Source: Allobosea robiniae
GTDB lineage: Bacteria > Pseudomonadota > Alphaproteobacteria > Rhizobiales > Beijerinckiaceae
DNA length: 64,000 nucleotides
Assembly (NCBI RefSeq): GCF_900102525.1
Contig: NZ_FNBZ01000005.1
Span: forward strand, 186,001 to 250,000
Reading direction: 5' to 3'
Part shown: in pieces, positions 1 to 64,000 of the stretch
Position numbering within the stretch: position 1 is the first letter of the stretch
How the letters are laid out: each line of letters begins with the position of its first letter
Notes under the pieces: generated by a model
Database searches by the model: none
The model's input: the letters and a program-made list of their open reading frames with translations, nothing else
Told to the model about the DNA's origin: nothing
Program-made: the position numbers and the translations under genes

Positions 1-61
1 CCGCGAATTACGCTATGCCATGGACGGAGCAGCCGCCGTCATTCGGAGGCCGGCGGCATGA
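1..61 (+). CDS. C-terminal tail of an upstream protein, probably the ABC transporter ATPase
   Basis: The window opens inside an open frame (codons from base 2) that ends RELRYAMDGA...RRPAA and stops at a TGA overlapping the permease start as ATGA. Only about 19 residues are visible, so no ATPase motif can be seen. The assignment rests on position: nitrate/sulfonate/taurine-type importers are usually encoded as ATPase-permease-binding protein, and this fragment is translationally coupled to the permease. It could be another upstream operon member. Confidence 0.45.
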   Translation, partial: RELRYAMDGAAAVIRRPAA

Positions 62-807
62 TCGCGCGCCTGCCCTCGCTGCTGCTGCTTGTCATCCTGC
101 TCGCCGGCTGGGAAGCCTGGTGCCGGCTGGGCGGCCTGTCGCCGCTCGTGCTGCCTGCGCCTTCCAGCGTGCTCGCGACGCTGTGGAGCGAGATCGCGAC
201 CGGCCGGCTCTGGCCGCATCTGGCGATGACCGCCGCCGAGATGGCGCTCGGTCTCGGCATCGGCGCCGTCGTCGGACTTGGTGTCGGCATCCTGCTGGCG
301 GAATTCCCGGCGCTCAGCCGCCTGCTGCGCCCCTATGTGCTGGCAAGCCAGCTCGTGCCCAAGCTCGCACTCGGGCCGCTCTTCATCATCTGGTTCGGCT
401 TCGGCATGACGCCGACGGTCGTCATTACCGCGCTGATCTGCTTCTTCCCGCTGATGGAGAACACGCTGACGGGGATCAGCGAGGTCGATGCTTCCAGGCG
501 CGAGCTCTTCCGCATGCTCGGCGCCGGCCGCCTCCAGACGCTGCTGCGGCTCAAGCTGCCGTCGGCACTGCCCGTGATCATGGCGGGCCTGCGCGTCGCG
601 GTCGTGCTGGCCTTGGTCGGCGCGGTCGTCGGCGAGTTCATCGGCGGGCGCGTCGGGCTCGGCGCCTCGATCATCGCCGCACAGAGCGTAATGGATTCGA
701 GCCTGATCTTCGCGCTCTTCATCGTCATCACCGCCCTTGGAATGCTGCTCTACGAGGCCGTGCGCCTGATCGAGCGTCGCGTCCTGCACCGCTTCTCGAA
801 AGGCTGA
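58..807 (+). CDS. ABC transporter permease, nitrate/sulfonate/taurine (SsuC/TauC) type
   Basis: Inner-membrane permease of a BPD-type importer, 249 residues, the usual length. The N-terminus is a hydrophobic helix (LLLLVILLAGWEAW), followed by about five more membrane segments. The EAA coupling loop is visible around residues 140-170 (MENTLTGISEVDASRRELFRMLGA), where the ATPase docks. The start overlaps the preceding stop (ATGA), and the binding-protein gene begins six bases after this stop, so the three genes form one operon. The substrate cannot be read from the permease. Confidence 0.88.
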   Translation: MIARLPSLLLLVILLAGWEAWCRLGGLSPLVLPAPSSVLATLWSEIATGRLWPHLAMTAAEMALGLGIGAVVGLGVGILLAEFPALSRLLRPYVLASQLVPKLALGPLFIIWFGFGMTPTVVITALICFFPLMENTLTGISEVDASRRELFRMLGAGRLQTLLRLKLPSALPVIMAGLRVAVVLALVGAVVGEFIGGRVGLGASIIAAQSVMDSSLIFALFIVITALGMLLYEAVRLIERRVLHRFSKG

Positions 808-812
808 TCCCC

Positions 813-1805
813 ATGTCTGCGCTGCGCGCCTTCCTCATGCTTGCCCTCTCCTGCCTCGTCGCGGCGCCCGCGACGGCTCAATCGCTCGACAAGGTCACCG
901 TCGCCGGCTGGAGCCAGCCGATCAGCGAGATCACCAATCTCCTGGCCGAGCCGGACAAGGGCTTCTTCAAAGCCAAGGGGATCGCGCTCGACTACGTGCC
1001 TGGAACCGGCGGCGGCGCGGCCTTGCAGAACATGCTCGCGGGCCAAGCCGACATCGCCTTCACCGATCCGGCCGCGCTTTATCTCGCGCTCGACAAGGGC
1101 GAGAAACTGGTCGCGATCTACAATATCTATCCGCAGAACGTCTTCAACGTGGTCGCGCTGAAGAGCAGCGGCATCCGCACGGCGGCCGATCTCAAGGGCA
1201 AGCGCATCGGCGTCTACAGCCTCGCCAGCGGCACCTACCAGAACCTGCTCGTGCTGCTGCATCAGGTCGGCCTCGGCCAGAAGGACGTCACCATCCAGCC
1301 GACCGGCCTGCTCAATTTCGCGCCGCTGATGCAGGGGCAGGTCGATGCCACCGCCGCGACCGATACCGGACTGCTCGTCGCCCGCGCCAAGGGGCTGGGC
1401 GAGGCTGATGTCATCGAGGTCCGCGACCAGCTCAACCTGCCGAGCGACATCTTCGTCGTGAAGGAGAGCTACTACGAGCAGAACAAGCCGCTGCTGAAGC
1501 GCTTCCTCGCCGCCTATCGCGATTCTGCCGCCTGGATGATCGCCAAGCCCGAAGAGGCCGCGCGCATCGCCGTCACCCGTGCCATCAACGGCCGCGACGA
1601 GGCCGTGAACCTCGAGATCATCAAGCTGCGCAATGCGTCGAGCGTCTCTTCGACGACGGCGCGCGAAGGGCTCGGCCGCTTCGACCTCGATGCCTTGCAG
1701 AAGGGCGCCGACACCTTCCGCAGCCTTGGGCTCACCGCCCGCCAGATCGACATGACGGCCATCGTGAAGAGCGACCTGATCCCCGCGAAGGATGGCGCGC
1801 CATGA
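813..1805 (+). CDS. ABC transporter substrate-binding protein, NMT1/THI5-like (SsuA/TauA family)
   Basis: Periplasmic solute-binding protein of 330 residues. A Sec signal peptide is clear (MSALRAFLMLALSCLVAAPATAQ, cleavage after TAQ at about residue 23). The mature part has the NMT1-like pattern: Y-VPGTGGGAALQNMLAGQADIAF near residues 60-90 and LKGKRIGVYSLASGTYQ near 130. The ATG at 813 is chosen because it directly precedes the signal peptide and follows the permease stop by five bases. The stop overlaps the next ATG by ATGA, so the SDR gene is coupled. The family binds sulfonates, taurine, pyrimidine thiamine precursors and others; the ligand here is unknown. Confidence 0.88.
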   Translation: MSALRAFLMLALSCLVAAPATAQSLDKVTVAGWSQPISEITNLLAEPDKGFFKAKGIALDYVPGTGGGAALQNMLAGQADIAFTDPAALYLALDKGEKLVAIYNIYPQNVFNVVALKSSGIRTAADLKGKRIGVYSLASGTYQNLLVLLHQVGLGQKDVTIQPTGLLNFAPLMQGQVDATAATDTGLLVARAKGLGEADVIEVRDQLNLPSDIFVVKESYYEQNKPLLKRFLAAYRDSAAWMIAKPEEAARIAVTRAINGRDEAVNLEIIKLRNASSVSSTTAREGLGRFDLDALQKGADTFRSLGLTARQIDMTAIVKSDLIPAKDGAP

Positions 1806-2569
1806 AATTCCGCGACCGGGCCATCCTCGTCACCGGCGCGAGCCGCGGCATCGGGGCTGCGATCGCGAAGGCCTTCGCCACCGAGGGCGGGATCGTCATC
1901 GTCAACTACCGGACGAACGAGGCGGCGGCCGAGGCTGTCGTCGCGGAATGCCGCGCGCTCGGCGGCGAGGCGCTGGCGATCGCGGCAGACGTCACGTCCA
2001 CTGATCCGGTCGCGGCCATGGCGACGCGCATCGCGGAGGAGGTCGGGCGGCTCGACGTCGTCGTCAACAACGCCTTCGCGCCCTATCGCTTCGACCCGGA
2101 CAACCGCACCCGCTTCTGGCAGACGCCCTGGGAGGCCTACGAACAGCAATTCGAGGGCGCGGTGAAGGCAGCCTATACGGTGAGCCGCGCGATGCTGCCG
2201 CTGCTCCAGCGCCGCAGCGGCGGGGCCATCGTCAATCTCGCCAGCGATCTGGTGACGCGACCGAGCATTCCCTATCACGACTACACCACCGCCAAGGCCG
2301 CTCTTGTCGGCTTCAGCCGCAATCTCGCGGCCGAGCTCGGCCCGCTCGGTATCCGTGTCAACTGCGTCGCGCCGGGGCTGGTCTATCCGACGCAGGCGAG
2401 TGCGACGACCCCGGAAGAGGTGCGGGAGATGCTGATCGCGCAGACGCCCTTGCGCCGCATCGCGACGCCGGAGGATGTCGCTGGCCCGGTGCTCTTCCTC
2501 GCCAGCGACTGGGGCCGCTTCGTCACCGGGCAGGTGCTCCATGTCGATGGCGGGCTGGTGATGGCCTGA
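1802..2569 (+). CDS. Short-chain dehydrogenase/reductase (FabG-like SDR)
   Basis: Cytosolic NAD(P)-dependent oxidoreductase of 255 residues. It has the classical SDR cofactor motif TGASRGIG (residues 10-17), the NNAF variant of NNAG, and an active-site YxxxK (YTTAK, about residue 161) preceded by a serine (NLASD). The C-terminal GQVLHVDGG is typical of FabG-like enzymes. It is translationally coupled to the ABC binding protein, which suggests that it acts on the imported compound or a product of it. The substrate cannot be predicted. Confidence 0.85.
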   Translation: MKFRDRAILVTGASRGIGAAIAKAFATEGGIVIVNYRTNEAAAEAVVAECRALGGEALAIAADVTSTDPVAAMATRIAEEVGRLDVVVNNAFAPYRFDPDNRTRFWQTPWEAYEQQFEGAVKAAYTVSRAMLPLLQRRSGGAIVNLASDLVTRPSIPYHDYTTAKAALVGFSRNLAAELGPLGIRVNCVAPGLVYPTQASATTPEEVREMLIAQTPLRRIATPEDVAGPVLFLASDWGRFVTGQVLHVDGGLVMA

Positions 2570-2645
2570 GCAGAGGGCGAGGAGCCGGTCTCCTCTCCGC
2601 TCGAAACCTGTGGCATGCCTGAAGGCTCAGCTCCGTGAGGAAGCC

Positions 2646-3317
2646 ATGACCCGGCTCGACTTCATCTTCATGCTCACGCGCCATGACCGGACGGTGCCGG
2701 ACGCCATCGACCATGTCGCGACCGCGCTGGCGGCCGGCATCCGCCATATCGGCTTCAAGGATATCGGCCTGCCCTTCGCCGAACTCCGGACCGTCCACCG
2801 CCTGATCAAGGCCGGCGGCGCAACGAGCTATCTCGAAGTCGTCTCGCTCGATCGCGTCAGTGAAATCGCCTCGGTGAGAGCGGCCATCGATCTCGGTGTC
2901 GACAACCTGCTCGGCGGAACCCATGTCGAGGACGTGCTGCCGCTGCTGCGCGGCACCGGCATCCGCTACTACCCCTTTGCCGGACGGGTTTCAGGGCACC
3001 CGAGCATTCTGGAAGGCTCCGTCGCCGAGATCGCCGGCAGCGCCCGTGCCATTGCCAACCGGGACGGCGTCGATGGGCTCGATCTGCTGGCCTACCGCTC
3101 GAATACGGATGCGGAAGCGCTGATCGCGGCGGTCTGCGCTGCGACGGACAAGCCCGTCCTCGTCGCCGGCTCGATCGAGCGTCCCGAGCAGATCGCAGCG
3201 ATCCATCGCTGCCGAGCCGCCGGCTTCACCATCGGCACGGCCGCGCTGGAAGGCCGTTTTCCCGCCTCCGGCCCGGCCTTGCGGGCGCAGCTCGATGCCA
3301 TCGCCGCCTGCCTCTGA
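2646..3317 (+). CDS. TIM-barrel-like protein of unknown function
   Basis: A protein of 223 residues with alternating beta-strand/helix periodicity suggesting a (beta/alpha)8 barrel. The C-terminal part (VLVAGSIERPEQIAAIHR, then FTIGTAALEGRF) resembles the phosphate-binding half of HisA/TrpF/NanE-like barrels, where a glycine loop and a following IG-ALEGRF segment hold a phosphate. I cannot name the reaction. The ATG at 2646 is preferred over upstream starts because GAGGAA lies a few bases before it. It follows the SDR gene by about 75 bp on the same strand and probably belongs to the same substrate-specific unit. Confidence 0.6.
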   Translation: MTRLDFIFMLTRHDRTVPDAIDHVATALAAGIRHIGFKDIGLPFAELRTVHRLIKAGGATSYLEVVSLDRVSEIASVRAAIDLGVDNLLGGTHVEDVLPLLRGTGIRYYPFAGRVSGHPSILEGSVAEIAGSARAIANRDGVDGLDLLAYRSNTDAEALIAAVCAATDKPVLVAGSIERPEQIAAIHRCRAAGFTIGTAALEGRFPASGPALRAQLDAIAACL

Positions 3318-3364
3318 ACAGGCTGCAGCCGAACCATTTCACGAGATCCGGCACCGGAACGTCG

Positions 3365-3754
3365 TCACTCAGCCTTCTTGCCGGCGGCGTCGAACTGCTT
3401 GAGATAGGCCAGCAGGTCGGCGACGCGCTTCTCGTCCTTGAGACCGGCATAGATCATCTTCGTGCCAGCGACCTTGGCGCGCGGGTTCTGGATGTATTCG
3501 GCGAAGGTCGCCTCGTCCCAGACCAGGCCCGAGGCCTTCATCGCCGCGCTGTAGCTATAGCCTTCATGCGCGCCGGCCTTCTGGCCGATGACGCCGTTGA
3601 GGGCCGGCCCGACCAGATTCTTGGCGGCTTCGCCGACCTGATGGCAGGCGCGGCACTGGGCAAAGACCTTCTCGCCGGCAGCGGCATCCTGGGCACGGGC
3701 TGGCTGGACGGCGGCCGCCAACAGGGCGGCGCCGGCGAGGACTGCGAATTTCAT
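3365..3754 (-). CDS. Class I c-type cytochrome (cytochrome c2-like), third gene of the sulfite dehydrogenase unit
   Basis: Periplasmic electron carrier, 129 residues. A signal peptide ends at about PARAQ, and one haem site CRACH lies near residue 35 of the precursor. A conserved GPALNGVIG follows it. The axial methionine is probably in AGTKMIYAGL near residue 100. The pattern fits the cytochrome c2/c550 group. It lies 11 bases downstream of the second cytochrome and likely carries electrons from sulfite oxidation to the terminal oxidase. The ATG at 3754 is preferred to a GTG one codon upstream because AGGA is then well spaced. Confidence 0.85.
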   Translation of the reverse strand: MKFAVLAGAALLAAAVQPARAQDAAAGEKVFAQCRACHQVGEAAKNLVGPALNGVIGQKAGAHEGYSYSAAMKASGLVWDEATFAEYIQNPRAKVAGTKMIYAGLKDEKRVADLLAYLKQFDAAGKKAE

Positions 3755-3765
3755 CACGAGATATC

Positions 3766-4113
3766 CTATGGCTTCGGAGCGAACGGATTGACCCAGCCAC
3801 CGTTCTGGGCCGGCGCCTTCGGCGGGAAGGCCTGGGCGAGATAATCGAGCAGGGTCTTGCGCATCTCCGGATCAGGTTCCGGCATGCCATGCTTTTCCGC
3901 CATCCAGTTGAGCGTCTCGTCCCAGCGGGCGCGATCCATGCCCTGCCGGCCGACAACCGTCATCGAATGGCAGGCGATGCAGTAGCCGAAGGTCTCTTCG
4001 CGGCCGGGGAAATCGGGCAGCGTCTCGGCGGTCTCCTCCTGCGCGAAGCTCAAGGAGGGGGCGAGGAGGATGGCCGCGAGAGCGGCCATCCGAAGCGATT
4101 GCGCGAATACCAT
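3766..4113 (-). CDS. c-type cytochrome subunit/partner of sulfite dehydrogenase (SorB/SorU-like)
   Basis: Small periplasmic monohaem cytochrome of 115 residues. The signal peptide runs MVFAQSLRMAALAAILLA and is cleaved near SFAQ. The haem motif is CIACH, with a methionine ligand candidate further on (WMAEKHGMPEP). The start lies two bases after the SorA stop, so the two are co-translated. In bacterial sulfite dehydrogenases a dedicated cytochrome c either forms the SorB subunit or, as SorU in Sinorhizobium, takes electrons from SorT. Which arrangement applies cannot be decided from sequence alone. Confidence 0.82.
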   Translation of the reverse strand: MVFAQSLRMAALAAILLAPSLSFAQEETAETLPDFPGREETFGYCIACHSMTVVGRQGMDRARWDETLNWMAEKHGMPEPDPEMRKTLLDYLAQAFPPKAPAQNGGWVNPFAPKP

Positions 4114-4115
4114 CG

Positions 4116-5435
4116 TCAGCCCACCAGGACCGCGATGCGATGCAGCGGGTTGGAGCCGTAGCCCTGCGGGTTCCAGTTGGTCGCGACATGCGGCTGGGCG
4201 ACGCCGCGGGAATCGGTCGCGCGGGCCCAAAGCTCGAAATAGCCGTCGCTCGGCAGCTTGACCTTCCCGGTCCAGCGTACCCAGTCATAGCGGTTCTTCG
4301 GCTTGGCGAGGGTCATGGCGTGCCAGCGCTGGCCGGCATCGAAGGAGACCTCGACCTTCGCGACCTCGTGGTCGCCGGCCCAGGCCGCACCGCGCAGGGC
4401 GACCTCGCGCGTCGCCGCCGGCAGGCGCGCGCCGTTGGCGGGCGCGGTGATGATCGAGCGCACCGGCATCGAGGTCAGGTCGGCGAAGTTGGTCTTGCCG
4501 TCGACATTCGAGCCGGGGACGATCGGGACCGTCGGGACGCGGTAGGAGGTGCCGCCCATGCCCTGCCCGTCATGCGGCGTCGCACGGACGAGGATGCGGT
4601 TCAGCCATTTCGACGAGAGCGAGGCCGGCCAGCCCGGCACCACGAGGCGCAGCGGGCCGCCATGGATATGCGGCAGCGGCTCGCCATTCATCGCCCAGAC
4701 GATCAGGCAATGCGGCTCCAGCGCCTTCTCGATCGGCATGCCGCGCGAGACCGCGTCCTTGGTGGTGTCGCCGGAGAGATGCGGATCGGCGCCGTAGTGG
4801 CCGGTGAACTTGGCGGAGGCCTTGAGGCCGGCCGCCTTCAGCACGTCGGCAAGGCGCACGCCGGTCCATTCGGCGCAGCCCGCGCCGCCATTGGTCCACT
4901 GGTTACCGCGCGCCGCCGGCGTGTAGAAGGAGCGGCCGTTGCCGCCGCATTCCAGCACCATGCGGAAGGTATGCGCCTTGAAGCGGGATTTCAGCTCCTT
5001 GACCGTCAGCGTCAGCGGCTTGTCGACCTCGCCCTCGATCTTGAGCTGCCAGCCGTCGACATCCTTGATCGGCTCCGGGATCTGACCGTTATTGCGGACG
5101 AAGAATTTCGCGATCGGCGTGGTGTCGTCGTCGAGCAGGTTCGCGGGCGTCTCGGCAACGAGGGGGCGGTCGCCGAGCAGGGTCAGGCCCTTGTCCTTGC
5201 CGGGATAGTCGAAGGGCTGCGGCCCCTTGGGCGGCGCGGCGGCGGGGGCAGCGCCCTGCGCGGCAGCAGGCGAGATCATGGACAGGCGGGGCAGGCCGCC
5301 GGCAGCCAGACCCAGAGCGGCGATGCTGCCGCCGAGCAGAAGACGTCGCGATGTACGGGGGGTATCAAGGGCGCCGGCAGCAGGCACGGCATCGGTAGCG
5401 GCTGCGCCATCGCGCAGGTCTGCTTCGTTGAGCAT
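4116..5435 (-). CDS. sorA: Sulfite dehydrogenase (cytochrome), molybdopterin subunit (SorA/SorT-like)
   Basis: Periplasmic molybdenum enzyme oxidising sulfite to sulfate, 439 residues. It has a Tat-type leader: twin Arg at 30-31 (SRRLLLGGS), a hydrophobic stretch and an AAAQ cleavage site near residue 60. The sulfite oxidase fold follows: the Mo-ligand cysteine is C163 in LECGGNGR, with a substrate-pocket HIHGGPLRLVVPGW segment later. The C-terminal Mo-co dimerisation domain (residues about 320-430) ends SNPLHRIAVLVG. Downstream are two cytochromes; upstream are an anti-sigma and a sigma factor, the arrangement known around sorT in Sinorhizobium meliloti. This context argues against a YedY-type methionine sulfoxide reductase. 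Confidence 0.9.
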   Translation of the reverse strand: MLNEADLRDGAAATDAVPAAGALDTPRTSRRLLLGGSIAALGLAAGGLPRLSMISPAAAQGAAPAAAPPKGPQPFDYPGKDKGLTLLGDRPLVAETPANLLDDDTTPIAKFFVRNNGQIPEPIKDVDGWQLKIEGEVDKPLTLTVKELKSRFKAHTFRMVLECGGNGRSFYTPAARGNQWTNGGAGCAEWTGVRLADVLKAAGLKASAKFTGHYGADPHLSGDTTKDAVSRGMPIEKALEPHCLIVWAMNGEPLPHIHGGPLRLVVPGWPASLSSKWLNRILVRATPHDGQGMGGTSYRVPTVPIVPGSNVDGKTNFADLTSMPVRSIITAPANGARLPAATREVALRGAAWAGDHEVAKVEVSFDAGQRWHAMTLAKPKNRYDWVRWTGKVKLPSDGYFELWARATDSRGVAQPHVATNWNPQGYGSNPLHRIAVLVG

Positions 5436-5470
5436 GGCGTTTCTCCCGAGGACATATTCCTCACTGGAGA

Positions 5471-5497
5471 CGACGCATCAGCTCTTCGATTTATTCC
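5471..5497 (-). promoter_or_regulatory. Candidate ECF-sigma promoter of the sorA operon
   Basis: Read on the minus strand, the 81 bp between the anti-sigma gene and sorA contains GGAATAA (5491-5497) and CGTCG (5471-5475); 17 bases separate GGAAT from CGTC. This matches the general GGAA-N16/17-CGT architecture of ECF promoters and sits about 40 bases before the sorA start. The cognate sigma factor is encoded just upstream. The element is seen directly; its use by that sigma factor is inferred. Confidence 0.55.
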
Positions 5498-5516
5498 AAC
5501 CTAAGAGAATCTTTTT

Positions 5517-6302
5517 TCAGCCGAGGCAGGCCGGCCCCACACTGCGGGCCTCGGCCAGCGCCGCGACCTGCTCGCGCGGGACGCCGGGCTCGTCGCGCGT
5601 GATCCTTGCGACCAGCGCGGCGATGCCGTCGAGGCGGGCGGGGTCGATGCCGCGCCCGAGCAAGGCATAGCTCGCGCGCTCCCCCCGCCATGCACGAACC
5701 AAGAGGCCATCGCGATCCTGCACGGCCGGCTGCTGTGGCAGCGCCGCCTCGACCGGCGCAATCCAGAGACCGACGCGGCAGCCATTCGGACCGACATAGC
5801 CGGCGAGCATGCCGCCCCCGCCACGCCCGGCAGGGTCGAGCGAGAGATGTACGAGACGCAGCGAGGCGAGCGACAGGTCCGGCAGAGCCCCGGCTTCGGC
5901 ACCAGCGAGCTCGACGCCCAGGCGGGGCGCCGTGCCTGTCGGAGACTGCGCCAGCCAGAGCTGATGGGCGGCGATCGCGGCGGAGAGGGACGAGGCGCCC
6001 GACTGCCGCTGGCCGATGCCGAGCGAAGCCGCACCGATCAACAGAGCAAGACAGGCCGCGGCGGCCCAAGGCGCCCAGCGCATCGCCCGCGAACGGGCTC
6101 GCGGCAGCGCGAAAGGCGGTGGCGCGGGCATCGGCGATGCGGCTTTCACCGCTGCCCGCAGCCGCGTCAGCGTCGCGACCTGAGCGGCAGCCGCGCGATC
6201 ATCAGCGAGTGCCGCCGCGACCTTGGCGGCTTGATCGGGCTCCAGCTCGCCGTCGACATAGGCGTTGAGCATGGTCCAGGAGAGGCGTTCGCTATCGGTC
6301 AC
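5517..6302 (-). CDS. Membrane-anchored anti-sigma factor
   Basis: Anti-sigma protein of 261 residues, a presumed inhibitor of the sigma factor encoded immediately upstream. The N-terminus carries the typical anti-sigma helix (MLNAYVDGELEP, residues about 11-22). A zinc-binding HxxxCxxC is absent, so it is a non-zinc type. One membrane helix lies near residues 85-105 (WAPWAAAACLALLIGAAS), followed by a periplasmic sensor-like region of about 150 residues with a lone CRVG cysteine. A GTG start overlapping the sigma stop (GTGA) is chosen; it gives tight coupling and keeps the whole anti-sigma helix. Confidence 0.82.
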   Translation of the reverse strand: MTDSERLSWTMLNAYVDGELEPDQAAKVAAALADDRAAAAQVATLTRLRAAVKAASPMPAPPPFALPRARSRAMRWAPWAAAACLALLIGAASLGIGQRQSGASSLSAAIAAHQLWLAQSPTGTAPRLGVELAGAEAGALPDLSLASLRLVHLSLDPAGRGGGGMLAGYVGPNGCRVGLWIAPVEAALPQQPAVQDRDGLLVRAWRGERASYALLGRGIDPARLDGIAALVARITRDEPGVPREQVAALAEARSVGPACLG

Positions 6303-6820
6303 GTGTCGTTGGCTCGTTTGCGCTGCCGCGCGGCGAAGGGGCGGACAGTGCCGCCCTCGATCGCATTCAGAAGCAAAAGCCGCGCCCGGCTGAGGCGGCT
6401 CATCACGGTTCCCACGGGCACGCCCAGGATATCCGCCGCCTCGCCATAGCGGAAGCCGGCGAGATCGACCAGTTCGATGACCTCGCGATAAGGCTGGTCG
6501 AGACGTTCGAGCGCCTGCCGGACGGTGATGACCGCGATCATCCGGTCGTCGCGGCGCCATTGCTCGTCTTCCAGCGCCTCCTCGGCTGCCGCGGCATTGA
6601 CCGCGCTGCGGCGATGCTCGTCGATCCAGATATTGCGCAGGATCGCGAAGAGCCAGGCGCGGATACGTTCCCCGTCTTCCGGCGGTGAAGCGGCGAGTGC
6701 CTTGGTCGCGCAGGATTGCAGGAGATCGGCCGCGCCGTCGCGATTGCCGCTCAGGCGCAGCGCATAGGAGAACAGGCGCTCCCAGTTCTGGCGCAGCGCG
6801 TGCTCGATGATGATACGCAA
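6299..6820 (-). CDS. RNA polymerase ECF sigma factor
   Basis: Extracytoplasmic-function sigma factor of 173 residues. Region 2 covers residues about 10-75 (WERLFSYALRLSGNRDGAADLLQ, AWLFAILRNIWIDEHRR), and region 4 covers about 105-155 with a helix-turn-helix (YGEAADILGVPVGTVMSRLSRAR). A TTG start at 6820 is chosen: GGAGGG lies eight bases upstream and an N-terminus of RIIIEHALRQ fits sigma-2 proteins. By gene order it resembles the RpoE4/SorT locus of rhizobia, where the sigma factor responds to sulfite or thiosulfate. That function here is inference. Confidence 0.88.
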   Translation of the reverse strand: MRIIIEHALRQNWERLFSYALRLSGNRDGAADLLQSCATKALAASPPEDGERIRAWLFAILRNIWIDEHRRSAVNAAAAEEALEDEQWRRDDRMIAVITVRQALERLDQPYREVIELVDLAGFRYGEAADILGVPVGTVMSRLSRARLLLLNAIEGGTVRPFAARQRKRANDT

Positions 6821-6899
6821 GGACGAAGCCCTCCGCAGCGGATTCGCCTGTCTAACCCGGCCATGAGGCGGCTCCAAGCCTCGCCATGGGAGCGATACC

Positions 6900-6933
6900 G
6901 ACAGAAAGCCCCGCCGGCTGGGCCGGCGGGGCT
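6900..6933 (-). terminator. Rho-independent terminator after katG
   Basis: A perfect 11-bp GC-rich stem (6907-6917 with 6923-6933) and five-base loop lie about 30 bases past the katG stop. On the minus strand they are followed by TTTCTGT. Confidence 0.75.
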
Positions 6934-6964
6934 GATGTCCGTGCAATGCTCGCGCTCGATCGTC

Positions 6965-9323
<2,359 letters not shown>

Positions 9324-10259
9324 ATGATATCGATCAAGCATCTGCGCTATTTTGCGGCCCTGGCGCAGCACCGCCATTTCGGCCGCGCGGCGGATGCCTG
9401 CGCCATCAGCCAGCCGGCACTGTCGCTGCAGGTCAAGGATCTGGAGGCGCTGCTCGGCGCGCAGCTGGTCGAGCGCGATCGCCGGCAGATCCAGCTGACC
9501 AGCCTCGGCGAGGCCTTTGCCGGGCGGGCGCAGCAGATCCTGCGCTCGGTCGACGAACTGGCCGATCTGGCCCGGGCTTCGAGCCCGTCGCTCGGCGGGC
9601 GATTGCGCATCGGCATGATCCCGACGGTCGCGCCCTATCTGCTGCCGGCGGTGATCCGGCGCCTGACGGAGCGATTTCCCGCCGTCGATCTGCGTCCGCG
9701 CGAGGCGGTGACCGGCAAGCTGACGGAGGACCTCATCACCGGCGGCCTCGATGTCGCGGTGATGGCCCTGCCCGTCTCCGAGCCGTCGCTCCAGGATCAT
9801 CCGCTGTTCGAGGAGGAGTTCGTCCTGGTGCGCGCGCTGGCCGACCGGGACAAGCCGCCGCCGGGCGTCGAGAGCCTGCGCGCGATGCGCCTGCTGCTCC
9901 TGGAGGAGGGCCATTGCTTCCGCGATCAGGCGCTGGCCTTCTGCAAGATGACGCCCGGCCTGTCGCAGGACCCGATGGAAGGCAGCTCGCTGGCGACGCT
10001 GGTGCGCATGGTCGGCGCCGGCATGGGCGTGACGCTGATCCCGGAGATGGCGGTAGCCGCAGAAACATCCGCCGTGGAGGTCAGCATCGCCCGGCTGGCG
10101 GAGCCGCGGCCGGCGCGCAGCATCGGCCTGGTCTGGCGCAAGACAAATCCCCTGGCCGAGCATTTCATGCAGGTCGGCGAGATCGTCCGTCAGGAACACG
10201 ATGTCCTGCGGCGGCAGGACAGTGACGAGAAGTCCGCTTTCGCGTCGCCAGCAACCTGA
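9324..10259 (+). CDS. oxyR: Peroxide-sensing LysR-type regulator OxyR
   Basis: Transcription factor of 311 residues. The N-terminal LysR helix-turn-helix covers residues about 2-60 (HLRYFAALAQHRHFGRAADAC, SQPALSLQVKDLE). The regulatory domain contains C198 and C207 in EEGHCFRDQALAFCKM, aligning with the redox pair C199/C208 of Escherichia coli OxyR. This identifies OxyR rather than a generic LysR protein. It is encoded divergently from katG, its classical target. Confidence 0.93.
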   Translation: MISIKHLRYFAALAQHRHFGRAADACAISQPALSLQVKDLEALLGAQLVERDRRQIQLTSLGEAFAGRAQQILRSVDELADLARASSPSLGGRLRIGMIPTVAPYLLPAVIRRLTERFPAVDLRPREAVTGKLTEDLITGGLDVAVMALPVSEPSLQDHPLFEEEFVLVRALADRDKPPPGVESLRAMRLLLLEEGHCFRDQALAFCKMTPGLSQDPMEGSSLATLVRMVGAGMGVTLIPEMAVAAETSAVEVSIARLAEPRPARSIGLVWRKTNPLAEHFMQVGEIVRQEHDVLRRQDSDEKSAFASPAT

Positions 10260-10265
10260 CGGGCA

Positions 10266-10294
10266 ACAAAAAAGCGGCCCGTTTCCGGGCCGCT
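10266..10294 (-). terminator. Rho-independent terminator of the 10.3-kb small secreted protein gene
   Basis: A perfect 9-bp stem (10273-10281 with 10286-10294, loop TTTC) is followed on the minus strand by a run of T. It lies about 30 bases after the gene stop at 10326 and faces the oxyR stop. Confidence 0.8.
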
Positions 10295-10325
10295 GATCAT
10301 CGGGAATTTGGTCGGCGAGAGCCGC

Positions 10326-10631
10326 TTACCAGCCAGGATGACGGCGATAATAGCCCGGACGCGGCCCGTATCCCGGGCGCGGACCATAGCCATAGCCCCG
10401 GTTATAGCCATGACGGGGGCCATAGCCGTAGCCGCCGCGACCATAGCGCTGTTGCCGCTGGGTTTCGCGCATGATCATGTGCCGCCGCTCGGCAGCGGCC
10501 GACCAGGTGTATTCTGCGTCCTGCTTGTCCAATCGCTGCGCCATCGACGCGGGCAGCTGTTCCGAAGCCATCGCCGGAGCGGCCAGCGAAACGCCAAGGC
10601 CCAGGGCAGCAAGTACGAGGAATTTGCGCAT
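10326..10631 (-). CDS. Small secreted Gly/Tyr/Arg-rich protein
   Basis: A protein of 101 residues with a clear Sec signal peptide (MRKFLVLAALGLGVSLAAPAMA, cleavage at about residue 22). A short charged helix (residues 25-60) is followed by a low-complexity tail built from GYGYGPR/PGYGPR repeats ending in RRHPGW. Such tails occur in many rhizobial secreted proteins of unknown role. No enzyme motif is present. It is a single-gene unit with its own terminator and a palindrome upstream. The start has a purine-rich AAGGAGAA just before it. Confidence 0.72.
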   Translation of the reverse strand: MRKFLVLAALGLGVSLAAPAMASEQLPASMAQRLDKQDAEYTWSAAAERRHMIMRETQRQQRYGRGGYGYGPRHGYNRGYGYGPRPGYGPRPGYYRRHPGW

Positions 10632-10677
10632 ATGTTTTCTCCTTGATCCGATCGCATTAAACGCGCCAACGCCTCAA

Positions 10678-10691
10678 CGGTTCATGAACCG
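10678..10691. promoter_or_regulatory. Perfect 14-base palindrome upstream of the small secreted protein gene
   Basis: CGGTTCATGAACCG is a perfect dyad located about 47 bases before the start of the gene at 10631. The rest of the 340-bp gap between this gene and the binding protein at 10972 shows no convincing ORF. The role as an operator is inferred from position only. Confidence 0.35.
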
Positions 10692-10971
10692 CGTTGTTGG
10701 CTTACGTTCATCACGCACCGATCGCCGCCCGATTATCAGGCTCCGGCTTTCCGAAACGCCATTCGAAGGCCAAGTTTCGCAAGGGTGCGACACGGTTTCA
10801 ATGCCTGGGAATGGAAGGGCGGCGATGCGCTCAATGTGCATGGCGCGGCCGATACACAGGTCCGCAAAGCGCTTGCGCCCGCCAATTCGGCCATTCTAGG
10901 ATCGGTGCATTGGGATTGCAGCGACGTAACCTTAAGCGTCCTTTCCATCTCCTCGGCAGAGGGCTCACGGC

Positions 10972-12552
10972 ATGAAGCGTCGGACATTTCTGGGTGTCGC
11001 TGCGGGTGCTGCGGTCTCCGCGATTGCAAAGCCGGCTCTCGCGCAGCCGACGAAACTGCTGAAATTCATTCCGGAATCGGACGTCGCGATCGTCGACCCG
11101 GTCTGGACGACGGCGACCGTGACGCGCAATCACGGCTACCTCGTCTTCGATACGCTTTACGGCCAGAACGCCGCCTACGGTTTCGAGCCGCAGATGGTGG
11201 CCGGTCATACGGTCGAGGACGACGGCAAGCTCTGGCGGCTGACGCTGCGCGAGGGCTTGCGCTTCCATGACGGCGAACCGGTCCGCGCGCAGGACGTCGT
11301 GCCGAGCATTCGCCGTTTCTCGGCACGCGACGCCTTCGGCCGCGCCCTGATGGATGCGACCGACGAGCTCTCGGCCGAATCCGATCGCGTCGTGAAGTTC
11401 CGGCTCAAGCGGCCTTTCCCGCTGCTGCCGGCGGCGCTCGGCAAGACGGGGACCTCGATGCCCTGCATCATGCCCGAGCGCTTCGCCGTCACCGACCCCA
11501 ACAAGCAGGTCACCGAGATGATCGGCAGCGGGCCGTTCCGCTTCAGGGCCGATGAGCGCGTCCCGGGTGCGCTGACCGTCTATGAGCGGTTTGCCGATTA
11601 TGTTCCGCGCGCCGATGGCTCCGCCACCTTCACCGCGGGCCCGAAGCACGCGCATTTCGAGCGGATCGAATGGCACATCATCCCCGATCCGCAAACGGCC
11701 GCGAATGCGCTCAGCAACGGCGAGATCGACTGGTGGCAGAACCCGACGCCCGATCTTCAGGCTGCGCTGAAAGGCAAACCGGGCCTCAAGCTGGAGGGGC
11801 TTGACCCGGCCGGCGGCATCGGCTGCCTGCGCTTCAACGCACTGCACCCGCCCTTCGACAATCCGGCGATCCGGCGGGCGCTGCTCGGCGCCATCGACCA
11901 GAGCGAGTGCATGACGGCGGTTGCCGGGGATGAGCGCTCGCTCTGGAAGGATCATGTCGGCGTCTTCAGCCCGGACACGCCAATGGCGACGACGGCCGGG
12001 ACCGAGAGGCTGGTCGGCAAGCGCGATTTCGCCGCCGTCAAACGCGCCCTGGCGGAGGCCGGCTACAAGGGCGAGCGCGTCGTGCTGCTCGATCCGACCG
12101 ACTACCCCTCGACCCATGCGCTCGCGGCCGTGGCGGCCGATGCCCTGCAGAAATCCGGCATGAACGTCGAGCTGGTCTCGACCGACTGGGGCACGGTCGT
12201 CCAGCGCCGCGCCAGCCGGCAGCCGGTCGACAAGGGTGGCTGGAGCATCTTCCTCACCTATCTGAACGGCACGAATAATTTCGATCCCGCCAGCCAGCTC
12301 GGCATCCGCGGCAATGGCGACAAGGCCTGGTTCGGCTGGCCTACATCGCCGCGCCTCGAAGAGCTCAGGCTCGACTGGTTCGCGGCCAAGGATGTCGCGG
12401 CCCAGAAGGCGATCTGTGCCGAGATCCAGAAGCAATTCTTCATCGACGTGCCCTATATCCCGCTCGGCGCCTACTACGAAAAGACGGCCTATCGCGGGAT
12501 CACCGGCATGCGTATCGGTTTCGCCCAGTTCTACGACGTCAGGCCGCTGTGA
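10972..12552 (+). CDS. ABC transporter substrate-binding protein, family 5 (peptide/nickel type)
   Basis: Periplasmic binding protein of 526 residues, standard for the DppA/OppA family. The N-terminus MKRRTFLGVAAGAAVSAIAKPALAQ carries a twin-arginine leader (KRRTFLG) and cleavage after AQ. Family signatures are the strand LRFHDGEPVRAQDVVPSIRR near residues 95-115 and GSGPFRFR near 185. Permease and ATPase genes are absent here, so this is an orphan binding protein or its transporter is elsewhere. Its stop overlaps the start of the M81 peptidase gene (GTGA), so the two form one transcript. Confidence 0.88.
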   Translation: MKRRTFLGVAAGAAVSAIAKPALAQPTKLLKFIPESDVAIVDPVWTTATVTRNHGYLVFDTLYGQNAAYGFEPQMVAGHTVEDDGKLWRLTLREGLRFHDGEPVRAQDVVPSIRRFSARDAFGRALMDATDELSAESDRVVKFRLKRPFPLLPAALGKTGTSMPCIMPERFAVTDPNKQVTEMIGSGPFRFRADERVPGALTVYERFADYVPRADGSATFTAGPKHAHFERIEWHIIPDPQTAANALSNGEIDWWQNPTPDLQAALKGKPGLKLEGLDPAGGIGCLRFNALHPPFDNPAIRRALLGAIDQSECMTAVAGDERSLWKDHVGVFSPDTPMATTAGTERLVGKRDFAAVKRALAEAGYKGERVVLLDPTDYPSTHALAAVAADALQKSGMNVELVSTDWGTVVQRRASRQPVDKGGWSIFLTYLNGTNNFDPASQLGIRGNGDKAWFGWPTSPRLEELRLDWFAAKDVAAQKAICAEIQKQFFIDVPYIPLGAYYEKTAYRGITGMRIGFAQFYDVRPL

Positions 12553-14046
12553 CACATTCCAAGCTTCGGATCGCCGTTCTCCAGTTCGCTCATGAGACGG
12601 TGACGTTCCTTCCCAACGACACAACGCGGGAGGATTTCATCTATCCGGGATCCCCGGCTTCCGGCGAGGACCTGCTTGCCACCGATCCCAAAGGCTACAT
12701 GGGCGGCTTCGTGCAGGTTGCCCGCGAGTTCGAGGATGTCGAGCTGATCGGCATCACCTCGCCGCTCTGGCCGCGGACCGGAACGGGCTCGGGCTGGGTG
12801 ACCGAGGATGCCTACGAGCATTTCATGGGCATCATGATCGCGGAGCTGAAGGCGCAGCCGCAATTCGACGGCGTATATCTCGCGCTCCACGGTGCGTGGG
12901 GTGCCGAAGCCGGAAGCCGATATCGCCCGGCGCGTCCGCGAGGTGGTCGGCGACAAGGCCTTCATCACCGCGACCTTCGATCCGCACGGCAACGAGGACG
13001 AGGCCTTCCTTGCGCAGGCCGACATGGCGTTCTGCGTGAAATACTTCCCGCATTACGACATGCATCTGCAAGGCGAGCGCGCGGCACGCATGCTGGTCCG
13101 GGCGATCCGCGGCAGCTTCAAGCCGGTGCATCGGACCCTGCGCATCCCGATCATCGCGCCGACGGTGGTGATGTGGACCGGCGCCTCGCCCTGGTCCGAT
13201 CTCATCCAGCGTGCACTGATCTGGGAGGCGCGCGAGCCCGATGTCTTCGTCAACGTGTTCTTCGGCTTTCCCTGGTCCGACGTCCCCGATGCCGGCATGT
13301 CGCTGCAGGTGCTGACAAACAACGACCCCGACCTCGCCGAGCGCGTCATGCGCGACATGGCGGATTGGATCTGGCGCCGGCGCCAGGCGCTGCTGGATAC
13401 CGTCAAGATCTACAAGGCGAAGGAGGCTGTCGCTCTGGCCCGCGAGGCTGTCGCCGGCGGCAAGGGCCCCGTCGTGCTCGCCGACTACAGCGATCGCTCA
13501 GGCTACGCCACCTGGCTCCTTCAGGAGATCGTGGCGCAAAAGCTGGAGCGCACCCTGATCGCCACGATCGCCTCACCCGAGGCGGTTCGCTCCGTGATCG
13601 AGTCCGGCGCGAAGCCGGGCGACGCCTTCGATGCGGAGATCGGCGGCCTCTTCGACGAATCGGCCGGTGCGCCCGTCCGCATCTCCGGCACGCTACGATC
13701 CGTGGGCCCGGCAACGACTGCGCGCGGCCATGGCAAGGACTGGATCTGCGTCGAATTCGGCAAGGGCAATGTACTGGTGCTCAGCCCCTATCTCGTCCAG
13801 ATCGTCGAGCCTGCGGAACTCTGGCAGCTCGGGCTCGAACCCCGGGATTTCGATGTGATCGCGATCAAGTCGCGCGTCCATTTCCGCCGGGGCTTCGACG
13901 ATAGCGGCTTTGCGCCCACCATCCTCCTGGTCGAGCCGCCCGAGCCCTTCATGGGCACGGTGCATCTCGACGCACTCGCCTACAAGCATCTCACGCTGGC
14001 GGACTACTATCCCTATGGCAGCCCGAGCTTTGCAGCGGGAGGCTGA
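12549..14046 (+). pseudogene. M81 family metallopeptidase (MlrC-like), frameshifted
   Basis: The first about 115 codons from a GTG at 12549 read as the N-terminus of an MlrC-type protein (LRIAVLQFAHETVTF..., then FDGVYLALHGA). The rest continues in the +1 frame from about 12892 to 14046 (RGVPKPEADIARRVREVVGD, then TATFDPHGNEDEAF and PHYDMHLQGERAA). Neither frame alone gives the family length of about 490 residues. The junction lies in ALHGA-WG, where homologues read LHGAM and continue. Loss of 11 bases between two GGTGCG copies would explain it. A sequencing error is the alternative. Family members cleave linear microcystin; here a peptide or amidase role beside a peptide-binding protein is likely. 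Confidence 0.85.
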
Positions 14047-14059
14047 CGCGTCGGGCCGC

Positions 14060-14134
<75 letters not shown>

Positions 14135-14282
14135 ATATGCGGCGCCTTCTAGAACGCGGCGGCGCAGCGCGCAACCGCCAAGCGACCTCGCCCCGCGCCT
14201 TGCCGGAAGAATTCCTCCACAACCTGCAAAGAGCCTGTTGCACAGGAGCCGCGCGCTGGCTATAAGCCGGCCACCAGCGGAT

Positions 14283-14359
14283 CGGAGTGTGGCTCAGCCT
14301 GGTAGAGCACCTCGTTCGGGACGAGGGGGTCGCAGGTTCAAATCCTGCCACTCCGACCA
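14283..14359 (+). tRNA. tRNA-Pro (anticodon CGG)
   Basis: Acceptor CGGAGTG/CACTCCG, anticodon stem CCTCG/CGAGG with loop TTCGGGA giving anticodon CGG, T-loop GTTCAAAT, discriminator A and an encoded CCA. Divergent from tRNA-Gln and immediately followed by phage-like genes, so a probable integration site. Confidence 0.95.
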
Positions 14360-14437
14360 AAATTTCCCGAGATATTTCAAGCAGTTGAGACAATGGCCCT
14401 TCGGGGCCTTTTTCTTTTCCCGACAGAAATCCCAGTC

Positions 14438-14632
14438 ATGCCAATCCGACCTGATCCCCTCGCCTACCCTCCACGGGGCATGTCGCGGGAGGAAGCAGCC
14501 CGCTACATCAGCGTCGGCACATCCAAGTTCGACCAGCTCGTGGCAGATGGCGGAAAGCCGAAGCCGAAGCGGATCGACGGGCGGGTGATCTGGAACTGCT
14601 TCGCTCTCGATGCCGCCTTCGGCTGCAATTGA
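14438..14632 (+). CDS. AlpA/excisionase-like helix-turn-helix protein, C-terminally truncated
   Basis: 64 residues with the arrangement YPPRGMSREEAARYISVGTSKFDQLV then KPKRIDGRVIWN. This is the winged HTH of MerR/AlpA-type excisionases found beside tyrosine integrases in rhizobial islands. The family tail beyond ALDAAF is replaced by GCN and a stop, and the integrase that normally accompanies it is missing, so a deletion probably cut the element here. It starts 79 bases after tRNA-Pro. The ATG at 14438 fits the family N-terminus. Confidence 0.65.
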   Translation: MPIRPDPLAYPPRGMSREEAARYISVGTSKFDQLVADGGKPKPKRIDGRVIWNCFALDAAFGCN

Positions 14633-14671
14633 CGGAGTTCATCAACAGGCCGCATTGGCCGCGTTGAGACG

Positions 14672-14699
14672 AAAAGGCCCGGCCCCGCGCGAGCCGGGC
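14672..14699 (-). terminator. Rho-independent terminator (minus strand)
   Basis: Stem GCCCGGC/GCCGGGC (14693-14699 with 14677-14683) followed on the minus strand by CTTTTC. It implies a minus-strand transcript arriving from about 14.75-14.9 kb. Confidence 0.6.
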
Positions 14700-14755
14700 A
14701 GTGATCTGTAGCCACCCTGCGTGAAGCGAGAGCTCGGGCAAGATGCGGCGCCGCC

Positions 14756-14842
14756 CTAATCCAACGTCGGCGCGCGCTGGGCTAGGTCCAGGAATACGCA
14801 CAGTCCGGTAAGCCAGAAGATCGCGAGAATCATCATACCCAC
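14756..14842 (-). CDS. Possible 28-residue single-helix membrane peptide
   Basis: A short frame on the minus strand (GTG at 14842, or ATG at 14836/14833) encodes a hydrophobic segment MMILAIFWLTGLCVFL followed by DLAQRAPTLD. It is followed by the terminator at 14672-14699, which is the main reason to list it. The ribosome-binding site is weak and no family is recognised. Confidence 0.28.
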   Translation of the reverse strand: MGMMILAIFWLTGLCVFLDLAQRAPTLD

Positions 14843-14921
14843 CGGCGCATCGAATGACGTTAGGAAAGCATTAATCAGGCAATGACGCTAGGACCCCTTT
14901 GAGGATCTGGCGGCTCAAAAT

Positions 14922-15119
14922 TTGACCCGAGATGCCAAACAGCATGTCGGATGCCCCGAATTGAAGCGCCTAAGAACCAAACTGAGACCGAAGCTGGGCG
15001 CGCGAGCTGCCAGCAAGACCCTGCGAGTCTCGCTCATTCTGTTTGCGCTCGCGATGCAGGCGGTATGGGTTGCCATGCTCTGCATGGCAGCGTTCAAACT
15101 CTACACGTGGGTCACCTGA
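14922..15119 (+). CDS. Hypothetical small membrane protein
   Basis: 65 residues from a TTG start (later starts are possible). The first half is basic (LKRLRTKLRPKLGARAASK); the second half is one membrane helix (LILFALAMQAVWVAMLCMAA) ending KLYTWVT. It could be a phage or island accessory peptide; holin-like proteins usually have more helices. No convincing ribosome-binding site is seen, so the call is tentative. Confidence 0.33.
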   Translation: MTRDAKQHVGCPELKRLRTKLRPKLGARAASKTLRVSLILFALAMQAVWVAMLCMAAFKLYTWVT

Positions 15120-15208
15120 AACAAAAAATCCCGGCACCTAGACAAATATTGGCCTAAGGGAATTAAGAAGCAAAATCCTTGAAGGCAACAATGCGGGGAG
15201 GCAAATAA

Positions 15209-15505
15209 ATGCGAGGCGCTTTAGCTCTTGCACTCTTGTTCTTCAACTGCACCGCTCATGCGGGCGAACCTTGACGCCTAGCGGCAGACGCCGTCTACCG
15301 CAGTAAAGCGCCAATTCCGATGTCGACAGTAGACCGCCGCCTCGCATGTGGCGGCCTGGCGGAAGGCGCCCATTGCAGGTCCAACTGCCTTGGAAACGGG
15401 TGCTGGATATTCGTCTGCCTGAACGGCCAAATCGTACAGGATGGCGCAAAGCACTGCAGCTTCTTTATGGAACCTCTCTGCGCAAACTGGAGGCAATGCC
15501 CCTAG
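15209..15505 (+). pseudogene. Cysteine-rich secreted peptide gene interrupted by an in-frame TGA
   Basis: A strong ribosome-binding site (GGAGG, six to ten bases upstream) precedes an ATG encoding a perfect signal peptide, MRGALALALLFFNCTAHAGEP. A TGA at 15272-15274 stops it. The same frame then stays open for 76 more codons with eight cysteines (RLACGG, HCRSNC, NGCW, VCLNG, KHCSF, PLCANW, RQCP). Together they describe a disulfide-rich secreted mini-protein of 98 codons with codon 22 mutated to stop. The TGA may derive from TGC, TGG or CGA. No known family is recognised. Confidence 0.55.
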
Positions 15506-15521
15506 CGCAGTCGATGGAACG

Positions 15522-15551
15522 AAAAAACCCCGCCAGCGGGAGCTAACGGGG
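15522..15551 (-). terminator. Rho-independent terminator (minus strand)
   Basis: GC-rich hairpin (CCCCG...CGGGG, with an alternative inner CCCGC/GCGGG stem) followed on the minus strand by TTTTTT. It overlaps the stop codon of the minus-strand frame ending at 15543. Confidence 0.6.
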
Positions 15552-15761
15552 CCGAGTGAAGGTCCGAGGTGTCACACCACCGTAACGCTGCATAAGCGCG
15601 ATCGGTTCCGCAAAGACCGCCGTCTCCGCGTCGGCGTCGCCGCCTCCAGTAACCATCTCTCTGACGATTAGCTTTGCGCTTCCGATAGTGATTACGCTGA
15701 GAGGCGTGGCCTGGGCGACGAAGACACAGACTTCGACGCCGCGATCGAGACGGTGCCGCAA
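15543..15761 (-). CDS. Possible minus-strand island gene or gene fragment
   Basis: A frame of about 72 residues from a TTG, open without a stop back to about 15.84 kb but lacking an ATG. It contains VEVCVFVAQATPLSVITIGSA and LIVREMVTGGGDADAETAVF. The stop codon lies in the terminator stem, as is common in compact phage genomes, which supports it being a real 3' end. No family is recognised and the 5' end may be lost. Confidence 0.3.
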   Translation of the reverse strand: MRHRLDRGVEVCVFVAQATPLSVITIGSAKLIVREMVTGGGDADAETAVFAEPIALMQRYGGVTPRTFTRPR

Positions 15762-15819
15762 TGGCTGCTGAGCGCGATCAATCTCGCCGGAGCACTCATA
15801 ATCGCGCTGATATAGATGT

Positions 15820-15846
15820 AAAAGCCGCCCGCCGTTCAGGGCGGGT
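15820..15846 (-). terminator. Hairpin with T-tract, minus strand
   Basis: Stem CCCGCC/GGCGGG (loop about six bases) followed on the minus strand by CGGCTTTT. No intact gene feeds it, consistent with a remnant. The remaining sequence between 15505 and 15958 shows nothing else convincing. Confidence 0.4.
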
Positions 15847-15957
15847 CAGGGGCGGTGAGGCTTGGCTGCCCTATTTGGATGACGGGTGTTGCCGCGGCGC
15901 TATTTGCTGAAATTTAGAACTAGACTATTTCCTCCCAGATCAACGACTGGGGTGATT

Positions 15958-17178
15958 ATGATCACGCGCATTTGGGCGGCTGTGGCCGTAGTTCCGGTCG
16001 TTATTTCCGTGGCGTTTGGTGCTGCTTACCGCCTCACGCATAAGCCTGCAGAACAGCCCCCGCCGCAGGTTCAGAGCCAACCGGAACCACCCGAACTACC
16101 TTTGCCCGAGCTTGTCGCAAAGCTGATCGAGGGCGGTGACCCGACGTGCCCCGGCGTAGGCAGTCTCAAGTATGAAGCCTGCCTGCTATATCAAAGCGCA
16201 CTCGGTGTCTGGCGGAACGTCGGCTTTACGAGGTCGTGCAAGCCTACAGCCGCCGAAGTCGGCACGCCTCGACAGATCAGGCCCGAGGACGCGATCAATG
16301 CGCCAAAATCCTCGTGCTTTCGCTCTGTCTACGCCGTTTTGGTCGCGAACACGACACCAATCCTGTCGAGCACGGCTCTGCACGTATTCTACCTACGCGG
16401 GGCTCCCGGCTTTAAGCAGCCAGGAAGCGATGCGGAAATCTGCATACAGGTTAGACATGGCATATGCGGGAACCAGGCGGCTGTCGGACTAGCCTTCCTC
16501 GAACTGGCAACTATAGAAGCGAGGACAGTAAAATATTTTTATGAAGATAAAGGCGTAAGGCTGAGCCACATTAACGTTGAAGCGATGATCGACGGAAAAT
16601 GGCGTCTGATCGATACGACATACGGCGCTTATTGGACCGAAGACACTATCGGCAAGGCACCCTTCGCCCTAGCGGCAACTGACGACATAATAAATGACGA
16701 GAAAATTCGCAAAAACGTGTCATTTAATACGGCGCTGATGCCGTATAGTCTTTATGAAACGTTTTTGAACGTTGATCGCTTCAATTATCTTAGCAACAAA
16801 CCCGACATCGTCAGGGGCGAAGCTGGGACGGTCGGCATCGATCTGACCGGCAATAGCGGGGCGGAGAACTTCAACAACATCCCAAATTATGTTGGAGACA
16901 ACGTTGCGGGTCGCCCATTCACCGGCCTGGAGTACGATCTCGACCCGGAAGAAAAGACAAAGCCGATCGACCTGACCATCGAGGTGTCCGGCGCTTCTAT
17001 CACCGGCGATAAGCCTGCGTGGGTATGCGTCGATGCCCAGTGCCGAAAGTTCGACAAAGACGTGAAACTGGTCTCCTTCCGAACTCGCGCTCCCGATAGG
17101 CTCTATATCAAGACTGAAAACGACGTCGCCTTCGTTGTAATGAAGTCGATCACTTGGAAGGTCGAACAAGGCTCATGA
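15958..17178 (+). CDS. Transglutaminase-like cysteine protease/transferase domain protein, membrane-anchored or secreted
   Basis: 406 residues. An N-terminal hydrophobic segment (residues 5-24, IWAAVAVVPVVISVAFGAAY) and a proline-rich linker put the rest outside the cytoplasm. Residues about 150-240 carry the transglutaminase-like catalytic triad: C170 in RHGICGNQ, H204 in RLSHINVE and D219 in RLIDTTYG. The C-terminal third is unassigned and beta-rich. Such domains can be proteases, amidases or cross-linking enzymes. The ATG at 15958 is preferred because GGGGTGA precedes it. Codon use is more A/T-rich than in the backbone, consistent with transfer. The methyltransferase gene follows 280 bases later on the same strand. 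Confidence 0.78.
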   Translation: MITRIWAAVAVVPVVISVAFGAAYRLTHKPAEQPPPQVQSQPEPPELPLPELVAKLIEGGDPTCPGVGSLKYEACLLYQSALGVWRNVGFTRSCKPTAAEVGTPRQIRPEDAINAPKSSCFRSVYAVLVANTTPILSSTALHVFYLRGAPGFKQPGSDAEICIQVRHGICGNQAAVGLAFLELATIEARTVKYFYEDKGVRLSHINVEAMIDGKWRLIDTTYGAYWTEDTIGKAPFALAATDDIINDEKIRKNVSFNTALMPYSLYETFLNVDRFNYLSNKPDIVRGEAGTVGIDLTGNSGAENFNNIPNYVGDNVAGRPFTGLEYDLDPEEKTKPIDLTIEVSGASITGDKPAWVCVDAQCRKFDKDVKLVSFRTRAPDRLYIKTENDVAFVVMKSITWKVEQGS

Positions 17179-17458
17179 CAGCGCCGCTTTCGGGCGTTGA
17201 CGGAGGCTTTGGCCGACTCGTTTTGACAACTCACGAGCCTCATGTCCGCGACCGGCCGTCGAGCGCATCGCCAGTTCCTGAACGCCGCGAATTCAGATCG
17301 CTTTGTTCGCGGCGCCAAGCGTCGGCCCGCAGTCACCAACCGGCTCAACCAAAGCAGCAATTTTATCATCGAGCGAAAGGCGCTTTGGCCCTTGGGGCAT
17401 AGGCTTGATTTTTGGAAGAAGGCGAGCGCAGATGCGCCAGCCCCACAGAGAGTGTTAA

Positions 17459-18289
17459 ATGTCGAATTCCCAGACAGATGTCGATCAGGCCAATTCGTCA
17501 TTCTGGGACGATCTATGTGGATCGCATTTGGCGAGCGTGTTGGGCGTGACGGACAGCACGCCCAGTTCTCTGAAGAAATTCGATGACTGGTATATGGATT
17601 ACTATCCATATCTTCTCGGCCACATCCCCTTCGGATCGATGGCAGGAAAGGATGTCCTCGAAGTCGGGCTCGGCTACGGCACCGTTTCACAAAAGATCAT
17701 GTTGTCAGGAGCGCAATACTCGGGGCTGGACATTGCTGCCGGCCCTGTCGCGATGTGCAATGACCGCGCGAACCAGATTGGCCGAGAGCCTGGGGCAAGG
17801 CAGGGAAGCATTCTCCATGCCCCCTTCCGTGACGCAACTTTCGATTACGTGGTCGCGATTGGCTGCCTGCATCACACCGGCGACCTCCAAGGCGCAATCA
17901 ACGAGTGCCTCCGCGTTCTGCGCCCAGGCGGGAGGCTGATCTTCATGGTTTACTACGCCTACTCCCTGCGCCGATTTCAGCAGGCGCGATCCGAAACACT
18001 GCGGTATCTGAAGGCCGAGACGTTTGGTTATCGCGGCCCGGTGTTCGGCATGCGCGCAGCGGAACGCGCGTCCTACGATAAAAATTCCGCCGGGGACGCC
18101 GCCCCTCACACCGATTTCATCAGCCGCCGCTCCCTAGCCCATCTCTGCCGCGGCTTTACGAAGTTCTCTTCCCGCGTCGAGAACTGGGACGATGCGAGCC
18201 CGTTTAAAACGAGTAAGAGAGCCGATATGATCGGCAGTGTATGGCCCCGCTTTCTGGGCCTTGATCTATATGCAACCGCCACAAAGTAG
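17459..18289 (+). CDS. Class I SAM-dependent methyltransferase
   Basis: 276 residues with a Methyltransf_11-type core. Motif I DVLEVGLGYGTVS lies at about residues 64-76, the acidic loop GLDIAAG at 87-93, motif IV VVAIGCLHHTGD at 131-142 and LRVLRPGGRLIF at 152-163. The last 100 residues form a substrate-specific region without a recognised relative. In surface-polysaccharide and secondary-metabolite clusters such enzymes methylate sugars or lipids; the substrate here is unknown. It lies between the transglutaminase-like gene and a small hypothetical gene on the same strand. Confidence 0.82.
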   Translation: MSNSQTDVDQANSSFWDDLCGSHLASVLGVTDSTPSSLKKFDDWYMDYYPYLLGHIPFGSMAGKDVLEVGLGYGTVSQKIMLSGAQYSGLDIAAGPVAMCNDRANQIGREPGARQGSILHAPFRDATFDYVVAIGCLHHTGDLQGAINECLRVLRPGGRLIFMVYYAYSLRRFQQARSETLRYLKAETFGYRGPVFGMRAAERASYDKNSAGDAAPHTDFISRRSLAHLCRGFTKFSSRVENWDDASPFKTSKRADMIGSVWPRFLGLDLYATATK

Positions 18290-18293
18290 AACA

Positions 18294-18515
18294 ATGCCGA
18301 CCAAAGAAGAAAATCTTGCGGTTTGGGCAGATCGCGTAGCCGCCGATCTTCTGGATCACTTCGCCGTCACTTTCGTCAATTCGGAGAGCAATGCGGGCAT
18401 CGACCCAAAAGCAGCGCTCCAGTCAAAGATCAAATATCGGCTTGTTGCCACCGTTCAAGGACGGATAGACTTGGATCGCGCTGCCGCAGCAGGTGCGACC
18501 GAAGAACCAAACTAG
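18294..18515 (+). CDS. Hypothetical protein, small and acidic
   Basis: 73 residues starting at an ATG four bases after the methyltransferase stop, so probably co-translated. It begins MPTKEENLAVWADRVAADLL and ends AAAAGATEEPN. It looks soluble and mostly helical with no known motif. Its end overlaps the converging minus-strand virion remnant. Confidence 0.5.
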   Translation: MPTKEENLAVWADRVAADLLDHFAVTFVNSESNAGIDPKAALQSKIKYRLVATVQGRIDLDRAAAAGATEEPN

Positions 18516-18906
18516 GTCGCGCCCACCCCGTTGGTCGATACACGCCCGAATTGGCCCAGTTGCCCTGAACCGTCCCAGACGTGCAGCCATACACCGCCGT
18601 CCAAATGCACGAGTTTGCATTGTTTACGGCGGCCCCTGAGACTGCGCCGATCGCTGAAATCCGCATCTACATATCAGCGCCATTTGCCAGAGTTAGCCCG
18701 CTCGACGTGACGATGTCGAAAGGCACATACTGCGATGGGACGGTGCCTGTGCCATTGGCCACCGTCAGCGTTTCGCCGAGCGTCGCGGTGCCGGAGATGG
18801 CCGGCAGCACGGTATTTGCCGGCACGGCCGAAACACCGGAGAACTTCTCCTTGAAGCCCTCGAAATTGGCGTAGCTGCGCTTCTGCGCGGCCTTGGTGAT
18901 GGGCAT
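18430..18906 (-). pseudogene. Phage virion-type protein (Ig-like/fibre module) broken by an in-frame TAG
   Basis: Read on the minus strand, 79 codons from an ATG at 18906 give MPITKAAQKRSYANFEGFKE and an LPAISGTATLGETLTVANGT segment of the bacterial Ig-like type common in phage tail or head fibres. A TAG at 18667-18669 interrupts it, and the same frame resumes at once (MRISAIGAVSGAAVNNANSC, then TVQGNWANSGVYRPTGWA). Joining the halves by a CAG-to-TAG change restores a sensible protein. Beyond PTGWA the sequence is no longer convincing. Confidence 0.5.
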
Positions 18907-18907
18907 A

Positions 18908-19018
18908 TCATTCGCCCTTCTTCTTCGCGTCGCCCTTGTTGCCGGGTGCCGTCTCGGCCTCGTTCTTCGGAGCCGCCGGCTCCTTCTTCTGCCGCGGGAT
19001 GAAGCGCGATCGGCCCAT
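18908..19018 (-). CDS. Small basic phage-type protein
   Basis: 36 residues, MGRSRFIPRQKKEPAAPKNE followed by a Lys/Gly-rich tail and stop. It ends one base before the virion-type gene at 18906, in the tightly packed style of phage structural operons. Upstream on the same strand a broken frame stops at 19023 four bases before this start, perhaps the end of another lost phage gene. The role is unknown. Confidence 0.4.
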   Translation of the reverse strand: MGRSRFIPRQKKEPAAPKNEAETAPGNKGDAKKKGE

Positions 19019-19127
19019 TCCGTCAGGCGTGCCTCGGAAATCTCCGGCGCGTCGAATTCATCGCCGGAACCGTCACCCATCTGTCAAACGGCACGACTAT
19101 TGCGTCGGCTCCGAAACGGAGACGACC

Positions 19128-19226
19128 ATGCTGCGCGACTGCCCGCCCGACGCCAAGGCCACCCTTGCCCTGATCGCCCTGTCGGCGATCTGCATCCTGG
19201 GCTGGCTTGCCGATCTCAGCCTTTGA
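19128..19226 (+). CDS. Hypothetical small single-pass membrane peptide
   Basis: 32 residues, MLRDCPPDAKATLALIALSA and so on, with one membrane helix and a short C-terminus LADLSL. A GGAG sits about eight bases before the ATG. The coding sequence is of backbone-like GC content, so it probably lies just outside the island remnant. No family is recognised. Confidence 0.4.
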   Translation: MLRDCPPDAKATLALIALSAICILGWLADLSL

Positions 19227-19312
19227 GTGCGCGCTTTCCCACCGAATTGCCCCTGTCGTCCAACACCCACAGCCACTAGACTGCCGCCTCATCGAATCGA
19301 ACGGTCGGGTCC

Positions 19313-19447
19313 ATGAAGCGCATTACCCTCCTTGCCGGCATCCTCGGATTGGCCGTGTTTCTGTCCGGCTGCGACAAGTGCGGCAATTTCGGCCCGCTGT
19401 TCGGATCGTCCGACACCAAGAGCTGCGGCGGCAAGTCGACGAGTTAG
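19313..19447 (+). CDS. Short lipoprotein
   Basis: 44 residues with a classical lipoprotein signal: MKRITLLAGILGLAVFLSGC, lipobox LSGC with the lipidated cysteine at position 20. The mature peptide has only 25 residues (CDKCGNFGPLFGSSD, then KSCGGKSTS), rich in Cys and Gly. It is probably anchored to a membrane facing the periplasm. It ends 14 bases before the MBL hydrolase gene. The function is unknown. Confidence 0.6.
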   Translation: MKRITLLAGILGLAVFLSGCDKCGNFGPLFGSSDTKSCGGKSTS

Positions 19448-19461
19448 GGCCAGCGGGACAG

Positions 19462-20376
19462 ATGGCTGACGAGATCGAGTTCGACAGAAGCGCGCCGACG
19501 GCGGCCGGCACGGTCGCCACCCTGTCGCCGCTGGTCCGCCGGATCATCGCCGGCAATGGCGGACCGATGACCTTCACGGGCACCTGCTCCTATATCGTCG
19601 GCCGCGGCACGGTGGCGATCATCGATCCCGGCCCCGACGATGCGGGCCATATCGAGCGCCTCCTGGCGGCGGTCCAAGGCGAGACGGTCAGTCATATCGT
19701 CGTCACCCATACCCATCGCGATCACTCGCCCGCGGTGCCCGCGCTGAAGGCGGCGACCGGCGCGACGGTGGTCGGCTGCGGGCCGCATCAGCCGTCGCGG
19801 GAGCTCGGACCGGGCGAAGGCCGCGTGCTCGATGCCGCCGCCGATACCGATTTCCTGCCGGACTGGGCGATGGCCGACGGCGACGCCGTCTCCGGGCCCG
19901 GCTGGAGCCTCGCCGCCGTCGAGACGCCCGGCCACACCGCCAACCATCTCGCCTTCACGCTCGCCGAAGAGGAGACGCTGTTCTCCGGCGACCATGTCAT
20001 GGCCTGGTCGACCACGGTGGTTGCCCCGCCCGACGGCTCGATGGCCGCCTACATGGCCTCGATCGAAAAACTGCGCGGGCTGGAGCACGCCCGCTACTGG
20101 CCGGGCCATGGCGGCCCGGTCACCGAGCCGCAGCGGTTTCTGCGCGGACTGGTCCAACACCGCCGCCAGCGCGAGGCCGCGATCCTGAACCGGCTCGGCG
20201 CCGGCGACGACACCATCGCCGCGATGGTGCCGGTGATCTATCAGGGCCTGGCTCCGGCCCTGCACGGCGCCGCGGCGCTTTCCGTGCTGGCCCAGATCGA
20301 GGATCTCGTGCTGCGCGGCGCCGTCCAGTCCAGCGACGCGATTCCAGCCCTCGCCAGCCGCTACAGGCTCGCCTGA
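19462..20376 (+). CDS. Metallo-beta-lactamase-fold hydrolase, LACTB2-like
   Basis: 304 residues. The zinc-binding motif THTHRDH occurs at about residues 77-83, with further ligands in VETPGHTANH (about 155) and FSGDHVM (about 176) and a final RYWPGHGGP histidine near 215. The C-terminal extension with a winged-helix-like segment (TIAAMVPVIYQGL...HGAAALSVLAQIEDL) is characteristic of the LACTB2/glyoxalase-II-like group, some of which cleave RNA. The ATG at 19462 gives the family N-terminus; longer frames run through the lipoprotein gene. The substrate is not predictable. Confidence 0.85.
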   Translation: MADEIEFDRSAPTAAGTVATLSPLVRRIIAGNGGPMTFTGTCSYIVGRGTVAIIDPGPDDAGHIERLLAAVQGETVSHIVVTHTHRDHSPAVPALKAATGATVVGCGPHQPSRELGPGEGRVLDAAADTDFLPDWAMADGDAVSGPGWSLAAVETPGHTANHLAFTLAEEETLFSGDHVMAWSTTVVAPPDGSMAAYMASIEKLRGLEHARYWPGHGGPVTEPQRFLRGLVQHRRQREAAILNRLGAGDDTIAAMVPVIYQGLAPALHGAAALSVLAQIEDLVLRGAVQSSDAIPALASRYRLA

Positions 20377-20431
20377 AGCCGCCTGGAGCATCGGCTTTTT
20401 TCGGAAACCGCGTTCCACTTTTCCGGCCGCT

Positions 20432-21208
20432 CTAGCGGCTCTCCATCAGCAATTCGATCTCGTCGGTGAAGGCCGCGACACGCGCCGCATTCGCGCCGAG
20501 ATCATGGCTGCCGAGGCGCGAGGCCGAGCGGATGTCGATCCGGCTGCCGTCGACACGCGGCCTGATGCGGATGGCGATGTCCTCGGAGAAATGCAGGATG
20601 CGGCCGCGGGCCACCGCCTCGACCCGCCCTGCGCCGCTGCGCCCGCCCGGCCGCGCGGTCTCCAGCACCTGCCAGCCCAGCCCCAACGCCGCTCGCCTGG
20701 CGAGATCGAAGGCGGCCTCCGCCGGCAGTTCGAGCAGGATCGGCACCGCCTTGGGATAGGCCTGACGCTGCAAGCGCCGCTGCAGCGCCGGCACGTCGGG
20801 CGGGACCCGGCCGGAACGCGCCGTCAACGCGGCCTGCGAACGGCTGAAGGCGGGGGGATCGTCGATATCGGTCGAGACATCGGCAAGAGCCGGCCTGGTC
20901 ACGAGCCTGAGCACGATAAAGCCTGCCGGTGCGAGCAGGAGGAGCGAGAGCAGCAGCGCACCGGCAGCCATACCGGCGCCGCGATGGCCGGAATGCCAGA
21001 TGCGGATGAAGGCGAGGATGGCAAGACCGAGCGCCGCGAGCACGAGAACATAGGCGCCGGCGACCGGGGCGAGCCCCTCGATGCTCGGCTCCCGCAAACG
21101 GACCAGCAGCAGCGACAAAAGCAGCACCGCGAACGCAAACCAGGCCAGTCGCCTGCTCCAGACAGCGGCGCGCGAAACCGGTTCCTCGAAGACGAGACGG
21201 CGGTGCAT
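20432..21208 (-). CDS. DUF1499 domain membrane protein
   Basis: 258 residues. Three membrane helices lie in the first about 110 residues (LAWFAFAVLLLSLLLV; VLVLAALGLAILAFI; LLLSLLLLAPAGFIVLRLV). A DUF1499 domain follows (about 120-255), recognisable by VSTDIDDPPAF and the terminal AARVAAFTDEIELL. The function of the family is unknown; it is common in alphaproteobacteria. It converges with the MBL gene and is divergent from the chemoreceptor. Confidence 0.8.
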   Translation of the reverse strand: MHRRLVFEEPVSRAAVWSRRLAWFAFAVLLLSLLLVRLREPSIEGLAPVAGAYVLVLAALGLAILAFIRIWHSGHRGAGMAAGALLLSLLLLAPAGFIVLRLVTRPALADVSTDIDDPPAFSRSQAALTARSGRVPPDVPALQRRLQRQAYPKAVPILLELPAEAAFDLARRAALGLGWQVLETARPGGRSGAGRVEAVARGRILHFSEDIAIRIRPRVDGSRIDIRSASRLGSHDLGANAARVAAFTDEIELLMESR

Positions 21209-21345
21209 GGCCCTTTCGTGCCCGTGGCGAACCCGGAACGCAAGCCGGCGAGCGCGTGAAGCGCAATCTTAATCAAATCGGCAATAAGTGGGCAGGAAGA
21301 GGTTTCGCTGCTGCCTCTCGGCCTCCGCCACCGCCTTACCGCCGC

Positions 21346-23868
21346 ATGTCTCGCTCGAGTCCCGCCGTGAAATTCTTCCCCTCTTCGATCCAGAACTATC
21401 TCGTCGCCACCATGGCGTGCCTGTGCGTCCCGGGCATCGGTGCGCTGGCCTACATGGCGCAACAATCCATCGTCGACGTGCGCAGCAACATGCGGCTGGC
21501 CGAGCTGGTCGATGCCGACAAGGCCCTGCTGCTCACCGGCAACGCGATCCGCACCGCGCGCGGACAGGCCCAGACCAGCATCCAGGTCGCCGACGATCCC
21601 GCCCCGGTGCTGAAGCAGATCGAGGAGAGCAATCGCAGCCGCATTGCCGAAGCAATCACGCAGCTCGACGAAACCGACCTGCCGAGCCGCAAGGAGCTGA
21701 TCGCCGGCATCCAGCAGCAGCAGAAGCTCACCGACGCCAGGATGGCCGATCTCTATGCCGAGGCGGCGAAGCCGAAGGCGCAGCGCAGCCTCGCCGCCAC
21801 CATGCCCTGGTATAACGGCGTCGGCTCGATCGAAGGCGCGATCGTCAAGGCTTCCGACGAGACCTCCAATGCCGCCCGCCTCGCCGACCCGATCCTGGCA
21901 GACCTGCAGAGCTTCAAGTCGGCCGGCTGGGATGTCCGCTCGAACTACGGCACGCAATGCTCGGTGCTGCGCCCGGCCTTCGGCTCGGGCAAGGCGCTCG
22001 AGACGGCGCAGATCCGCAAGCTCGGCGAATTGCGCGGCATCTCCAACGCCGCCGGCGAGACGCTGAAGCAACTCGCCTCGCGGCCTGGCGTCGGCAGCGA
22101 GCTCGTCCGGAAGATCGGCGTCATGTCGGCCGAGGTCGAAGCCTCGAACCGCAGGATGGACGACCTGATCGGCAAGCTCGGGCAGGGTTCCGGCCCCGTC
22201 ATCGCGGCGGAGGAATGGACGAAGCAGTGCAACGCGCCGTTCACCGCGATCGTCTCCGCCGTCACCCAGTCGCTCGACGACATGGTCACGCGGACGGAGA
22301 AGGAGCTCAACGCTGCCTGGACGAGGCTCGCCATCGTCGGCTCGTTGCTGGCCGTGCTGCTCGCGATCTGCGTCCTGAGCTGGCGCGGTGTGCAGCGCCG
22401 GGTGGCGCGGCCGCTGGTCTCGCTGAAATCTGCGCTGGACGAGATGCAGACGGGCAATTTCGCCCAGGCCATCCCGGCTGCCCCCTCGCCGGACGAAATC
22501 GGTTCGCTGAGCGGCGCCCTCGAAATCTACCGTGAGAACGCGCTTGCCCTCGAGCAGAACCGGCGCGACCGCGAACTCGCGATGCTCGCCGATGCCGAGC
22601 AGGCTGCCCATGTCCAGAAGCTGCTCGGCGAAGTCGCCAACATCGTTGCCGATGCCCGTGACGGCAATTTCTCCGGCAAGGCGCAGGTCGGGGGCATGGA
22701 AGGCCCGCTCAAGGAACTCGTCGAGGGCATCAACGAGATCAACGCGGTTGTTGACGGGGCGACGACGGAGTTCGCCGGGGCGCTGTCTGCGATCGCGGGC
22801 GGGGACCTGACCAACCGGGTCGAGACGGCCTATCGCGGCCGCTTCGCCGACCTGAAGGGCGCGATCAACGAGACGGTCGACCGCCTCTCGGACACGGTCG
22901 CGACGATCCAGACGACCTCGGCCGATGTCGGGCTCGCCGCGCGCGAGATCAACATGGGCGCCGACGATCTGTCGAAGCGCACCGAGGAGCAGGCCTCCTC
23001 GCTGGAAGAGACCGCCGCCACGACCGAGGAGCTCGCGGCCTCGGTCAAGGCCTCGGCCCAGGCCTCGAAGGATGCAGCCCGGATCGCCGACGAGGCGATG
23101 CAGGCAGCCGAGAGCGGCGGCACTATTGCCGGACAGGCAGTCGACGCCATGGCCAGGATCGAGAGCGCCTCGCAGAAGATCTCCGACATCATCCGGGTGA
23201 TCGACGACATCGCCTTCCAGACCAACCTGCTGGCGCTCAACGCCGCGGTCGAGGCAGCGCGTGCCGGCGATGCCGGCAAGGGCTTCGCCGTCGTCGCCTC
23301 GGAGGTGCGGACCCTGGCGCAGCGTTCGAGCGAGGCGGCCAAGGACATCTCCGGCCTGATCTCCTCGTCCAATGTCGAGGTCGGCGAGGGCGTCAAGCTG
23401 GTGCGGCAGGCCGGCGACCAGCTCAGCCGCATCCTGGCGGCCTCGCAGAAGGTGGCGGCGACGATCGCCGACATCTCGGCGGCGTCGGGCGAGCAGGCCA
23501 ACGGCATCGACGAGATGAGCCAGGCGGTGGCGCATCTCGACGAGATGACCCAGCAGAACGCGGCTCTCTCCGAACAGAGCGCGGCCTCGGCCAACGCGCT
23601 ATCGGGCCGGATCGAGCAGCTCAATGGACTGGTCGCGACCTTCCGCACCGGGCGCGAGCCCACCAGCCAGACGGCTTACGCGCAACCGGCCACGCCGGCC
23701 CGCGCGAAGGCGCCGATGCGGGCCGCCAGGCCGGCTCCCGCCGCCTCCGGCGAGCCGGAACGGCTGCGGCAGCTGGCGGAGGCCGCCTTCGTCCAGTCAC
23801 GTGCCCCCGCCCCCCGCAAGGTCGCCAATGGCGGCCGGGCCAACGATTCCGGATGGGAGGAGTTCTGA
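21346..23868 (+). CDS. Methyl-accepting chemotaxis protein
   Basis: Chemoreceptor of about 840 residues. The first membrane helix (YLVATMACLCVPGIGALAYM) lies near residues 18-37, then a periplasmic helical sensor of about 290 residues, and a second helix (LAIVGSLLAVLLAICVLSW) near 328-346. HAMP segments follow at about 347-400 and 475-515. The signalling hairpin carries the conserved tip IIRVIDDIAFQTNLLALNAA near residue 615. The C-terminus ends GWEEF, resembling the CheR/CheB tethering pentapeptide. The start is uncertain: ATG 21346 or GTG 21367 are plausible. The ligand is unknown, and no other chemotaxis genes are nearby. Confidence 0.9.
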   Translation: MSRSSPAVKFFPSSIQNYLVATMACLCVPGIGALAYMAQQSIVDVRSNMRLAELVDADKALLLTGNAIRTARGQAQTSIQVADDPAPVLKQIEESNRSRIAEAITQLDETDLPSRKELIAGIQQQQKLTDARMADLYAEAAKPKAQRSLAATMPWYNGVGSIEGAIVKASDETSNAARLADPILADLQSFKSAGWDVRSNYGTQCSVLRPAFGSGKALETAQIRKLGELRGISNAAGETLKQLASRPGVGSELVRKIGVMSAEVEASNRRMDDLIGKLGQGSGPVIAAEEWTKQCNAPFTAIVSAVTQSLDDMVTRTEKELNAAWTRLAIVGSLLAVLLAICVLSWRGVQRRVARPLVSLKSALDEMQTGNFAQAIPAAPSPDEIGSLSGALEIYRENALALEQNRRDRELAMLADAEQAAHVQKLLGEVANIVADARDGNFSGKAQVGGMEGPLKELVEGINEINAVVDGATTEFAGALSAIAGGDLTNRVETAYRGRFADLKGAINETVDRLSDTVATIQTTSADVGLAAREINMGADDLSKRTEEQASSLEETAATTEELAASVKASAQASKDAARIADEAMQAAESGGTIAGQAVDAMARIESASQKISDIIRVIDDIAFQTNLLALNAAVEAARAGDAGKGFAVVASEVRTLAQRSSEAAKDISGLISSSNVEVGEGVKLVRQAGDQLSRILAASQKVAATIADISAASGEQANGIDEMSQAVAHLDEMTQQNAALSEQSAASANALSGRIEQLNGLVATFRTGREPTSQTAYAQPATPARAKAPMRAARPAPAASGEPERLRQLAEAAFVQSRAPAPRKVANGGRANDSGWEEF

Positions 23869-23905
23869 GGCCACCAAGCCTTCGAACATCCTCGAACACG
23901 ACACG

Positions 23906-23930
23906 AACGGCGCCCTCAACGGGCGCCGTT
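23906..23930. terminator. Perfect 10-bp inverted repeat between convergent genes
   Basis: AACGGCGCCC and GGGCGCCGTT flank a five-base loop between the chemoreceptor stop and the acyl-CoA ligase stop. It could end transcription from both sides. The T-tract is weak (GGCGTTTC on the plus strand). Confidence 0.5.
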
Positions 23931-23961
23931 GGCGTTTCAGGAATGCGGCGCTGGCCGCACG

Positions 23962-25590
23962 TCACCCCGGCAGCCGGTAATCCCTGAACATCTCGCGCAG
24001 CGCCGTCTTCTGGATCTTGCCGGTCGCCGTGTGGGGGATCGCCTCGACCAGCACGACATCGTCCGGCAGCCACCATTTCGCGATCTTGCCGGTCATGAAG
24101 GCGAGCATCTCGTCCTTGCCTGGCGTGCGGCCGGGCTTCGGTACGATCACCAGCAGCGGCCGCTCGTCCCATTTCGGATGGGCGACGCCGATCACCGCCG
24201 CTTCCACCACATCGGGATGAGCGATGGCGAGGTTTTCGAGGTCGATCGAGGAGATCCATTCGCCGCCGGACTTGATCACGTCCTTCGAGCGGTCGGTGAT
24301 CTGCATGTAGCCGGCAGGGTCGATCGTGCCGACATCGCCGGTGTCGAAGAAGCCCTCTTCGTCGAGGGTCGGTTCGTCCTCGCGCCGATAATAGGCTTTC
24401 GCCACGGCGGGCCCGCGCATCTTGAGCCGGCCGAACGTCTTGCCGTCCCAGGGGAGATCCCGCCCCGCATCGTCGGTCAGGCGGAATTCCACCGTGAAGC
24501 CGGGATGCCCCTGCTTGACCTTGAGATCGTAGAGCGCATCGCCCTCCAGATGCTCGTAGACGGGTTTCACCGAGCAGAAGGAACCGAGCGGGCTCATCTC
24601 GGTCATGCCCCAGGCATGGGCGACGGTGACGCCGTATTTCCGCTCGAAGGTCTCGGTCATCGCGCGCGGGCAGGCCGAGCCGCCGATGACGACGCGCTTC
24701 AGCGTCGAGAGCTTGCCCTCCGTCGCCTCCAGATGCTGCAGCAGGCCGAGCCAGACGGTCGGCACCGCCGCCGTCATGGTCACGCCCTCGCCCTCCAGCA
24801 GGGCATGGAGCGAAGGGCCGTCGAGCTTCGCGCCGGGCATCACCAGCTTGGCGCCGGTCATCGGCGCGGAATAGGCCAGAGACCAGCTGTTGGCGTGGAA
24901 CAGCGGCACGACAGGCATCACCGAATCACGCGACGACAGGTTGAGATAATCCGGCGTCGCCCAGGTCATCGCATGCAGCACGTTCGAGCGATGCGAATAG
25001 AGCACGCCCTTCGGCCCGCCGGTCGTGCCCGAGGTGTAGCACAACCCCGACGCCATGTTCTCGTCGAAGCGGCCCCAGGCGAAATCGTCGTCGACCTCGG
25101 CCAGCCAATCCTCATAGGCGACAGCGCCCCTCAGGCTGGTCTGCGGCATATGCGCGGCATCGGTCAGCACGACATAGCGCTCGATCGTCGGCAGCTTGTC
25201 CTGGATCGCCTCGACCATCGGCACGAAGGTCAGGTCGAGGAAGAGCAGACGGTCCTCGGCGTGGTTGACGATCCAGGCGATCTGCTCCGGGAACAGCCGC
25301 GGATTGACCGTGTGCGTGATCGCGCCGATGCCGCTGATGCCATACCAGAGCTCGAGATGGCGGTCGCTGTTCCAGGCCAGCGTCGCGACGCGGTCGCCCA
25401 GCGTGATGCCCTGTCGCTGCAGGCGCTTCGCCACGCTCAACGCGCGGCTGCGGATCTCGGCATAGCTGCGCCGCCTCAAGGAGCCATCCTCGACGGCGCG
25501 GCTGATCACCTCGCGGGTGCCGTGCTGGATGGCGGCGTGGTCGATGATGCGGTGGAGCAGAAGGGGCCAGTCCTGCATCAGGCCGAGCAT
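23962..25590 (-). CDS. Acyl-CoA synthetase (AMP-forming; medium/long-chain fatty acid or DmdB-like ligase)
   Basis: ANL-superfamily ligase of 542 residues that activates a carboxylic acid to its CoA ester. It has the P-loop YTSGTTGGPKGV near residue 180, the A5-type HAWGMTEMSPLG near 325, the hinge FFDTGDVGTID near 413 and the swivel DRSKDVIKSGGEW near 435. The catalytic Lys is in TATGKIQKTAL near 525. The substrate range is fatty or methylmercaptopropionate-like acids; it cannot be fixed by reading. GGAGG lies eight bases before the ATG and sits within a long inverted repeat. It is divergent from a MarR gene, a frequent regulator of such ligases. Confidence 0.88.
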   Translation of the reverse strand: MLGLMQDWPLLLHRIIDHAAIQHGTREVISRAVEDGSLRRRSYAEIRSRALSVAKRLQRQGITLGDRVATLAWNSDRHLELWYGISGIGAITHTVNPRLFPEQIAWIVNHAEDRLLFLDLTFVPMVEAIQDKLPTIERYVVLTDAAHMPQTSLRGAVAYEDWLAEVDDDFAWGRFDENMASGLCYTSGTTGGPKGVLYSHRSNVLHAMTWATPDYLNLSSRDSVMPVVPLFHANSWSLAYSAPMTGAKLVMPGAKLDGPSLHALLEGEGVTMTAAVPTVWLGLLQHLEATEGKLSTLKRVVIGGSACPRAMTETFERKYGVTVAHAWGMTEMSPLGSFCSVKPVYEHLEGDALYDLKVKQGHPGFTVEFRLTDDAGRDLPWDGKTFGRLKMRGPAVAKAYYRREDEPTLDEEGFFDTGDVGTIDPAGYMQITDRSKDVIKSGGEWISSIDLENLAIAHPDVVEAAVIGVAHPKWDERPLLVIVPKPGRTPGKDEMLAFMTGKIAKWWLPDDVVLVEAIPHTATGKIQKTALREMFRDYRLPG

Positions 25591-25591
25591 G

Positions 25592-25629
25592 CGCTTATCC
25601 TCCCAAATCCGTTTGCCCGGAGGATAGCG
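25592..25629. promoter_or_regulatory. Inverted repeat covering the ligase ribosome-binding site; possible MarR operator or RNA switch
   Basis: CGCTTATCCTCC (25592-25603) pairs with GGAGGATAGCG (25619-25629) with one bulged base and a 15-base loop. In the ligase mRNA the GGAGG Shine-Dalgarno lies within the stem. The position between divergent ligase and MarR genes also suits a DNA operator. Confidence 0.5.
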
Positions 25630-25724
25630 GCGCGCTCCCGCGAAAGGGAAGTCATCCCATCGGAGGCTCGCCTGCGCCCGCCAGATGGTTTAGGCCTGAT
25701 CCTTCAAGAGCGGGGGGAAACGCC

Positions 25725-26189
25725 ATGACCGCACCGAAGATCGTGCAGCAGGCCGCGACGGAACCGGACCGGGTCTGGTTCCGCTTCATGCGGCTGCATC
25801 AGCGCATGCTCATGCAGATGACGGCCCGTATTCGCGCGCTCGGCCTCTCGATCCCGCAATTCGACCTTCTCTCGACCCTGACCGAGCAGGAGGGCATCAG
25901 CCAGAGCGAACTGGCCGAGCGGCTCTACGTCACCAAGGGCAATGTCTCCGGGCTGGTCGACAGGCTGGTGCAGGCCGGGCTGGTCGAGCGGCGCGCCATC
26001 GCCGGCGACCGGCGCTCCTATGCCATGCACCTGACGCCGGAAGGCCGCCGGCTCGCCGAAGCCGGCATCGCCGCCCAGCGCGATTTCGTCGCGAACACGC
26101 TCGGCAAGCTGGAAACGGACGATCTCGTCGAGCTCGACCGGCTGGTGCTGCTCTGGCGCGATTTCGCCCGCGCCGTCGACGCCGAGTGA
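25725..26189 (+). CDS. MarR family transcriptional regulator
   Basis: 154 residues. The winged helix-turn-helix lies at about 35-105: LSIPQFDLLSTLTEQEGISQ, then ELAERLYVTKGNVSGLVDRL and the wing ERRAIAGDRRSYAMHLTPEG. N- and C-terminal helices form the dimer interface. It is divergent from the acyl-CoA ligase, which it probably represses with an acyl or aromatic ligand as inducer, and it lies seven bases before the amidase gene, likely co-transcribed. The ligand is unknown. Confidence 0.88.
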   Translation: MTAPKIVQQAATEPDRVWFRFMRLHQRMLMQMTARIRALGLSIPQFDLLSTLTEQEGISQSELAERLYVTKGNVSGLVDRLVQAGLVERRAIAGDRRSYAMHLTPEGRRLAEAGIAAQRDFVANTLGKLETDDLVELDRLVLLWRDFARAVDAE

Positions 26190-26195
26190 GCGGCC

Positions 26196-27659
26196 ATGGC
26201 TGATGGCATCGACCTGACCGCATCCGCAACGCGCTTGCGTGAGGCCCTGCTCGCCCGCCGCTTCAGCGCCACCGATCTTCTCGAAGCGACATTCGCCCGC
26301 ATCGATGCGCTGAACCCGCGCCTCAACGCGATCGTGACGCAGGATCGCGTGGCCGCTCGCGCGATGGCGAAAGCCTCGGATGAGCGCATCGCCAGCGGTA
26401 CGGCTCGCCCACTCGAAGGGCTACCGATCACGATCAAGGATGCATTCGACGTCGCCGGCCTGCCCTCCTCCGGCGGGTTGCCGGCCTATCGCGAGCGCGT
26501 GCCGACCGAAGATGCCGCCGCGGTCGCAAGGCTGCGGGCCGCCGGTGTTGTGATTATCGGCAAGACGAACGTCCCGGTCTTTTCCGGCGATTTCCAGAGC
26601 TACAACCCGGCCCATGGCGTCACCAACAACCCCTGGGACGAGACGCGCTCGCCGGGCGGATCGTCAGGCGGGGCGGCGGTCGCGGTCGCGACCGGGATGA
26701 GCGCCTTCGAGCTCGGCTCCGATCTCGGCAGCTCGATCCGCTGGCCGGCCCATGCCTGCGGCGTCTTCGGTCTCAAGACGAGCTGGGGGCTGGTCTCGAC
26801 CTGGGGTGCGATCCCGCCACCGCCGGAGCGCCGCACCCTGCGCAATGTCGATCTGATGGTCGCCGGCCCGATCACCCGCGCCACCGAGGATCTCGACCTG
26901 ATCCTGCCGGTGATCGCCGGGCCACGCGATACGGCCCTGCCCGCGCCCGCACTGCCTCAGCCGCGCCGGACCGACGCAAAGGGCCTGCGCGTCGCGCTCT
27001 GGGCCGACGATCCCTTCGCGCCGGTCGACCGCGAGGTCGCGGATGCCGTGCGCGAGGCAGCGCGCCGCCTGGCCGAGGCCGGCGCCATCGTCGACGAGAC
27101 GGCGCGGCCCTCGATCCGCTTCGCGGACGCGTTCGAGATCTATGCGCTGCTGAACCATGCCGTCGTCGCCTATGGCCTGCCGCCGAAGGTGCGCGCCCGC
27201 ATCCAGGCGCAGGCCGCACGCTTCAGCCCGAACGACCTGTCGCACCAGGCCCTGCAGGCCCGCGGCGCCCGGATGACGCCCGGCCTCTACCAGCAGGTCA
27301 GCCAGCGCCGCCTCGCCCAGAAGCGGCAATGGGCCAGCTTCTTTTCGCGCTACGACGTGGTGCTCTGCCCGCCGGCCCCCGTCGCCGCGATCCCGCATGA
27401 TCACGGCCCCGACATCCATGCCCGCCGCCTGATCGTGAACGGCGAGCCGCGGCCCTATCTCGACTTCCTGCTCTGGGCCGCGCTTGCCACCGGGGCGGAC
27501 CTGCCGGCCCTGTCGGCCCCGGTCATGCGGTCGCGCGAGGGCCTGCCGCTCGGCGTCCAGATCATCGCGCCCTTCGGCGAGGATCGCACTGCCATTGCCG
27601 TCGGGGCGATGCTGGAAGAACTGGGCGGGCGGTTCACGCCGCCGCCGCTCGCAAACTGA
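26196..27659 (+). CDS. Amidase signature family enzyme
   Basis: 487 residues. The Ser-cisSer-Lys triad is visible: K in LPITIKDAFDVAG (about residue 80), the cis-serine region SPGGSSGGAA (about 155) and the nucleophile serine in SDLGSSIRWPA (about 180). The family usually reads GGSIR at the last site; here a serine replaces one glycine. Amidases of this class hydrolyse a wide range of amides. No GatB or GatC is adjacent, so a tRNA amidotransferase subunit is unlikely. It lies downstream of MarR, suggesting joint regulation. Confidence 0.85.
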   Translation: MADGIDLTASATRLREALLARRFSATDLLEATFARIDALNPRLNAIVTQDRVAARAMAKASDERIASGTARPLEGLPITIKDAFDVAGLPSSGGLPAYRERVPTEDAAAVARLRAAGVVIIGKTNVPVFSGDFQSYNPAHGVTNNPWDETRSPGGSSGGAAVAVATGMSAFELGSDLGSSIRWPAHACGVFGLKTSWGLVSTWGAIPPPPERRTLRNVDLMVAGPITRATEDLDLILPVIAGPRDTALPAPALPQPRRTDAKGLRVALWADDPFAPVDREVADAVREAARRLAEAGAIVDETARPSIRFADAFEIYALLNHAVVAYGLPPKVRARIQAQAARFSPNDLSHQALQARGARMTPGLYQQVSQRRLAQKRQWASFFSRYDVVLCPPAPVAAIPHDHGPDIHARRLIVNGEPRPYLDFLLWAALATGADLPALSAPVMRSREGLPLGVQIIAPFGEDRTAIAVGAMLEELGGRFTPPPLAN

Positions 27660-27759
27660 ACCGCTCGGAGGGCGGTTGCACACGCCTGAAGCGAGGCCTT
27701 TCCGTTTCCCCCGCCCCGCGGCAGAGTCTACTGTCCCCTGCGTCAAATTCGCTCAACAT

Positions 27760-27787
27760 TTGCAACCATATCAGCGTATGTTGGCAA
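27760..27787. promoter_or_regulatory. Imperfect palindrome upstream of the class III aminotransferase gene
   Basis: TTGCAACCATA and TATGTTGGCAA (9 of 11 positions complementary) flank a six-base spacer, about 30 bases before the aminotransferase ATG. It is a likely operator or part of the promoter. The regulator is not identified. Confidence 0.4.
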
Positions 27788-27815
27788 GAATATTAAACAG
27801 AACCGGGAGCCCATC

Positions 27816-29192
27816 ATGCTGTCGAATGTCGCCGTCAGGGATATCGAGACCCTCGTCCATCCCTATACCAACCTCGCCACGCATCGGCAGACGGGCCCGC
27901 TGATCCTGGAGAGCGGCAAGGGCATCTATGTCTACGACTCCACTGGCAAGGAATATATCGAGGGCATGGCGGGGCTCTGGTGCACCTCGCTCGGCTATTC
28001 CAACCAGGAACTGGTCGAGACCGCCTATGAGCAGATGAAGAAGCTGCCCTTCACCCATATCTTCGGTGGACGCAGCCATGACCCGGCGATCGAGCTCGCC
28101 GAAAAGCTCAAGGAGATCGCCCCGGTTCCGATCTCCAAGGTGTTCTACGGCGCCTCGGGCTCCGATGCCAACGACACACAGGTCAAGATCGTCTGGTATC
28201 TGAACAACGCGCTCGGCCGGCCGCAGAAGAAGAAGATCATCTCGCGGCTGAAGGGCTATCACGGCGTCACCGTCGCCTCGGCCTCGCTGACCGGCCTGCC
28301 GAACAACCATATCGATTTCGACCTGCCGCTGCCGGGCATCCTGCACACCTCCTGCCCGCATCACTACCGCTTCGCCGAGCCCGGCGAGAGCGAGCAGGAC
28401 TTCTCGTCGCGCCTCGCCGCCGAGCTGGAAGAGATGATCCTGCGCGAGGGGCCGGACACGGTCGCCGCCTTCATCGCCGAGCCGGTGATGGGCGCCGGCG
28501 GCGCGATCATCCCGCCGGAGGGCTATTTCGAGAAGATCAACGCCGTGCTCGCCAAGTACGACGTGCTGTTCATCTCGGACGAGGTCATCACCGGCTTCGG
28601 CCGCACCGGCAAGATGTTCGGCACCGAAACCTACGGCATGAACGCCGATTCGATCTCGCTCGCCAAGCAGATCACCTCGGCCTATTTCCCGCTCAGCGCC
28701 GTGATGATGAACGACAAGATCTATGACGTGCTCGTCGATCAGAGCCGCAAGATCGGTACCTTCGGCCACGGCAACACCTATGCCGGCCATCCGGTCGGCT
28801 GTGCCGTCGCGGTCAAGACGCTGGAGATCTACCAGCGCGACAGAATCGTCGAGCATGTCGAGAAGGTCTCGCCGACCTTCCTGCGCCGTCTGAACAAGCT
28901 GAACGAGCATCCGCTCGTCGGCGAGGCCAAGGGCGTCGGCCTGATCGGCGGCGCCGAGCTGGTCAAGGACAAGCAGACCAAGGCTTCGTTCGAAGGCAAG
29001 AAGGGCGTCGGCGCCAAGGCCGTCGCCTATGCGCTGGAGGAGGGCTTCATCACCCGCGCCATGGGTGATCGCCTCGCCTTCTGCCCGCCGCTCGTGATCA
29101 ACGAGGCCGAGATCGAGGAAATGTTCAATCGCTGCGAGCGCGCCCTCGACAAGACCCTGAACTGGGCCAAGGCGGAAGGCCTGCTGGCCTGA
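27816..29192 (+). CDS. Class III PLP-dependent aminotransferase (omega-amino acid/diamine type)
   Basis: 458 residues. The PLP-phosphate and stacking segment is YGASGSDANDTQVK at about 110-122. The pyridine-N aspartate is in FISDEVITGFGRTG (about 250-263), and the Schiff-base lysine is in SISLAKQITSAYFPLSAV at about residue 286. TFGHGNTYAGHPVG follows near 313-326. Closest in pattern to aminotransferases converting beta-alanine, GABA, putrescine or amines with pyruvate. The start has GGGAG upstream. It is a monocistronic unit closed by a strong terminator. Confidence 0.9.
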   Translation: MLSNVAVRDIETLVHPYTNLATHRQTGPLILESGKGIYVYDSTGKEYIEGMAGLWCTSLGYSNQELVETAYEQMKKLPFTHIFGGRSHDPAIELAEKLKEIAPVPISKVFYGASGSDANDTQVKIVWYLNNALGRPQKKKIISRLKGYHGVTVASASLTGLPNNHIDFDLPLPGILHTSCPHHYRFAEPGESEQDFSSRLAAELEEMILREGPDTVAAFIAEPVMGAGGAIIPPEGYFEKINAVLAKYDVLFISDEVITGFGRTGKMFGTETYGMNADSISLAKQITSAYFPLSAVMMNDKIYDVLVDQSRKIGTFGHGNTYAGHPVGCAVAVKTLEIYQRDRIVEHVEKVSPTFLRRLNKLNEHPLVGEAKGVGLIGGAELVKDKQTKASFEGKKGVGAKAVAYALEEGFITRAMGDRLAFCPPLVINEAEIEEMFNRCERALDKTLNWAKAEGLLA

Positions 29193-29218
29193 CAGCCGTT
29201 CAGCGCTGAAACGACGGA

Positions 29219-29246
29219 AGGCCGGGCGGTGACGCCCGGCCTTTTT
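29219..29246 (+). terminator. Rho-independent terminator of the aminotransferase gene
   Basis: A perfect 10-bp stem AGGCCGGGCG/CGCCCGGCCT with loop GTGA is followed by TTTTT, 27 bases after the stop. Confidence 0.9.
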
Positions 29247-29390
29247 CATGTTCAGCAATGTGGCGGATCAGCCCGAAAACGCCACGAACAGATCACAGAG
29301 GCGCCCCGGCGCCGTCCCGATCCGCCGTCAGACAGGCAAGACCGGCCGGCGCGAGCCGCCGGCATGAGGTCATCAGTTGAGTCAGGAGCC

Positions 29391-29600
29391 ATGTTTCAAC
29401 GCGACACGCACGCCCCGACACCGGCCCGCAAGGGTTTCCATGACGCCACGGCGCGGGCGACCTATGCCTCCCGCTTCCGCCCGATCGCAATTCGGGCGGT
29501 CGCCGCGGGAACCCGACAGGCCGTACCTGCGTTGAAACAGCACGGCGAAGCACGCAAGGCCGATTTGCCCGGCGTTCTCCGCCACGGTTTCCACGACTGA
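29391..29600 (+). CDS. Hypothetical small basic protein
   Basis: 69 residues, MFQRDTHAPTPARKGFHDAT to the C-terminus RHGFHD. It is rich in Ala, Arg and His, without membrane segment or known motif. A short internal repeat is seen: GFHD occurs near the start and again at the very end. AGGAG lies five bases before the ATG, and the gene is framed by an upstream and a downstream intrinsic terminator, so it forms its own transcription unit. It may be a small RNA-binding or stress peptide, but nothing proves it. Confidence 0.5.
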   Translation: MFQRDTHAPTPARKGFHDATARATYASRFRPIAIRAVAAGTRQAVPALKQHGEARKADLPGVLRHGFHD

Positions 29601-29626
29601 AACCTCCCCTTCGAGACCCATGACTT

Positions 29627-29660
29627 GGCCGGTGCGGAGCTTGCTCCCACCGGCCTTTTT
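29627..29660 (+). terminator. Rho-independent terminator of the small basic protein gene
   Basis: A near-continuous stem GGCCGGTG-C-GGAGC with GCTCC-CACCGGCC, loop TT, is followed by TTTTTC. Confidence 0.9.
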
Positions 29661-29682
29661 CTTGGGCGGGAGGTGCCCCAAC

Positions 29683-29709
29683 GAAAACGGGCGGCCCGAA
29701 GACCGCCCG
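29683..29709 (-). terminator. Rho-independent terminator of the L,D-transpeptidase gene
   Basis: Stem CGGGCGG/CCGCCCG (29703-29709 with 29688-29694) with an eight-base loop, followed on the minus strand by TTTTCG, 28 bases past the stop. Confidence 0.75.
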
Positions 29710-29736
29710 CTGAAATCTCCGACATGTCCGATGCGA

Positions 29737-30333
29737 TCAGACGACGATGACCTTCGCGCCGACCGGCACGCGGTTGAAGAGGTCGATCGCGTCGATATTG
29801 CGCATCCGGATGCAGCCGGACGAGGCCGAGCGACCGATCGTCTCCGGCTCGTTGGTGCCGTGGATGCGGTAGAGCGTGTCGTGGCCGTTCTGGTAGAGAT
29901 AGAGCGCGCGGGCGCCGAGCGGGTTTTCCGGCCCGCCATTCATCCCACCCGCAACCGGCTTCAGATGCGGCCAGCGCTTGACCATCTCGGCCGGCGGCGT
30001 CCAGCGCGGCCATTCCGCCTTGCGCTGCACCACAGCCTCACCGGTCCAGCCAAAAGCCTCGTCACCGGTGGCGACGCCGTAGCGGATCGCCTTCTTGTTG
30101 GGGAGGACGAGGTAGAGGAACTTCTCCTTCGTATCGACATAGACCGTACCGGGCGCCTGCCCGGTCGGATCGGCGATCTCGTAAGGGAGATAGGGCAGGT
30201 AGGTGTCGAACTTGGGGACGAGCGCGATATATTCGGCATCGCGGGCTGACAGCTCCGGCGCGCTGACGCTCTTGTACTGGCAGGCGCCGAGCAGGGCCGA
30301 CAGCGCCAGTGCTACGAAAACGGTCTTCTTCAT
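29737..30333 (-). CDS. L,D-transpeptidase (YkuD domain) lipoprotein
   Basis: 198 residues. A lipoprotein signal (MKKTVFVALALSALLGAC, lipobox LGAC) places it at a membrane facing the periplasm. The YkuD catalytic block is HGTNEPETIGRSASSGCIRM with the nucleophile cysteine in SSGCIRM near residue 178. It forms 3-3 peptidoglycan cross-links or anchors proteins to the wall. A YLVLPNKKAIRYGVATGDEAF segment is typical of ErfK/YbiS/YnhG members. The ATG at 30333 with GGTGGGGA upstream is preferred to a GTG three codons earlier. The gap 30334-30555 holds a CGTTAACG palindrome and no gene. Confidence 0.9.
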   Translation of the reverse strand: MKKTVFVALALSALLGACQYKSVSAPELSARDAEYIALVPKFDTYLPYLPYEIADPTGQAPGTVYVDTKEKFLYLVLPNKKAIRYGVATGDEAFGWTGEAVVQRKAEWPRWTPPAEMVKRWPHLKPVAGGMNGGPENPLGARALYLYQNGHDTLYRIHGTNEPETIGRSASSGCIRMRNIDAIDLFNRVPVGAKVIVV

Positions 30334-30555
30334 AGTCCCCACCGAGCCGACCCGAAGGCAGCCTTTATGATGAATCGAACGTTAACGCTTCGTATCGGCC
30401 CAGCGCTTATCCAAAAGCGGCCGTCCGGCGAAGCACTAGGCCTCAAACGGCGATGGCGCAATCCGGTTCCCTTTCAGGCGTTCGGAAGGCGGCTTGGCGT
30501 GGCAAACCGGCCACGCATGACCCTTTGGCCCGCTCCAGCGCGCGGATAACGGCTC

Positions 30556-31485
30556 TTGACGACCCTGCTCTTCACCCACCCGGCAAGCCGTGCGCATGCA
30601 ATGCCGGCGGGCCACCCCGAATGCGCCGACAGGATCAAGGCGGTCGAACAGGCGTTGGAAGCCGAGCGCTTCGCGGCACTGATTCGGCTGGAAGCGCCGC
30701 TCGGCACGCTCGACCAGGTGGTGCTGTGCCACCCCGCATCCTACGCGCAGGCGCTGATCGCCTCCGCGCCTGCGGCCGGGTTCGTGCAGGTCGATGCGGA
30801 CACGCTGATGTCGCCCGGTACGATCGAGGCGGCGTTGCGCGGTGTCGGCGGCGCGGTCGCCGCCGTCGACGAGGTGATGGCCGGCAAGGCGCGCAACGCC
30901 TTCGTCGCGATGCGCCCGCCCGGCCATCATGCCGAGCGCGAACACGCGATGGGCTTCTGCTTCTTCAACCATGCCGCTATCGCGGCGCGCCATGCGCAGA
31001 CGGCGCATGGGGCCGAGCGTGTCGCCATCGTCGACTGGGACGTGCATCACGGCAACGGCACGCAGGACATCTTCTGGGACGATGCCAGCGTGCTCTACGC
31101 CTCCGTGCACGAGATGCCACTCTATCCCGGCACCGGCGCGGCCTCGGAGCGCGGTGCGCAAGGCACGATCGTCAACGCCCCCTTGCGGGCCGGGGACGGT
31201 TCCGACGAATTCCGCGAGGCCTTCGAGACCGCGATCCTGCCGCGGATCGATGCGTTCCGCCCCGATCTCGTGGTGATCTCGGCCGGGTTCGACGCGCATT
31301 GGCGCGATCCGCTCGCCGACCTCAACCTGCGCGAGGCCGATTTCGCCTGGGCGACCTCGAGGCTGATGGAGGCTGCCGACCGCCATGCCGGAGGCCGCAT
31401 CGTCTCGGTGCTGGAGGGCGGCTACGATCTCGACGCGCTGGCGAAGTCGACCGCCGCCCATGTCTCGGCGCTGATGGAGGGCTGA
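30556..31485 (+). CDS. Histone deacetylase family protein (acetylpolyamine/acetoin-type amidohydrolase)
   Basis: 309 residues with the zinc amidohydrolase fold. The motif RPPGHHAEREHAMGFCFFNH (about 117-136) supplies the catalytic His pair; zinc ligands are in VAIVDWDVHHGNGTQ (about 157-171) and ISAGFDAHWRDP (about 237). VLEGGYDL near 290 closes the active site. Bacterial members deacetylate acetylpolyamines or acyl-lysine proteins. The start is TTG, since no ATG or GTG fits the conserved MTTLLFTHP N-terminus. It converges with ribBX. Confidence 0.9.
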   Translation: MTTLLFTHPASRAHAMPAGHPECADRIKAVEQALEAERFAALIRLEAPLGTLDQVVLCHPASYAQALIASAPAAGFVQVDADTLMSPGTIEAALRGVGGAVAAVDEVMAGKARNAFVAMRPPGHHAEREHAMGFCFFNHAAIAARHAQTAHGAERVAIVDWDVHHGNGTQDIFWDDASVLYASVHEMPLYPGTGAASERGAQGTIVNAPLRAGDGSDEFREAFETAILPRIDAFRPDLVVISAGFDAHWRDPLADLNLREADFAWATSRLMEAADRHAGGRIVSVLEGGYDLDALAKSTAAHVSALMEG

Positions 31486-31501
31486 GCGCCCGAAGCGCCG
31501 C

Positions 31502-32782
31502 CTATTCCAGCGGCGACGTCTCGGCGATCTCGATGCCGAAGCCGGAGAGGCCGACGAAGGAACGCGGCGAGGAGGCGAGATTCACGATCGAGCGGACACC
31601 GAGATCGCGCAGGATCTGCGCACCGAGACCGACCTCACGCCATTGCTGAATCCGCAATTCGTCCGAACCTTCCTCGTCGACGCTCTTGATCGGCACGCCG
31701 GCGCTGCCGTCGCGCAGGTAGATCAGCACGCCCTTGCCTTCCTGCTGGAAGCGCCGCAGCGCGCACTGGATCGAGCCGGCGCCGCCGAGCACGTCGGCCA
31801 CTACGTCGGCGCGATGCAGCCTGGCCGGCACCTTCTCGCCATCGCCGAGCTTGCCCATCACGAAGGCGAAATGCTGGGTGCTGTCGAAAGGCGTGACATA
31901 GACATGGCCGGTCACGTCGCCGAACTCGGTCTTGACCGGGAAGGAATGCACGCGCTCGACCAGCTTCTCGCGCAGCTGACGATAGGCGATCAGGTCCGCG
32001 ACGGTGATCTGCTTCAGCCCGTGCTTCTCGGCGAAGGCGGTGATCTGTGCGCCCTTCATCACCGTGCCGTCGTCATTGGCGAGCTCGCAGATGACGCCGA
32101 CCTGCGGCAGCTCGGCGAGCTTGCACAGGTCGACCGCGGCCTCGGTATGGCCGGAGCGCATCAGCACGCCGCCGTCCTTGGCGATGAGCGGGAAGACATG
32201 GCCGGGGCGGACGAAATCGGCGGCGCCCATATTGCCGTTGGCGAGCGCGCGCACCGTGTTGTTACGCTGCTCGGCCGAGATCCCGGTGGTCAGCCCATGC
32301 TTGACGTCGACCGTGATGGTGAAGGCCGTGCCGAGCGGGGCATCGTTTGACGAGACCATCGGATCGAGGCGCAGGCGCCGGGCCTCGCCCGCCGTCAGCG
32401 GCGCGCAGACGATGCCGCAGGTGTTGCGGATGATGAAGGCCATCTTCTCCGGCGTGCAGAGCGAGGCGGCGACGATGAGATCGCCTTCGTTCTCGCGATC
32501 GTCGTCATCGGTGACGATGACGATCTCGCCACGGGCAAAGGCTTCGATGGTCTCGGCGACATTATTGGACATGGCAGCCTCGCGCGGCCCGGACAGGCCG
32601 AGGAAATCATTGGGGGTGACGGCGCCGCCGGTGGCGGCGGTGATGCGCTCGGCGCTTTCGCGGGAGATCCAGGCGGCCGGATCATTGCAGAGCGCGGTCA
32701 CGCTGGCCGGCGACAGGTCGACCTGCCTGGCAAAGGCGCTGCGTGCGATCTTGTTCTGCCGGAGCCAGACGTCGAGCTTCAT
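31502..32782 (-). CDS. ribB: HTH-RibBX: DNA-binding domain fused to 3,4-dihydroxy-2-butanone-4-phosphate synthase with degenerate GCHII domain
   Basis: 426 residues in three parts. Residues 1-62 form an XRE/Cro-like helix-turn-helix (WLRQNKIARSAFARQVDLSP, SVTALCNDPAAW, AERITAATGG). Residues about 70-285 are the DHBP synthase, which makes the four-carbon riboflavin precursor from ribulose 5-phosphate: metal-binding DDDDRENEGDL, RPGHVFPL and MRSGHTEAAVDL. Residues about 290-426 are a GTP cyclohydrolase II-like domain without the zinc-binding cysteines, so it should be inactive in GTP opening; this is the RibBX pattern. An internal ATG at 32572 with GAGG upstream could make an HTH-less form. A dyad lies upstream. 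Confidence 0.88.
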   Translation of the reverse strand: MKLDVWLRQNKIARSAFARQVDLSPASVTALCNDPAAWISRESAERITAATGGAVTPNDFLGLSGPREAAMSNNVAETIEAFARGEIVIVTDDDDRENEGDLIVAASLCTPEKMAFIIRNTCGIVCAPLTAGEARRLRLDPMVSSNDAPLGTAFTITVDVKHGLTTGISAEQRNNTVRALANGNMGAADFVRPGHVFPLIAKDGGVLMRSGHTEAAVDLCKLAELPQVGVICELANDDGTVMKGAQITAFAEKHGLKQITVADLIAYRQLREKLVERVHSFPVKTEFGDVTGHVYVTPFDSTQHFAFVMGKLGDGEKVPARLHRADVVADVLGGAGSIQCALRRFQQEGKGVLIYLRDGSAGVPIKSVDEEGSDELRIQQWREVGLGAQILRDLGVRSIVNLASSPRSFVGLSGFGIEIAETSPLE

Positions 32783-32833
32783 GCCGTGAAACTAATACGG
32801 CGCCACTTCACCTGCAATGAACGATCGATGCAT

Positions 32834-32850
32834 TTTCAGTATTGCTGAAA
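32834..32850. promoter_or_regulatory. Candidate operator dyad upstream of HTH-ribBX
   Basis: TTTCAG-N5-CTGAAA is a perfect 6-bp inverted repeat, with further near-matching flanks (GCAT and ATGC), 52-68 bases before the ribBX start and after the aroC stop. Size and symmetry suit a dimeric XRE regulator. No FMN riboswitch structure is seen in this 104-bp gap. Confidence 0.45.
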
Positions 32851-32886
32851 TGCAAGATGCGACGCAGCGGCAAAAGCCACTCCGCC

Positions 32887-34005
32887 TCACTCCTGGAACG
32901 GCCAGCGCGGCTCGACGACGCCGACCTGTGCGCGATGGCGCAGATACTGGTCGGCCAGCACGCAGGCGACCATCGCCTCGCCGACCGGCACGGCACGGAT
33001 GCCGACGCAGGGGTCGTGACGGCCCTTGGTGAACATCTCGGCCTCGCCGCCGGTGCGCGTCACGGTCGCGCGCGTCGCCAGGATCGAGGAGGTCGGCTTC
33101 ACCGCGAAACGCGCCACGATCGGCTGACCGGTCGAGATGCCGCCCAAAATGCCGCCGGCATGGTTGGAGAGGAAGAGCGGGCGCCCGTCATTGCCGGCGC
33201 GCATCTCGTCGGCGTTGGCCTCGCCGGAAAGCTCGGCCGCGCCAAAGCCCTCGCCGATCTCGACGCCCTTGACCGCATTGATGCTCATCAGCGCCGCCGC
33301 GATCTCGGAATCGAGCTTGCTGTAGATCGGCGCGCCCAGCCCCGCCGGCACGCCCTCGGCGACGATCTCCAGCACGGCTCCGATCGAGGAGCCGGATTTC
33401 CTGACACCGTCGAGATAGCTCTCGAAGAAGGCCGCGGCCTTGGCGTCGGGACAGAAGAACGGGTTGCGGCCGATCTCGTCCCAATCCCAGTTGGCGCGGT
33501 CGATCTTGTGCGGGCCCATCTGGACGAGGGCGCCGCGCACGATCATGCCCGGCACGACCTTGCGGGCGATGGCGCCGGCGGCGACCCGCATCGCCGTCTC
33601 GCGCGCCGAGGAGCGCCCGCCGCCACGATAGTCGCGGATGCCGTATTTGACGTCATAGGTGTAGTCGGCGTGGCCCGGCCGGTACTTGTCCTTGATGTCG
33701 GAATAATCCTTCGAGCGCTGGTCGACATTGTCGATCATCAGCCCGATCGAGGTGCCGGTCGTGACCTGCACGCCGTCGCTCTCGCGGGCGAAGACGCCGG
33801 AGACGATGCGGACCTGGTCCGGCTCCTGGCGCTGCGTGGTGAAGCGCGACTGGCCCGGCCGACGTCGGTCGAGATCGCCCTGGATATCCGCCTCGGTCAA
33901 CGGCAGCAGCGGCGGGCAGCCGTCGACGACGCAGCCGATGGCCGGGCCATGGCTCTCGCCGAAGGTAGTGACGCGGAAGAGATGGCCGAAGCTGTTATGC
34001 GACAT
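32887..34005 (-). CDS. aroC: Chorismate synthase
   Basis: 372 residues. The enzyme makes chorismate from EPSP in the last shikimate step and needs reduced FMN. The family signatures are [17 protein letters not shown] at about 13-29, [20 protein letters not shown] at about 47-66, [19 protein letters not shown] at about 126-144 and [20 protein letters not shown] at about 307. The full length is normal. The next gene on the same strand is ribBX; both depend on flavin chemistry, though co-regulation is only suggested by position. Confidence 0.97.
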
Positions 34006-34381
34006 GGGAGCCCGATACGTTTCCTACCGGCTCTTAAGCCGGATCGGCGCGCGGCGAAACCCCGCATGGGCCGCCACGGCCGTTGACAAGGCCTGCCCTG
34101 GCCGCTTCAACGCAGCCATGAGCCGGACGTCCTGCCCCTCGCGCTCCTGGCGCCCCGGGAGCCCCATCATCGCGGGAGCCTAGCCCCGAGCCGCCCGGCA
34201 GGGCCGCTTCGGGGTCGATCCGGCTTTAGACCAGCCTGCTTGCGGGCGGCGAGCCACATGTTTTCCGACATAGACGGGCTTCCGCGACGAAGCCGCCCCG
34301 CTGCCCCAGCATTGGCCCGCCGCGACCATTCGAGCGCGGCCGGTCCTGTTCGGGGCACTGCGATCAACGGCCAGACTCATC

Positions 34382-35167
34382 ATGAGATTTCTCCGCAGGC
34401 GCCCAGCGCCGGCATCGACGGCCAGCGTCAGCCTTGCCCGCGCGCTGTCCAAGCTCGGCTATTGCTCGCGGACACAGGCCGAGAAGCTGGTGCGCGAGGG
34501 GCGCGTCACGGTCGACGGCCGCAGCGTGCGGCAGGTCGAATTGCGTATCGATCCGCAGCGGGCGCGGTTGACGGTCGACGGCCAGACGGTGACGGCGGTG
34601 CGGCGGATCTATCTGATGCTCAACAAGCCGCGCGGCATCGTGACGACCGCAAGTGACCCGGAAGGGCGCCAGACCGTCTATGCCTGCCTGGAGGGCAAAG
34701 ACCTGCCGCATCTCGCCCCGGTCGGACGCCTGGACATGGCGAGCGAGGGTCTGCTTCTGATGACCAACGACACGCGCTGGGCGCAGCGCATCCTCGATCC
34801 CGCCTCCGGGGTCGACAAGACCTACCATGTCCAGATCGACCGCGTGCCGGACGACGCCTTCATGGCCAGGCTGAGAGAGGGAGCGGTCGATGGAGACGAG
34901 GTGCTGTCGATCCGTTCGGCCGCCCTGCTGCGCTGCGGGGAGCGCAATGCCTGGGTCGAGATGGTGATCGACGAGGGCCGCAACCGGCAGATCAGGCGGA
35001 TCGTCGAAGCGGCCGGCGCCGCGGTGCTGCGCCTCGTCCGGGTCAGGATCGGCGAACTCGAACTCGGCGATCTCGCCAAGGGCGCCGTCCGCGAATTGGC
35101 CCCTGAGGAAACCACACTGCCGCTTGCCGGCTATCCCGTCGGCAAGCTTCGCATCAACGTGGCTTGA
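34382..35167 (+). CDS. 16S/23S rRNA pseudouridine synthase, RsuA/RluB/E/F family
   Basis: 261 residues. An N-terminal S4 RNA-binding domain ([20 protein letters not shown], then EGRVTVDGR) is followed by the synthase domain with catalytic aspartate in [17 protein letters not shown] (about 114-130), KTYHVQID, and [13 protein letters not shown] (about 200). It isomerises uridine to pseudouridine in rRNA. The subclass (RsuA, RluB, RluE or RluF) cannot be fixed. Between aroC and this gene (34006-34381) no other gene is convincing; the space must contain both divergent promoters. Confidence 0.88.
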
Positions 35168-35180
35168 GCAGCCGGCTCCG

Positions 35181-38100
35181 TCAGTGCGCCGGCCCCTTCG
35201 CCGGCGCTGCCGGGGCGCCCTCCCAGCGCGTATGCGCCGGCAGGTTCTCGCCCTTCATGATGACGGTGAGCAGCCCGATCTGGGCGTAATCGCCGACATG
35301 GGTGTCGTAGAGCACGGTCGCGCCGGCGCCGACGCAGACGCCCTTGCCGAGCCGCACGCGGCCGACCTTCATCACCCGATCCTCGTAGAGATGGGTCTGC
35401 AGCGCCGAATGGGCGTTCACCGTGCAGAAATCGCCGACCTTGATGCAGTCGAACTCGGTGATATCGGTCGAGTCGAGCCAGACGCCCTTGCCGTATTTCG
35501 CGCCGAACAGCATCAGGAACCAGGGCAGGAAGGGCGTGCCGCGCAGGTAGTCGAACAGCACCTTGCCGCCGAGGCCCCAGTACATCACCGCGACCGCCTC
35601 GGTGCGCATCGCCCACCACGACCACATCGGCTTCATCACGGGCTTGTAGACGCCCATCATCAGCCATTTCACGGCGGCGCAGATCAGGGCCTGCACGATG
35701 GCGATCGCCATGGCGACGCCCATGAAGGAGAGAACGAGCCCGGTCCAGTCGCCTTCGTTGATCTTCTGCTGCAAGACCATGTCGACCGCGATCGTGCCGA
35801 AGGTGATGAACAGCATCGCCGGGAAGGAGGTATGCAGCGCCTCGAAGACGCCGCGCCCGAACTGCTTGGCGAAGGAGGGCTTGTAGGTCCAGTCGGCGCC
35901 GAGATCGACCTTCTGCCGCGTCGGCAGGCGGATCGGCGGCGAGCCGAACCAGGTGTCGCCGGGCTGCATGCGATCATTGGCGGGCGGCTTGGACTTGATG
36001 CCGATCAGCACGCGATCGGGAATGACGGCGCCCGGCGGCACCACCGCGTCATTGCCGACGAAGACCTGATCGCCCGTGCGCGTCGCGTCGAGGCGCATAT
36101 AGCCGCGGCGCATGTCCTCGTCGCCGAAGACGACCTCGTCGGCGATGAAGTTGCCGGCGCCGATGCCGGTCAGGTCATAGCGTCCCGAGAGATTGGTCGA
36201 GATCTCCGCGCCCTTGCCGATGCTGGCGCCCATCAGTCGGTACCAGGCACGCATATAGATGGTGGCGAAGAGCGAGGAGAGCGTCTCCAGCGTCACCTCG
36301 GTCGCCAGGGCGACCGTCCATTTGCGGGCGTAGAAGCCGGAATGGATCGACCAGGAGCCCGAGGTCACGCGCGGCAGGATCGCCCAACGCAAGGCAGCCA
36401 TCAGCAGCACGGTGAAGGCGATCAGGCCAATCGCGGTCGGCCAGGTCAGGATCGGCAGGAACCAGAGATAGCTGATATCGGTCCAGCCGGCGATGAAGTA
36501 GTCGATCTTGTCGAACAGCCAAAAGGCCGGGAAGATCGGTAGCAGGCTGACCGGCGGCAGCACCACCAGCATCAGGATGTAGAAGGCCGTCATGAGCGCG
36601 CGGCGGCCCGCCGAGGCTTCGGCCTGCGGCGGCAGCGCGGCGAGATCGACCGTGCCGATCTTGCGGCCGGGCGTGCCGTCCCAGATCTCGGCTTCGCCGA
36701 CATGGGCTCCGGGCTGAATGGCTGTCAGGTCGCCGATTTCAGCGTGGTTGCCGATTACCGAATCGTGGCCGAGCACCACGGAGGCGCCGGCCGAGACGTC
36801 CTTGCCGATGGTGATGCGGCCGATCACCAGCTTGTCGCCGATCGCCTCGCCATTGGCGAAGGTGGTCTTGGAGCCGAAGGTCGTGAAGTCGCCGATCTCG
36901 ATCAGGTCGATGGCGCCGGCCTCGTAATCGGAGATGATGACGTCACGCCCGACCTTGGCGCCGAGCAGACGCCAGTAGAAGCGCATCACCGGCGTGCCTT
37001 GCAGCCACTTGATGTGGACCAGCCCGGCGACGCGGGCGGCGAACCACCAGCGGAAATAATAGACGCCCCAGAGCGGATAGACGCCCGGCTTCGTCCGGCC
37101 GAGCACGAGCCATTTCAGGGCGATGGCAATCAGGCCTGTCACGACGATGATCGCGACATAGACGCCGAGCAGCGCGAAAATCTGGCCGAGCAGCGGCAGG
37201 TCCTCGCCCGAGAGGATCATGTAGGTGACGAAGACGCCGAGCCATTGCGCGGTCGCCAGGCCGATGATGACCGGCAGCGCCACCGCCTGCGCAAGCCCAC
37301 AGAGGAAGCGCCGCAGGAAAGGCGGCGGCGTGAAGGACAGGTCCTCGGCCACGGCGATGCCGCGCTCGTCGAGAAGCGCCGCCATCGCCCTGAGCGTACG
37401 CGCGCCATAAACGTCCTGCAACGTGATGCCGGCATAGGCCGGGGTCTCGCGCACGATCGAGATGAAGCGGGCGGCGAGCAGCGAATGGCCGCCGAGATCG
37501 ATGAAGAAATCGGCTTCCAGCGGCAGGCTCGCCGTGCCGAGTACGCGCTTGGCCGCCTCCAGCAGCGCGGCTTCCGTCGCATTGCGCGGCGGCTCCTGCT
37601 CGCCCTCGGCGCTCGGCGCCGTCAATGGCGCCGCCTTGAGCATCTTGCGGTCGACCTTGCCGGAAACCATGCGCGGCAGCGAACCGGCCGCCTCGAAATG
37701 CGCCGGCACCATATAGGGCGGCAGCTTCTCGCGCAGGGCCGCGCGCAGCGCCGGGCCGTCGACCGCGACACCGGGCTCCGGCACGACGAAGGCGACGAGC
37801 CGCTCGATGCCGTCATCCGTGCGCAGCACGACCGCGGCCTGCCCGACGCCGGGTTCGTCGGCGAGCTTCGATTCGATCTCGCCGAGCTCGACGCGGAAGC
37901 CACGGATCTTGATCTGGTCGTCGATGCGGCCGTGGAAGACGATATTGCCGTTCTCGTCGAGGCTGACCGCATCGCCGGAGCGGTAGAGGATCGGATCGCC
38001 TTCGCCTGCGACCCCTGCAAAGGGGTTGGCGATGAACTTTTCGGCCGTCAACTCCGGCCGGCCATGGTAGCCCTTGGCCACGCCGGGGCCGCCGATCAGC

Positions 38101-39200
38101 AATTCGCCCTGCTCGCCCGGCTGGACGAGGCGCAGGTCCTCGCCGACAACGTAAGCCGTGTAGTTCGGGATCGGCTTGCCGATGGTCACGGTCTCGCCGG
38201 GGACGACTTCGGCCGCCGTCGCGACGACGGTCGCTTCGGTCGGGCCATAGGTGTTGAGGATGCGCCGGCCGGGCTTCGACCATTTCTGCACGATCGCGGG
38301 CGGCAGCGCCTCGCCGCCGAGCAGGATCAACTTCAGTGAGGGCACATCGGCCGGCAGGATGCCGAGCAGCGTCGGCACAGTGTCGATGATGGTGACGCCG
38401 GCCTCGTTGAGGATCGCCGGCAGCTTCTCGGCATCGCCCATCATCTCTGGCGAGGCGACGAAGAGGGTCGCGCCGACGAGATAGGGCGTCCAGATCTCCT
38501 CCATCGACAGGTCGAAAGCGACGGAAGCGCCCTGGAACGCGACGTCGTCCGGCCCGAAGCCGTAGAGCGCGTTTCCGGAGCGCAGGAAATGGCAGATGTT
38601 GTGGTGGCTGATGACGATCGCCTTGGGCGTACCCGTCGAGCCGGAGGTGTAGATCAGATAGGCCGGATGGTCGGCGGTGAGCCCGGCCGGACGCGCCGGC
38701 GGCTCGGTTCCGTCAGCACCGGCGGCAAGGCCTTCAGGTGTCCAGACGGCGCGCTCCGTCGCCTCGGCCCGACCGGCCCAGCCGGTGCAGGTGACGATGC
38801 CCTTGGCCTCGGCATCGTCGAGGCAGGTCGCGATGCGCTCGACCGGCGCCTCCGCGTCGAAGGGAATCCAGGCCGCGCCGGCGCGCGTGATCGCGATCTG
38901 CGCGACGAGAAGGTCGATGCCGCGCGGCATCCACAGGCCGACCATGTCGCCCGGGCCGATGCCTGCGAGCTGGAGGCCGCGTGCCTGCCGGCCAGCGGCA
39001 GCCCAGACCTCGGCATAGCTCAGGCGCCGATCGAGATCCGTGAGGGCGGGATGGTCAGGGCGCAGCGCGGCGGTCGCCGCGAAAATCTCGGCCAGCACCT
39101 CGTCCCGAATCAGATCGGGACGCTTCTCGCCTGCCAGCATGGCGAGTGTGTTGGCAGCAGCCGCGTCAGACGCCGCCGACAGCTTCGTCATATCGTTCAT
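35181..39200 (-). CDS. Pls/PosA-type single-module non-ribosomal peptide synthetase
   Basis: 1339 residues. An adenylation domain covers about 40-530: YLIYTSGSTGTPKAIVISHH at about 185, NTYGPTEATV at about 310 and YRSGDAVSLDENG at about 410. A carrier domain follows with the phosphopantetheine serine in IDLGGHSLLAARF, about residue 572. The C-terminal half has several membrane helices (first group about 620-720) and left-handed beta-helix hexapeptide repeats (about 770-840, again near 1020-1080 and 1250-1320). There is no condensation or thioesterase domain. This is the architecture of epsilon-poly-lysine synthetase-like enzymes, which join a single amino acid at a membrane. The product here is unknown. 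Confidence 0.85.
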   Translation of the reverse strand: MNDMTKLSAASDAAAANTLAMLAGEKRPDLIRDEVLAEIFAATAALRPDHPALTDLDRRLSYAEVWAAAGRQARGLQLAGIGPGDMVGLWMPRGIDLLVAQIAITRAGAAWIPFDAEAPVERIATCLDDAEAKGIVTCTGWAGRAEATERAVWTPEGLAAGADGTEPPARPAGLTADHPAYLIYTSGSTGTPKAIVISHHNICHFLRSGNALYGFGPDDVAFQGASVAFDLSMEEIWTPYLVGATLFVASPEMMGDAEKLPAILNEAGVTIIDTVPTLLGILPADVPSLKLILLGGEALPPAIVQKWSKPGRRILNTYGPTEATVVATAAEVVPGETVTIGKPIPNYTAYVVGEDLRLVQPGEQGELLIGGPGVAKGYHGRPELTAEKFIANPFAGVAGEGDPILYRSGDAVSLDENGNIVFHGRIDDQIKIRGFRVELGEIESKLADEPGVGQAAVVLRTDDGIERLVAFVVPEPGVAVDGPALRAALREKLPPYMVPAHFEAAGSLPRMVSGKVDRKMLKAAPLTAPSAEGEQEPPRNATEAALLEAAKRVLGTASLPLEADFFIDLGGHSLLAARFISIVRETPAYAGITLQDVYGARTLRAMAALLDERGIAVAEDLSFTPPPFLRRFLCGLAQAVALPVIIGLATAQWLGVFVTYMILSGEDLPLLGQIFALLGVYVAIIVVTGLIAIALKWLVLGRTKPGVYPLWGVYYFRWWFAARVAGLVHIKWLQGTPVMRFYWRLLGAKVGRDVIISDYEAGAIDLIEIGDFTTFGSKTTFANGEAIGDKLVIGRITIGKDVSAGASVVLGHDSVIGNHAEIGDLTAIQPGAHVGEAEIWDGTPGRKIGTVDLAALPPQAEASAGRRALMTAFYILMLVVLPPVSLLPIFPAFWLFDKIDYFIAGWTDISYLWFLPILTWPTAIGLIAFTVLLMAALRWAILPRVTSGSWSIHSGFYARKWTVALATEVTLETLSSLFATIYMRAWYRLMGASIGKGAEISTNLSGRYDLTGIGAGNFIADEVVFGDEDMRRGYMRLDATRTGDQVFVGNDAVVPPGAVIPDRVLIGIKSKPPANDRMQPGDTWFGSPPIRLPTRQKVDLGADWTYKPSFAKQFGRGVFEALHTSFPAMLFITFGTIAVDMVLQQKINEGDWTGLVLSFMGVAMAIAIVQALICAAVKWLMMGVYKPVMKPMWSWWAMRTEAVAVMYWGLGGKVLFDYLRGTPFLPWFLMLFGAKYGKGVWLDSTDITEFDCIKVGDFCTVNAHSALQTHLYEDRVMKVGRVRLGKGVCVGAGATVLYDTHVGDYAQIGLLTVIMKGENLPAHTRWEGAPAAPAKGPAH

Positions 39201-39439
39201 CGCGCCCCGCTGCGCTGAAAGGCCCGTCGCTGATGCCGCGGCAGGCCCTGCCCTCGGCCCTCTGGCGCCTTATCACGCACCTCGTGAAGAAAACCGGAAT
39301 CGTCGCCTGTGCATCGCGACATCCGCGTGAGCCCCCCGACCGGGCAGGCCGCCGCATCACGCTTGTCTCGCTAGCATATTCTCCCTGCAAAATCACGGGT
39401 GAACGGGCCATGAATGCCACGGCCCGGCTGCGTGCTAAC

Positions 39440-40036
39440 TCAGAGCCAGTCGGCCTTGTTCCCGCTGACGACGAGCAGCTTGCCCTGCCAGATCTCGACC
39501 ATCGAGGCCTCGCGCGGCGCCACCGCCCCGACCAGGGCGAGCACCGCCCGCGCCACGCCGCCATGGCTGACGATCACCGTCTCGCGCTGCAATCCTTCGA
39601 GAACCGGCCGCACGCGCTCGGCCAGCATGCGGTAGCTCTCGCCACCCGGCGGCACGAAGCCCCATTTGTCGCGCTCGCGCAGATGCGCCTGCTCGCGCTC
39701 GGCCTTGCGGACGTCGCGCCAGGTGAAACCTTCCCATTCGCCGAAGGTCAATTCGCGCAGGCGGTCATCGATGCGGTATTCGCCGGCCGGCAGGGCGAGT
39801 TCGCGGCGGAGGATGTCCATGGTCTCGCGCGCCCGCTGCATCGGCGAGCCGATATAGGCAAGATCGGCGTAAGCCGGCTCCAGCGCCTTCAACCGACCGG
39901 CTGCCTCGGCGGCCTGGCGGCGACCGAGATCGTTCAGCGGGATGTCCTGACCGCCCTGCAGCCGGCCCTCCCGATTCCAGTCGGTTTCGCCATGGCGGAC
40001 GAGGATGAGACGGTGAGGCAGCGAGAGCGGGACCAT
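39440..40036 (-). CDS. Histidine phosphatase family protein (phosphoglycerate mutase-like)
   Basis: 198 residues. The phosphohistidine motif LILVRHGETDWN (about 10-21) and the second catalytic SHGGVARAV (about 160) define the family; RELTFGEWEG near 85 is typical of GpmB/CobC-like members. The substrate may be a sugar phosphate or cobalamin precursor, but no B12 gene is nearby. The ATG at 40036 is preferred; a GTG five codons upstream is possible. The Pls/PosA gene follows after about 240 bases, which hold its promoter and no other gene. Confidence 0.85.
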   Translation of the reverse strand: MVPLSLPHRLILVRHGETDWNREGRLQGGQDIPLNDLGRRQAAEAAGRLKALEPAYADLAYIGSPMQRARETMDILRRELALPAGEYRIDDRLRELTFGEWEGFTWRDVRKAEREQAHLRERDKWGFVPPGGESYRMLAERVRPVLEGLQRETVIVSHGGVARAVLALVGAVAPREASMVEIWQGKLLVVSGNKADWL

Positions 40037-40186
40037 GCGGGGCTTCTGCACGCTGCCGCGGACAGGGTCAAAGCCCTTGCGCCGCCCGCAGCCATGCTTT
40101 CAGCCGATGGCGACAATTGGCCGCTTTCTGTGGCCGAATTTACACGGCCTGTGTATAGCGCCCTTGCCAATCACCAGCGGAACCGC

Positions 40187-41029
40187 ATGTCCCCTGCCCT
40201 CACCTTGCCCGACGGCCGCAGCCTCGCGCTTTCCGCGACGCCGCTCGTCATGGGTATCGTCAACATCACGCCCGATTCCTTCTCGGATGGCGGATTGCTG
40301 AAGAATGCCGAGGCGGCGATCGCCCATGGCGCGCGCCTCGCCGCGGAAGGCGCGGCCATTGTCGATATCGGCGGCGAGTCGACGAGACCCGGCCATGCCA
40401 CCGTCGATGCCGCGACCGAGATGGCACGCGTGCTGCCGGTCATCGCCGGGCTGAAGGCGCGGATCGACACGCCGATCTCGATCGACAGCTACAAGGCCGA
40501 AGTGGCGGAAGCGGCGCTCGCGGCCGGCGCCTCGATCGTCAACGATGTCTGGGGCGCCCAGCGCGACCCCCGCATCGCCGAGGTCGCGGCGCGAGCCGGC
40601 GCGCCGATCATCCTGATGCATAACCGCGACACGATCGACGCCTCGCTCGACATCTTCGAGGAGGTGCTGCGCTTCCTCGAGCGCTCGGTCGCGATCGCGA
40701 CGCAAGCCGGCGTTCCTTCGAGCCAGATCGTTGTCGATCCCGGCATCGGCTTCGGCAAGACCGCACGTCAGAATCTCAACCTGATCCGCCATCTCGACCG
40801 GCTCGCCGTGCTCGGCTGCCCGATCCTGCTCGGCGCGTCCCGGAAATCGACACTCGGGCGCATCACAGGCCGGGAGGTTCCGGCCGAGCGGCTCGCCGCC
40901 AGCATCGCCGCGCATCTCTATGGCGCGAGCCGCGGCGCCGCCATCATCCGCGCCCATGACGTTGCCCCGCATATCGACGCGCTCAAGACCTGGGCCGCCA
41001 TCGAAGACAGCATGAAAGCAGACCTGTGA
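40187..41029 (+). CDS. folP: Dihydropteroate synthase
   Basis: 280 residues. The enzyme joins p-aminobenzoate and dihydropterin pyrophosphate and is the sulfonamide target. Signatures are VMGIVNITPDSFSDGG (about 20-35) and VDIGGESTRPGH (about 58-69), with substrate residues in SIDSYKAEVA, NDVWG and DPGIGFGKT. The ATG at 40187 gives the family N-terminus; a much longer frame upstream is spurious. It overlaps folB by four bases (GTGA), and folK follows, so this is a folate operon. Confidence 0.95.
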   Translation: MSPALTLPDGRSLALSATPLVMGIVNITPDSFSDGGLLKNAEAAIAHGARLAAEGAAIVDIGGESTRPGHATVDAATEMARVLPVIAGLKARIDTPISIDSYKAEVAEAALAAGASIVNDVWGAQRDPRIAEVAARAGAPIILMHNRDTIDASLDIFEEVLRFLERSVAIATQAGVPSSQIVVDPGIGFGKTARQNLNLIRHLDRLAVLGCPILLGASRKSTLGRITGREVPAERLAASIAAHLYGASRGAAIIRAHDVAPHIDALKTWAAIEDSMKADL

Positions 41030-41400
41030 GCGAAACCGGCCGCATCCTGATCGAGAAACTCGACATCTACGCCTATCACGGCTTCTTCTCGGAGGAGGAG
41101 CGGCTCGGCCAGCGCTTCGTCATCGACCTCGTGCTCGATGTCGACCTGCGCGCCGCCGCCGCCAGCGATCGCCTCACTGACACCGTCGATTATGGCCGCG
41201 CCGTCGCCATCGTCGCCGAAGCCTTCACGGCCCGCCGCTACCACCTGCTGGAAGGCGCGGCGCGCGCCGTGGCACTGGCGCTGTTCGATGCCTTCCCGAT
41301 GATCGAGGCCGTCGAGGTCACCCTGCGCAAGCCGGCGCCGCCGATCCCGGCGACGCTCGGCTCGGTTGGCATCCAGCTGAGGTTCCAGCGTGAAGGTTGA
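41026..41400 (+). CDS. folB: Dihydroneopterin aldolase
   Basis: 124 residues. It cleaves dihydroneopterin to hydroxymethyldihydropterin. The conserved YAYHGFFSEEERLGQRFVID (about 12-31), TVDYGRAV and KPAPPIP segments fit FolB. It starts with GTG overlapping the folP stop and overlaps folK by 11 bases, indicating translational coupling. Confidence 0.93.
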   Translation: MSETGRILIEKLDIYAYHGFFSEEERLGQRFVIDLVLDVDLRAAAASDRLTDTVDYGRAVAIVAEAFTARRYHLLEGAARAVALALFDAFPMIEAVEVTLRKPAPPIPATLGSVGIQLRFQREG

Positions 41401-41905
41401 GGCCGCACTCGCCTTCGGCGGCAATATCGGCGACCCCGTCGCGGCCTTCGCCGCGGCGCTGAAGGGGCTGCGCGCGCATCCGGACATCACGCTCGGCCAG
41501 CTGTCCTCGATCTATCGCACGCCGCCCTGGGGCAAGACCGACCAGCCGGAATTCCTCAATATGGCCGTGCTGGTCGAGACCTCCTTGCCGCCGCAGGACC
41601 TGCTCGCCTTCTGCCTGGAGCTGGAGCGCGCCGGCGGCCGGGAACGCCGCGAGCGCTGGGGGCCACGCACGCTCGATATCGACATCCTGACCTATGGCGA
41701 CGCGATCATCGACCAGGCGCGGTTGCAGATCCCGCATCCGCGCATCCCCGAGCGCGCCTTCGTGCTGACGCCGCTGGCCGAGATCCTGCCGCAGCGCCTG
41801 ATCGGCGGGCGCAGCGTCACCGAATTGCTGGCGGCGGCCACAGACGAAACGATCCGCCGCGACGATATCGCGACGGATCGTTTGAAGACTCTACTGGCCA
41901 GTTAA
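41390..41905 (+). CDS. folK: 2-amino-4-hydroxy-6-hydroxymethyldihydropteridine pyrophosphokinase
   Basis: 171 residues. It transfers pyrophosphate from ATP to hydroxymethyldihydropterin, producing the FolP substrate. Characteristic segments are ALAFGGNIGDP, SSIYRTPPWGKTDQPEFLNM and the HPPK signature RRERWGPRTLDIDILTYGD (about 83-101), then IPHPRIPERAFVL. It starts with GTG inside folB. It is the last gene of folP-folB-folK. Confidence 0.94.
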   Translation: MKVEAALAFGGNIGDPVAAFAAALKGLRAHPDITLGQLSSIYRTPPWGKTDQPEFLNMAVLVETSLPPQDLLAFCLELERAGGRERRERWGPRTLDIDILTYGDAIIDQARLQIPHPRIPERAFVLTPLAEILPQRLIGGRSVTELLAAATDETIRRDDIATDRLKTLLAS

Positions 41906-41912
41906 CTCACCG

Positions 41913-41951
41913 CATCGGATCGATCAGACGGAACAGTCGGTCGATCCGATG
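41913..41951. terminator. 11-bp inverted repeat between convergent folK and fabI
   Basis: CATCGGATCGA (41913-41923) and TCGATCCGATG (41941-41951) are perfectly complementary across a 17-base loop between the two stop codons. No T-tract follows, so it may be a factor-assisted terminator or mRNA 3' end structure. Confidence 0.45.
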
Positions 41952-41958
41952 AGCGGGA

Positions 41959-42798
41959 TCACTCGCCCTTGTCGAGGGAGATGTCCGGCGCGGTCGGCAC
42001 CTTCATGCCGACGACATGGTAGCCGGCATCGACATGCATGATCTCGCCGGTGATGCCGCGCGACATGTCGGAGACGAGGAAGACCGCGGTCTCGCCGACC
42101 TCCTCGATGGTGACCGTGCGGCGCAGCGGCGAGTTGTACTCGTTCCAGCGCAGGATGTAGCGGAAATCGCCGATGCCGGAGGCCGCCAGCGTCTTGATCG
42201 GGCCGGCCGAGATCGCGTTGACGCGGATCTTCGAGGGGCCGAGATCGGCGGCGAGATACTGCACGCTCGATTCCAGCGCCGCCTTGGCGATGCCCATGAC
42301 GTTATAATGCGGCATCCATTTCTCGGCGCCGTAATAGGTCAGCGTCAGCAGCGAGCCGCCATCGGGCATCAGCTTCTCGGCGCGCTGGGTGATCGCCGTG
42401 AAGGAATAGCAGGAGATCAGCAGCGACTTCGAGAAATTCGCCTCGGTGGTCTCGACATAGCGGCCGGTCAATTCGTCCTTGTCGGAGAAGGCGATGCAAT
42501 GGACGACGAAGTCGAGCTTGCCCCAGAGCCTTTCGACCTCGGCGAAGACCGCGTCGATGGTCGCGCCGTCAGTGACATCGCAATGGCCGACGACATGGCC
42601 GCCGAGTTCCTTGGCGAGCGGCTCGACCCGCTTCTTCAGCGCATCGCCCTGATAGGTGAAGGCGAGTTCAGCGCCCGCATCGGCCGCAGCCTTGGCGATG
42701 CCCCAGGCGATGGACCGGTTGTTCGCGACGCCCATCACGAGCCCGCGCTTGCCCTTCAGGAGATTGGCGGTCGGCGAAACGGCGTTGGAATCAGGCAT
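41959..42798 (-). CDS. fabI: Enoyl-[acyl-carrier-protein] reductase (NADH)
   Basis: 279 residues. It catalyses the last reduction of the fatty-acid elongation cycle. The FabI variant of the cofactor motif is GVANNRSIAWGIAKA (about 23-37). The active site is Y-x6-K: YYGAEKWMPHYNVMGIAKAAL, with K near residue 168. AISAGPIKTLAASGI and HVDAGYHVVGM are family-specific. The full length agrees with rhizobial FabI1/FabI2. It is monocistronic and convergent with folK. Confidence 0.94.
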   Translation of the reverse strand: MPDSNAVSPTANLLKGKRGLVMGVANNRSIAWGIAKAAADAGAELAFTYQGDALKKRVEPLAKELGGHVVGHCDVTDGATIDAVFAEVERLWGKLDFVVHCIAFSDKDELTGRYVETTEANFSKSLLISCYSFTAITQRAEKLMPDGGSLLTLTYYGAEKWMPHYNVMGIAKAALESSVQYLAADLGPSKIRVNAISAGPIKTLAASGIGDFRYILRWNEYNSPLRRTVTIEEVGETAVFLVSDMSRGITGEIMHVDAGYHVVGMKVPTAPDISLDKGE

Positions 42799-42953
42799 GG
42801 GAAACCCGCAGATGAACGATGAGCAGGTCTCTTAGAACAGTCGCAGGGAAACGGGAACCGCTTTGATGCCCGCCTCCACGGCTGAATCACGCATAAGACC
42901 GCGATCCGTAGCCCGCGCGGCTCGTTTTCGGCTGTAACGGCGCCCGAGCCGGC

Positions 42954-43892
42954 TCAGTTCGCCTCGTCCCGCCCCTTCATCAGCGCCGTCAGCTCCGCGT
43001 CGCTCGCCGGCATCTCGATATCGATGGCGACGAAGAGATCGCCGACCGCGCCCTTTTCGCCCTTCAGGCCCTTGCCGCGCAGGCGGAACTGCCGGGCCGT
43101 GCCGGTCAGCGGCGGGATGTTCATCTCGACCGCGCCGGTCAGCGTCGGCACATGCAGCGGCCCGCCGAGCACCGCCTTGGCGAGCGGCACCGCGACGCGG
43201 GTGCGCAGGTCGTTGCCATCGACCGCGAAGCGGGAATCCGGCTTGACCTTGATGGTCATCATCACATCGCCGGCCTCGCCGGAGTACGGATCGATCTGGC
43301 CGAGCCCGCGCAGGCGCATCACCTTGCCGTCGCTCACCCCCACGGGGATGGTGATCTCAACCTCGCGCCCACCCGGCAGCTTGACCCGGCGCGTGCCGCC
43401 GGTCGCGGCCTGCGCCAGCGTGACCTCCAGTGTGAAACTCTGCTCCGGCGGCTTCTGCGGCTCGGGCTTGCCGCGGGCGCGCCGGCCGGCCTCGCCGAAG
43501 AGCGAGGAGAAGATGTCGGAGGCGTCGAAGCCGGCATCGCCCGCGCCCCCGCCCGGGCCGCCGCGACCGCCGAAGGGATGGCCGCCACCGCCCTGGCCGA
43601 AATTGAACTCGAAGCCGCCGCTGCGCCCGCCCCGGCCGGCGCCCATGCCCTCGAAGCCCTGGAAGCGCGGCTTGCCCTCGGCATCGATCTCGCCGCGGTC
43701 GAACTGCTTGCGCTTGGTCTCGTCGCCGACGATTTCATAGGCGGCGTTGAGCTCGGAGAACTTGTCCTGCGCCTTCGGGTCGTCCCGGTTGCGGTCCGGG
43801 TGTAGCTCCTTGGCGCGCTTGCGGAAGGCCTTCTTCAGCTCCGCATCGCTCGCGCCGCGGGCAACGCCTAGAACCTGATAGGGATCGCGCAT
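42954..43892 (-). CDS. DnaJ C-terminal domain co-chaperone (CbpA-like, no zinc finger)
   Basis: 312 residues. The J domain is at 3-68 with the HPD motif in [12 protein letters not shown] Gly/Phe-rich linker follows at about 75-130 ([17 protein letters not shown]), then two C-terminal substrate-binding beta domains. The cysteine-rich zinc region of classical DnaJ is absent, so it is a type II J protein that stimulates DnaK ATPase. No dnaK or grpE is adjacent. Confidence 0.88.
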
Positions 43893-44044
43893 CCAAAACC
43901 TCTTTCAGACAAAGTCGAACGGCCGGCGCGAGAACCGCCAGCCGTCCGCCTCGCCCAATGTGGGGGCGGTGTGGCGTGTGCGCAACACCTGGCGGGGGCC
44001 GTTCTGCACCCGGCCTCGCGGCAAGGCAAGCCAGGTAAAAAGCT

Positions 44045-44515
44045 TCAGCCCAGGCCCTTCCAGGGCTCCATGTCCTTGACCGCCCACTCGCCGCCCGAAG
44101 GGCGGCAGGCCGTGCCCTGCAACTTGACCGGCCGGCTTTGCGTCTCGACGCTGGCGATGAAGGCGCGGCAGATTTCGTCGGAGCGCAGGAAAGGGCCACC
44201 GACCGGGATGAAGGAGCCCTTGATGCCACTTTGGGGATTGTCCCAGGAAACGGGAGCGCCGTTGCCCTGGGGATCGAGCGCCACGCTCATCGCCCCGTCG
44301 GCGCGGCGCATGTCCTCCGGCCCGAGCTCGGAGGACAGGCCCGCAAGCGCGCCGGAGCGATCGCCGCCACGCGCCGGCAGGACCGAGGAGGTCGTCATCG
44401 CCGAGGCCGCGGCGACCTCGTCCTCGCTCTTGCTCGAAAGGCCGAGGATGGGGAAAGAGACCGAACAGCCGGCGCCGAACAGCCCCAGCAGCACCGCGGC
44501 AGCCAGCGGGCGCAT
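44045..44515 (-). CDS. RT0821/Lpp0805-type surface lipoprotein
   Basis: 156 residues. The signal MRPLAAAVLLGLFGAGC carries a lipobox (GAGC), so it is an outer- or inner-membrane lipoprotein. The C-terminal region (SWDNPQSGIKGSFIPVGGPF, CRAFIASVETQSRPVKLQGTACR) matches the RT0821/Lpp0805 (17-kDa surface antigen-like) pattern with a conserved cysteine pair. The function is not known. It is divergent from pdxH. Confidence 0.75.
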   Translation of the reverse strand: MRPLAAAVLLGLFGAGCSVSFPILGLSSKSEDEVAAASAMTTSSVLPARGGDRSGALAGLSSELGPEDMRRADGAMSVALDPQGNGAPVSWDNPQSGIKGSFIPVGGPFLRSDEICRAFIASVETQSRPVKLQGTACRPSGGEWAVKDMEPWKGLG

Positions 44516-44639
44516 GGGGGCTGCGCAACTGTTGAGGCTTTGGAACGCCCCCGCCCCTGCCCTATATAAACCAGCCGCCCGAATCCGGATCACTTCTGCG
44601 CTCGCCCGACGCCCATTTCCACTGACCGAGGATTAGAAC

Positions 44640-45254
44640 GTGCAACCGTTAACGAGCGGTGACTTCACCGAGGAAAACGAGCCTTTCGCCTTGTTCCAGA
44701 AGTGGTTGGACGAGGCCACGAAATCCGAGCCGAACGACCCGACCGGCATGGCGCTCTCGACCGTCGATGCCGAGGGCATGCCCAACAGCCGCATGGTGCT
44801 GCTGAAGGGCCATGGACCGGACGGTTTCGTGTTCTACACCAACACCGAAAGCCAGAAGGGCCAGGAACTGCTCGGCCAGCCCAAGGCCGCCGCCCTGTTC
44901 CACTGGAAAAGCCTGCGCCGGCAGATCCGCATCCGCGGCACGGTGACGCTCGTCAGCGATGCCGAATCGGATGCTTATTACCAGTCCCGCCCGCGCGACA
45001 GCCGGATCGGCGCCTGGGCCTCGCAGCAGTCGCGCCCGCTGGAAAGCCGCTTCGCGCTCGAGAAGGCTGTCGCGAGCTACACGCTGAAATTCGGCATCGG
45101 CGAGATTCCGCGCCCGCCCTACTGGCGCGGGTTTCGCATCACCCCGACCTATATCGAGTTCTGGCGCGACGGCGCTTTCCGCCTGCATGACCGCATCATC
45201 TTCCGCCGCGACGCGCCCGACGCGTCCTGGACGAAGACGCGCTTCTACCCCTGA
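44640..45254 (+). CDS. pdxH: Pyridoxamine 5'-phosphate oxidase
   Basis: 204 residues. An FMN enzyme that oxidises pyridoxine or pyridoxamine phosphate to PLP. Conserved parts are [18 protein letters not shown] (about 51-68), [13 protein letters not shown] and the signature [17 protein letters not shown] (about 159-175) with final RFYP. The start is GTG with GAGGATTAG upstream. It is followed 13 bases later by an SDR gene, likely in one operon. Confidence 0.95.
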
Positions 45255-45267
45255 GGACACCTGCCCC

Positions 45268-46044
45268 ATGGCGATGCCCAAGTTCGATTTCCCGAAGACC
45301 GAAGCCGGCAAGCGCCCGGTCATGCTTTTGACCGGGGCGAGCCGCGGCATCGGCCATGCCACGGTGATGCAGTTCGCCATGGCGGGCTGGCGCATCCTGT
45401 CCTGCTCGCGCCAGGCCTTCTCCGACAAATGCCCCTGGCCGTCGGGCGCCGACGACCATGTCCAGATCGATCTCGGCGACCCCGAGGACACGATGCGCGG
45501 CATCGCCGAGATCAAGAAGCGCCTAGCGGCAGAGGGCGGCAAGCTCAACGCGCTGGTCAACAATGCCGGCATCTCGCCGAAGGGCCCGAAGGGCGAGCGG
45601 CTGGGCGCCGCCACGACCTCCTTCAACGACTGGCACAAGGTCTTCCAGGTCAATTTCTTCGCGCCGATCATGCTGGCGCGCGGCCTGCTCGACGAGCTCA
45701 CCGTGGCGAAGGGCGCGATCGTCAACGTCACCTCGATCGCCGGCTCGCGCGTGCACCCCTTCGCGGGCGCCGCCTATGCCACCTCCAAGGCGGCTCTCGC
45801 CAGCCTCACCCGCGAGATGGCGGCCGATTTCGGGCCGTTCGGCATCCGCGTGAACTCGATCTCGCCCGGCGAGATCGATACCGCCATCCTCTCGCCGGGT
45901 ACCGAGAAGATCGTCGCGACCCTGCCGATGAAGCGCCTGGGCAAGACCGACGAGGTCGCCAAGGCGATCTATTTCCTCTGTACCGACCAGTCGAGCTACG
46001 TCACCGGCTCGGAGCTTCACATCAATGGCGGGCAGCACGTCTGA
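45268..46044 (+). CDS. Short-chain dehydrogenase/reductase
   Basis: 258 residues. Cofactor motif TGASRGIGHA at about 19-28, NNAGISPKGP at about 94, catalytic Ser-Tyr-Lys in VTSIAGSRVHPFAGAAYATSK (Y near 168), and C-terminal ITG-like VTGSELHINGGQHV. It is in the pdxH operon and precedes a Nudix gene. The substrate is unknown. The ATG at 45268 is preferred over a longer frame overlapping pdxH. Confidence 0.87.
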   Translation: MAMPKFDFPKTEAGKRPVMLLTGASRGIGHATVMQFAMAGWRILSCSRQAFSDKCPWPSGADDHVQIDLGDPEDTMRGIAEIKKRLAAEGGKLNALVNNAGISPKGPKGERLGAATTSFNDWHKVFQVNFFAPIMLARGLLDELTVAKGAIVNVTSIAGSRVHPFAGAAYATSKAALASLTREMAADFGPFGIRVNSISPGEIDTAILSPGTEKIVATLPMKRLGKTDEVAKAIYFLCTDQSSYVTGSELHINGGQHV

Positions 46045-46060
46045 TGCGTGAGCCCGCGCC

Positions 46061-46543
46061 ATGATGGGAGATGGCGGCCAGGTCATCCGCTTCCCGACGC
46101 CCGGCCGGGCCGCGGCGCGGCCGGTTCTGGCAGCCTCCGTCGCGGTTTTCCGCGACGGCAAGGTTCTGCTGGCGACGCGCACCAAGCCGCCGGCCGACCG
46201 TCTCTGGTCGCTGCCGGGCGGCAAGGTCGAGGCCGGCGAGACGCTTGAAGAAGCGGCCCTGCGCGAGCTGGAGGAAGAGGTCGGCGTCGCCGCCCGCATC
46301 CTTGGCTTCAACCGCCATGTCGAGATCTTCGGCCGCGATGCAAAGGGCGCCGTGACGCATCATTTCGTCGTCGCCTCCTTCATCGGCGAGTGGCTCTCCG
46401 GCGAGCCGCGGACGGGGCCTGAGGCCGGCGCGGTGATGTGGGCCGACCCGCTCAAGCTCGGCGGGCTGGCGACGACGCGCGAGCTCGGCGACGTGCTGCG
46501 CCGCGCCCACCAGCTCTTCATCGCGGGTATCCCCGCACCATGA
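46061..46543 (+). CDS. Nudix hydrolase
   Basis: 160 residues. The Nudix box GGKVEAGETLEEAALRELEE (then EVGV) lies at about 53-76 and supplies the Mg-binding glutamates. LAASVAVFRDGKVLLATRT and LWSLPGGK precede it. It hydrolyses nucleoside-diphosphate-linked compounds; the specificity (NADH, ADP-ribose, 8-oxo-dGTP) is open. It overlaps the next gene by ATGA. Confidence 0.9.
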   Translation: MMGDGGQVIRFPTPGRAAARPVLAASVAVFRDGKVLLATRTKPPADRLWSLPGGKVEAGETLEEAALRELEEEVGVAARILGFNRHVEIFGRDAKGAVTHHFVVASFIGEWLSGEPRTGPEAGAVMWADPLKLGGLATTRELGDVLRRAHQLFIAGIPAP

Positions 46544-46983
46544 GAATCGGGCTTCGCCATTCGGCGCTTCTGGTTGCGCTCCTGCTGTTGCCGATGGCGG
46601 CCGCGGCGCAGCAACGGTCACAGCCGGCCGCGAAGCCGCCCGCAGCCAAGCCTGCCGAGCAGCCTGCCCCGGAACCGACCGCTCCGCCTTATGAGCCGCA
46701 GCTCCTGCAGCTCTCCGAGATCATGGGTTCCCTGGCTTATCTCCGGACGCTTTGCGGCGGCCGGGAGGCGCAGGACTGGCGCGCGCGGATGAGCGCGCTG
46801 ATCGAGGCCGAGGGCCGGACGCCGCAGCGCCGCGACCGGTTAACCTCAGCCTTCAATCGCGGCTTCAAGGCCTATTCCCTGACCCATCGCTCCTGTACCG
46901 AGGCAAGCCAGGAGGCTTCTTCCCGACTTGCAGCCGAAGGCGAGGTGCTGTCGCGCGCGCTCGCCGGGCGCTATGGCGGATAG
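46540..46983 (+). CDS. TIGR02301 family secreted protein
   Basis: 147 residues. A signal peptide (MRIGLRHSALLVALLLLPMAAAAQ) and a Pro/Ala-rich linker are followed by the conserved YEPQLLQLSEIMGSLAYLRTLC segment and two cysteines (LRTLCGG, HRSCTEA). This matches the alphaproteobacterial TIGR02301 pattern of unknown function. It is translationally coupled to the Nudix gene. Confidence 0.75.
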   Translation: MRIGLRHSALLVALLLLPMAAAAQQRSQPAAKPPAAKPAEQPAPEPTAPPYEPQLLQLSEIMGSLAYLRTLCGGREAQDWRARMSALIEAEGRTPQRRDRLTSAFNRGFKAYSLTHRSCTEASQEASSRLAAEGEVLSRALAGRYGG

Positions 46984-46998
46984 GCAACAGCTGTTGCC
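46983..46998. repeat. Perfect 16-base palindrome
   Basis: GGCAACAGCTGTTGCC begins at the last base of the TIGR02301 stop codon. It could be an mRNA 3' hairpin or an operator for the gene at 47167. Nothing else is recognised in the 183-bp gap. Confidence 0.4.
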
Positions 46999-47166
46999 GG
47001 AATGCGCACTTCCACCGGATTCTTCCGGTCGCGTTAACCTTTCTTAAAGGCCATGGTAGCGTGCCGCTCTGGCACGGCTTATGTCTTGGGCATCGCCCAA
47101 CCGTCGCGATCCGGGGCAAAACCGCCGCGATTCGCGCCAGACAGAAGGCTGAAGAGTCCCGTTTCG

Positions 47167-47436
47167 ATGCCGATCCAGCCAGACGACACGATGCTCGACC
47201 CGAATCTCGCCGAGGACCATGGCGACGTCCGCCGCGTTGCCTATGGCTATGTCGAGGACGCGTTCAACGAGGCGCAGCAGGACGGGCTCGATCCCGACGC
47301 CATGGCCCATGCCGCGCTGTTCGCGGCGCTTCGCACGCTGGTCGAGACCTATGGCGAGGACGCGACCGCCACTTTCGCCGAGACGCTGGCCGACAAGGTC
47401 CGCTGCGGCGCCTTCACCTGCGGCACGCGGCACTGA
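47167..47436 (+). CDS. Conserved-looking hypothetical protein
   Basis: 89 residues, MPIQPDDTMLDPNLAEDHGD through a helical core VRRVAYGYVEDAFNEAQQDG and AALFAALRTLVETYGEDAT to KVRCGAFTCGTRH. It is acidic, all-helical and soluble with two C-terminal cysteines (RCGAFTC) that could bind metal. The family is not identified. Starts at 47167 or 47191 are both possible. It converges with the Gfo/Idh gene. Confidence 0.55.
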   Translation: MPIQPDDTMLDPNLAEDHGDVRRVAYGYVEDAFNEAQQDGLDPDAMAHAALFAALRTLVETYGEDATATFAETLADKVRCGAFTCGTRH

Positions 47437-47445
47437 ACAAACCGG

Positions 47446-48492
47446 TCAGGCCGCCCCCGCCGGCCCGGCCCTTACCGCCTCGATGATCCGCAGCACGGCC
47501 GCGCTTTCGCCGAGCAGCATCTGCGCGCTGGCGCTCTTCCCCGCACGCACTGCCGCCATCACGGCTTGCGCCTGGAACTGAAGGCCATTGCCGGGAAAGG
47601 CGAAGCTTTCGCTGAGCCGCCCTGACTGAGGCAAGCGGTCGAGCAGACGCGCCAGCCTACCAGGTCCGCGATCGTAAGCCGCGACTGCCTTGTCGGCATC
47701 GACATACCACGACAGCCGCTGCACCTTCAGGAATGGCGCCTCGAGGATGAGCCCGCCAGCCTCGCCCTCGATCAGGAGCCGGTTCGCTCCGTTCCGGTCG
47801 AAACCGCAGGAGAGTTCCGCGACCGCCGTTGGATAGTCCAGCCGGAAGCTGCTGCGCCGGTCGACGCCGGTGCCGGCGGCGAGCCAGCTTCCCCTCACGG
47901 CCTGTGGCTCGCCGAGCAGATGCAGGGCCAGCGACAGCGGATAGACGCCGAGATCGAAGGCAGCTCCACCCCCGAGAGCCGGATCGTAGAAGCGGCTGCC
48001 CGGTTCCTCGGGATGGAGATAGGAGAGATCGGCCCGGATGCGCCGGATTGCACCGATACGGCCTGCGGAGATCTGCTCTCGCGCCCGGCGCGCCGCCGGC
48101 AGGAAACGGCTCCACAGGGCTTCCATCGCGAAGACACCGCGCTCGCCCGCCGCCTGCGCGATCGCCTCGACATCGGCGCTGGCGAGCGCGATCGGCTTCT
48201 CGATCAGCACCGGCTTGCCGGCCGCGATGGCCTTCAGCGCCTGCGCGGCGTGGAGATGGTTCGGTGTCGCGATATAGACCGCCTCGATCGCGGGATCGGC
48301 GAGAAAAGCGGCTTCGTCGTCATAAGCCTTCGCCCCGTCGAAGCGCGCGACAAAGCTCTGCGCCTTCTCAAGGGAGCGCGAATGAGCAGCAACGATGCGC
48401 GCCTGCAGCGGCAGGTCGAGATCGGCGGCGAAGAGCCCGGCGATGGCACCGGTGCCCATGATCCCCCAGCCGAATGGCTTGTCCTGCGCCAA
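47446..48492 (-). CDS. Gfo/Idh/MocA family NAD(P)-dependent oxidoreductase
   Basis: 348 residues. The N-terminal Rossmann domain has GIMGTGAIAGLFAADL (about 9-24) and AVYIATPNHLHAAQALKAIA (about 72-91), then the family EKPIAL motif near 100 with the catalytic lysine. The C-terminal alpha/beta domain carries DLGVYPLSLALHLLG near 178. Members oxidise or reduce sugars, inositols and dihydrodiols. The substrate is unknown. Confidence 0.88.
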   Translation of the reverse strand: MAQDKPFGWGIMGTGAIAGLFAADLDLPLQARIVAAHSRSLEKAQSFVARFDGAKAYDDEAAFLADPAIEAVYIATPNHLHAAQALKAIAAGKPVLIEKPIALASADVEAIAQAAGERGVFAMEALWSRFLPAARRAREQISAGRIGAIRRIRADLSYLHPEEPGSRFYDPALGGGAAFDLGVYPLSLALHLLGEPQAVRGSWLAAGTGVDRRSSFRLDYPTAVAELSCGFDRNGANRLLIEGEAGGLILEAPFLKVQRLSWYVDADKAVAAYDRGPGRLARLLDRLPQSGRLSESFAFPGNGLQFQAQAVMAAVRAGKSASAQMLLGESAAVLRIIEAVRAGPAGAA

Positions 48493-48548
48493 GCGCCCCT
48501 CCCTCGCTGGCGACGAGCGATAGCGGAGGGGCGTTAAGGGCCGGTTCC

Positions 48549-50144
48549 TCAGACGGCGAGCGCGAAGCCGTCCTTGCGATGATCGGAGGCACCGAACATC
48601 ACGCCGCGCTTGTGATCGACCCAGATCGCCTGGCAGCCGCCGAGCGGCTCCTCGGACCAGACCACGTCATGGCCGCGCGCCTTGAGATCGGCGGCGACGC
48701 TCGCGGGAATGGTCGTCTCCAGCGAGAGCTTGCCGTCATAGGCGAAGCTGCGCGGCGCATCCGAGGCCTGCTGCGGGTCGAAACCGCGGTCGAGGATGCC
48801 GGAGAGGAAATGGGCATGGCCGGTCGACTGGTACTGGCCGCCCATCACACCGAACGGCATGATCGGCTTGCCGTCCTTGGCCAGCATGCCCGGAATGATC
48901 GTGTGGAACGGGCGCTTGCGCGGGGCGATGGCGTTGGGATGGCCCTCGATCAGGCGGAAGCCCGAGCCGCGGTTCTGCAGCATCACGCCGGCCTTCGACG
49001 CATAGATGCCACTGCCGAAGGCGGAGAACAGCGAGTTGATGAAGGACACCATGTTGCCCTGGCCATCGACGACGCAGAGATAGATCGTGTCCTTGTGCAG
49101 CGGCATGTCGAAGGCTTCGGGCTTCGCCGCCTTCTCCAGGCTGATCTCCTTGCGGATGCGGCCGACGAACGGGTCCGACAGGAAGGCGTCCGTGTCGAAG
49201 GGGCTGACAGCCGGGTCGGCGACCAGCGCGTCACGCTGGCGATAGGCGGCCTTGCTGGCTTCGGCGAGGAGATGGATCCGGTCGGCCTCGCTGAGCTTCT
49301 CGTCCTTCATGTCGAAGCCTTCAAGGATGCGCGCGATCAGGAGCGCGGCGATGCCCTGGCCGTTCGGCGGGCATTCCCAGAGGCGGTGGCCGCGATAATC
49401 GGCGCCGATCGGATCGACATAATCCGGCTTCGAGGCGGCGAAGTCATCAAGCCCGATCAGGCTGCCGGCGGCACGGAGTACGCCGACCATATCCTCGGCG
49501 AGTTCGCCCTCGTAGAAGGCCGAGCGGCCCTCGCGGGCGATGCGGCGCAGCATATTGCCGAGCGCCGGATGGACCATCTTGTCGCCGACGGCCGGGGGAT
49601 TGCCGCCCGGCAGGTAGACGGCGTTGCCGAGGCCGTGCTTCTCGATGCGGCCACGGGCCTTGGCCCAGTCGAGCGCGACGCGCGGCGTCACCACGAAGCC
49701 CTCCTCGGCGGCGCGGATCGCGGCTGAGAAGATTTCCTCCAGGCTCTTGCTGCCATGGTCGGCGACGAGGCGGCACCAGGCGTCGATGGCGCCGGGCACC
49801 GTGACGGCGTGGGGCGAATCCGCCGCGATCGAGGTCATGCCCTGACCGAGAAACCAGCCGAGCTCAGCCTTGGCGGCCGAACGGCCCGAGCCGTTGATCG
49901 CAACCATCTTGCCATTGGCCGGCGCGTAGATCGCGAAGCAGTCGCCGCCGATGCCGGTCATATGCGGGTCGACCACTGCCTGGACGGCCACCGCCGCGAT
50001 GGCGGCATCGATGGCGTTGCCGCCGGCGCGCAGGATATCGACAGCGGCCAGCGTCGAGGCCGGATGCGAGGTCGCCGCCATGCCGCGGTCGCCGACCGCA
50101 ACCGGGCGGCCCGGCACCATGAAATCGCGATTGCCCCAGCTCAT
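48549..50144 (-). CDS. Gamma-glutamyltransferase family protein
   Basis: 531 residues. An Ntn-hydrolase that is expected to self-cleave before the nucleophile threonine, here in HKDTIYLCVVDGQGNMVSFI near residue 350. N-terminal signatures are MAATSHPASTLAAVDILRAG and NAIDAAIAAVAVQAVVDPHM (about 22-60) with TGIGGDCF. GGQYQSTGHAHFLSG is near 450. It has no signal peptide, and starting at ATG 50144 matches the FMVPGRPVAVGDRG N-terminus of the cytosolic YwrD-like subgroup. It may be a glutathione or cephalosporin/glutaryl hydrolase. Confidence 0.88.
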   Translation of the reverse strand: MSWGNRDFMVPGRPVAVGDRGMAATSHPASTLAAVDILRAGGNAIDAAIAAVAVQAVVDPHMTGIGGDCFAIYAPANGKMVAINGSGRSAAKAELGWFLGQGMTSIAADSPHAVTVPGAIDAWCRLVADHGSKSLEEIFSAAIRAAEEGFVVTPRVALDWAKARGRIEKHGLGNAVYLPGGNPPAVGDKMVHPALGNMLRRIAREGRSAFYEGELAEDMVGVLRAAGSLIGLDDFAASKPDYVDPIGADYRGHRLWECPPNGQGIAALLIARILEGFDMKDEKLSEADRIHLLAEASKAAYRQRDALVADPAVSPFDTDAFLSDPFVGRIRKEISLEKAAKPEAFDMPLHKDTIYLCVVDGQGNMVSFINSLFSAFGSGIYASKAGVMLQNRGSGFRLIEGHPNAIAPRKRPFHTIIPGMLAKDGKPIMPFGVMGGQYQSTGHAHFLSGILDRGFDPQQASDAPRSFAYDGKLSLETTIPASVAADLKARGHDVVWSEEPLGGCQAIWVDHKRGVMFGASDHRKDGFALAV

Positions 50145-50334
50145 GCTCGTCTCCACCTCTGCGGCGCCGTCGCTGCGCGGCGCCTTGTTTCCCCCAACGC
50201 TTTCGCGCGCCGGCCGGGGGCTTGGCAATCCCGCCTCGCGCATGGCCGACGCCACCTGCCCCTCGCCGCACGCAACTGTCGCGATTGACATCCCGGCGCG
50301 GAGGGCTATCGCGACCGGGAAGGACGGGCCGGCC

Positions 50335-51861
50335 ATGCAAGACTACATCCGCAAGATCATCGGGGCGCGCGTCTATGACGTCGCGATCGAAAGCCCGCTC
50401 GACCCGCTGCCGCGATTGTCCGCCCGCATCGGCGGCAGCGCCCTGCTGAAGCGCGAGGACCTGCAGCCCGTCTTCTCGTTCAAGCTACGCGGCGCCTACA
50501 ACAAGATCGCCGGGCTTTCCGCCATCGAGGCCGAGCGCGGCGTGATCTGCGCCTCGGCCGGCAACCATGCGCAGGGCGTGGCGCTGGCGGCGAAGAAGCT
50601 CGGCATCAAGGCGACCATCGTGATGCCGCGCACCACGCCCGACATCAAGGTTCAGGCGGTGCGCAGCCTCGGCGGGCGCGTCGTGCTGCATGGCGAGAAT
50701 TTCGACGAAGCCTATGGCCATGCCCGCAAGCTCGAAGCCGAGAAGGGGCTGACCTTCGTCCATCCCTATGACGATCCGGACGTCATTGCCGGCCAGGGCA
50801 CGGTCGGCATGGAGATCCTGCGCCAGCATTCCGAGCCGATCGAGGCGATCTTCGTGCCGATCGGCGGCGGCGGACTCGCGGCCGGCGTCGCAGTCTACGC
50901 CAAGTTCCTGCGGCCCGAGATCAAGGTGATCGGCGTCGAACCGGAGGATGCCGCTTCGATGGCCGGTGCTATCGCTGCCGGGGAACGCGTCGTGCTCGAT
51001 CAGGTCGGGCTCTTCGCTGACGGCGTCGCGGTGCGGCAGGCGGGCGAGGAGACGTTCAGGCTCTGCCGCGAATTGCTCGACGAGGTCGTCACCGTCTCGA
51101 CCGACGAGATCTGCGCGGCGGTAAAGGACATCTTCGAGGATACCCGCGCCATCGCCGAACCGTCCGGTGCCGTCAGCCTCGCGGGCTTGAAGGCCTATGC
51201 GGCGCGCGAGGCCAAGCGCAGCGGCGCGCTGATCGCGATCAACAGCGGCGCGAACATGAATTTCGACCGCCTGCGCCATATCGCCGAGCGGGCCGAGATC
51301 GGCGAGCATCGCGAGGCGCTGCTGGCTGTGACAATCCCGGAAAAACCCGGTGCCTACCGCGCCTTCATCGAACTGCTCGGCCGGCGCGCCATCACCGAGT
51401 TCAACTATCGCTATTCCGATCCGACGGCCGCGCGCATCTTCGTCGGCGTGCAGCTTTCCGAGGGCGATGCCGAGAAGCACCAGATCATCGCGATGCTGAC
51501 CGAGCGCGGCTATCCCGTGCTCGACATGAGCGACAACGAGCTGGCCAAGCTGCATATCCGCTACATGGTCGGCGGCAAGGCGCCGGGGCTCGGCGACGAA
51601 TTGATCTTCCGCTTCCAGTTCCCGGAGCGGCCGGGCGCGCTGCTGAAATTCCTCAACAGCCTTTCGGCCGATTGGAACATCTCGCTCTTCCATTACCGCA
51701 ACCACGGCGCCGATTACGGCCGCATCCTCGCGGGCATCCAGATCCCGCCGGCCCAGCGCGGGCAGCTCGCAAAGCGGCTCGATGCGCTCGGCTATCCCTA
51801 TTGGAGCGAGAGCGACAACCCGGCCTATCTGTCGTTCCTGGCGGAGATGCCGGCGCCGTGA
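50335..51861 (+). CDS. ilvA: Threonine ammonia-lyase, biosynthetic
   Basis: 508 residues, the length of E. coli-type IlvA. It deaminates threonine to 2-oxobutanoate in isoleucine synthesis. The PLP lysine is K50 in PVFSFKLRGAYNK; the phosphate loop is GGGGLAAG near 178. Two C-terminal ACT-like regulatory domains (about 325-410 and 415-505) are recognisable in LLAVTIPEKPGAYRAFIELL and FRFQFPERPGALLKFLNSL, implying allosteric control by isoleucine. The ATG at 50335 fits the conserved start. A LysR gene follows after 22 bases. Confidence 0.93.
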   Translation: MQDYIRKIIGARVYDVAIESPLDPLPRLSARIGGSALLKREDLQPVFSFKLRGAYNKIAGLSAIEAERGVICASAGNHAQGVALAAKKLGIKATIVMPRTTPDIKVQAVRSLGGRVVLHGENFDEAYGHARKLEAEKGLTFVHPYDDPDVIAGQGTVGMEILRQHSEPIEAIFVPIGGGGLAAGVAVYAKFLRPEIKVIGVEPEDAASMAGAIAAGERVVLDQVGLFADGVAVRQAGEETFRLCRELLDEVVTVSTDEICAAVKDIFEDTRAIAEPSGAVSLAGLKAYAAREAKRSGALIAINSGANMNFDRLRHIAERAEIGEHREALLAVTIPEKPGAYRAFIELLGRRAITEFNYRYSDPTAARIFVGVQLSEGDAEKHQIIAMLTERGYPVLDMSDNELAKLHIRYMVGGKAPGLGDELIFRFQFPERPGALLKFLNSLSADWNISLFHYRNHGADYGRILAGIQIPPAQRGQLAKRLDALGYPYWSESDNPAYLSFLAEMPAP

Positions 51862-51883
51862 ATAATCGGCTTAAGGTGGAAGC

Positions 51884-52762
51884 ATGACGCTCGAACAGCT
51901 GCGCATCTTCGTCGCCGTCGCCGAACGCGAGCACCTGACGCAAGGCGCGCGGGCCCTCAACCTCACGCAATCGGCGGTGAGTTCCGCGATCACGACGCTG
52001 GAGGGGCGCTATGCGACCAAGCTGTTCGACCGGATCGGCCGGCGTATCGCCCTGACCGAAGCCGGCAAGCTCTTCCTGATCGAGGCCCGCGCCGTGCTGG
52101 CGCGAGCGACAGCTGCCGAAGCCGTACTCTCCGATCTCTCGGGGCTGGCGCGCGGCTCGCTTGCACTGGTGGCGAGCCAGACCGTGGCGAATTACTGGCT
52201 GCCGCCGGTGATCCAGCGCTTTCGCCGGGAGCATCCCGGCATCGCCGTCTCGCTCGCGATCGGCAATACCGAAACCGTGAGCGCCACCATCCGTGACGGC
52301 GTCGCCGATCTCGGCTTCATCGAAGGCGAGATCGACGACCCGGCCCTCTCCATGACCGAGGTCGACGAAGACGAACTCGTTATCGTCGTGCCGGCTGGCC
52401 ACCCCTGGGCGAAGAGCACCCCATCAGCCGAGGAGCTCTCGCGAGGCGGCTGGGTCCTTCGCGAAGCGGGCTCGGGAACACGGGCGATGTTCGAGGCGGC
52501 GCTGCCGGGACTCGGCCTCGCGGCAGACGACCTCAGCGTGGCGCTGGAACTGCCGTCCAACGAGGCGATCTGCGCCGCGGTTGCGGCCGGCGCGGGCGCG
52601 ACCGCGATCTCGCGGCTCGTCGCCGCCAACGCCATCGCCGCCGGACGCCTCGCCACCGTGGCGCTGCCGCTGCCGAAGCGCCGCTTCCTCGCGTTGCGCC
52701 ACAAGGAACGCTACCTCGCCAAGGCGGCGGCGGCGTTCCTCGCGCTTAGTCAGGCTGGCTGA
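51884..52762 (+). CDS. LysR family transcriptional regulator
   Basis: 292 residues. Helix-turn-helix at about 1-60 (LEQLRIFVAVAEREHLTQGA, then LNLTQSAVSSAITTLEGRY), then the type 2 periplasmic-binding-like effector domain (SLALVASQTVANYWLPPVIQ, then VADLGFIEGEID). It resembles CysB/CbbR-like regulators of the one-effector type. It lies behind ilvA in the same direction and converges on ornithine cyclodeaminase; the target is unknown. Confidence 0.87.
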   Translation: MTLEQLRIFVAVAEREHLTQGARALNLTQSAVSSAITTLEGRYATKLFDRIGRRIALTEAGKLFLIEARAVLARATAAEAVLSDLSGLARGSLALVASQTVANYWLPPVIQRFRREHPGIAVSLAIGNTETVSATIRDGVADLGFIEGEIDDPALSMTEVDEDELVIVVPAGHPWAKSTPSAEELSRGGWVLREAGSGTRAMFEAALPGLGLAADDLSVALELPSNEAICAAVAAGAGATAISRLVAANAIAAGRLATVALPLPKRRFLALRHKERYLAKAAAAFLALSQAG

Positions 52763-52765
52763 GCC

Positions 52766-53824
52766 TCAGGCCGCCGCAGCCGAGCCCGGTGCGGCGCGCA
52801 TCAGCATGCCGAAGAGATCGCGGGAATCATCGGGATCGGCGATCAGGTCGAGATCGACATAAGTGCCGGCCTCGCGGATGCGCTCGTAGACATAACGCAG
52901 TGCCGAAAAGTCCTCGATCGCGAAGCCGACCGAGTCGAACATCGTGATCTGTCGTGCATCGGTTCGGCCCTGAACCGCTCCCGTGATGACCTTCCAGAGC
53001 TCCTCGACCGGGTGATCGGCGTCGAGCTGCTGGGTATCGCCCTCGATGCGGGTCTGCGGCGGATATTCGACGAAGATCGAGGAGCGCAGCAGCACGTCGC
53101 GGTGAATCTCGGTCTTGCCGGGGCAGTCGCCGCCGACCGCGTTGATATGGATGCCAGCGCCGACCATGTTGTCGGTCAGGATCGTCGCGTACTGCTTGTC
53201 GGCCGTGACGGTGGTGACGATCTCGGCGCCCTCGACCGCTTCCATCGCGGTGGCGCAGCGCGTGATCCTGAAGCCGTGGCGGGCGAGGTTGCGGGCGCAT
53301 TTCTCGGTCGCCGCCGGATCAACGTCGTAGAGTCGCAGGTTCTCGATGCCGAGGATCGCGCGGAAAGCGAAGGCCTGGAATTCGGACTGGGCGCCGTTGC
53401 CGATGATGGCCATGGTCGCGGCATTCTTCGGCGCGAGATGCTTCGCAGCCACCGCCGACATCGCCGCCGTGCGCAGCGCGGTCAGGAAGGTCATCTCGGA
53501 GAGCAGCACGGGGTAGCCGGTCGCGACATCCGAGAGCAGGCCGAAGGCGGTGACGGTCTGGAGGCCCGCCTTCATGTTCTTGGGGTGGCCGTTCACGTAT
53601 TTGAAGCCGTAGAGCTTGCCGTCGCTGGTCGGCATTAGTTCGATCACGCCTTCGAGGCTGTGCGAGGCGACGCGCGGTGTCTTGTCGAAGATCTCCCAGC
53701 GCCGGAAATCATCCTCGATATAGCCGGCGATCTCGGACAGCATCCGCTCGATACCAATCGCATGGACCAGCTTCATCATGTGGTCGACGCTGACGAAAGG
53801 CACGACGTTGAGCTGCTGAATCAT
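52766..53824 (-). CDS. Ornithine cyclodeaminase/mu-crystallin family protein
   Basis: 352 residues. The NAD-binding fold shows MAIIGNGAQSEFQAFAF (about 138-154) and the family's DHMMKL start, LMPTSDGKLYGFKYVNGHPK with the catalytic lysine near 75, and NAVGGDCPGKTEIH near 228. It converts ornithine to proline with ammonia release. It is divergent from an Lrp gene, a typical amino-acid-responsive regulator pair. Confidence 0.9.
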   Translation of the reverse strand: MIQQLNVVPFVSVDHMMKLVHAIGIERMLSEIAGYIEDDFRRWEIFDKTPRVASHSLEGVIELMPTSDGKLYGFKYVNGHPKNMKAGLQTVTAFGLLSDVATGYPVLLSEMTFLTALRTAAMSAVAAKHLAPKNAATMAIIGNGAQSEFQAFAFRAILGIENLRLYDVDPAATEKCARNLARHGFRITRCATAMEAVEGAEIVTTVTADKQYATILTDNMVGAGIHINAVGGDCPGKTEIHRDVLLRSSIFVEYPPQTRIEGDTQQLDADHPVEELWKVITGAVQGRTDARQITMFDSVGFAIEDFSALRYVYERIREAGTYVDLDLIADPDDSRDLFGMLMRAAPGSAAAA

Positions 53825-53924
53825 GGGTCCCCGCGCTGTTCTCGTTGAAGGAGCGATTGTCCCTGTTTTTGGCGGCAGGCGATAGAAACCAAAACGACCA
53901 GATCGGCGCCAAGATTGATCGATA

Positions 53925-53937
53925 TGACAAAGTCATC
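53925..53937. promoter_or_regulatory. Dyad between ornithine cyclodeaminase and the divergent Lrp gene
   Basis: ATGAC-AAA-GTCAT lies 16 bases before the Lrp ATG. It is a perfect short dyad in the shared promoter region and a candidate Lrp site. Confidence 0.35.
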
Positions 53938-53952
53938 TATCCATTTCGAGCA

Positions 53953-54390
53953 ATGGACGATCTCGACCGCAAGCTCATCACCCTGCTGCGCCATGACGGA
54001 CGGCGCAGCATCTCGGACCTCGCCGCCGATCTCGGCCTGACGCGGGCGACGGTGCGGGCCCGGCTGGAGAAGCTGGAGCAATCCGGCGAGATCATCGGCT
54101 TCACCGTGATCCTCCGCTCGGACGCCATCGACTTACCCGTACGCGGCATCACGATGATCGAGATCGCCGGGCAGGCGGCGGATTCGGTGATCGATGCGCT
54201 CTCCGGCTTCACCGAGGTCTCCAGCATCCACACCACCAACGGCAACTGGGACCTCGTGGTCGAGCTCGGCACCTCCGACCTGATCGCCTTCGACCAAGTG
54301 CTCAGGCATATCCGCATGATCCCCGGCGTGACCAACAGCGAGACCAGCCTACTGCTGGCGACGCCGCGCAGCGTCAAGGCGCGGCTCTAG
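53953..54390 (+). CDS. Lrp/AsnC family transcriptional regulator
   Basis: 145 residues. Winged HTH at about 1-55 (MDDLDRKLITLLRHDGRRSI, then LAADLGLTRATVRARLEKLE) and an AsnC ligand-binding RAM domain at about 65-140. The ATG at 53953 gives the standard AsnC start. It probably controls the divergent ornithine cyclodeaminase in response to an amino acid. The following 248-bp gap to the ALDH gene contains no gene I can support. Confidence 0.88.
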   Translation: MDDLDRKLITLLRHDGRRSISDLAADLGLTRATVRARLEKLEQSGEIIGFTVILRSDAIDLPVRGITMIEIAGQAADSVIDALSGFTEVSSIHTTNGNWDLVVELGTSDLIAFDQVLRHIRMIPGVTNSETSLLLATPRSVKARL

Positions 54391-54638
54391 CCCCCACAAG
54401 AAGCGCCACTGCATGGCCGCCATCCGCAAACGCGACGCGGCGCCCCGTGACAGGCGCGCATCCGCCCCCTAACGTTATGCCTCGTCAGATACAGCGTTGG
54501 TGGCGGCCGGCGATGCATGATCGCGCAGGGCCGCCCGTTCGCGTCGGACACCACAGTTCCCGCTCGGGGCATGGATGATCGGCCGTTTCCCGGCAGGCTG
54601 TCCGCGTCTTGAGCCAAGACCAAGGCAGGAGACCAGAC

Positions 54639-56069
54639 ATGGCGCATGAGCTCGAATTCTATATCGACGGCCAGTGGGTGAAGCCGTCCGGCAATCGCAC
54701 GCTCGGCGTGATCGATCCGTCGAACGAGGAGGTCTTCGCCACGATCGCGCTCGGCGAGCAGGCCGATGTCGACAAGGCCGTCGCCGCCGCCCGCGCCGCT
54801 TTCCCGGCCTTCGCTGCGACCTCGAAGGCCGAGCGCCTCGCCCTGATGCGCCGCCTCGCCGAGGCCTACAAGAAGCGCTACGACGACATCGCCAATATCC
54901 TGTCGCGCGAGATGGGCGCGCCGAAAGAGCTGGCGCACCGGGCGCAGGCCGCGATGGGCACCGCCCATCTCGCCAAGATGATCGAGACCCTCGAGAACTT
55001 CGAGTTCGAGGAGCTGCGCGGCACCACCCTGATCGCCAAGGAGCCGATCGGCGTCGTCGGCATGATCACGCCGTGGAACTGGCCGCTCAACCAGATCATG
55101 TGCAAGGTTGCGCCCGCGCTCGCCGCCGGCTGCACCATGGTGCTCAAGCCCTCCGAGATCGCCCCGCTCAACGCCATCATCTTCGCGGAAGCGATGGAAG
55201 AGGCCGGCGTGCCGAAGGGCGTGTTCAACCTCGTCAACGGCGACGGCCCGACGGTCGGCGAAGCCATCTCGCGCCATCCGGGCGTCGACATGGTCTCCTT
55301 CACCGGCTCGACGCGCGCCGGCATCCTCGTTGCCAAGGCGGCGGCGGATACCGTCAAGCGCGTGCATCAGGAGCTCGGCGGCAAGTCGGCCAACATCATC
55401 CTTGATGATGCCGACCTGAAGAAGTCTGTGAAGCTCGGCGTCGAGAGCGTGATGCGCAACTCCGGCCAGTCCTGCAATGCACCGACCCGGATGTTCGTGC
55501 CGGAGAAGCTGCATGAGGAGGCCCTCGCCATCGCCAAGCAGGTGGCCGAGCCGCTCAAGGTCGGGGCTCCCTCGGCGGACGGCGTCTTCCTCGGCCCCGT
55601 CGTCAGCGAGGTCCAGTACGACAAGATCCAGCGCCTGATCGAGGCCGGCATCAAGGAAGGCGCGACGCTGGTCACCGGCGGCGCTGGCCGTCCGGAAGGG
55701 CTCAACCGCGGCTACTATGTCCGTCCGACCGTGTTCGGCGGCGTGACCGACGAGATGGCGATCGCCCGCGAGGAAATCTTCGGCCCCGTGCTGTCGATCC
55801 TGCCCTACAAGAGCGACGACGAGGTGGTCTCGCGCGCCAACGACACGCCCTACGGCCTGGCTGCCTATGTCCAGTCCGGCTCGCAGGAGCGCGCCCGCAA
55901 GATCGCGGGCCAGATGCGCGCGGGCAATGTCTATATCAACTACCCGGCCTGGGACGCGGGCGCGCCCTTCGGCGGCTACAAGCAGTCCGGCAACGGCCGC
56001 GAATATGCCGATTTCGGCCTCGAGGAGTTCCTGGAGATCAAGGGCACGGTCGGCTACGCCGCGGCCTGA
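54639..56069 (+). CDS. Aldehyde dehydrogenase family protein
   Basis: 476 residues, NAD(P)-dependent. The motifs are ITPWNWPLNQIMCKVAPALA (about 146-165), FTGSTRAG (about 224), ELGGKSANIIL with the catalytic glutamate (about 246), and the nucleophile cysteine in NSGQSCNAPTRM (about 280). EEIFGPVLSILPY is near 378. AGGAG precedes the ATG at 54639. The substrate is not determined. A hairpin terminator follows. Confidence 0.92.
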   Translation: MAHELEFYIDGQWVKPSGNRTLGVIDPSNEEVFATIALGEQADVDKAVAAARAAFPAFAATSKAERLALMRRLAEAYKKRYDDIANILSREMGAPKELAHRAQAAMGTAHLAKMIETLENFEFEELRGTTLIAKEPIGVVGMITPWNWPLNQIMCKVAPALAAGCTMVLKPSEIAPLNAIIFAEAMEEAGVPKGVFNLVNGDGPTVGEAISRHPGVDMVSFTGSTRAGILVAKAAADTVKRVHQELGGKSANIILDDADLKKSVKLGVESVMRNSGQSCNAPTRMFVPEKLHEEALAIAKQVAEPLKVGAPSADGVFLGPVVSEVQYDKIQRLIEAGIKEGATLVTGGAGRPEGLNRGYYVRPTVFGGVTDEMAIAREEIFGPVLSILPYKSDDEVVSRANDTPYGLAAYVQSGSQERARKIAGQMRAGNVYINYPAWDAGAPFGGYKQSGNGREYADFGLEEFLEIKGTVGYAAA

Positions 56070-56094
56070 TCGTATCGCGATCTGACGACAACGA

Positions 56095-56132
56095 GGCCCG
56101 GTGGACCAAAAGCCGCCGGGCCTTCATTTTAT
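56095..56132 (+). terminator. Rho-independent terminator of the ALDH gene
   Basis: Stem AGGCCCGG/CCGGGCCT with a 14-base loop, followed by TCATTTTATT, 26 bases after the stop. Confidence 0.65.
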
Positions 56133-56164
56133 TCTCCGTTTCAATCGTTTGAGAGGGCCGAGCC

Positions 56165-57187
56165 ATGGTCAATCCGAACCGCTACGACGCGATGCGCTAC
56201 AACCGCTGCGGCCGCAGCGGGCTGCAATTGCCGGCGCTCTCGCTCGGCCTCTGGCAGAATTTCGGCGAGACCGGCAGCCACGCCAATATGCGCGAGATCT
56301 GCCGCACGGCCTTCGACCTCGGCATCACCCATTTCGACCTCGCCAATAATTACGGGCCCCCGCCCGGATCGGCCGAGACCGCTTTCGGCGAGATTCTGGG
56401 CCAGGATTTCGCGGGTTATCGCGACGAGCTCGTGATCTCGACCAAGGCCGGCTACCGGATGTGGCCGGGCCCCTATGGCGAATGGGGCAGCCGCAAATAC
56501 CTGATCTCCAGCCTCGACCAGAGCCTGAAGCGGATGAAGCTCGACTATGTCGACATCTTCTATTCGCACCGCTTCGACCCGAACACGCCGCTTGAGGAGA
56601 CGATGGGCGCGCTCGACGCCATCGTGCGCCAGGGCAAGGCGCTCTATGTCGGCCTGTCCTCCTACAACGCGAAGCGCACGCAGGAGGCGGTCGCGATCCT
56701 GCGCCGGCTCGGCACGCCCTGCCTGATCCACCAGCCGAGCTATTCGATGCTCAACCGCTGGATCGAGCAGGACGGCCTGCTCGACACGCTCGACGCGGAA
56801 GGCATCGGCTCGATCGTGTTCTCGCCGCTGGCGCAGGGCATGCTGACCGACAAGTACCTGAAGGGCGTGCCCGCCGGCAGCCGCGCCGACAAGAAGGCGC
56901 CCTCCTTCCGCGATGGCTTCCTCAGCGAGGCTAATATCAGGAGCATCGCGGCGCTGAACGAAATCGCCGCCGCGCGTGGCCAGAGCCTCGCGCAGATGGC
57001 GATCGCCTGGGTGCTGCGCGGCGGACGGGTCACCTCCGCCCTGATCGGCGCGAGCCGGCCGGAGCAGGTGACGGATTGCGTCGCGGCGCTGAAGAACCCT
57101 GAATTCTCGGCGGAGGAGCTGGCGGCGATCGACAAGCATGCCGTCGATGGCGGGATCAATATCTGGGCGGCTTCGGCGGAGCGCTGA
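56165..57187 (+). CDS. Aldo/keto reductase, YghZ/L-glyceraldehyde-3-phosphate reductase type
   Basis: 340 residues. The catalytic tetrad of the (beta/alpha)8 AKR fold is visible: D and Y in FDLANNYGPPPGSAE (about 58-72), K in ISTKAGYRMWPGPYG (about 100) and H in DIFYSHRFDPNTPLE (about 137). The RMWPGPYGEWGSRKYL insertion and the NRWIEQDGLLD segment are typical of the AKR14/YghZ subgroup, which reduces methylglyoxal and glyceraldehyde phosphate. A good ribosome-binding site (GAGAGGG) lies upstream. Confidence 0.9.
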   Translation: MVNPNRYDAMRYNRCGRSGLQLPALSLGLWQNFGETGSHANMREICRTAFDLGITHFDLANNYGPPPGSAETAFGEILGQDFAGYRDELVISTKAGYRMWPGPYGEWGSRKYLISSLDQSLKRMKLDYVDIFYSHRFDPNTPLEETMGALDAIVRQGKALYVGLSSYNAKRTQEAVAILRRLGTPCLIHQPSYSMLNRWIEQDGLLDTLDAEGIGSIVFSPLAQGMLTDKYLKGVPAGSRADKKAPSFRDGFLSEANIRSIAALNEIAAARGQSLAQMAIAWVLRGGRVTSALIGASRPEQVTDCVAALKNPEFSAEELAAIDKHAVDGGINIWAASAER

Positions 57188-57209
57188 CACCGTTCTTGCA
57201 GTGAACAAC

Positions 57210-57302
57210 CGTCATGCTCGCCCCCGTGGCGAGCATCCACGTCTTGAACACCGCCCTCGCTCGGCAAAAACGTGGATGGTCGGGACAAGCCCGACCATGA
57301 CG
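57210..57302. repeat. REP-like compound palindromic element between convergent genes
   Basis: The 93 bases begin CGTCAT and end ATGACG. They contain two perfect hairpins, ATGCTCGCC/GGCGAGCAT and ATGGTCGGG/CCCGACCAT, and an inner CCACGT/ACGTGG pair, so the whole can fold as a cruciform. The element sits in the 135-bp gap between two converging stop codons, a typical location for dispersed repetitive palindromes. Confidence 0.7.
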
Positions 57303-57322
57303 ATCTCTCGAAGCAATCTCGC

Positions 57323-57811
57323 TTAATCCTCCTCCGGCACCGCCGCGATCGGGAGTGCGCTGGAGCGCTTCACCTGCCCCAGCGCAAAACTCGACTCGAT
57401 CGAGGCGACGCCGTCGAGGCGGGTGAGCTTGTCCTTGAGGAAGCGCTCATAGGCAGGCAGGTCGCGCACGACGATGCGCATCAGATAATCGCGCTGACCC
57501 GTCATCAGGTAGCAATCGACCACTTCGGGCCAGCGCGCCACCGCCTGCGAGAAGCGGTCGAGCTCGTCCTCGCGCTGGCGCTCCAGCTTGATCGAGACGA
57601 AGACGCTGATCGGCAGACCGACCTTGGTCTGGTCGATGATCGCGGCATAGCCGGTGATGACGCCCGCTTCCTCCAGAATGCGGATGCGGCGCGCGCAGGG
57701 CGAGGCCGACAGACCCACGCGCTCGGCCAGATCCTGCACCGAGAGGCGCGAATTGATCTGCAATTCCGCGATGATCTTGCGGTCGAGCGCATCGAGGCGC
57801 AGGCGTGCCAT
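57323..57811 (-). CDS. Lrp/AsnC family transcriptional regulator
   Basis: 162 residues. Winged HTH at about 5-60 (LDALDRKIIAELQINSRLSV, then VGLSASPCARRIRILEEAGV) and a RAM domain at about 70-150 (VDCYLMTGQRDYLMRIVVRD). The SPCxRRIRxLEE helix is the canonical Lrp recognition segment. It is divergent from a MocR-type regulator; the nearby aldo/keto reductase converges and is probably not its target. Confidence 0.9.
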   Translation of the reverse strand: MARLRLDALDRKIIAELQINSRLSVQDLAERVGLSASPCARRIRILEEAGVITGYAAIIDQTKVGLPISVFVSIKLERQREDELDRFSQAVARWPEVVDCYLMTGQRDYLMRIVVRDLPAYERFLKDKLTRLDGVASIESSFALGQVKRSSALPIAAVPEED

Positions 57812-57950
57812 GCCCTGTCTCCGGTCCCGGCTGAAATCGCTCTATGACAGGAGAGGCCGCGCATCGCCACCGGCATCGCCGCGGAAGCGAACAGCGGCGA
57901 CGGCATGGCACTGGCGTGGGGAGCCCGGCCGCGCTATGCGATACCTACAA

Positions 57951-57967
57951 TCCATTGAATGTATGGA
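57951..57967. promoter_or_regulatory. Inverted repeat upstream of the MocR gene
   Basis: TCCAT-N7-ATGGA lies 13-29 bases before the chosen MocR start. MocR/GntR proteins usually bind such repeats in their own promoters. Confidence 0.4.
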
Positions 57968-57979
57968 ACCTGTTCAGCG

Positions 57980-59338
57980 ATGGTCGACAATGACGGGCTT
58001 TCCTGGACCGCCCAGCTCGATCCGGCGGCCGGGCCGCGCTATCTCCAGATCGTCGCTCAGCTCGAAGGGGCCGTCGCGACTGGGCTATTGCGGCCCGGCG
58101 ACCGGTTGCCGCCACAGCGCCGGCTCGCCGAGCACCTCGCCGTCGATCTCACGACCGTAACCCGGGCCTTCGGCGAGGCCCGCGAGCGCGGCTTGATCGA
58201 CGCGGTGACGGGGCGCGGCTCCTTCATCTCGGCGCGACAGGAACAGGAAGGCCCGCCGCTCGACCTCAGCATGACGATCCCGCCGGCGCCGAAGGGGCTG
58301 CGGCTGGGCGAGCTCATGCAGCGCGGCATCGCCGAGATCCTGGCGCGCAGCGATGCCGACCAGTTGATGAACTATCATGGCGGAGCCGGCTCTCTCGCGG
58401 AGCGCGCAGCCGGTGCGGCATGGCTCGCGCCTCTGATGGGCACGGTTTCCCCGCAGCGCATCGCCGTCGTTCCCGGTGCCCAGACCGGGCTCAACGCCTT
58501 GCTCTCGCTGCTAGCCGGGCCCGGCGAGACGATTCTGATGGAGCCGCTGGCCTATCCCGGCCTGATCGGTGCGGCGCGGCAACGTGGGCTCGCGATGGCT
58601 CCGGTCGCAAGCGATGAAAACGGCCCGCTCCCGGATGCGCTCGACGAGGCCGCCGGCCGCTACGACGCGAGGCTGTTCGCGCTGACGCCGACGCTGCAGA
58701 ATCCGACCTGCATCACGATCCCGGAAAGGCGCCGCATCGACCTCATCGCCGTCGCCCGCAAACGTGATCTCACCCTGATCGAGGACGACCCCTACAGCCT
58801 GCTCGCGGGCGATGCGCCCGTGCCGCTGGCCGCGCTGGCGCCCGAGCGGACATGGCATGTCGCAACCTTGTCCAAGGTGCTGACGCCCGGCCTGCGCACG
58901 GCTTTCATGGCGATGCCGGAGGGGGCCGACAGCACGCCGTTCCTCGCCGCATTGCGGGCGACAGCGCTGATGCCGGCCCCCCTGATGACGGCGCTCGCGG
59001 CGCATTGGATCAGGATCGGCGCGGCGAAAGACCTGCTGGATGGCGTGCGGCACGAGGCGGCTGAACGGCAAACGCTGGCGCGGGGGATCCTACCCGAGAC
59101 GATGCAGGCTCATCCGCATGCCCTGCATGTCTGGCAGCCCCTGCCCGCCCATTGGGCGCGCGACCGGTTGATCGAGCGCGCCCGCGAGGCCGGGCTTGGC
59201 GTGATGGCCGCCGATGCCTTCAGCACGGGCGGCGTGGCGCCGGATGCGATCCGGATTGCGCTGGGTGCGATTCCGGAACGGGCGCGGCTGGCGGAAGCGC
59301 TCGGCCTGCTCGCCGCATTGATCCGCGACGGGGGCTGA
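57980..59338 (+). CDS. MocR-type PLP-dependent transcriptional regulator (GntR-aminotransferase fusion)
   Basis: 452 residues. The N-terminal GntR winged HTH is at about 10-80 (YLQIVAQLEGAVATGLLRPG, then RLPPQRRLAEHLAVDLTTVT). The fold-type I aminotransferase domain is at about 100-450, with NPTCITIPERRR, LIEDDPYSLLAG and the Schiff-base lysine in ATLSKVLTPGLRTAFM near residue 305. Such proteins sense PLP adducts or amino acids and control PLP, GABA or taurine metabolism. The ATG at 57980 lies after the inverted repeat; a longer frame would begin inside it. Confidence 0.9.
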   Translation: MVDNDGLSWTAQLDPAAGPRYLQIVAQLEGAVATGLLRPGDRLPPQRRLAEHLAVDLTTVTRAFGEARERGLIDAVTGRGSFISARQEQEGPPLDLSMTIPPAPKGLRLGELMQRGIAEILARSDADQLMNYHGGAGSLAERAAGAAWLAPLMGTVSPQRIAVVPGAQTGLNALLSLLAGPGETILMEPLAYPGLIGAARQRGLAMAPVASDENGPLPDALDEAAGRYDARLFALTPTLQNPTCITIPERRRIDLIAVARKRDLTLIEDDPYSLLAGDAPVPLAALAPERTWHVATLSKVLTPGLRTAFMAMPEGADSTPFLAALRATALMPAPLMTALAAHWIRIGAAKDLLDGVRHEAAERQTLARGILPETMQAHPHALHVWQPLPAHWARDRLIERAREAGLGVMAADAFSTGGVAPDAIRIALGAIPERARLAEALGLLAALIRDGG

Positions 59339-59351
59339 GCGCCCGGCTGGC

Positions 59352-59759
59352 TCAGTTGGAGGCGACCGGCTTGTCCTGCGGCACCGCGCGGGCGAGCCGG
59401 CCCTCCTCCGCCTTGTGGAAATATTGCGAGGCGATCAGCCAGCCCTTGAGCGGCTGCAAGGGCGGGATGCAGGTCGCCAGGATCAGCGGCAATGTCGTGA
59501 CCAGATGCACCCAGGTCGGCGGATTGTAGCTCAATTCCAGCCAGAGCGGGAACGCCACGGCCGGGATGCAGAGGAACATCATCACGAAGAAGGCCGGGCC
59601 GTCAGCGGGGTCGGCGAAGGAATAATCCAGGCCGCAATTCTCGCATTTCGGCTTCAGCTTCAGGAAGCCCTCGAACATCTTGCCCTGCCCACAGCGCGGG
59701 CAGCGGCCGCGCAGGCCGGTCTGGAGCGGAGAGAGTGGCGGCCAGTGCTCGCCGGACAT
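59352..59759 (-). CDS. DUF983 membrane protein
   Basis: 135 residues. A four-cysteine zinc-ribbon-like pattern at the N-terminus (GRCPRCGQGKMF, PKCENCGLDYSF) is followed by two membrane helices (FFVMMFLCIPAVAFPLWLEL; LVTTLPLILATCIPPLQPL). It is a conserved alphaproteobacterial family of unknown role, often near cytochrome oxidase genes. GAGGAG seven bases upstream fixes the ATG at 59759. Confidence 0.82.
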   Translation of the reverse strand: MSGEHWPPLSPLQTGLRGRCPRCGQGKMFEGFLKLKPKCENCGLDYSFADPADGPAFFVMMFLCIPAVAFPLWLELSYNPPTWVHLVTTLPLILATCIPPLQPLKGWLIASQYFHKAEEGRLARAVPQDKPVASN

Positions 59760-59883
59760 GGAATGTCTCCTCGGGACGGCGCCGTTCATTTGGCGTCATC
59801 CTTCAGATCGCGCTCGATGCAGACAATGTCAAGATTGTATGCATCTTAGCTGGCTGCCTGCGCGGATCGGTCGCGGGGAGCGC

Positions 59884-61281
59884 TCAGATATGCAGCGCGT
59901 GACCCAGCGCCTTCATCGCGGCTTCCGGGAAGGCCTCGCCCAGCGTCGGATGGGCGTGGATCGTGCCGGCGATGTCCTGCAGGGTCGCGCCCATCTCGAT
60001 CGCGAGCCCGAAAGCCGCCGACAATTCCGAGACGCCCTGTCCGACCGCCTGGATACCGAGCACCAGTTCGCTGCCGGCCTGCGCGACGACGCGCACGAAG
60101 CCAGCTTCGCCATGGCGGGTCATGGCGCGGCCATTGGCGGCGAAGGGGAACTGGCCGATCTTGAGCTCATGGCCGGCGCGCTTGGCCTCGTCCGGTGAGA
60201 GACCGACCGAGACGATCTCGGGATCGGTGAAGCAGATCGCCGCGATGCCGCGCTTGTCCCAGGCTCGGGGCAGGCCGGCGACGATCTCCGCCACCATCTC
60301 GCCCTGCGCCATGGCGCGATGCGCCAGCATCGGCTCGCCGGTGACGTCGCCGATGGCGTAGATGCCGCGCATCGCGGTCTCGCAGCGCTCGCCGATGCGG
60401 ATGAAGCGGCCATCCATGTCGAGCACGAGGTTTTCGAGACCGAGACCATCCGTGACCGGCTTGCGGCCGACCGTGACCAGGATCCTGTCGGCCGGCAGGC
60501 TGCGCTCCTTGCCGTCTGCCGTCTCGATGCGCAGGCCATCGCCCTTGGGCGTCGGGCCGAGCGCCTTGGCCCCTAGCAGCACCTCGACGCCGAGCGCGGT
60601 CAGGCGCTTGGAGATGGGGCCGGTCAGCTCGGCATCGTAGAGCGGCAGGATCTTGTCCTGCGCCTCGACCACGCTGACCTTGGCGCCGAGCTTGGCGAAG
60701 GCGGTGCCCAGTTCCAGCCCGATATAGCCGCCGCCGACCACGACGAGACGCTTCGGAACCTCGGTCAGCGCCAGCGCGCCGGTGGAGGAGATGACGTTGC
60801 CGCCGAAGGGCAGGAAGGGCAATTCGACCGGAGCGGAGCCGGTTGCGATGACGATGGCCTCGGCCTGGATCGTCTTCGGACCGGTCTCGGTCTCGACCAC
60901 GACGGTCTTGCCGTCGCGGAAGCGGGCCTTGCCATGGACGATCTTGACCTTGGCCTTGCGCAGCAGGCCGGCGACGCCGTTGTTGAGGCGCTGGACGATG
61001 CCGTCCTTCCAGGCCACGGCCTGTTTCAGGTCGAGCTTCGGCTCGGCCGCAGTCAAGCCGAAGGGCGTCTTGCCGGCGGCGGCTTCCGCCGCCTTCTCGA
61101 ATTCCTCGGCGACATGGATCATCGCCTTGGAGGGGATGCAGCCGACATTGAGGCAGGAACCGCCGAGCTTGGTGCTCTCGACGATGACGGTGTCGATGCC
61201 GAGCTGGCCGGCACGGATGGCGCAGACATAGCCGCCGGGGCCGGCGCCGATGACGAGGAGCTTGCAGGTGATCTCGGTCAT
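59884..61281 (-). CDS. lpdA: Dihydrolipoyl dehydrogenase (E3)
   Basis: 465 residues. FAD-binding [17 protein letters not shown] (about 11-27) and the redox disulfide in [16 protein letters not shown] (C43/C48) regenerate oxidised lipoamide with NAD. NAD-binding [12 protein letters not shown] is near 180; the C-terminal HAHPTLGEA supplies the catalytic His/Glu. It is the last gene of the branched-chain oxoacid dehydrogenase operon, 10 bases after E2. Confidence 0.95.
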
Positions 61282-61291
61282 GGCACGCTCC

Positions 61292-62590
61292 TCAGATGTC
61301 CACGAAGAGCGTGGCCGGGTTCTCCAGCAGCTCCTTCAGCCGCTGCACGAAGACGGCAGCGTCCCAGCCATCGATGACGCGGTGGTCGAAGCTGGAGGAG
61401 AGGTTCATCATCTTGCGCGGCACGAAGGTGGTGCCGTCCCAGACGGGCCTGACGACCATCTTGTTGACGCCGACGATGGCGACTTCAGGATAGTTGATCA
61501 CCGGCGTGGTCGCGATGCCGCCGAGCGCGCCGAGCGAGGTGATGGTGATGGTCGAGCCGGTGAGCTCGTCGCGCGTCGCGGTGCCGTCGCGGCCGCGCTC
61601 GGCGAGGCGGGCGAGCTCGATGCCGCAGCCCCAGAGATCGCGCGCCTCGGCATGTTTCACCACCGGGACGATCAGGCCGGTCGGCGTCTGCGTGGCGATG
61701 CCGATATTGATCGCGGCATGCTGGCGCACGATGCCGGCATCGTCGTCATAGAGCGCGTTCAGCGCCGGCTGCTCGGCGAGCGCCTTGACCATGGCGCGCA
61801 TCAGGAAGGGCAGCAGCGTCAGCTTCGGCCGCTCCGGCGTCGGCTTCTTGTTCAGCGTCGCGCGCAAATCCTCCAGCGGCGAGACGTTGACCTCCTCGAC
61901 GATGGTGATGTGCGGGATGCGCGATTTCGACAGCGCCATCTTCTCGGCGATGCGGCGGCGCAGGCCGACAACCTTGACCTCGGTGACGGCGCTCTGCTCG
62001 ACGAGCCCACCGCCCCGCGCCGGCTCAGGGCCGCGCAGCAGGAAGGCGTCGATATCCTGATGGCTGATCCGGCCGGCGGGGCCGGTGCCCTGGACCTGGC
62101 GCAGATCGACCCCGGCCTCGCGCGCCTTCAGGCGCACGGCCGGCGAGGCCAGCGGCTTCTCGCCCGGCGCGCGGCGCTGGGCGGGGGCTGTGCTGGCGCG
62201 CGCGTGCTTGGGGGCTGGCTGGGGCGGTGCGGCCGGCTTGGCGGGGGCCGCCGGTGCGGCAGGCTTTTCGGCCTTGGCCGGCGCGGCGACAGGAGCCGGC
62301 TTTTCAGCAGGCGCTTCCTCAGCGGGCTCCTCGGTCGCGGCACCGTCGCCTGCAACCTTCAGCTTCACGATGGCCGAGCCGATCGCGACGGTGTCGCCGA
62401 CCTCGGCGCCGACCCAGGTAACCTCGCCCTCGACCGGCGAGGGAATCTCGACCGTCGCCTTGTCGGTCATCACGGCGGCGAGCAGGTCGTCCTCGCGAAC
62501 GATGTCGCCGACCTTGACGTGCCACTCGACGAGCTCGGCTTCCGCGATGCCCTCGCCGACATCCGGCAGCTTGATGATGCGCTCGGCCAT
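61292..62590 (-). CDS. bkdB: Branched-chain 2-oxoacid dehydrogenase E2 (lipoamide acyltransferase)
   Basis: 432 residues. One lipoyl domain at 4-78 with the lipoyl lysine K44 in [13 protein letters not shown]. An Ala/Pro/Lys-rich hinge follows (about 85-135), then an E1/E3-binding domain with [24 protein letters not shown] and the catalytic acyltransferase domain (about 205-432) with [17 protein letters not shown] near the C-terminus. The ATG overlaps the E1beta stop (ATGA). Together with two-gene E1 this indicates a BCKDH complex rather than pyruvate or 2-oxoglutarate dehydrogenase. Confidence 0.93.
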
Positions 62591-63606
62591 CAGCGTGCCT
62601 CCATGATGTCGCGCAGCGCCTGTCCGAGGCGGGCGGGGCCGGGGAAATAGTCCCATTCCTGCGCATGCGGATAGGGCGTGTCCCAACCGGTGACGCGCAT
62701 CACCGGCGCTTCCAGATGGTAGAAGCAGTGTTCCTGCACCAGCGCCGCAAGCTCGCCGCCGAAGCCGGAGGTCAGCGTCGCCTCGTGCAGCACGATGCAG
62801 CGGCCGGTCTTCTGGACCGAAGCCAGGATCGCCTCCAGATCGAGCGGAACCAGCGTGCGCAGGTCGATGACCTCGGCGTCGATGCCGGTATCCTCGGCGG
62901 CGGCGAGCGCGACATGGACCATGGTGCCATAGGCGAGGATGGTGACGGCCGAGCCCTCGCGCCGCGTCACCGCCTTGCCGAGCGGCACGGTGTAATGGCC
63001 CTCCGGCACCTCGGCGAGTTCATGCTTCGACCAGGCCGTGACCGGGCGATCGTGATGGCCGTCGAAGGGGCCGTTATAGAGCCGCTTCGGCTCCAGGAAG
63101 ATCACCGGGTCGGGGTCCTCGATCGCGGCGATCAGCAAGCCCTTGGCGTCGTAGGGGTTGGACGGGACGATCGTCTTCAGGCCGGAGACATGGGTGAACA
63201 GCGCTTCCGGGCTCTGACTGTGGGTCTGACCGCCGAAGATGCCACCGCCGGTCGGCATGCGGATCACCAGCGGGCAGGTGAAATCGCCGGCCGAGCGGTA
63301 GCGCAGCCGGGCCGCTTCCGAGACGATCTGGTCATAGGCCGGGTACATGTAGTCGGCGAACTGGATCTCGATGCAGGGCTTGAGGCCATAGGAGGCCATA
63401 CCGATCGCGGTGCCGACGATGCCGGCCTCGCTGATCGGCGCGTCGAAGCAGCGGGAGACCCCGTATTTCTGCTGCAGCCCGTGGGTGCAGCGGAAGACGC
63501 CGCCGAAGAAGCCGACATCCTCGCCGAAGACCACGACATCGTCGTCGCGGCCCATGGAGACGTCCATGGCGGAGCGGATCGCCTCGATCATCGTCATGCG
63601 TGCCAT
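62590..63606 (-). CDS. bkdA2: Branched-chain 2-oxoacid dehydrogenase E1 beta
   Basis: 338 residues. The TPP-dependent transketolase-like beta subunit: [18 protein letters not shown] (about 28-45), [15 protein letters not shown] (about 57-71) and [15 protein letters not shown] (about 79-93). It has [16 protein letters not shown] near 122. E1beta decarboxylates branched-chain 2-oxoacids with E1alpha. The ATG at 63606 lies four bases after the E1alpha stop. Confidence 0.94.
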
Positions 63607-63610
63607 CGCG

Positions 63611-64000
<390 letters not shown>

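Follow-up and report, generated by a model that had tools for sequence, protein, structure and literature searches.

The riboflavin-pathway enzyme encoded in this DNA of Allobosea robiniae very probably controls its own gene, as judged by comparison of related sequences. The protein (HTH-RibBX) combines (i) an N-terminal helix-turn-helix (HTH) domain of the Cro/YdaS type, (ii) a DHBP synthase (RibB) domain and (iii) a C-terminal degenerate GTP cyclohydrolase II (GCHII) domain, termed X. It is predicted with considerable confidence to be a single-target autoregulator, which binds the dyad or dyads before its gene and limits its own transcription, most likely as a repressor. The preliminary description of this DNA had proposed a self-regulating riboflavin enzyme, and that proposal is supported by the co-occurrence of HTH and dyad, by conservation and by the covariation of helix and operator. 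Coordinates refer to the window, i.e., the whole stretch of 64,000 nucleotides that was analysed (Table 1).

Table 1. Features of the HTH-RibBX locus, with window positions, strand and basis of assignment.
Feature	Position	Strand	Basis or remark
HTH-RibBX fusion gene, 426 aa	31502..32782	-	ORF and Pfam
Degenerate GTP cyclohydrolase II (X) domain, residues 277-423	31514..31954	-	PF00925 (GTP_cyclohydro2), 92.3 bits; alignment to 4i14
DHBP synthase (RibB) domain, residues 77-267	31982..32554	-	PF00926, 263.7 bits
Internal ATG, residue 71, start of possible HTH-free RibBX	32570..32572	-	sequence
Shine-Dalgarno-like GAGG of internal start	32578..32581	-	sequence
XRE/Cro-type HTH domain, residues 1-61	32600..32782	-	HTH_26, AlphaFold model, structural matches
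Predicted recognition helix, residues 25-33; residue 30 varies with operator	32684..32710	-	model and covariation
-10-like hexamer TAGTTT, 12-7 bases before ATG	32789..32794	-	column counts, 124 loci
Possible operator O2, imperfect dyad TTCATTGCAGGTGAA (minus strand), at expected -35 place	32807..32821		score 7 of 9
Predicted operator O1, exact dyad TTTCAG-N5-CTGAAA	32834..32850		52-68 bases before ATG
aroC (chorismate synthase), next upstream gene	32887..34005	-	PF01264

An XRE-type HTH in frame with DHBP synthase and a zinc-less GCHII domain, as first read from the DNA alone, is confirmed by Pfam and by alignment to the RibBA chain 4i14. The DHBP synthase match is full-length (profile positions 2-191 of 191) and is the single PF00926 match in a profile search of the genome; thus, the cell seems to have no DHBP synthase besides the fusion. 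In the C-terminal GCHII-like domain, the 4i14 stretch VHSECLTGDVFGSRRCDCG corresponds to LHRADVVADVLGG----AG, from which three cysteines, presumably the zinc ligands of 4i14, are absent, as is characteristic of a RibBX. With a DNA-binding domain and a metabolic enzyme in one polypeptide, the protein has the build of an enzyme-regulator fusion of the NadR, BirA or RbkR type. The HTH domain matches HTH_26 over residues 2-52, scoring 24.9 bits (cut-off 22) when the first 70 residues are searched alone and 21.2 bits, slightly below the cut-off, with the whole protein. An AlphaFold model of residues 1-72 (mean pLDDT 85) places helices at residues 3-9, 14-20, 25-33, 41-50 and 57-60 and, together with the profile and structural matches, identifies a five-helix HTH of the XRE/Cro-CI type; the full-length model, poor in the DHBP part (mean pLDDT 67.4), was used for the HTH only. 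The best profile matches of the domain are the YdaS/Cro-type phage proteins 8co2 and 8c7k (E of 0.00095 and 0.0013), of which 8co2 aligns structurally with a Z of 8.0 and an rmsd of 3.7 over 65 residues. None of the Foldseek matches of the short HTH model reached E 0.001. Unlike HTH-RibBX, the two phage proteins have no attached enzyme. By register, residue 30 of the predicted recognition helix is taken to correspond to Gln33 of 434 repressor, a base-contacting residue.

The nearest named relatives of the protein, three among the matches listed (93-97% identity), are all from Bosea. A gap of 104 bases separates the gene from aroC. Also in the window are a histone-deacetylase-domain protein (PF00850; 30556-31485, plus strand), convergent with the ribBX gene, and a 1339-residue protein (35181-39200, minus strand) with AMP-binding, carrier and hexapeptide domains, which presumably resembles the single-module NRPS amino-acid polymerases.

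When homologues were checked as the preliminary description had advised, the HTH extension proved to be conserved in frame across several families. Within the family, the HTH precedes RibBX in 42 of 99 genomes (counted by eye); the match begins at residue 1 or 2 in 41 of these and the remaining one (G003) has a longer linker, while other HTH domains precede RibBX in 3 of the 99. Among the matches listed, the extension occurs in at least six further families of the order (f20, f23, f28, f36, f42 and f50) and, in the class-level sample, in two genomes of another order (G427 and G649). Carriers among the 80 best loci include Microvirga, Xanthobacter, Aquabacter, Ancylobacter, Labrys, Methylocella, Rhodoblastus, Lichenibacterium and four Methylobacterium; the other Methylobacterium and Methylorubrum among the same 80 are without the HTH. 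Its absence from many relatives suggests that the control is dispensable. In five near pairs, dN/dS is about 0.07-0.30 for the HTH codons and about 0.03-0.05 for the DHBP codons, values which indicate that the HTH is constrained, yet evolves faster than the DHBP part. Invariant HTH residues are present among 38 sequences, and the frame is open from the HTH into RibBX in the counted loci, which were chosen by a continuous match. On a poorly resolved tree (156 columns, 136 rows), gain and loss of the fusion amount to 17 changes, 2 of them forced by supported branches. The loci of the other order (L231 and L232) encode proteins with 75% identity to HTH-RibBX of the window over 234 residues and have TTAAG or TTTAG dyads at -40; the presence of HTH-RibBX and dyad in these genomes may reflect lateral transfer of the whole unit.

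Counts given below for 124 distinct loci with the HTH do not include L231 and L232, although these carry HTH and dyad. Rows left out are L065 (truncated), L159 (no HTH at the matched start), L002 (the window itself), sequence duplicates, and L199, L200 and L204 (other HTH classes). The HTH-less L161, L162 and L164 serve the tree only, and the HTH-less loci include L205-L207, with N-termini of doubtful extent. As their motif was unmatched, L087 and L160 are omitted from the internal-start, fusion-origin tree and covariation analyses, and L180 from the fusion-origin tree. Representatives (n = 53) have HTH domains at most 90% identical.

The perfect dyad reported earlier upstream of the gene is exact, and across homologues it is kept with the HTH and missing without it. 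A dyad score of 8-9 of 9 is reached in 116 of the 124 loci, and 5 further loci, all of f23, carry a related dyad, ATTAG-N5-CTAA. The exceptions are L015 and L198 (score 7) and L020, which has an intact HTH with Leu at position 30 and no recognisable dyad, and is the single clear exception. By contrast, none of 64 distinct HTH-less loci scores 8 within 300 bases (8 score 7). Scores in the representatives are 9 in 37, 8 in 13 and 7 in 3, compared to a frequency of 1.15% for a score of 8 or 9 in their dinucleotide shuffles. The simpler pattern TTYAG-N5-CTRAA lies within 150 bases of the start in 46 of 55 named loci with the HTH, and with one mismatch in 7 more; in 24 HTH-less loci (400 bases), it is exact in none and has one mismatch in one, and 0 of 330 coding windows match with at most one mismatch. 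Relatives lacking the HTH, part of the refuting case named in the preliminary description, do exist, but the dyad is absent from them as well.

Among the sequences compared, operator base and recognition-helix residue vary together, imperfectly. Where residue 30 is Ala, Gly or Ser, the variable half-site pair is C/G (CTGAAA) in 59 of 59 loci. With Gln or His (n = 63), the pair is T/A (CTAAAA) in 41, C/G (CTGAAA) in 6 and other or mixed in 9, while the site is weak in 7 (5 of them from f23); of two loci with Leu, one has G/C and one has no site. Among positions 2-36 (85 loci), residue 30 is the most informative on the operator base. A phylogenetic test of the covariation found 6 changes of each trait and 6 independent pairs in all, of which only 2 are on well-supported branches, too few for the test. 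Diverged HTH domains come with other dyads: six f23 loci have a shifted, ATTAGC-type dyad, and G427 has TTAAG-N5-CTTAA. Three genomes encode RibBX fused to other HTH classes (G048, G023 and G007; loci L228, L229 and L230, respectively). An HTH_3-class domain is accompanied by TTGCG-N5-CGCAA dyads in G048 and G007, the latter with an additional perfect GCTTGCG-N5-CGCAAGC dyad at -40; for yet another HTH, that of G023, no dyad with arms of at least 6 is present in 200 bases. These fusions apparently represent convergent replacement of HTH and operator.

The sites are arranged in a recurrent layout; in the window it includes O2 and the -10-like hexamer, neither of which the preliminary description mentions. 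A site scoring at least 7 starts at -46 to -34 in 92 of the 124 loci and at -95 to -50 in 86 (56 of the 86 at -65 to -69), with 0 of 263 coding controls for each position. The O2-type sites lie at -38 to -43. Both sites score at least 7 in 62 loci, with 26-29 bases between their starts in 37 of the 62. Immediately before the ATG, T prevails at -12 (90 of 124 loci), A at -11 (99), T at -7 (66) and C at -1 (105). Together they give a -10-like box, TAnnnT, from which transcription would begin at the A of the ATG itself. A -35 hexamer was not identified. A Shine-Dalgarno match of at least 4 precedes the HTH start in 3 of 53 representatives and 204 of 883 in-frame start codons of the gene body. Thus, with a -10-like box right before the ATG and no Shine-Dalgarno, the full-length protein is probably read from a leaderless mRNA.

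A second start follows within the gene. The internal ATG with its own GAGG, pointed out in the preliminary description, is present at residue 71, and an in-frame start with a Shine-Dalgarno between the HTH and DHBP domains is conserved in 50 of the 53 representatives (ATG in 31, GTG in 17 and TTG in 2; L096, L135 and L153 are without it), compared to 161 of 537 gene-body control windows of equal length (30%). The three fusions to other HTH classes all lack such a start. Inspection by eye of 24 HTH-less loci shows 14 in which the nearest start codon is at about this place; thus, the internal start may be ancestral, kept through use or partly as a relic. Two forms of HTH-RibBX may be produced.

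In the 5.28-Mb genome, there is one exact copy of the dyad, before the HTH-RibBX gene. Allowing one mismatch adds 6 sites (2 for a reversed control pattern). A strict 17-base form, TTTYAGTNNNRCTRAAA, was matched in 10 of 15 genomes from five families. Each of the 10 has a single site, located 26-70 bases before ribBX, and the reversed control has no match in any of the 15. Of the five genomes without the strict form, G024 is HTH-less and the others (G084, G010, G051 and G029) have 15-base, score-9 dyads outside the stricter pattern. A riboflavin regulon was considered and rejected, as neither ribH1 nor ribH2 is near a listed site. The intragenic position of the six one-mismatch sites is uninformative as a criterion, since long open frames span the true site as well.

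Feedback on riboflavin genes in bacteria usually takes the form of an FMN riboswitch. No such element was detected by cmscan at the HTH-RibBX gene (window 31000-34500). FMN riboswitches occur in 7 of 99 genomes of the family (6 above the cut-off) and in 100 of 297 genomes of the order; riboswitch and HTH as alternatives gave no useful test, as the riboswitch is rare in the family. In eight HTH-bearing genomes with a riboswitch that were compared by eye (G000, G139, G183, G212, G290, G361, G376 and G383), it is on another contig or, in G000, the genome of the window, 84 kb off. The G000 element (RF00050, 102.6 bits, G000:C19:303152-303296), which lies outside the window and is the one RF00050 listed for that genome, directly precedes a second ribH (lumazine synthase), and ribBX (L115) is fused to the HTH, which would make two kinds of feedback control within a single pathway. 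In G045, which also carries HTH-RibBX, a riboswitch-like match below the cut-off (32.3 bits, G045:C3:2992604-2993489) lies just before a second, HTH-less ribB-like gene.

RibB enzymes are dimers; thus, two HTH domains of HTH-RibBX would face a palindrome. The dimer is proposed to bind O1 and O2 upstream of the HTH-RibBX gene, in the -35 region of the predicted promoter, and the bound protein would limit transcription of that gene. The -10 box of this promoter ends seven bases short of the ATG. A leaderless mRNA would give the full-length protein, and the internal start would give an HTH-free enzyme, for instance on read-through from aroC. A ligand may act through the RibB or X domain, and the degenerate GCHII part may sense GTP, FMN or another compound. 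Published work describes the X domain as a regulator of RibB in Shewanella (PMC10012899) and, for S. meliloti, loss of ribBA as leading to less flavin secretion and no auxotrophy (PMC9478397). A more elaborate model, offered tentatively and given somewhat less than even chances, is that the ratio of two proteins is part of the control: a leaderless, DNA-binding repressor enzyme and an HTH-free form, with mixed dimers that weaken repression and a dead GCHII domain that senses a pathway nucleotide. As part of this tentative model, HTH and operator would travel as a unit that is lost, or replaced by other HTH classes, in lineages.

The HTH might instead serve structure or protein interaction, with the dyad bound by a different regulator of ribBX. 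Many relatives manage without the HTH, and Wolbachia is reported to have XRE regulators that act on a riboflavin gene as separate proteins (PMC3518464). This explanation is nevertheless very improbable: dyad and HTH are present and missing together, the variable operator base tracks a recognition-helix residue, different HTH classes have different dyads, and one would not expect the site of a separate regulator to disappear together with the HTH. Even harder to credit is use of the internal start alone, in which case the HTH stretch would go untranslated, as a leader, and the dyad would function at the DNA or RNA level. The prevalence of the Shine-Dalgarno at the internal start and its rarity at the HTH start would agree with such a leader, but the constraint on the HTH codons, the invariant HTH residues, the open frame into RibBX (in loci selected for continuity) and a -10-like box that fits leaderless translation from the HTH ATG argue against it.

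It is unlikely, if less so, that the fusion activates rather than represses or regulates other genes too. The sign of regulation is not readable from sequence, half of the loci (62 of 124) have two sites, and O1 lies near -67, where an activator could bind; O2, however, is at the expected -35 element, the usual place for a repressor. For other targets, the six one-mismatch sites against two for the reversed control may be cited, but exact or strict sites occur at the HTH-RibBX gene only. A self-regulating enzyme dedicated to its own gene, probably a repressor, is the favoured reading.

NadR and BirA are cofactor enzymes in which an N-terminal HTH serves to repress biosynthetic genes; they belong to other pathways and control operons elsewhere, whereas HTH-RibBX apparently controls only itself. 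The RibBX of Shewanella, Aeromonas and Bradyrhizobium ORS285 (Brutinel et al. 2013) likewise joins DHBP synthase to a GCHII-like domain without zinc-binding residues, and the passages that cite this work mention no N-terminal DNA-binding domain or self-operator. Archaeal RbkR (Rodionova et al. 2017, as cited in PMC8305020) also unites a riboflavin-pathway enzyme with an HTH and is listed there as 'bifunctional as gene regulator and enzyme'; it differs in being a riboflavin kinase of archaea. The HTH-less RbkR homologue, MJ0056, is of another organism, whereas the internal start of HTH-RibBX may give an HTH-free form from one gene. The Wolbachia regulators of ribA, as described (PMC3518464), link an XRE HTH to a riboflavin gene in an alphaproteobacterium, but are separate proteins. 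Among the top-ranked papers listed by literature searches, judged by title and abstract opening and with subscription papers largely outside their range, none describes the joining of an HTH to DHBP synthase or the regulation of such a protein, and a term search of a 2025 paper on XRE palindromes found neither 'riboflavin' nor 'ribB'. Stand-alone XRE riboflavin regulators and enzymes fused to regulators are already known.

With FMN riboswitches rare in the family and none at the gene, self-regulation offers a concrete answer on riboflavin control, one that would cover many genera, among them Bosea, Microvirga, Xanthobacter, Labrys, Methylocella and some Methylobacterium. If true, HTH-RibBX would add another example to the enzymes that double as their own transcription factors. 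The natural pairs of helix and operator let specificity be probed by swaps, and the fusion provides a setting for asking what the zinc-less GCHII domain senses.
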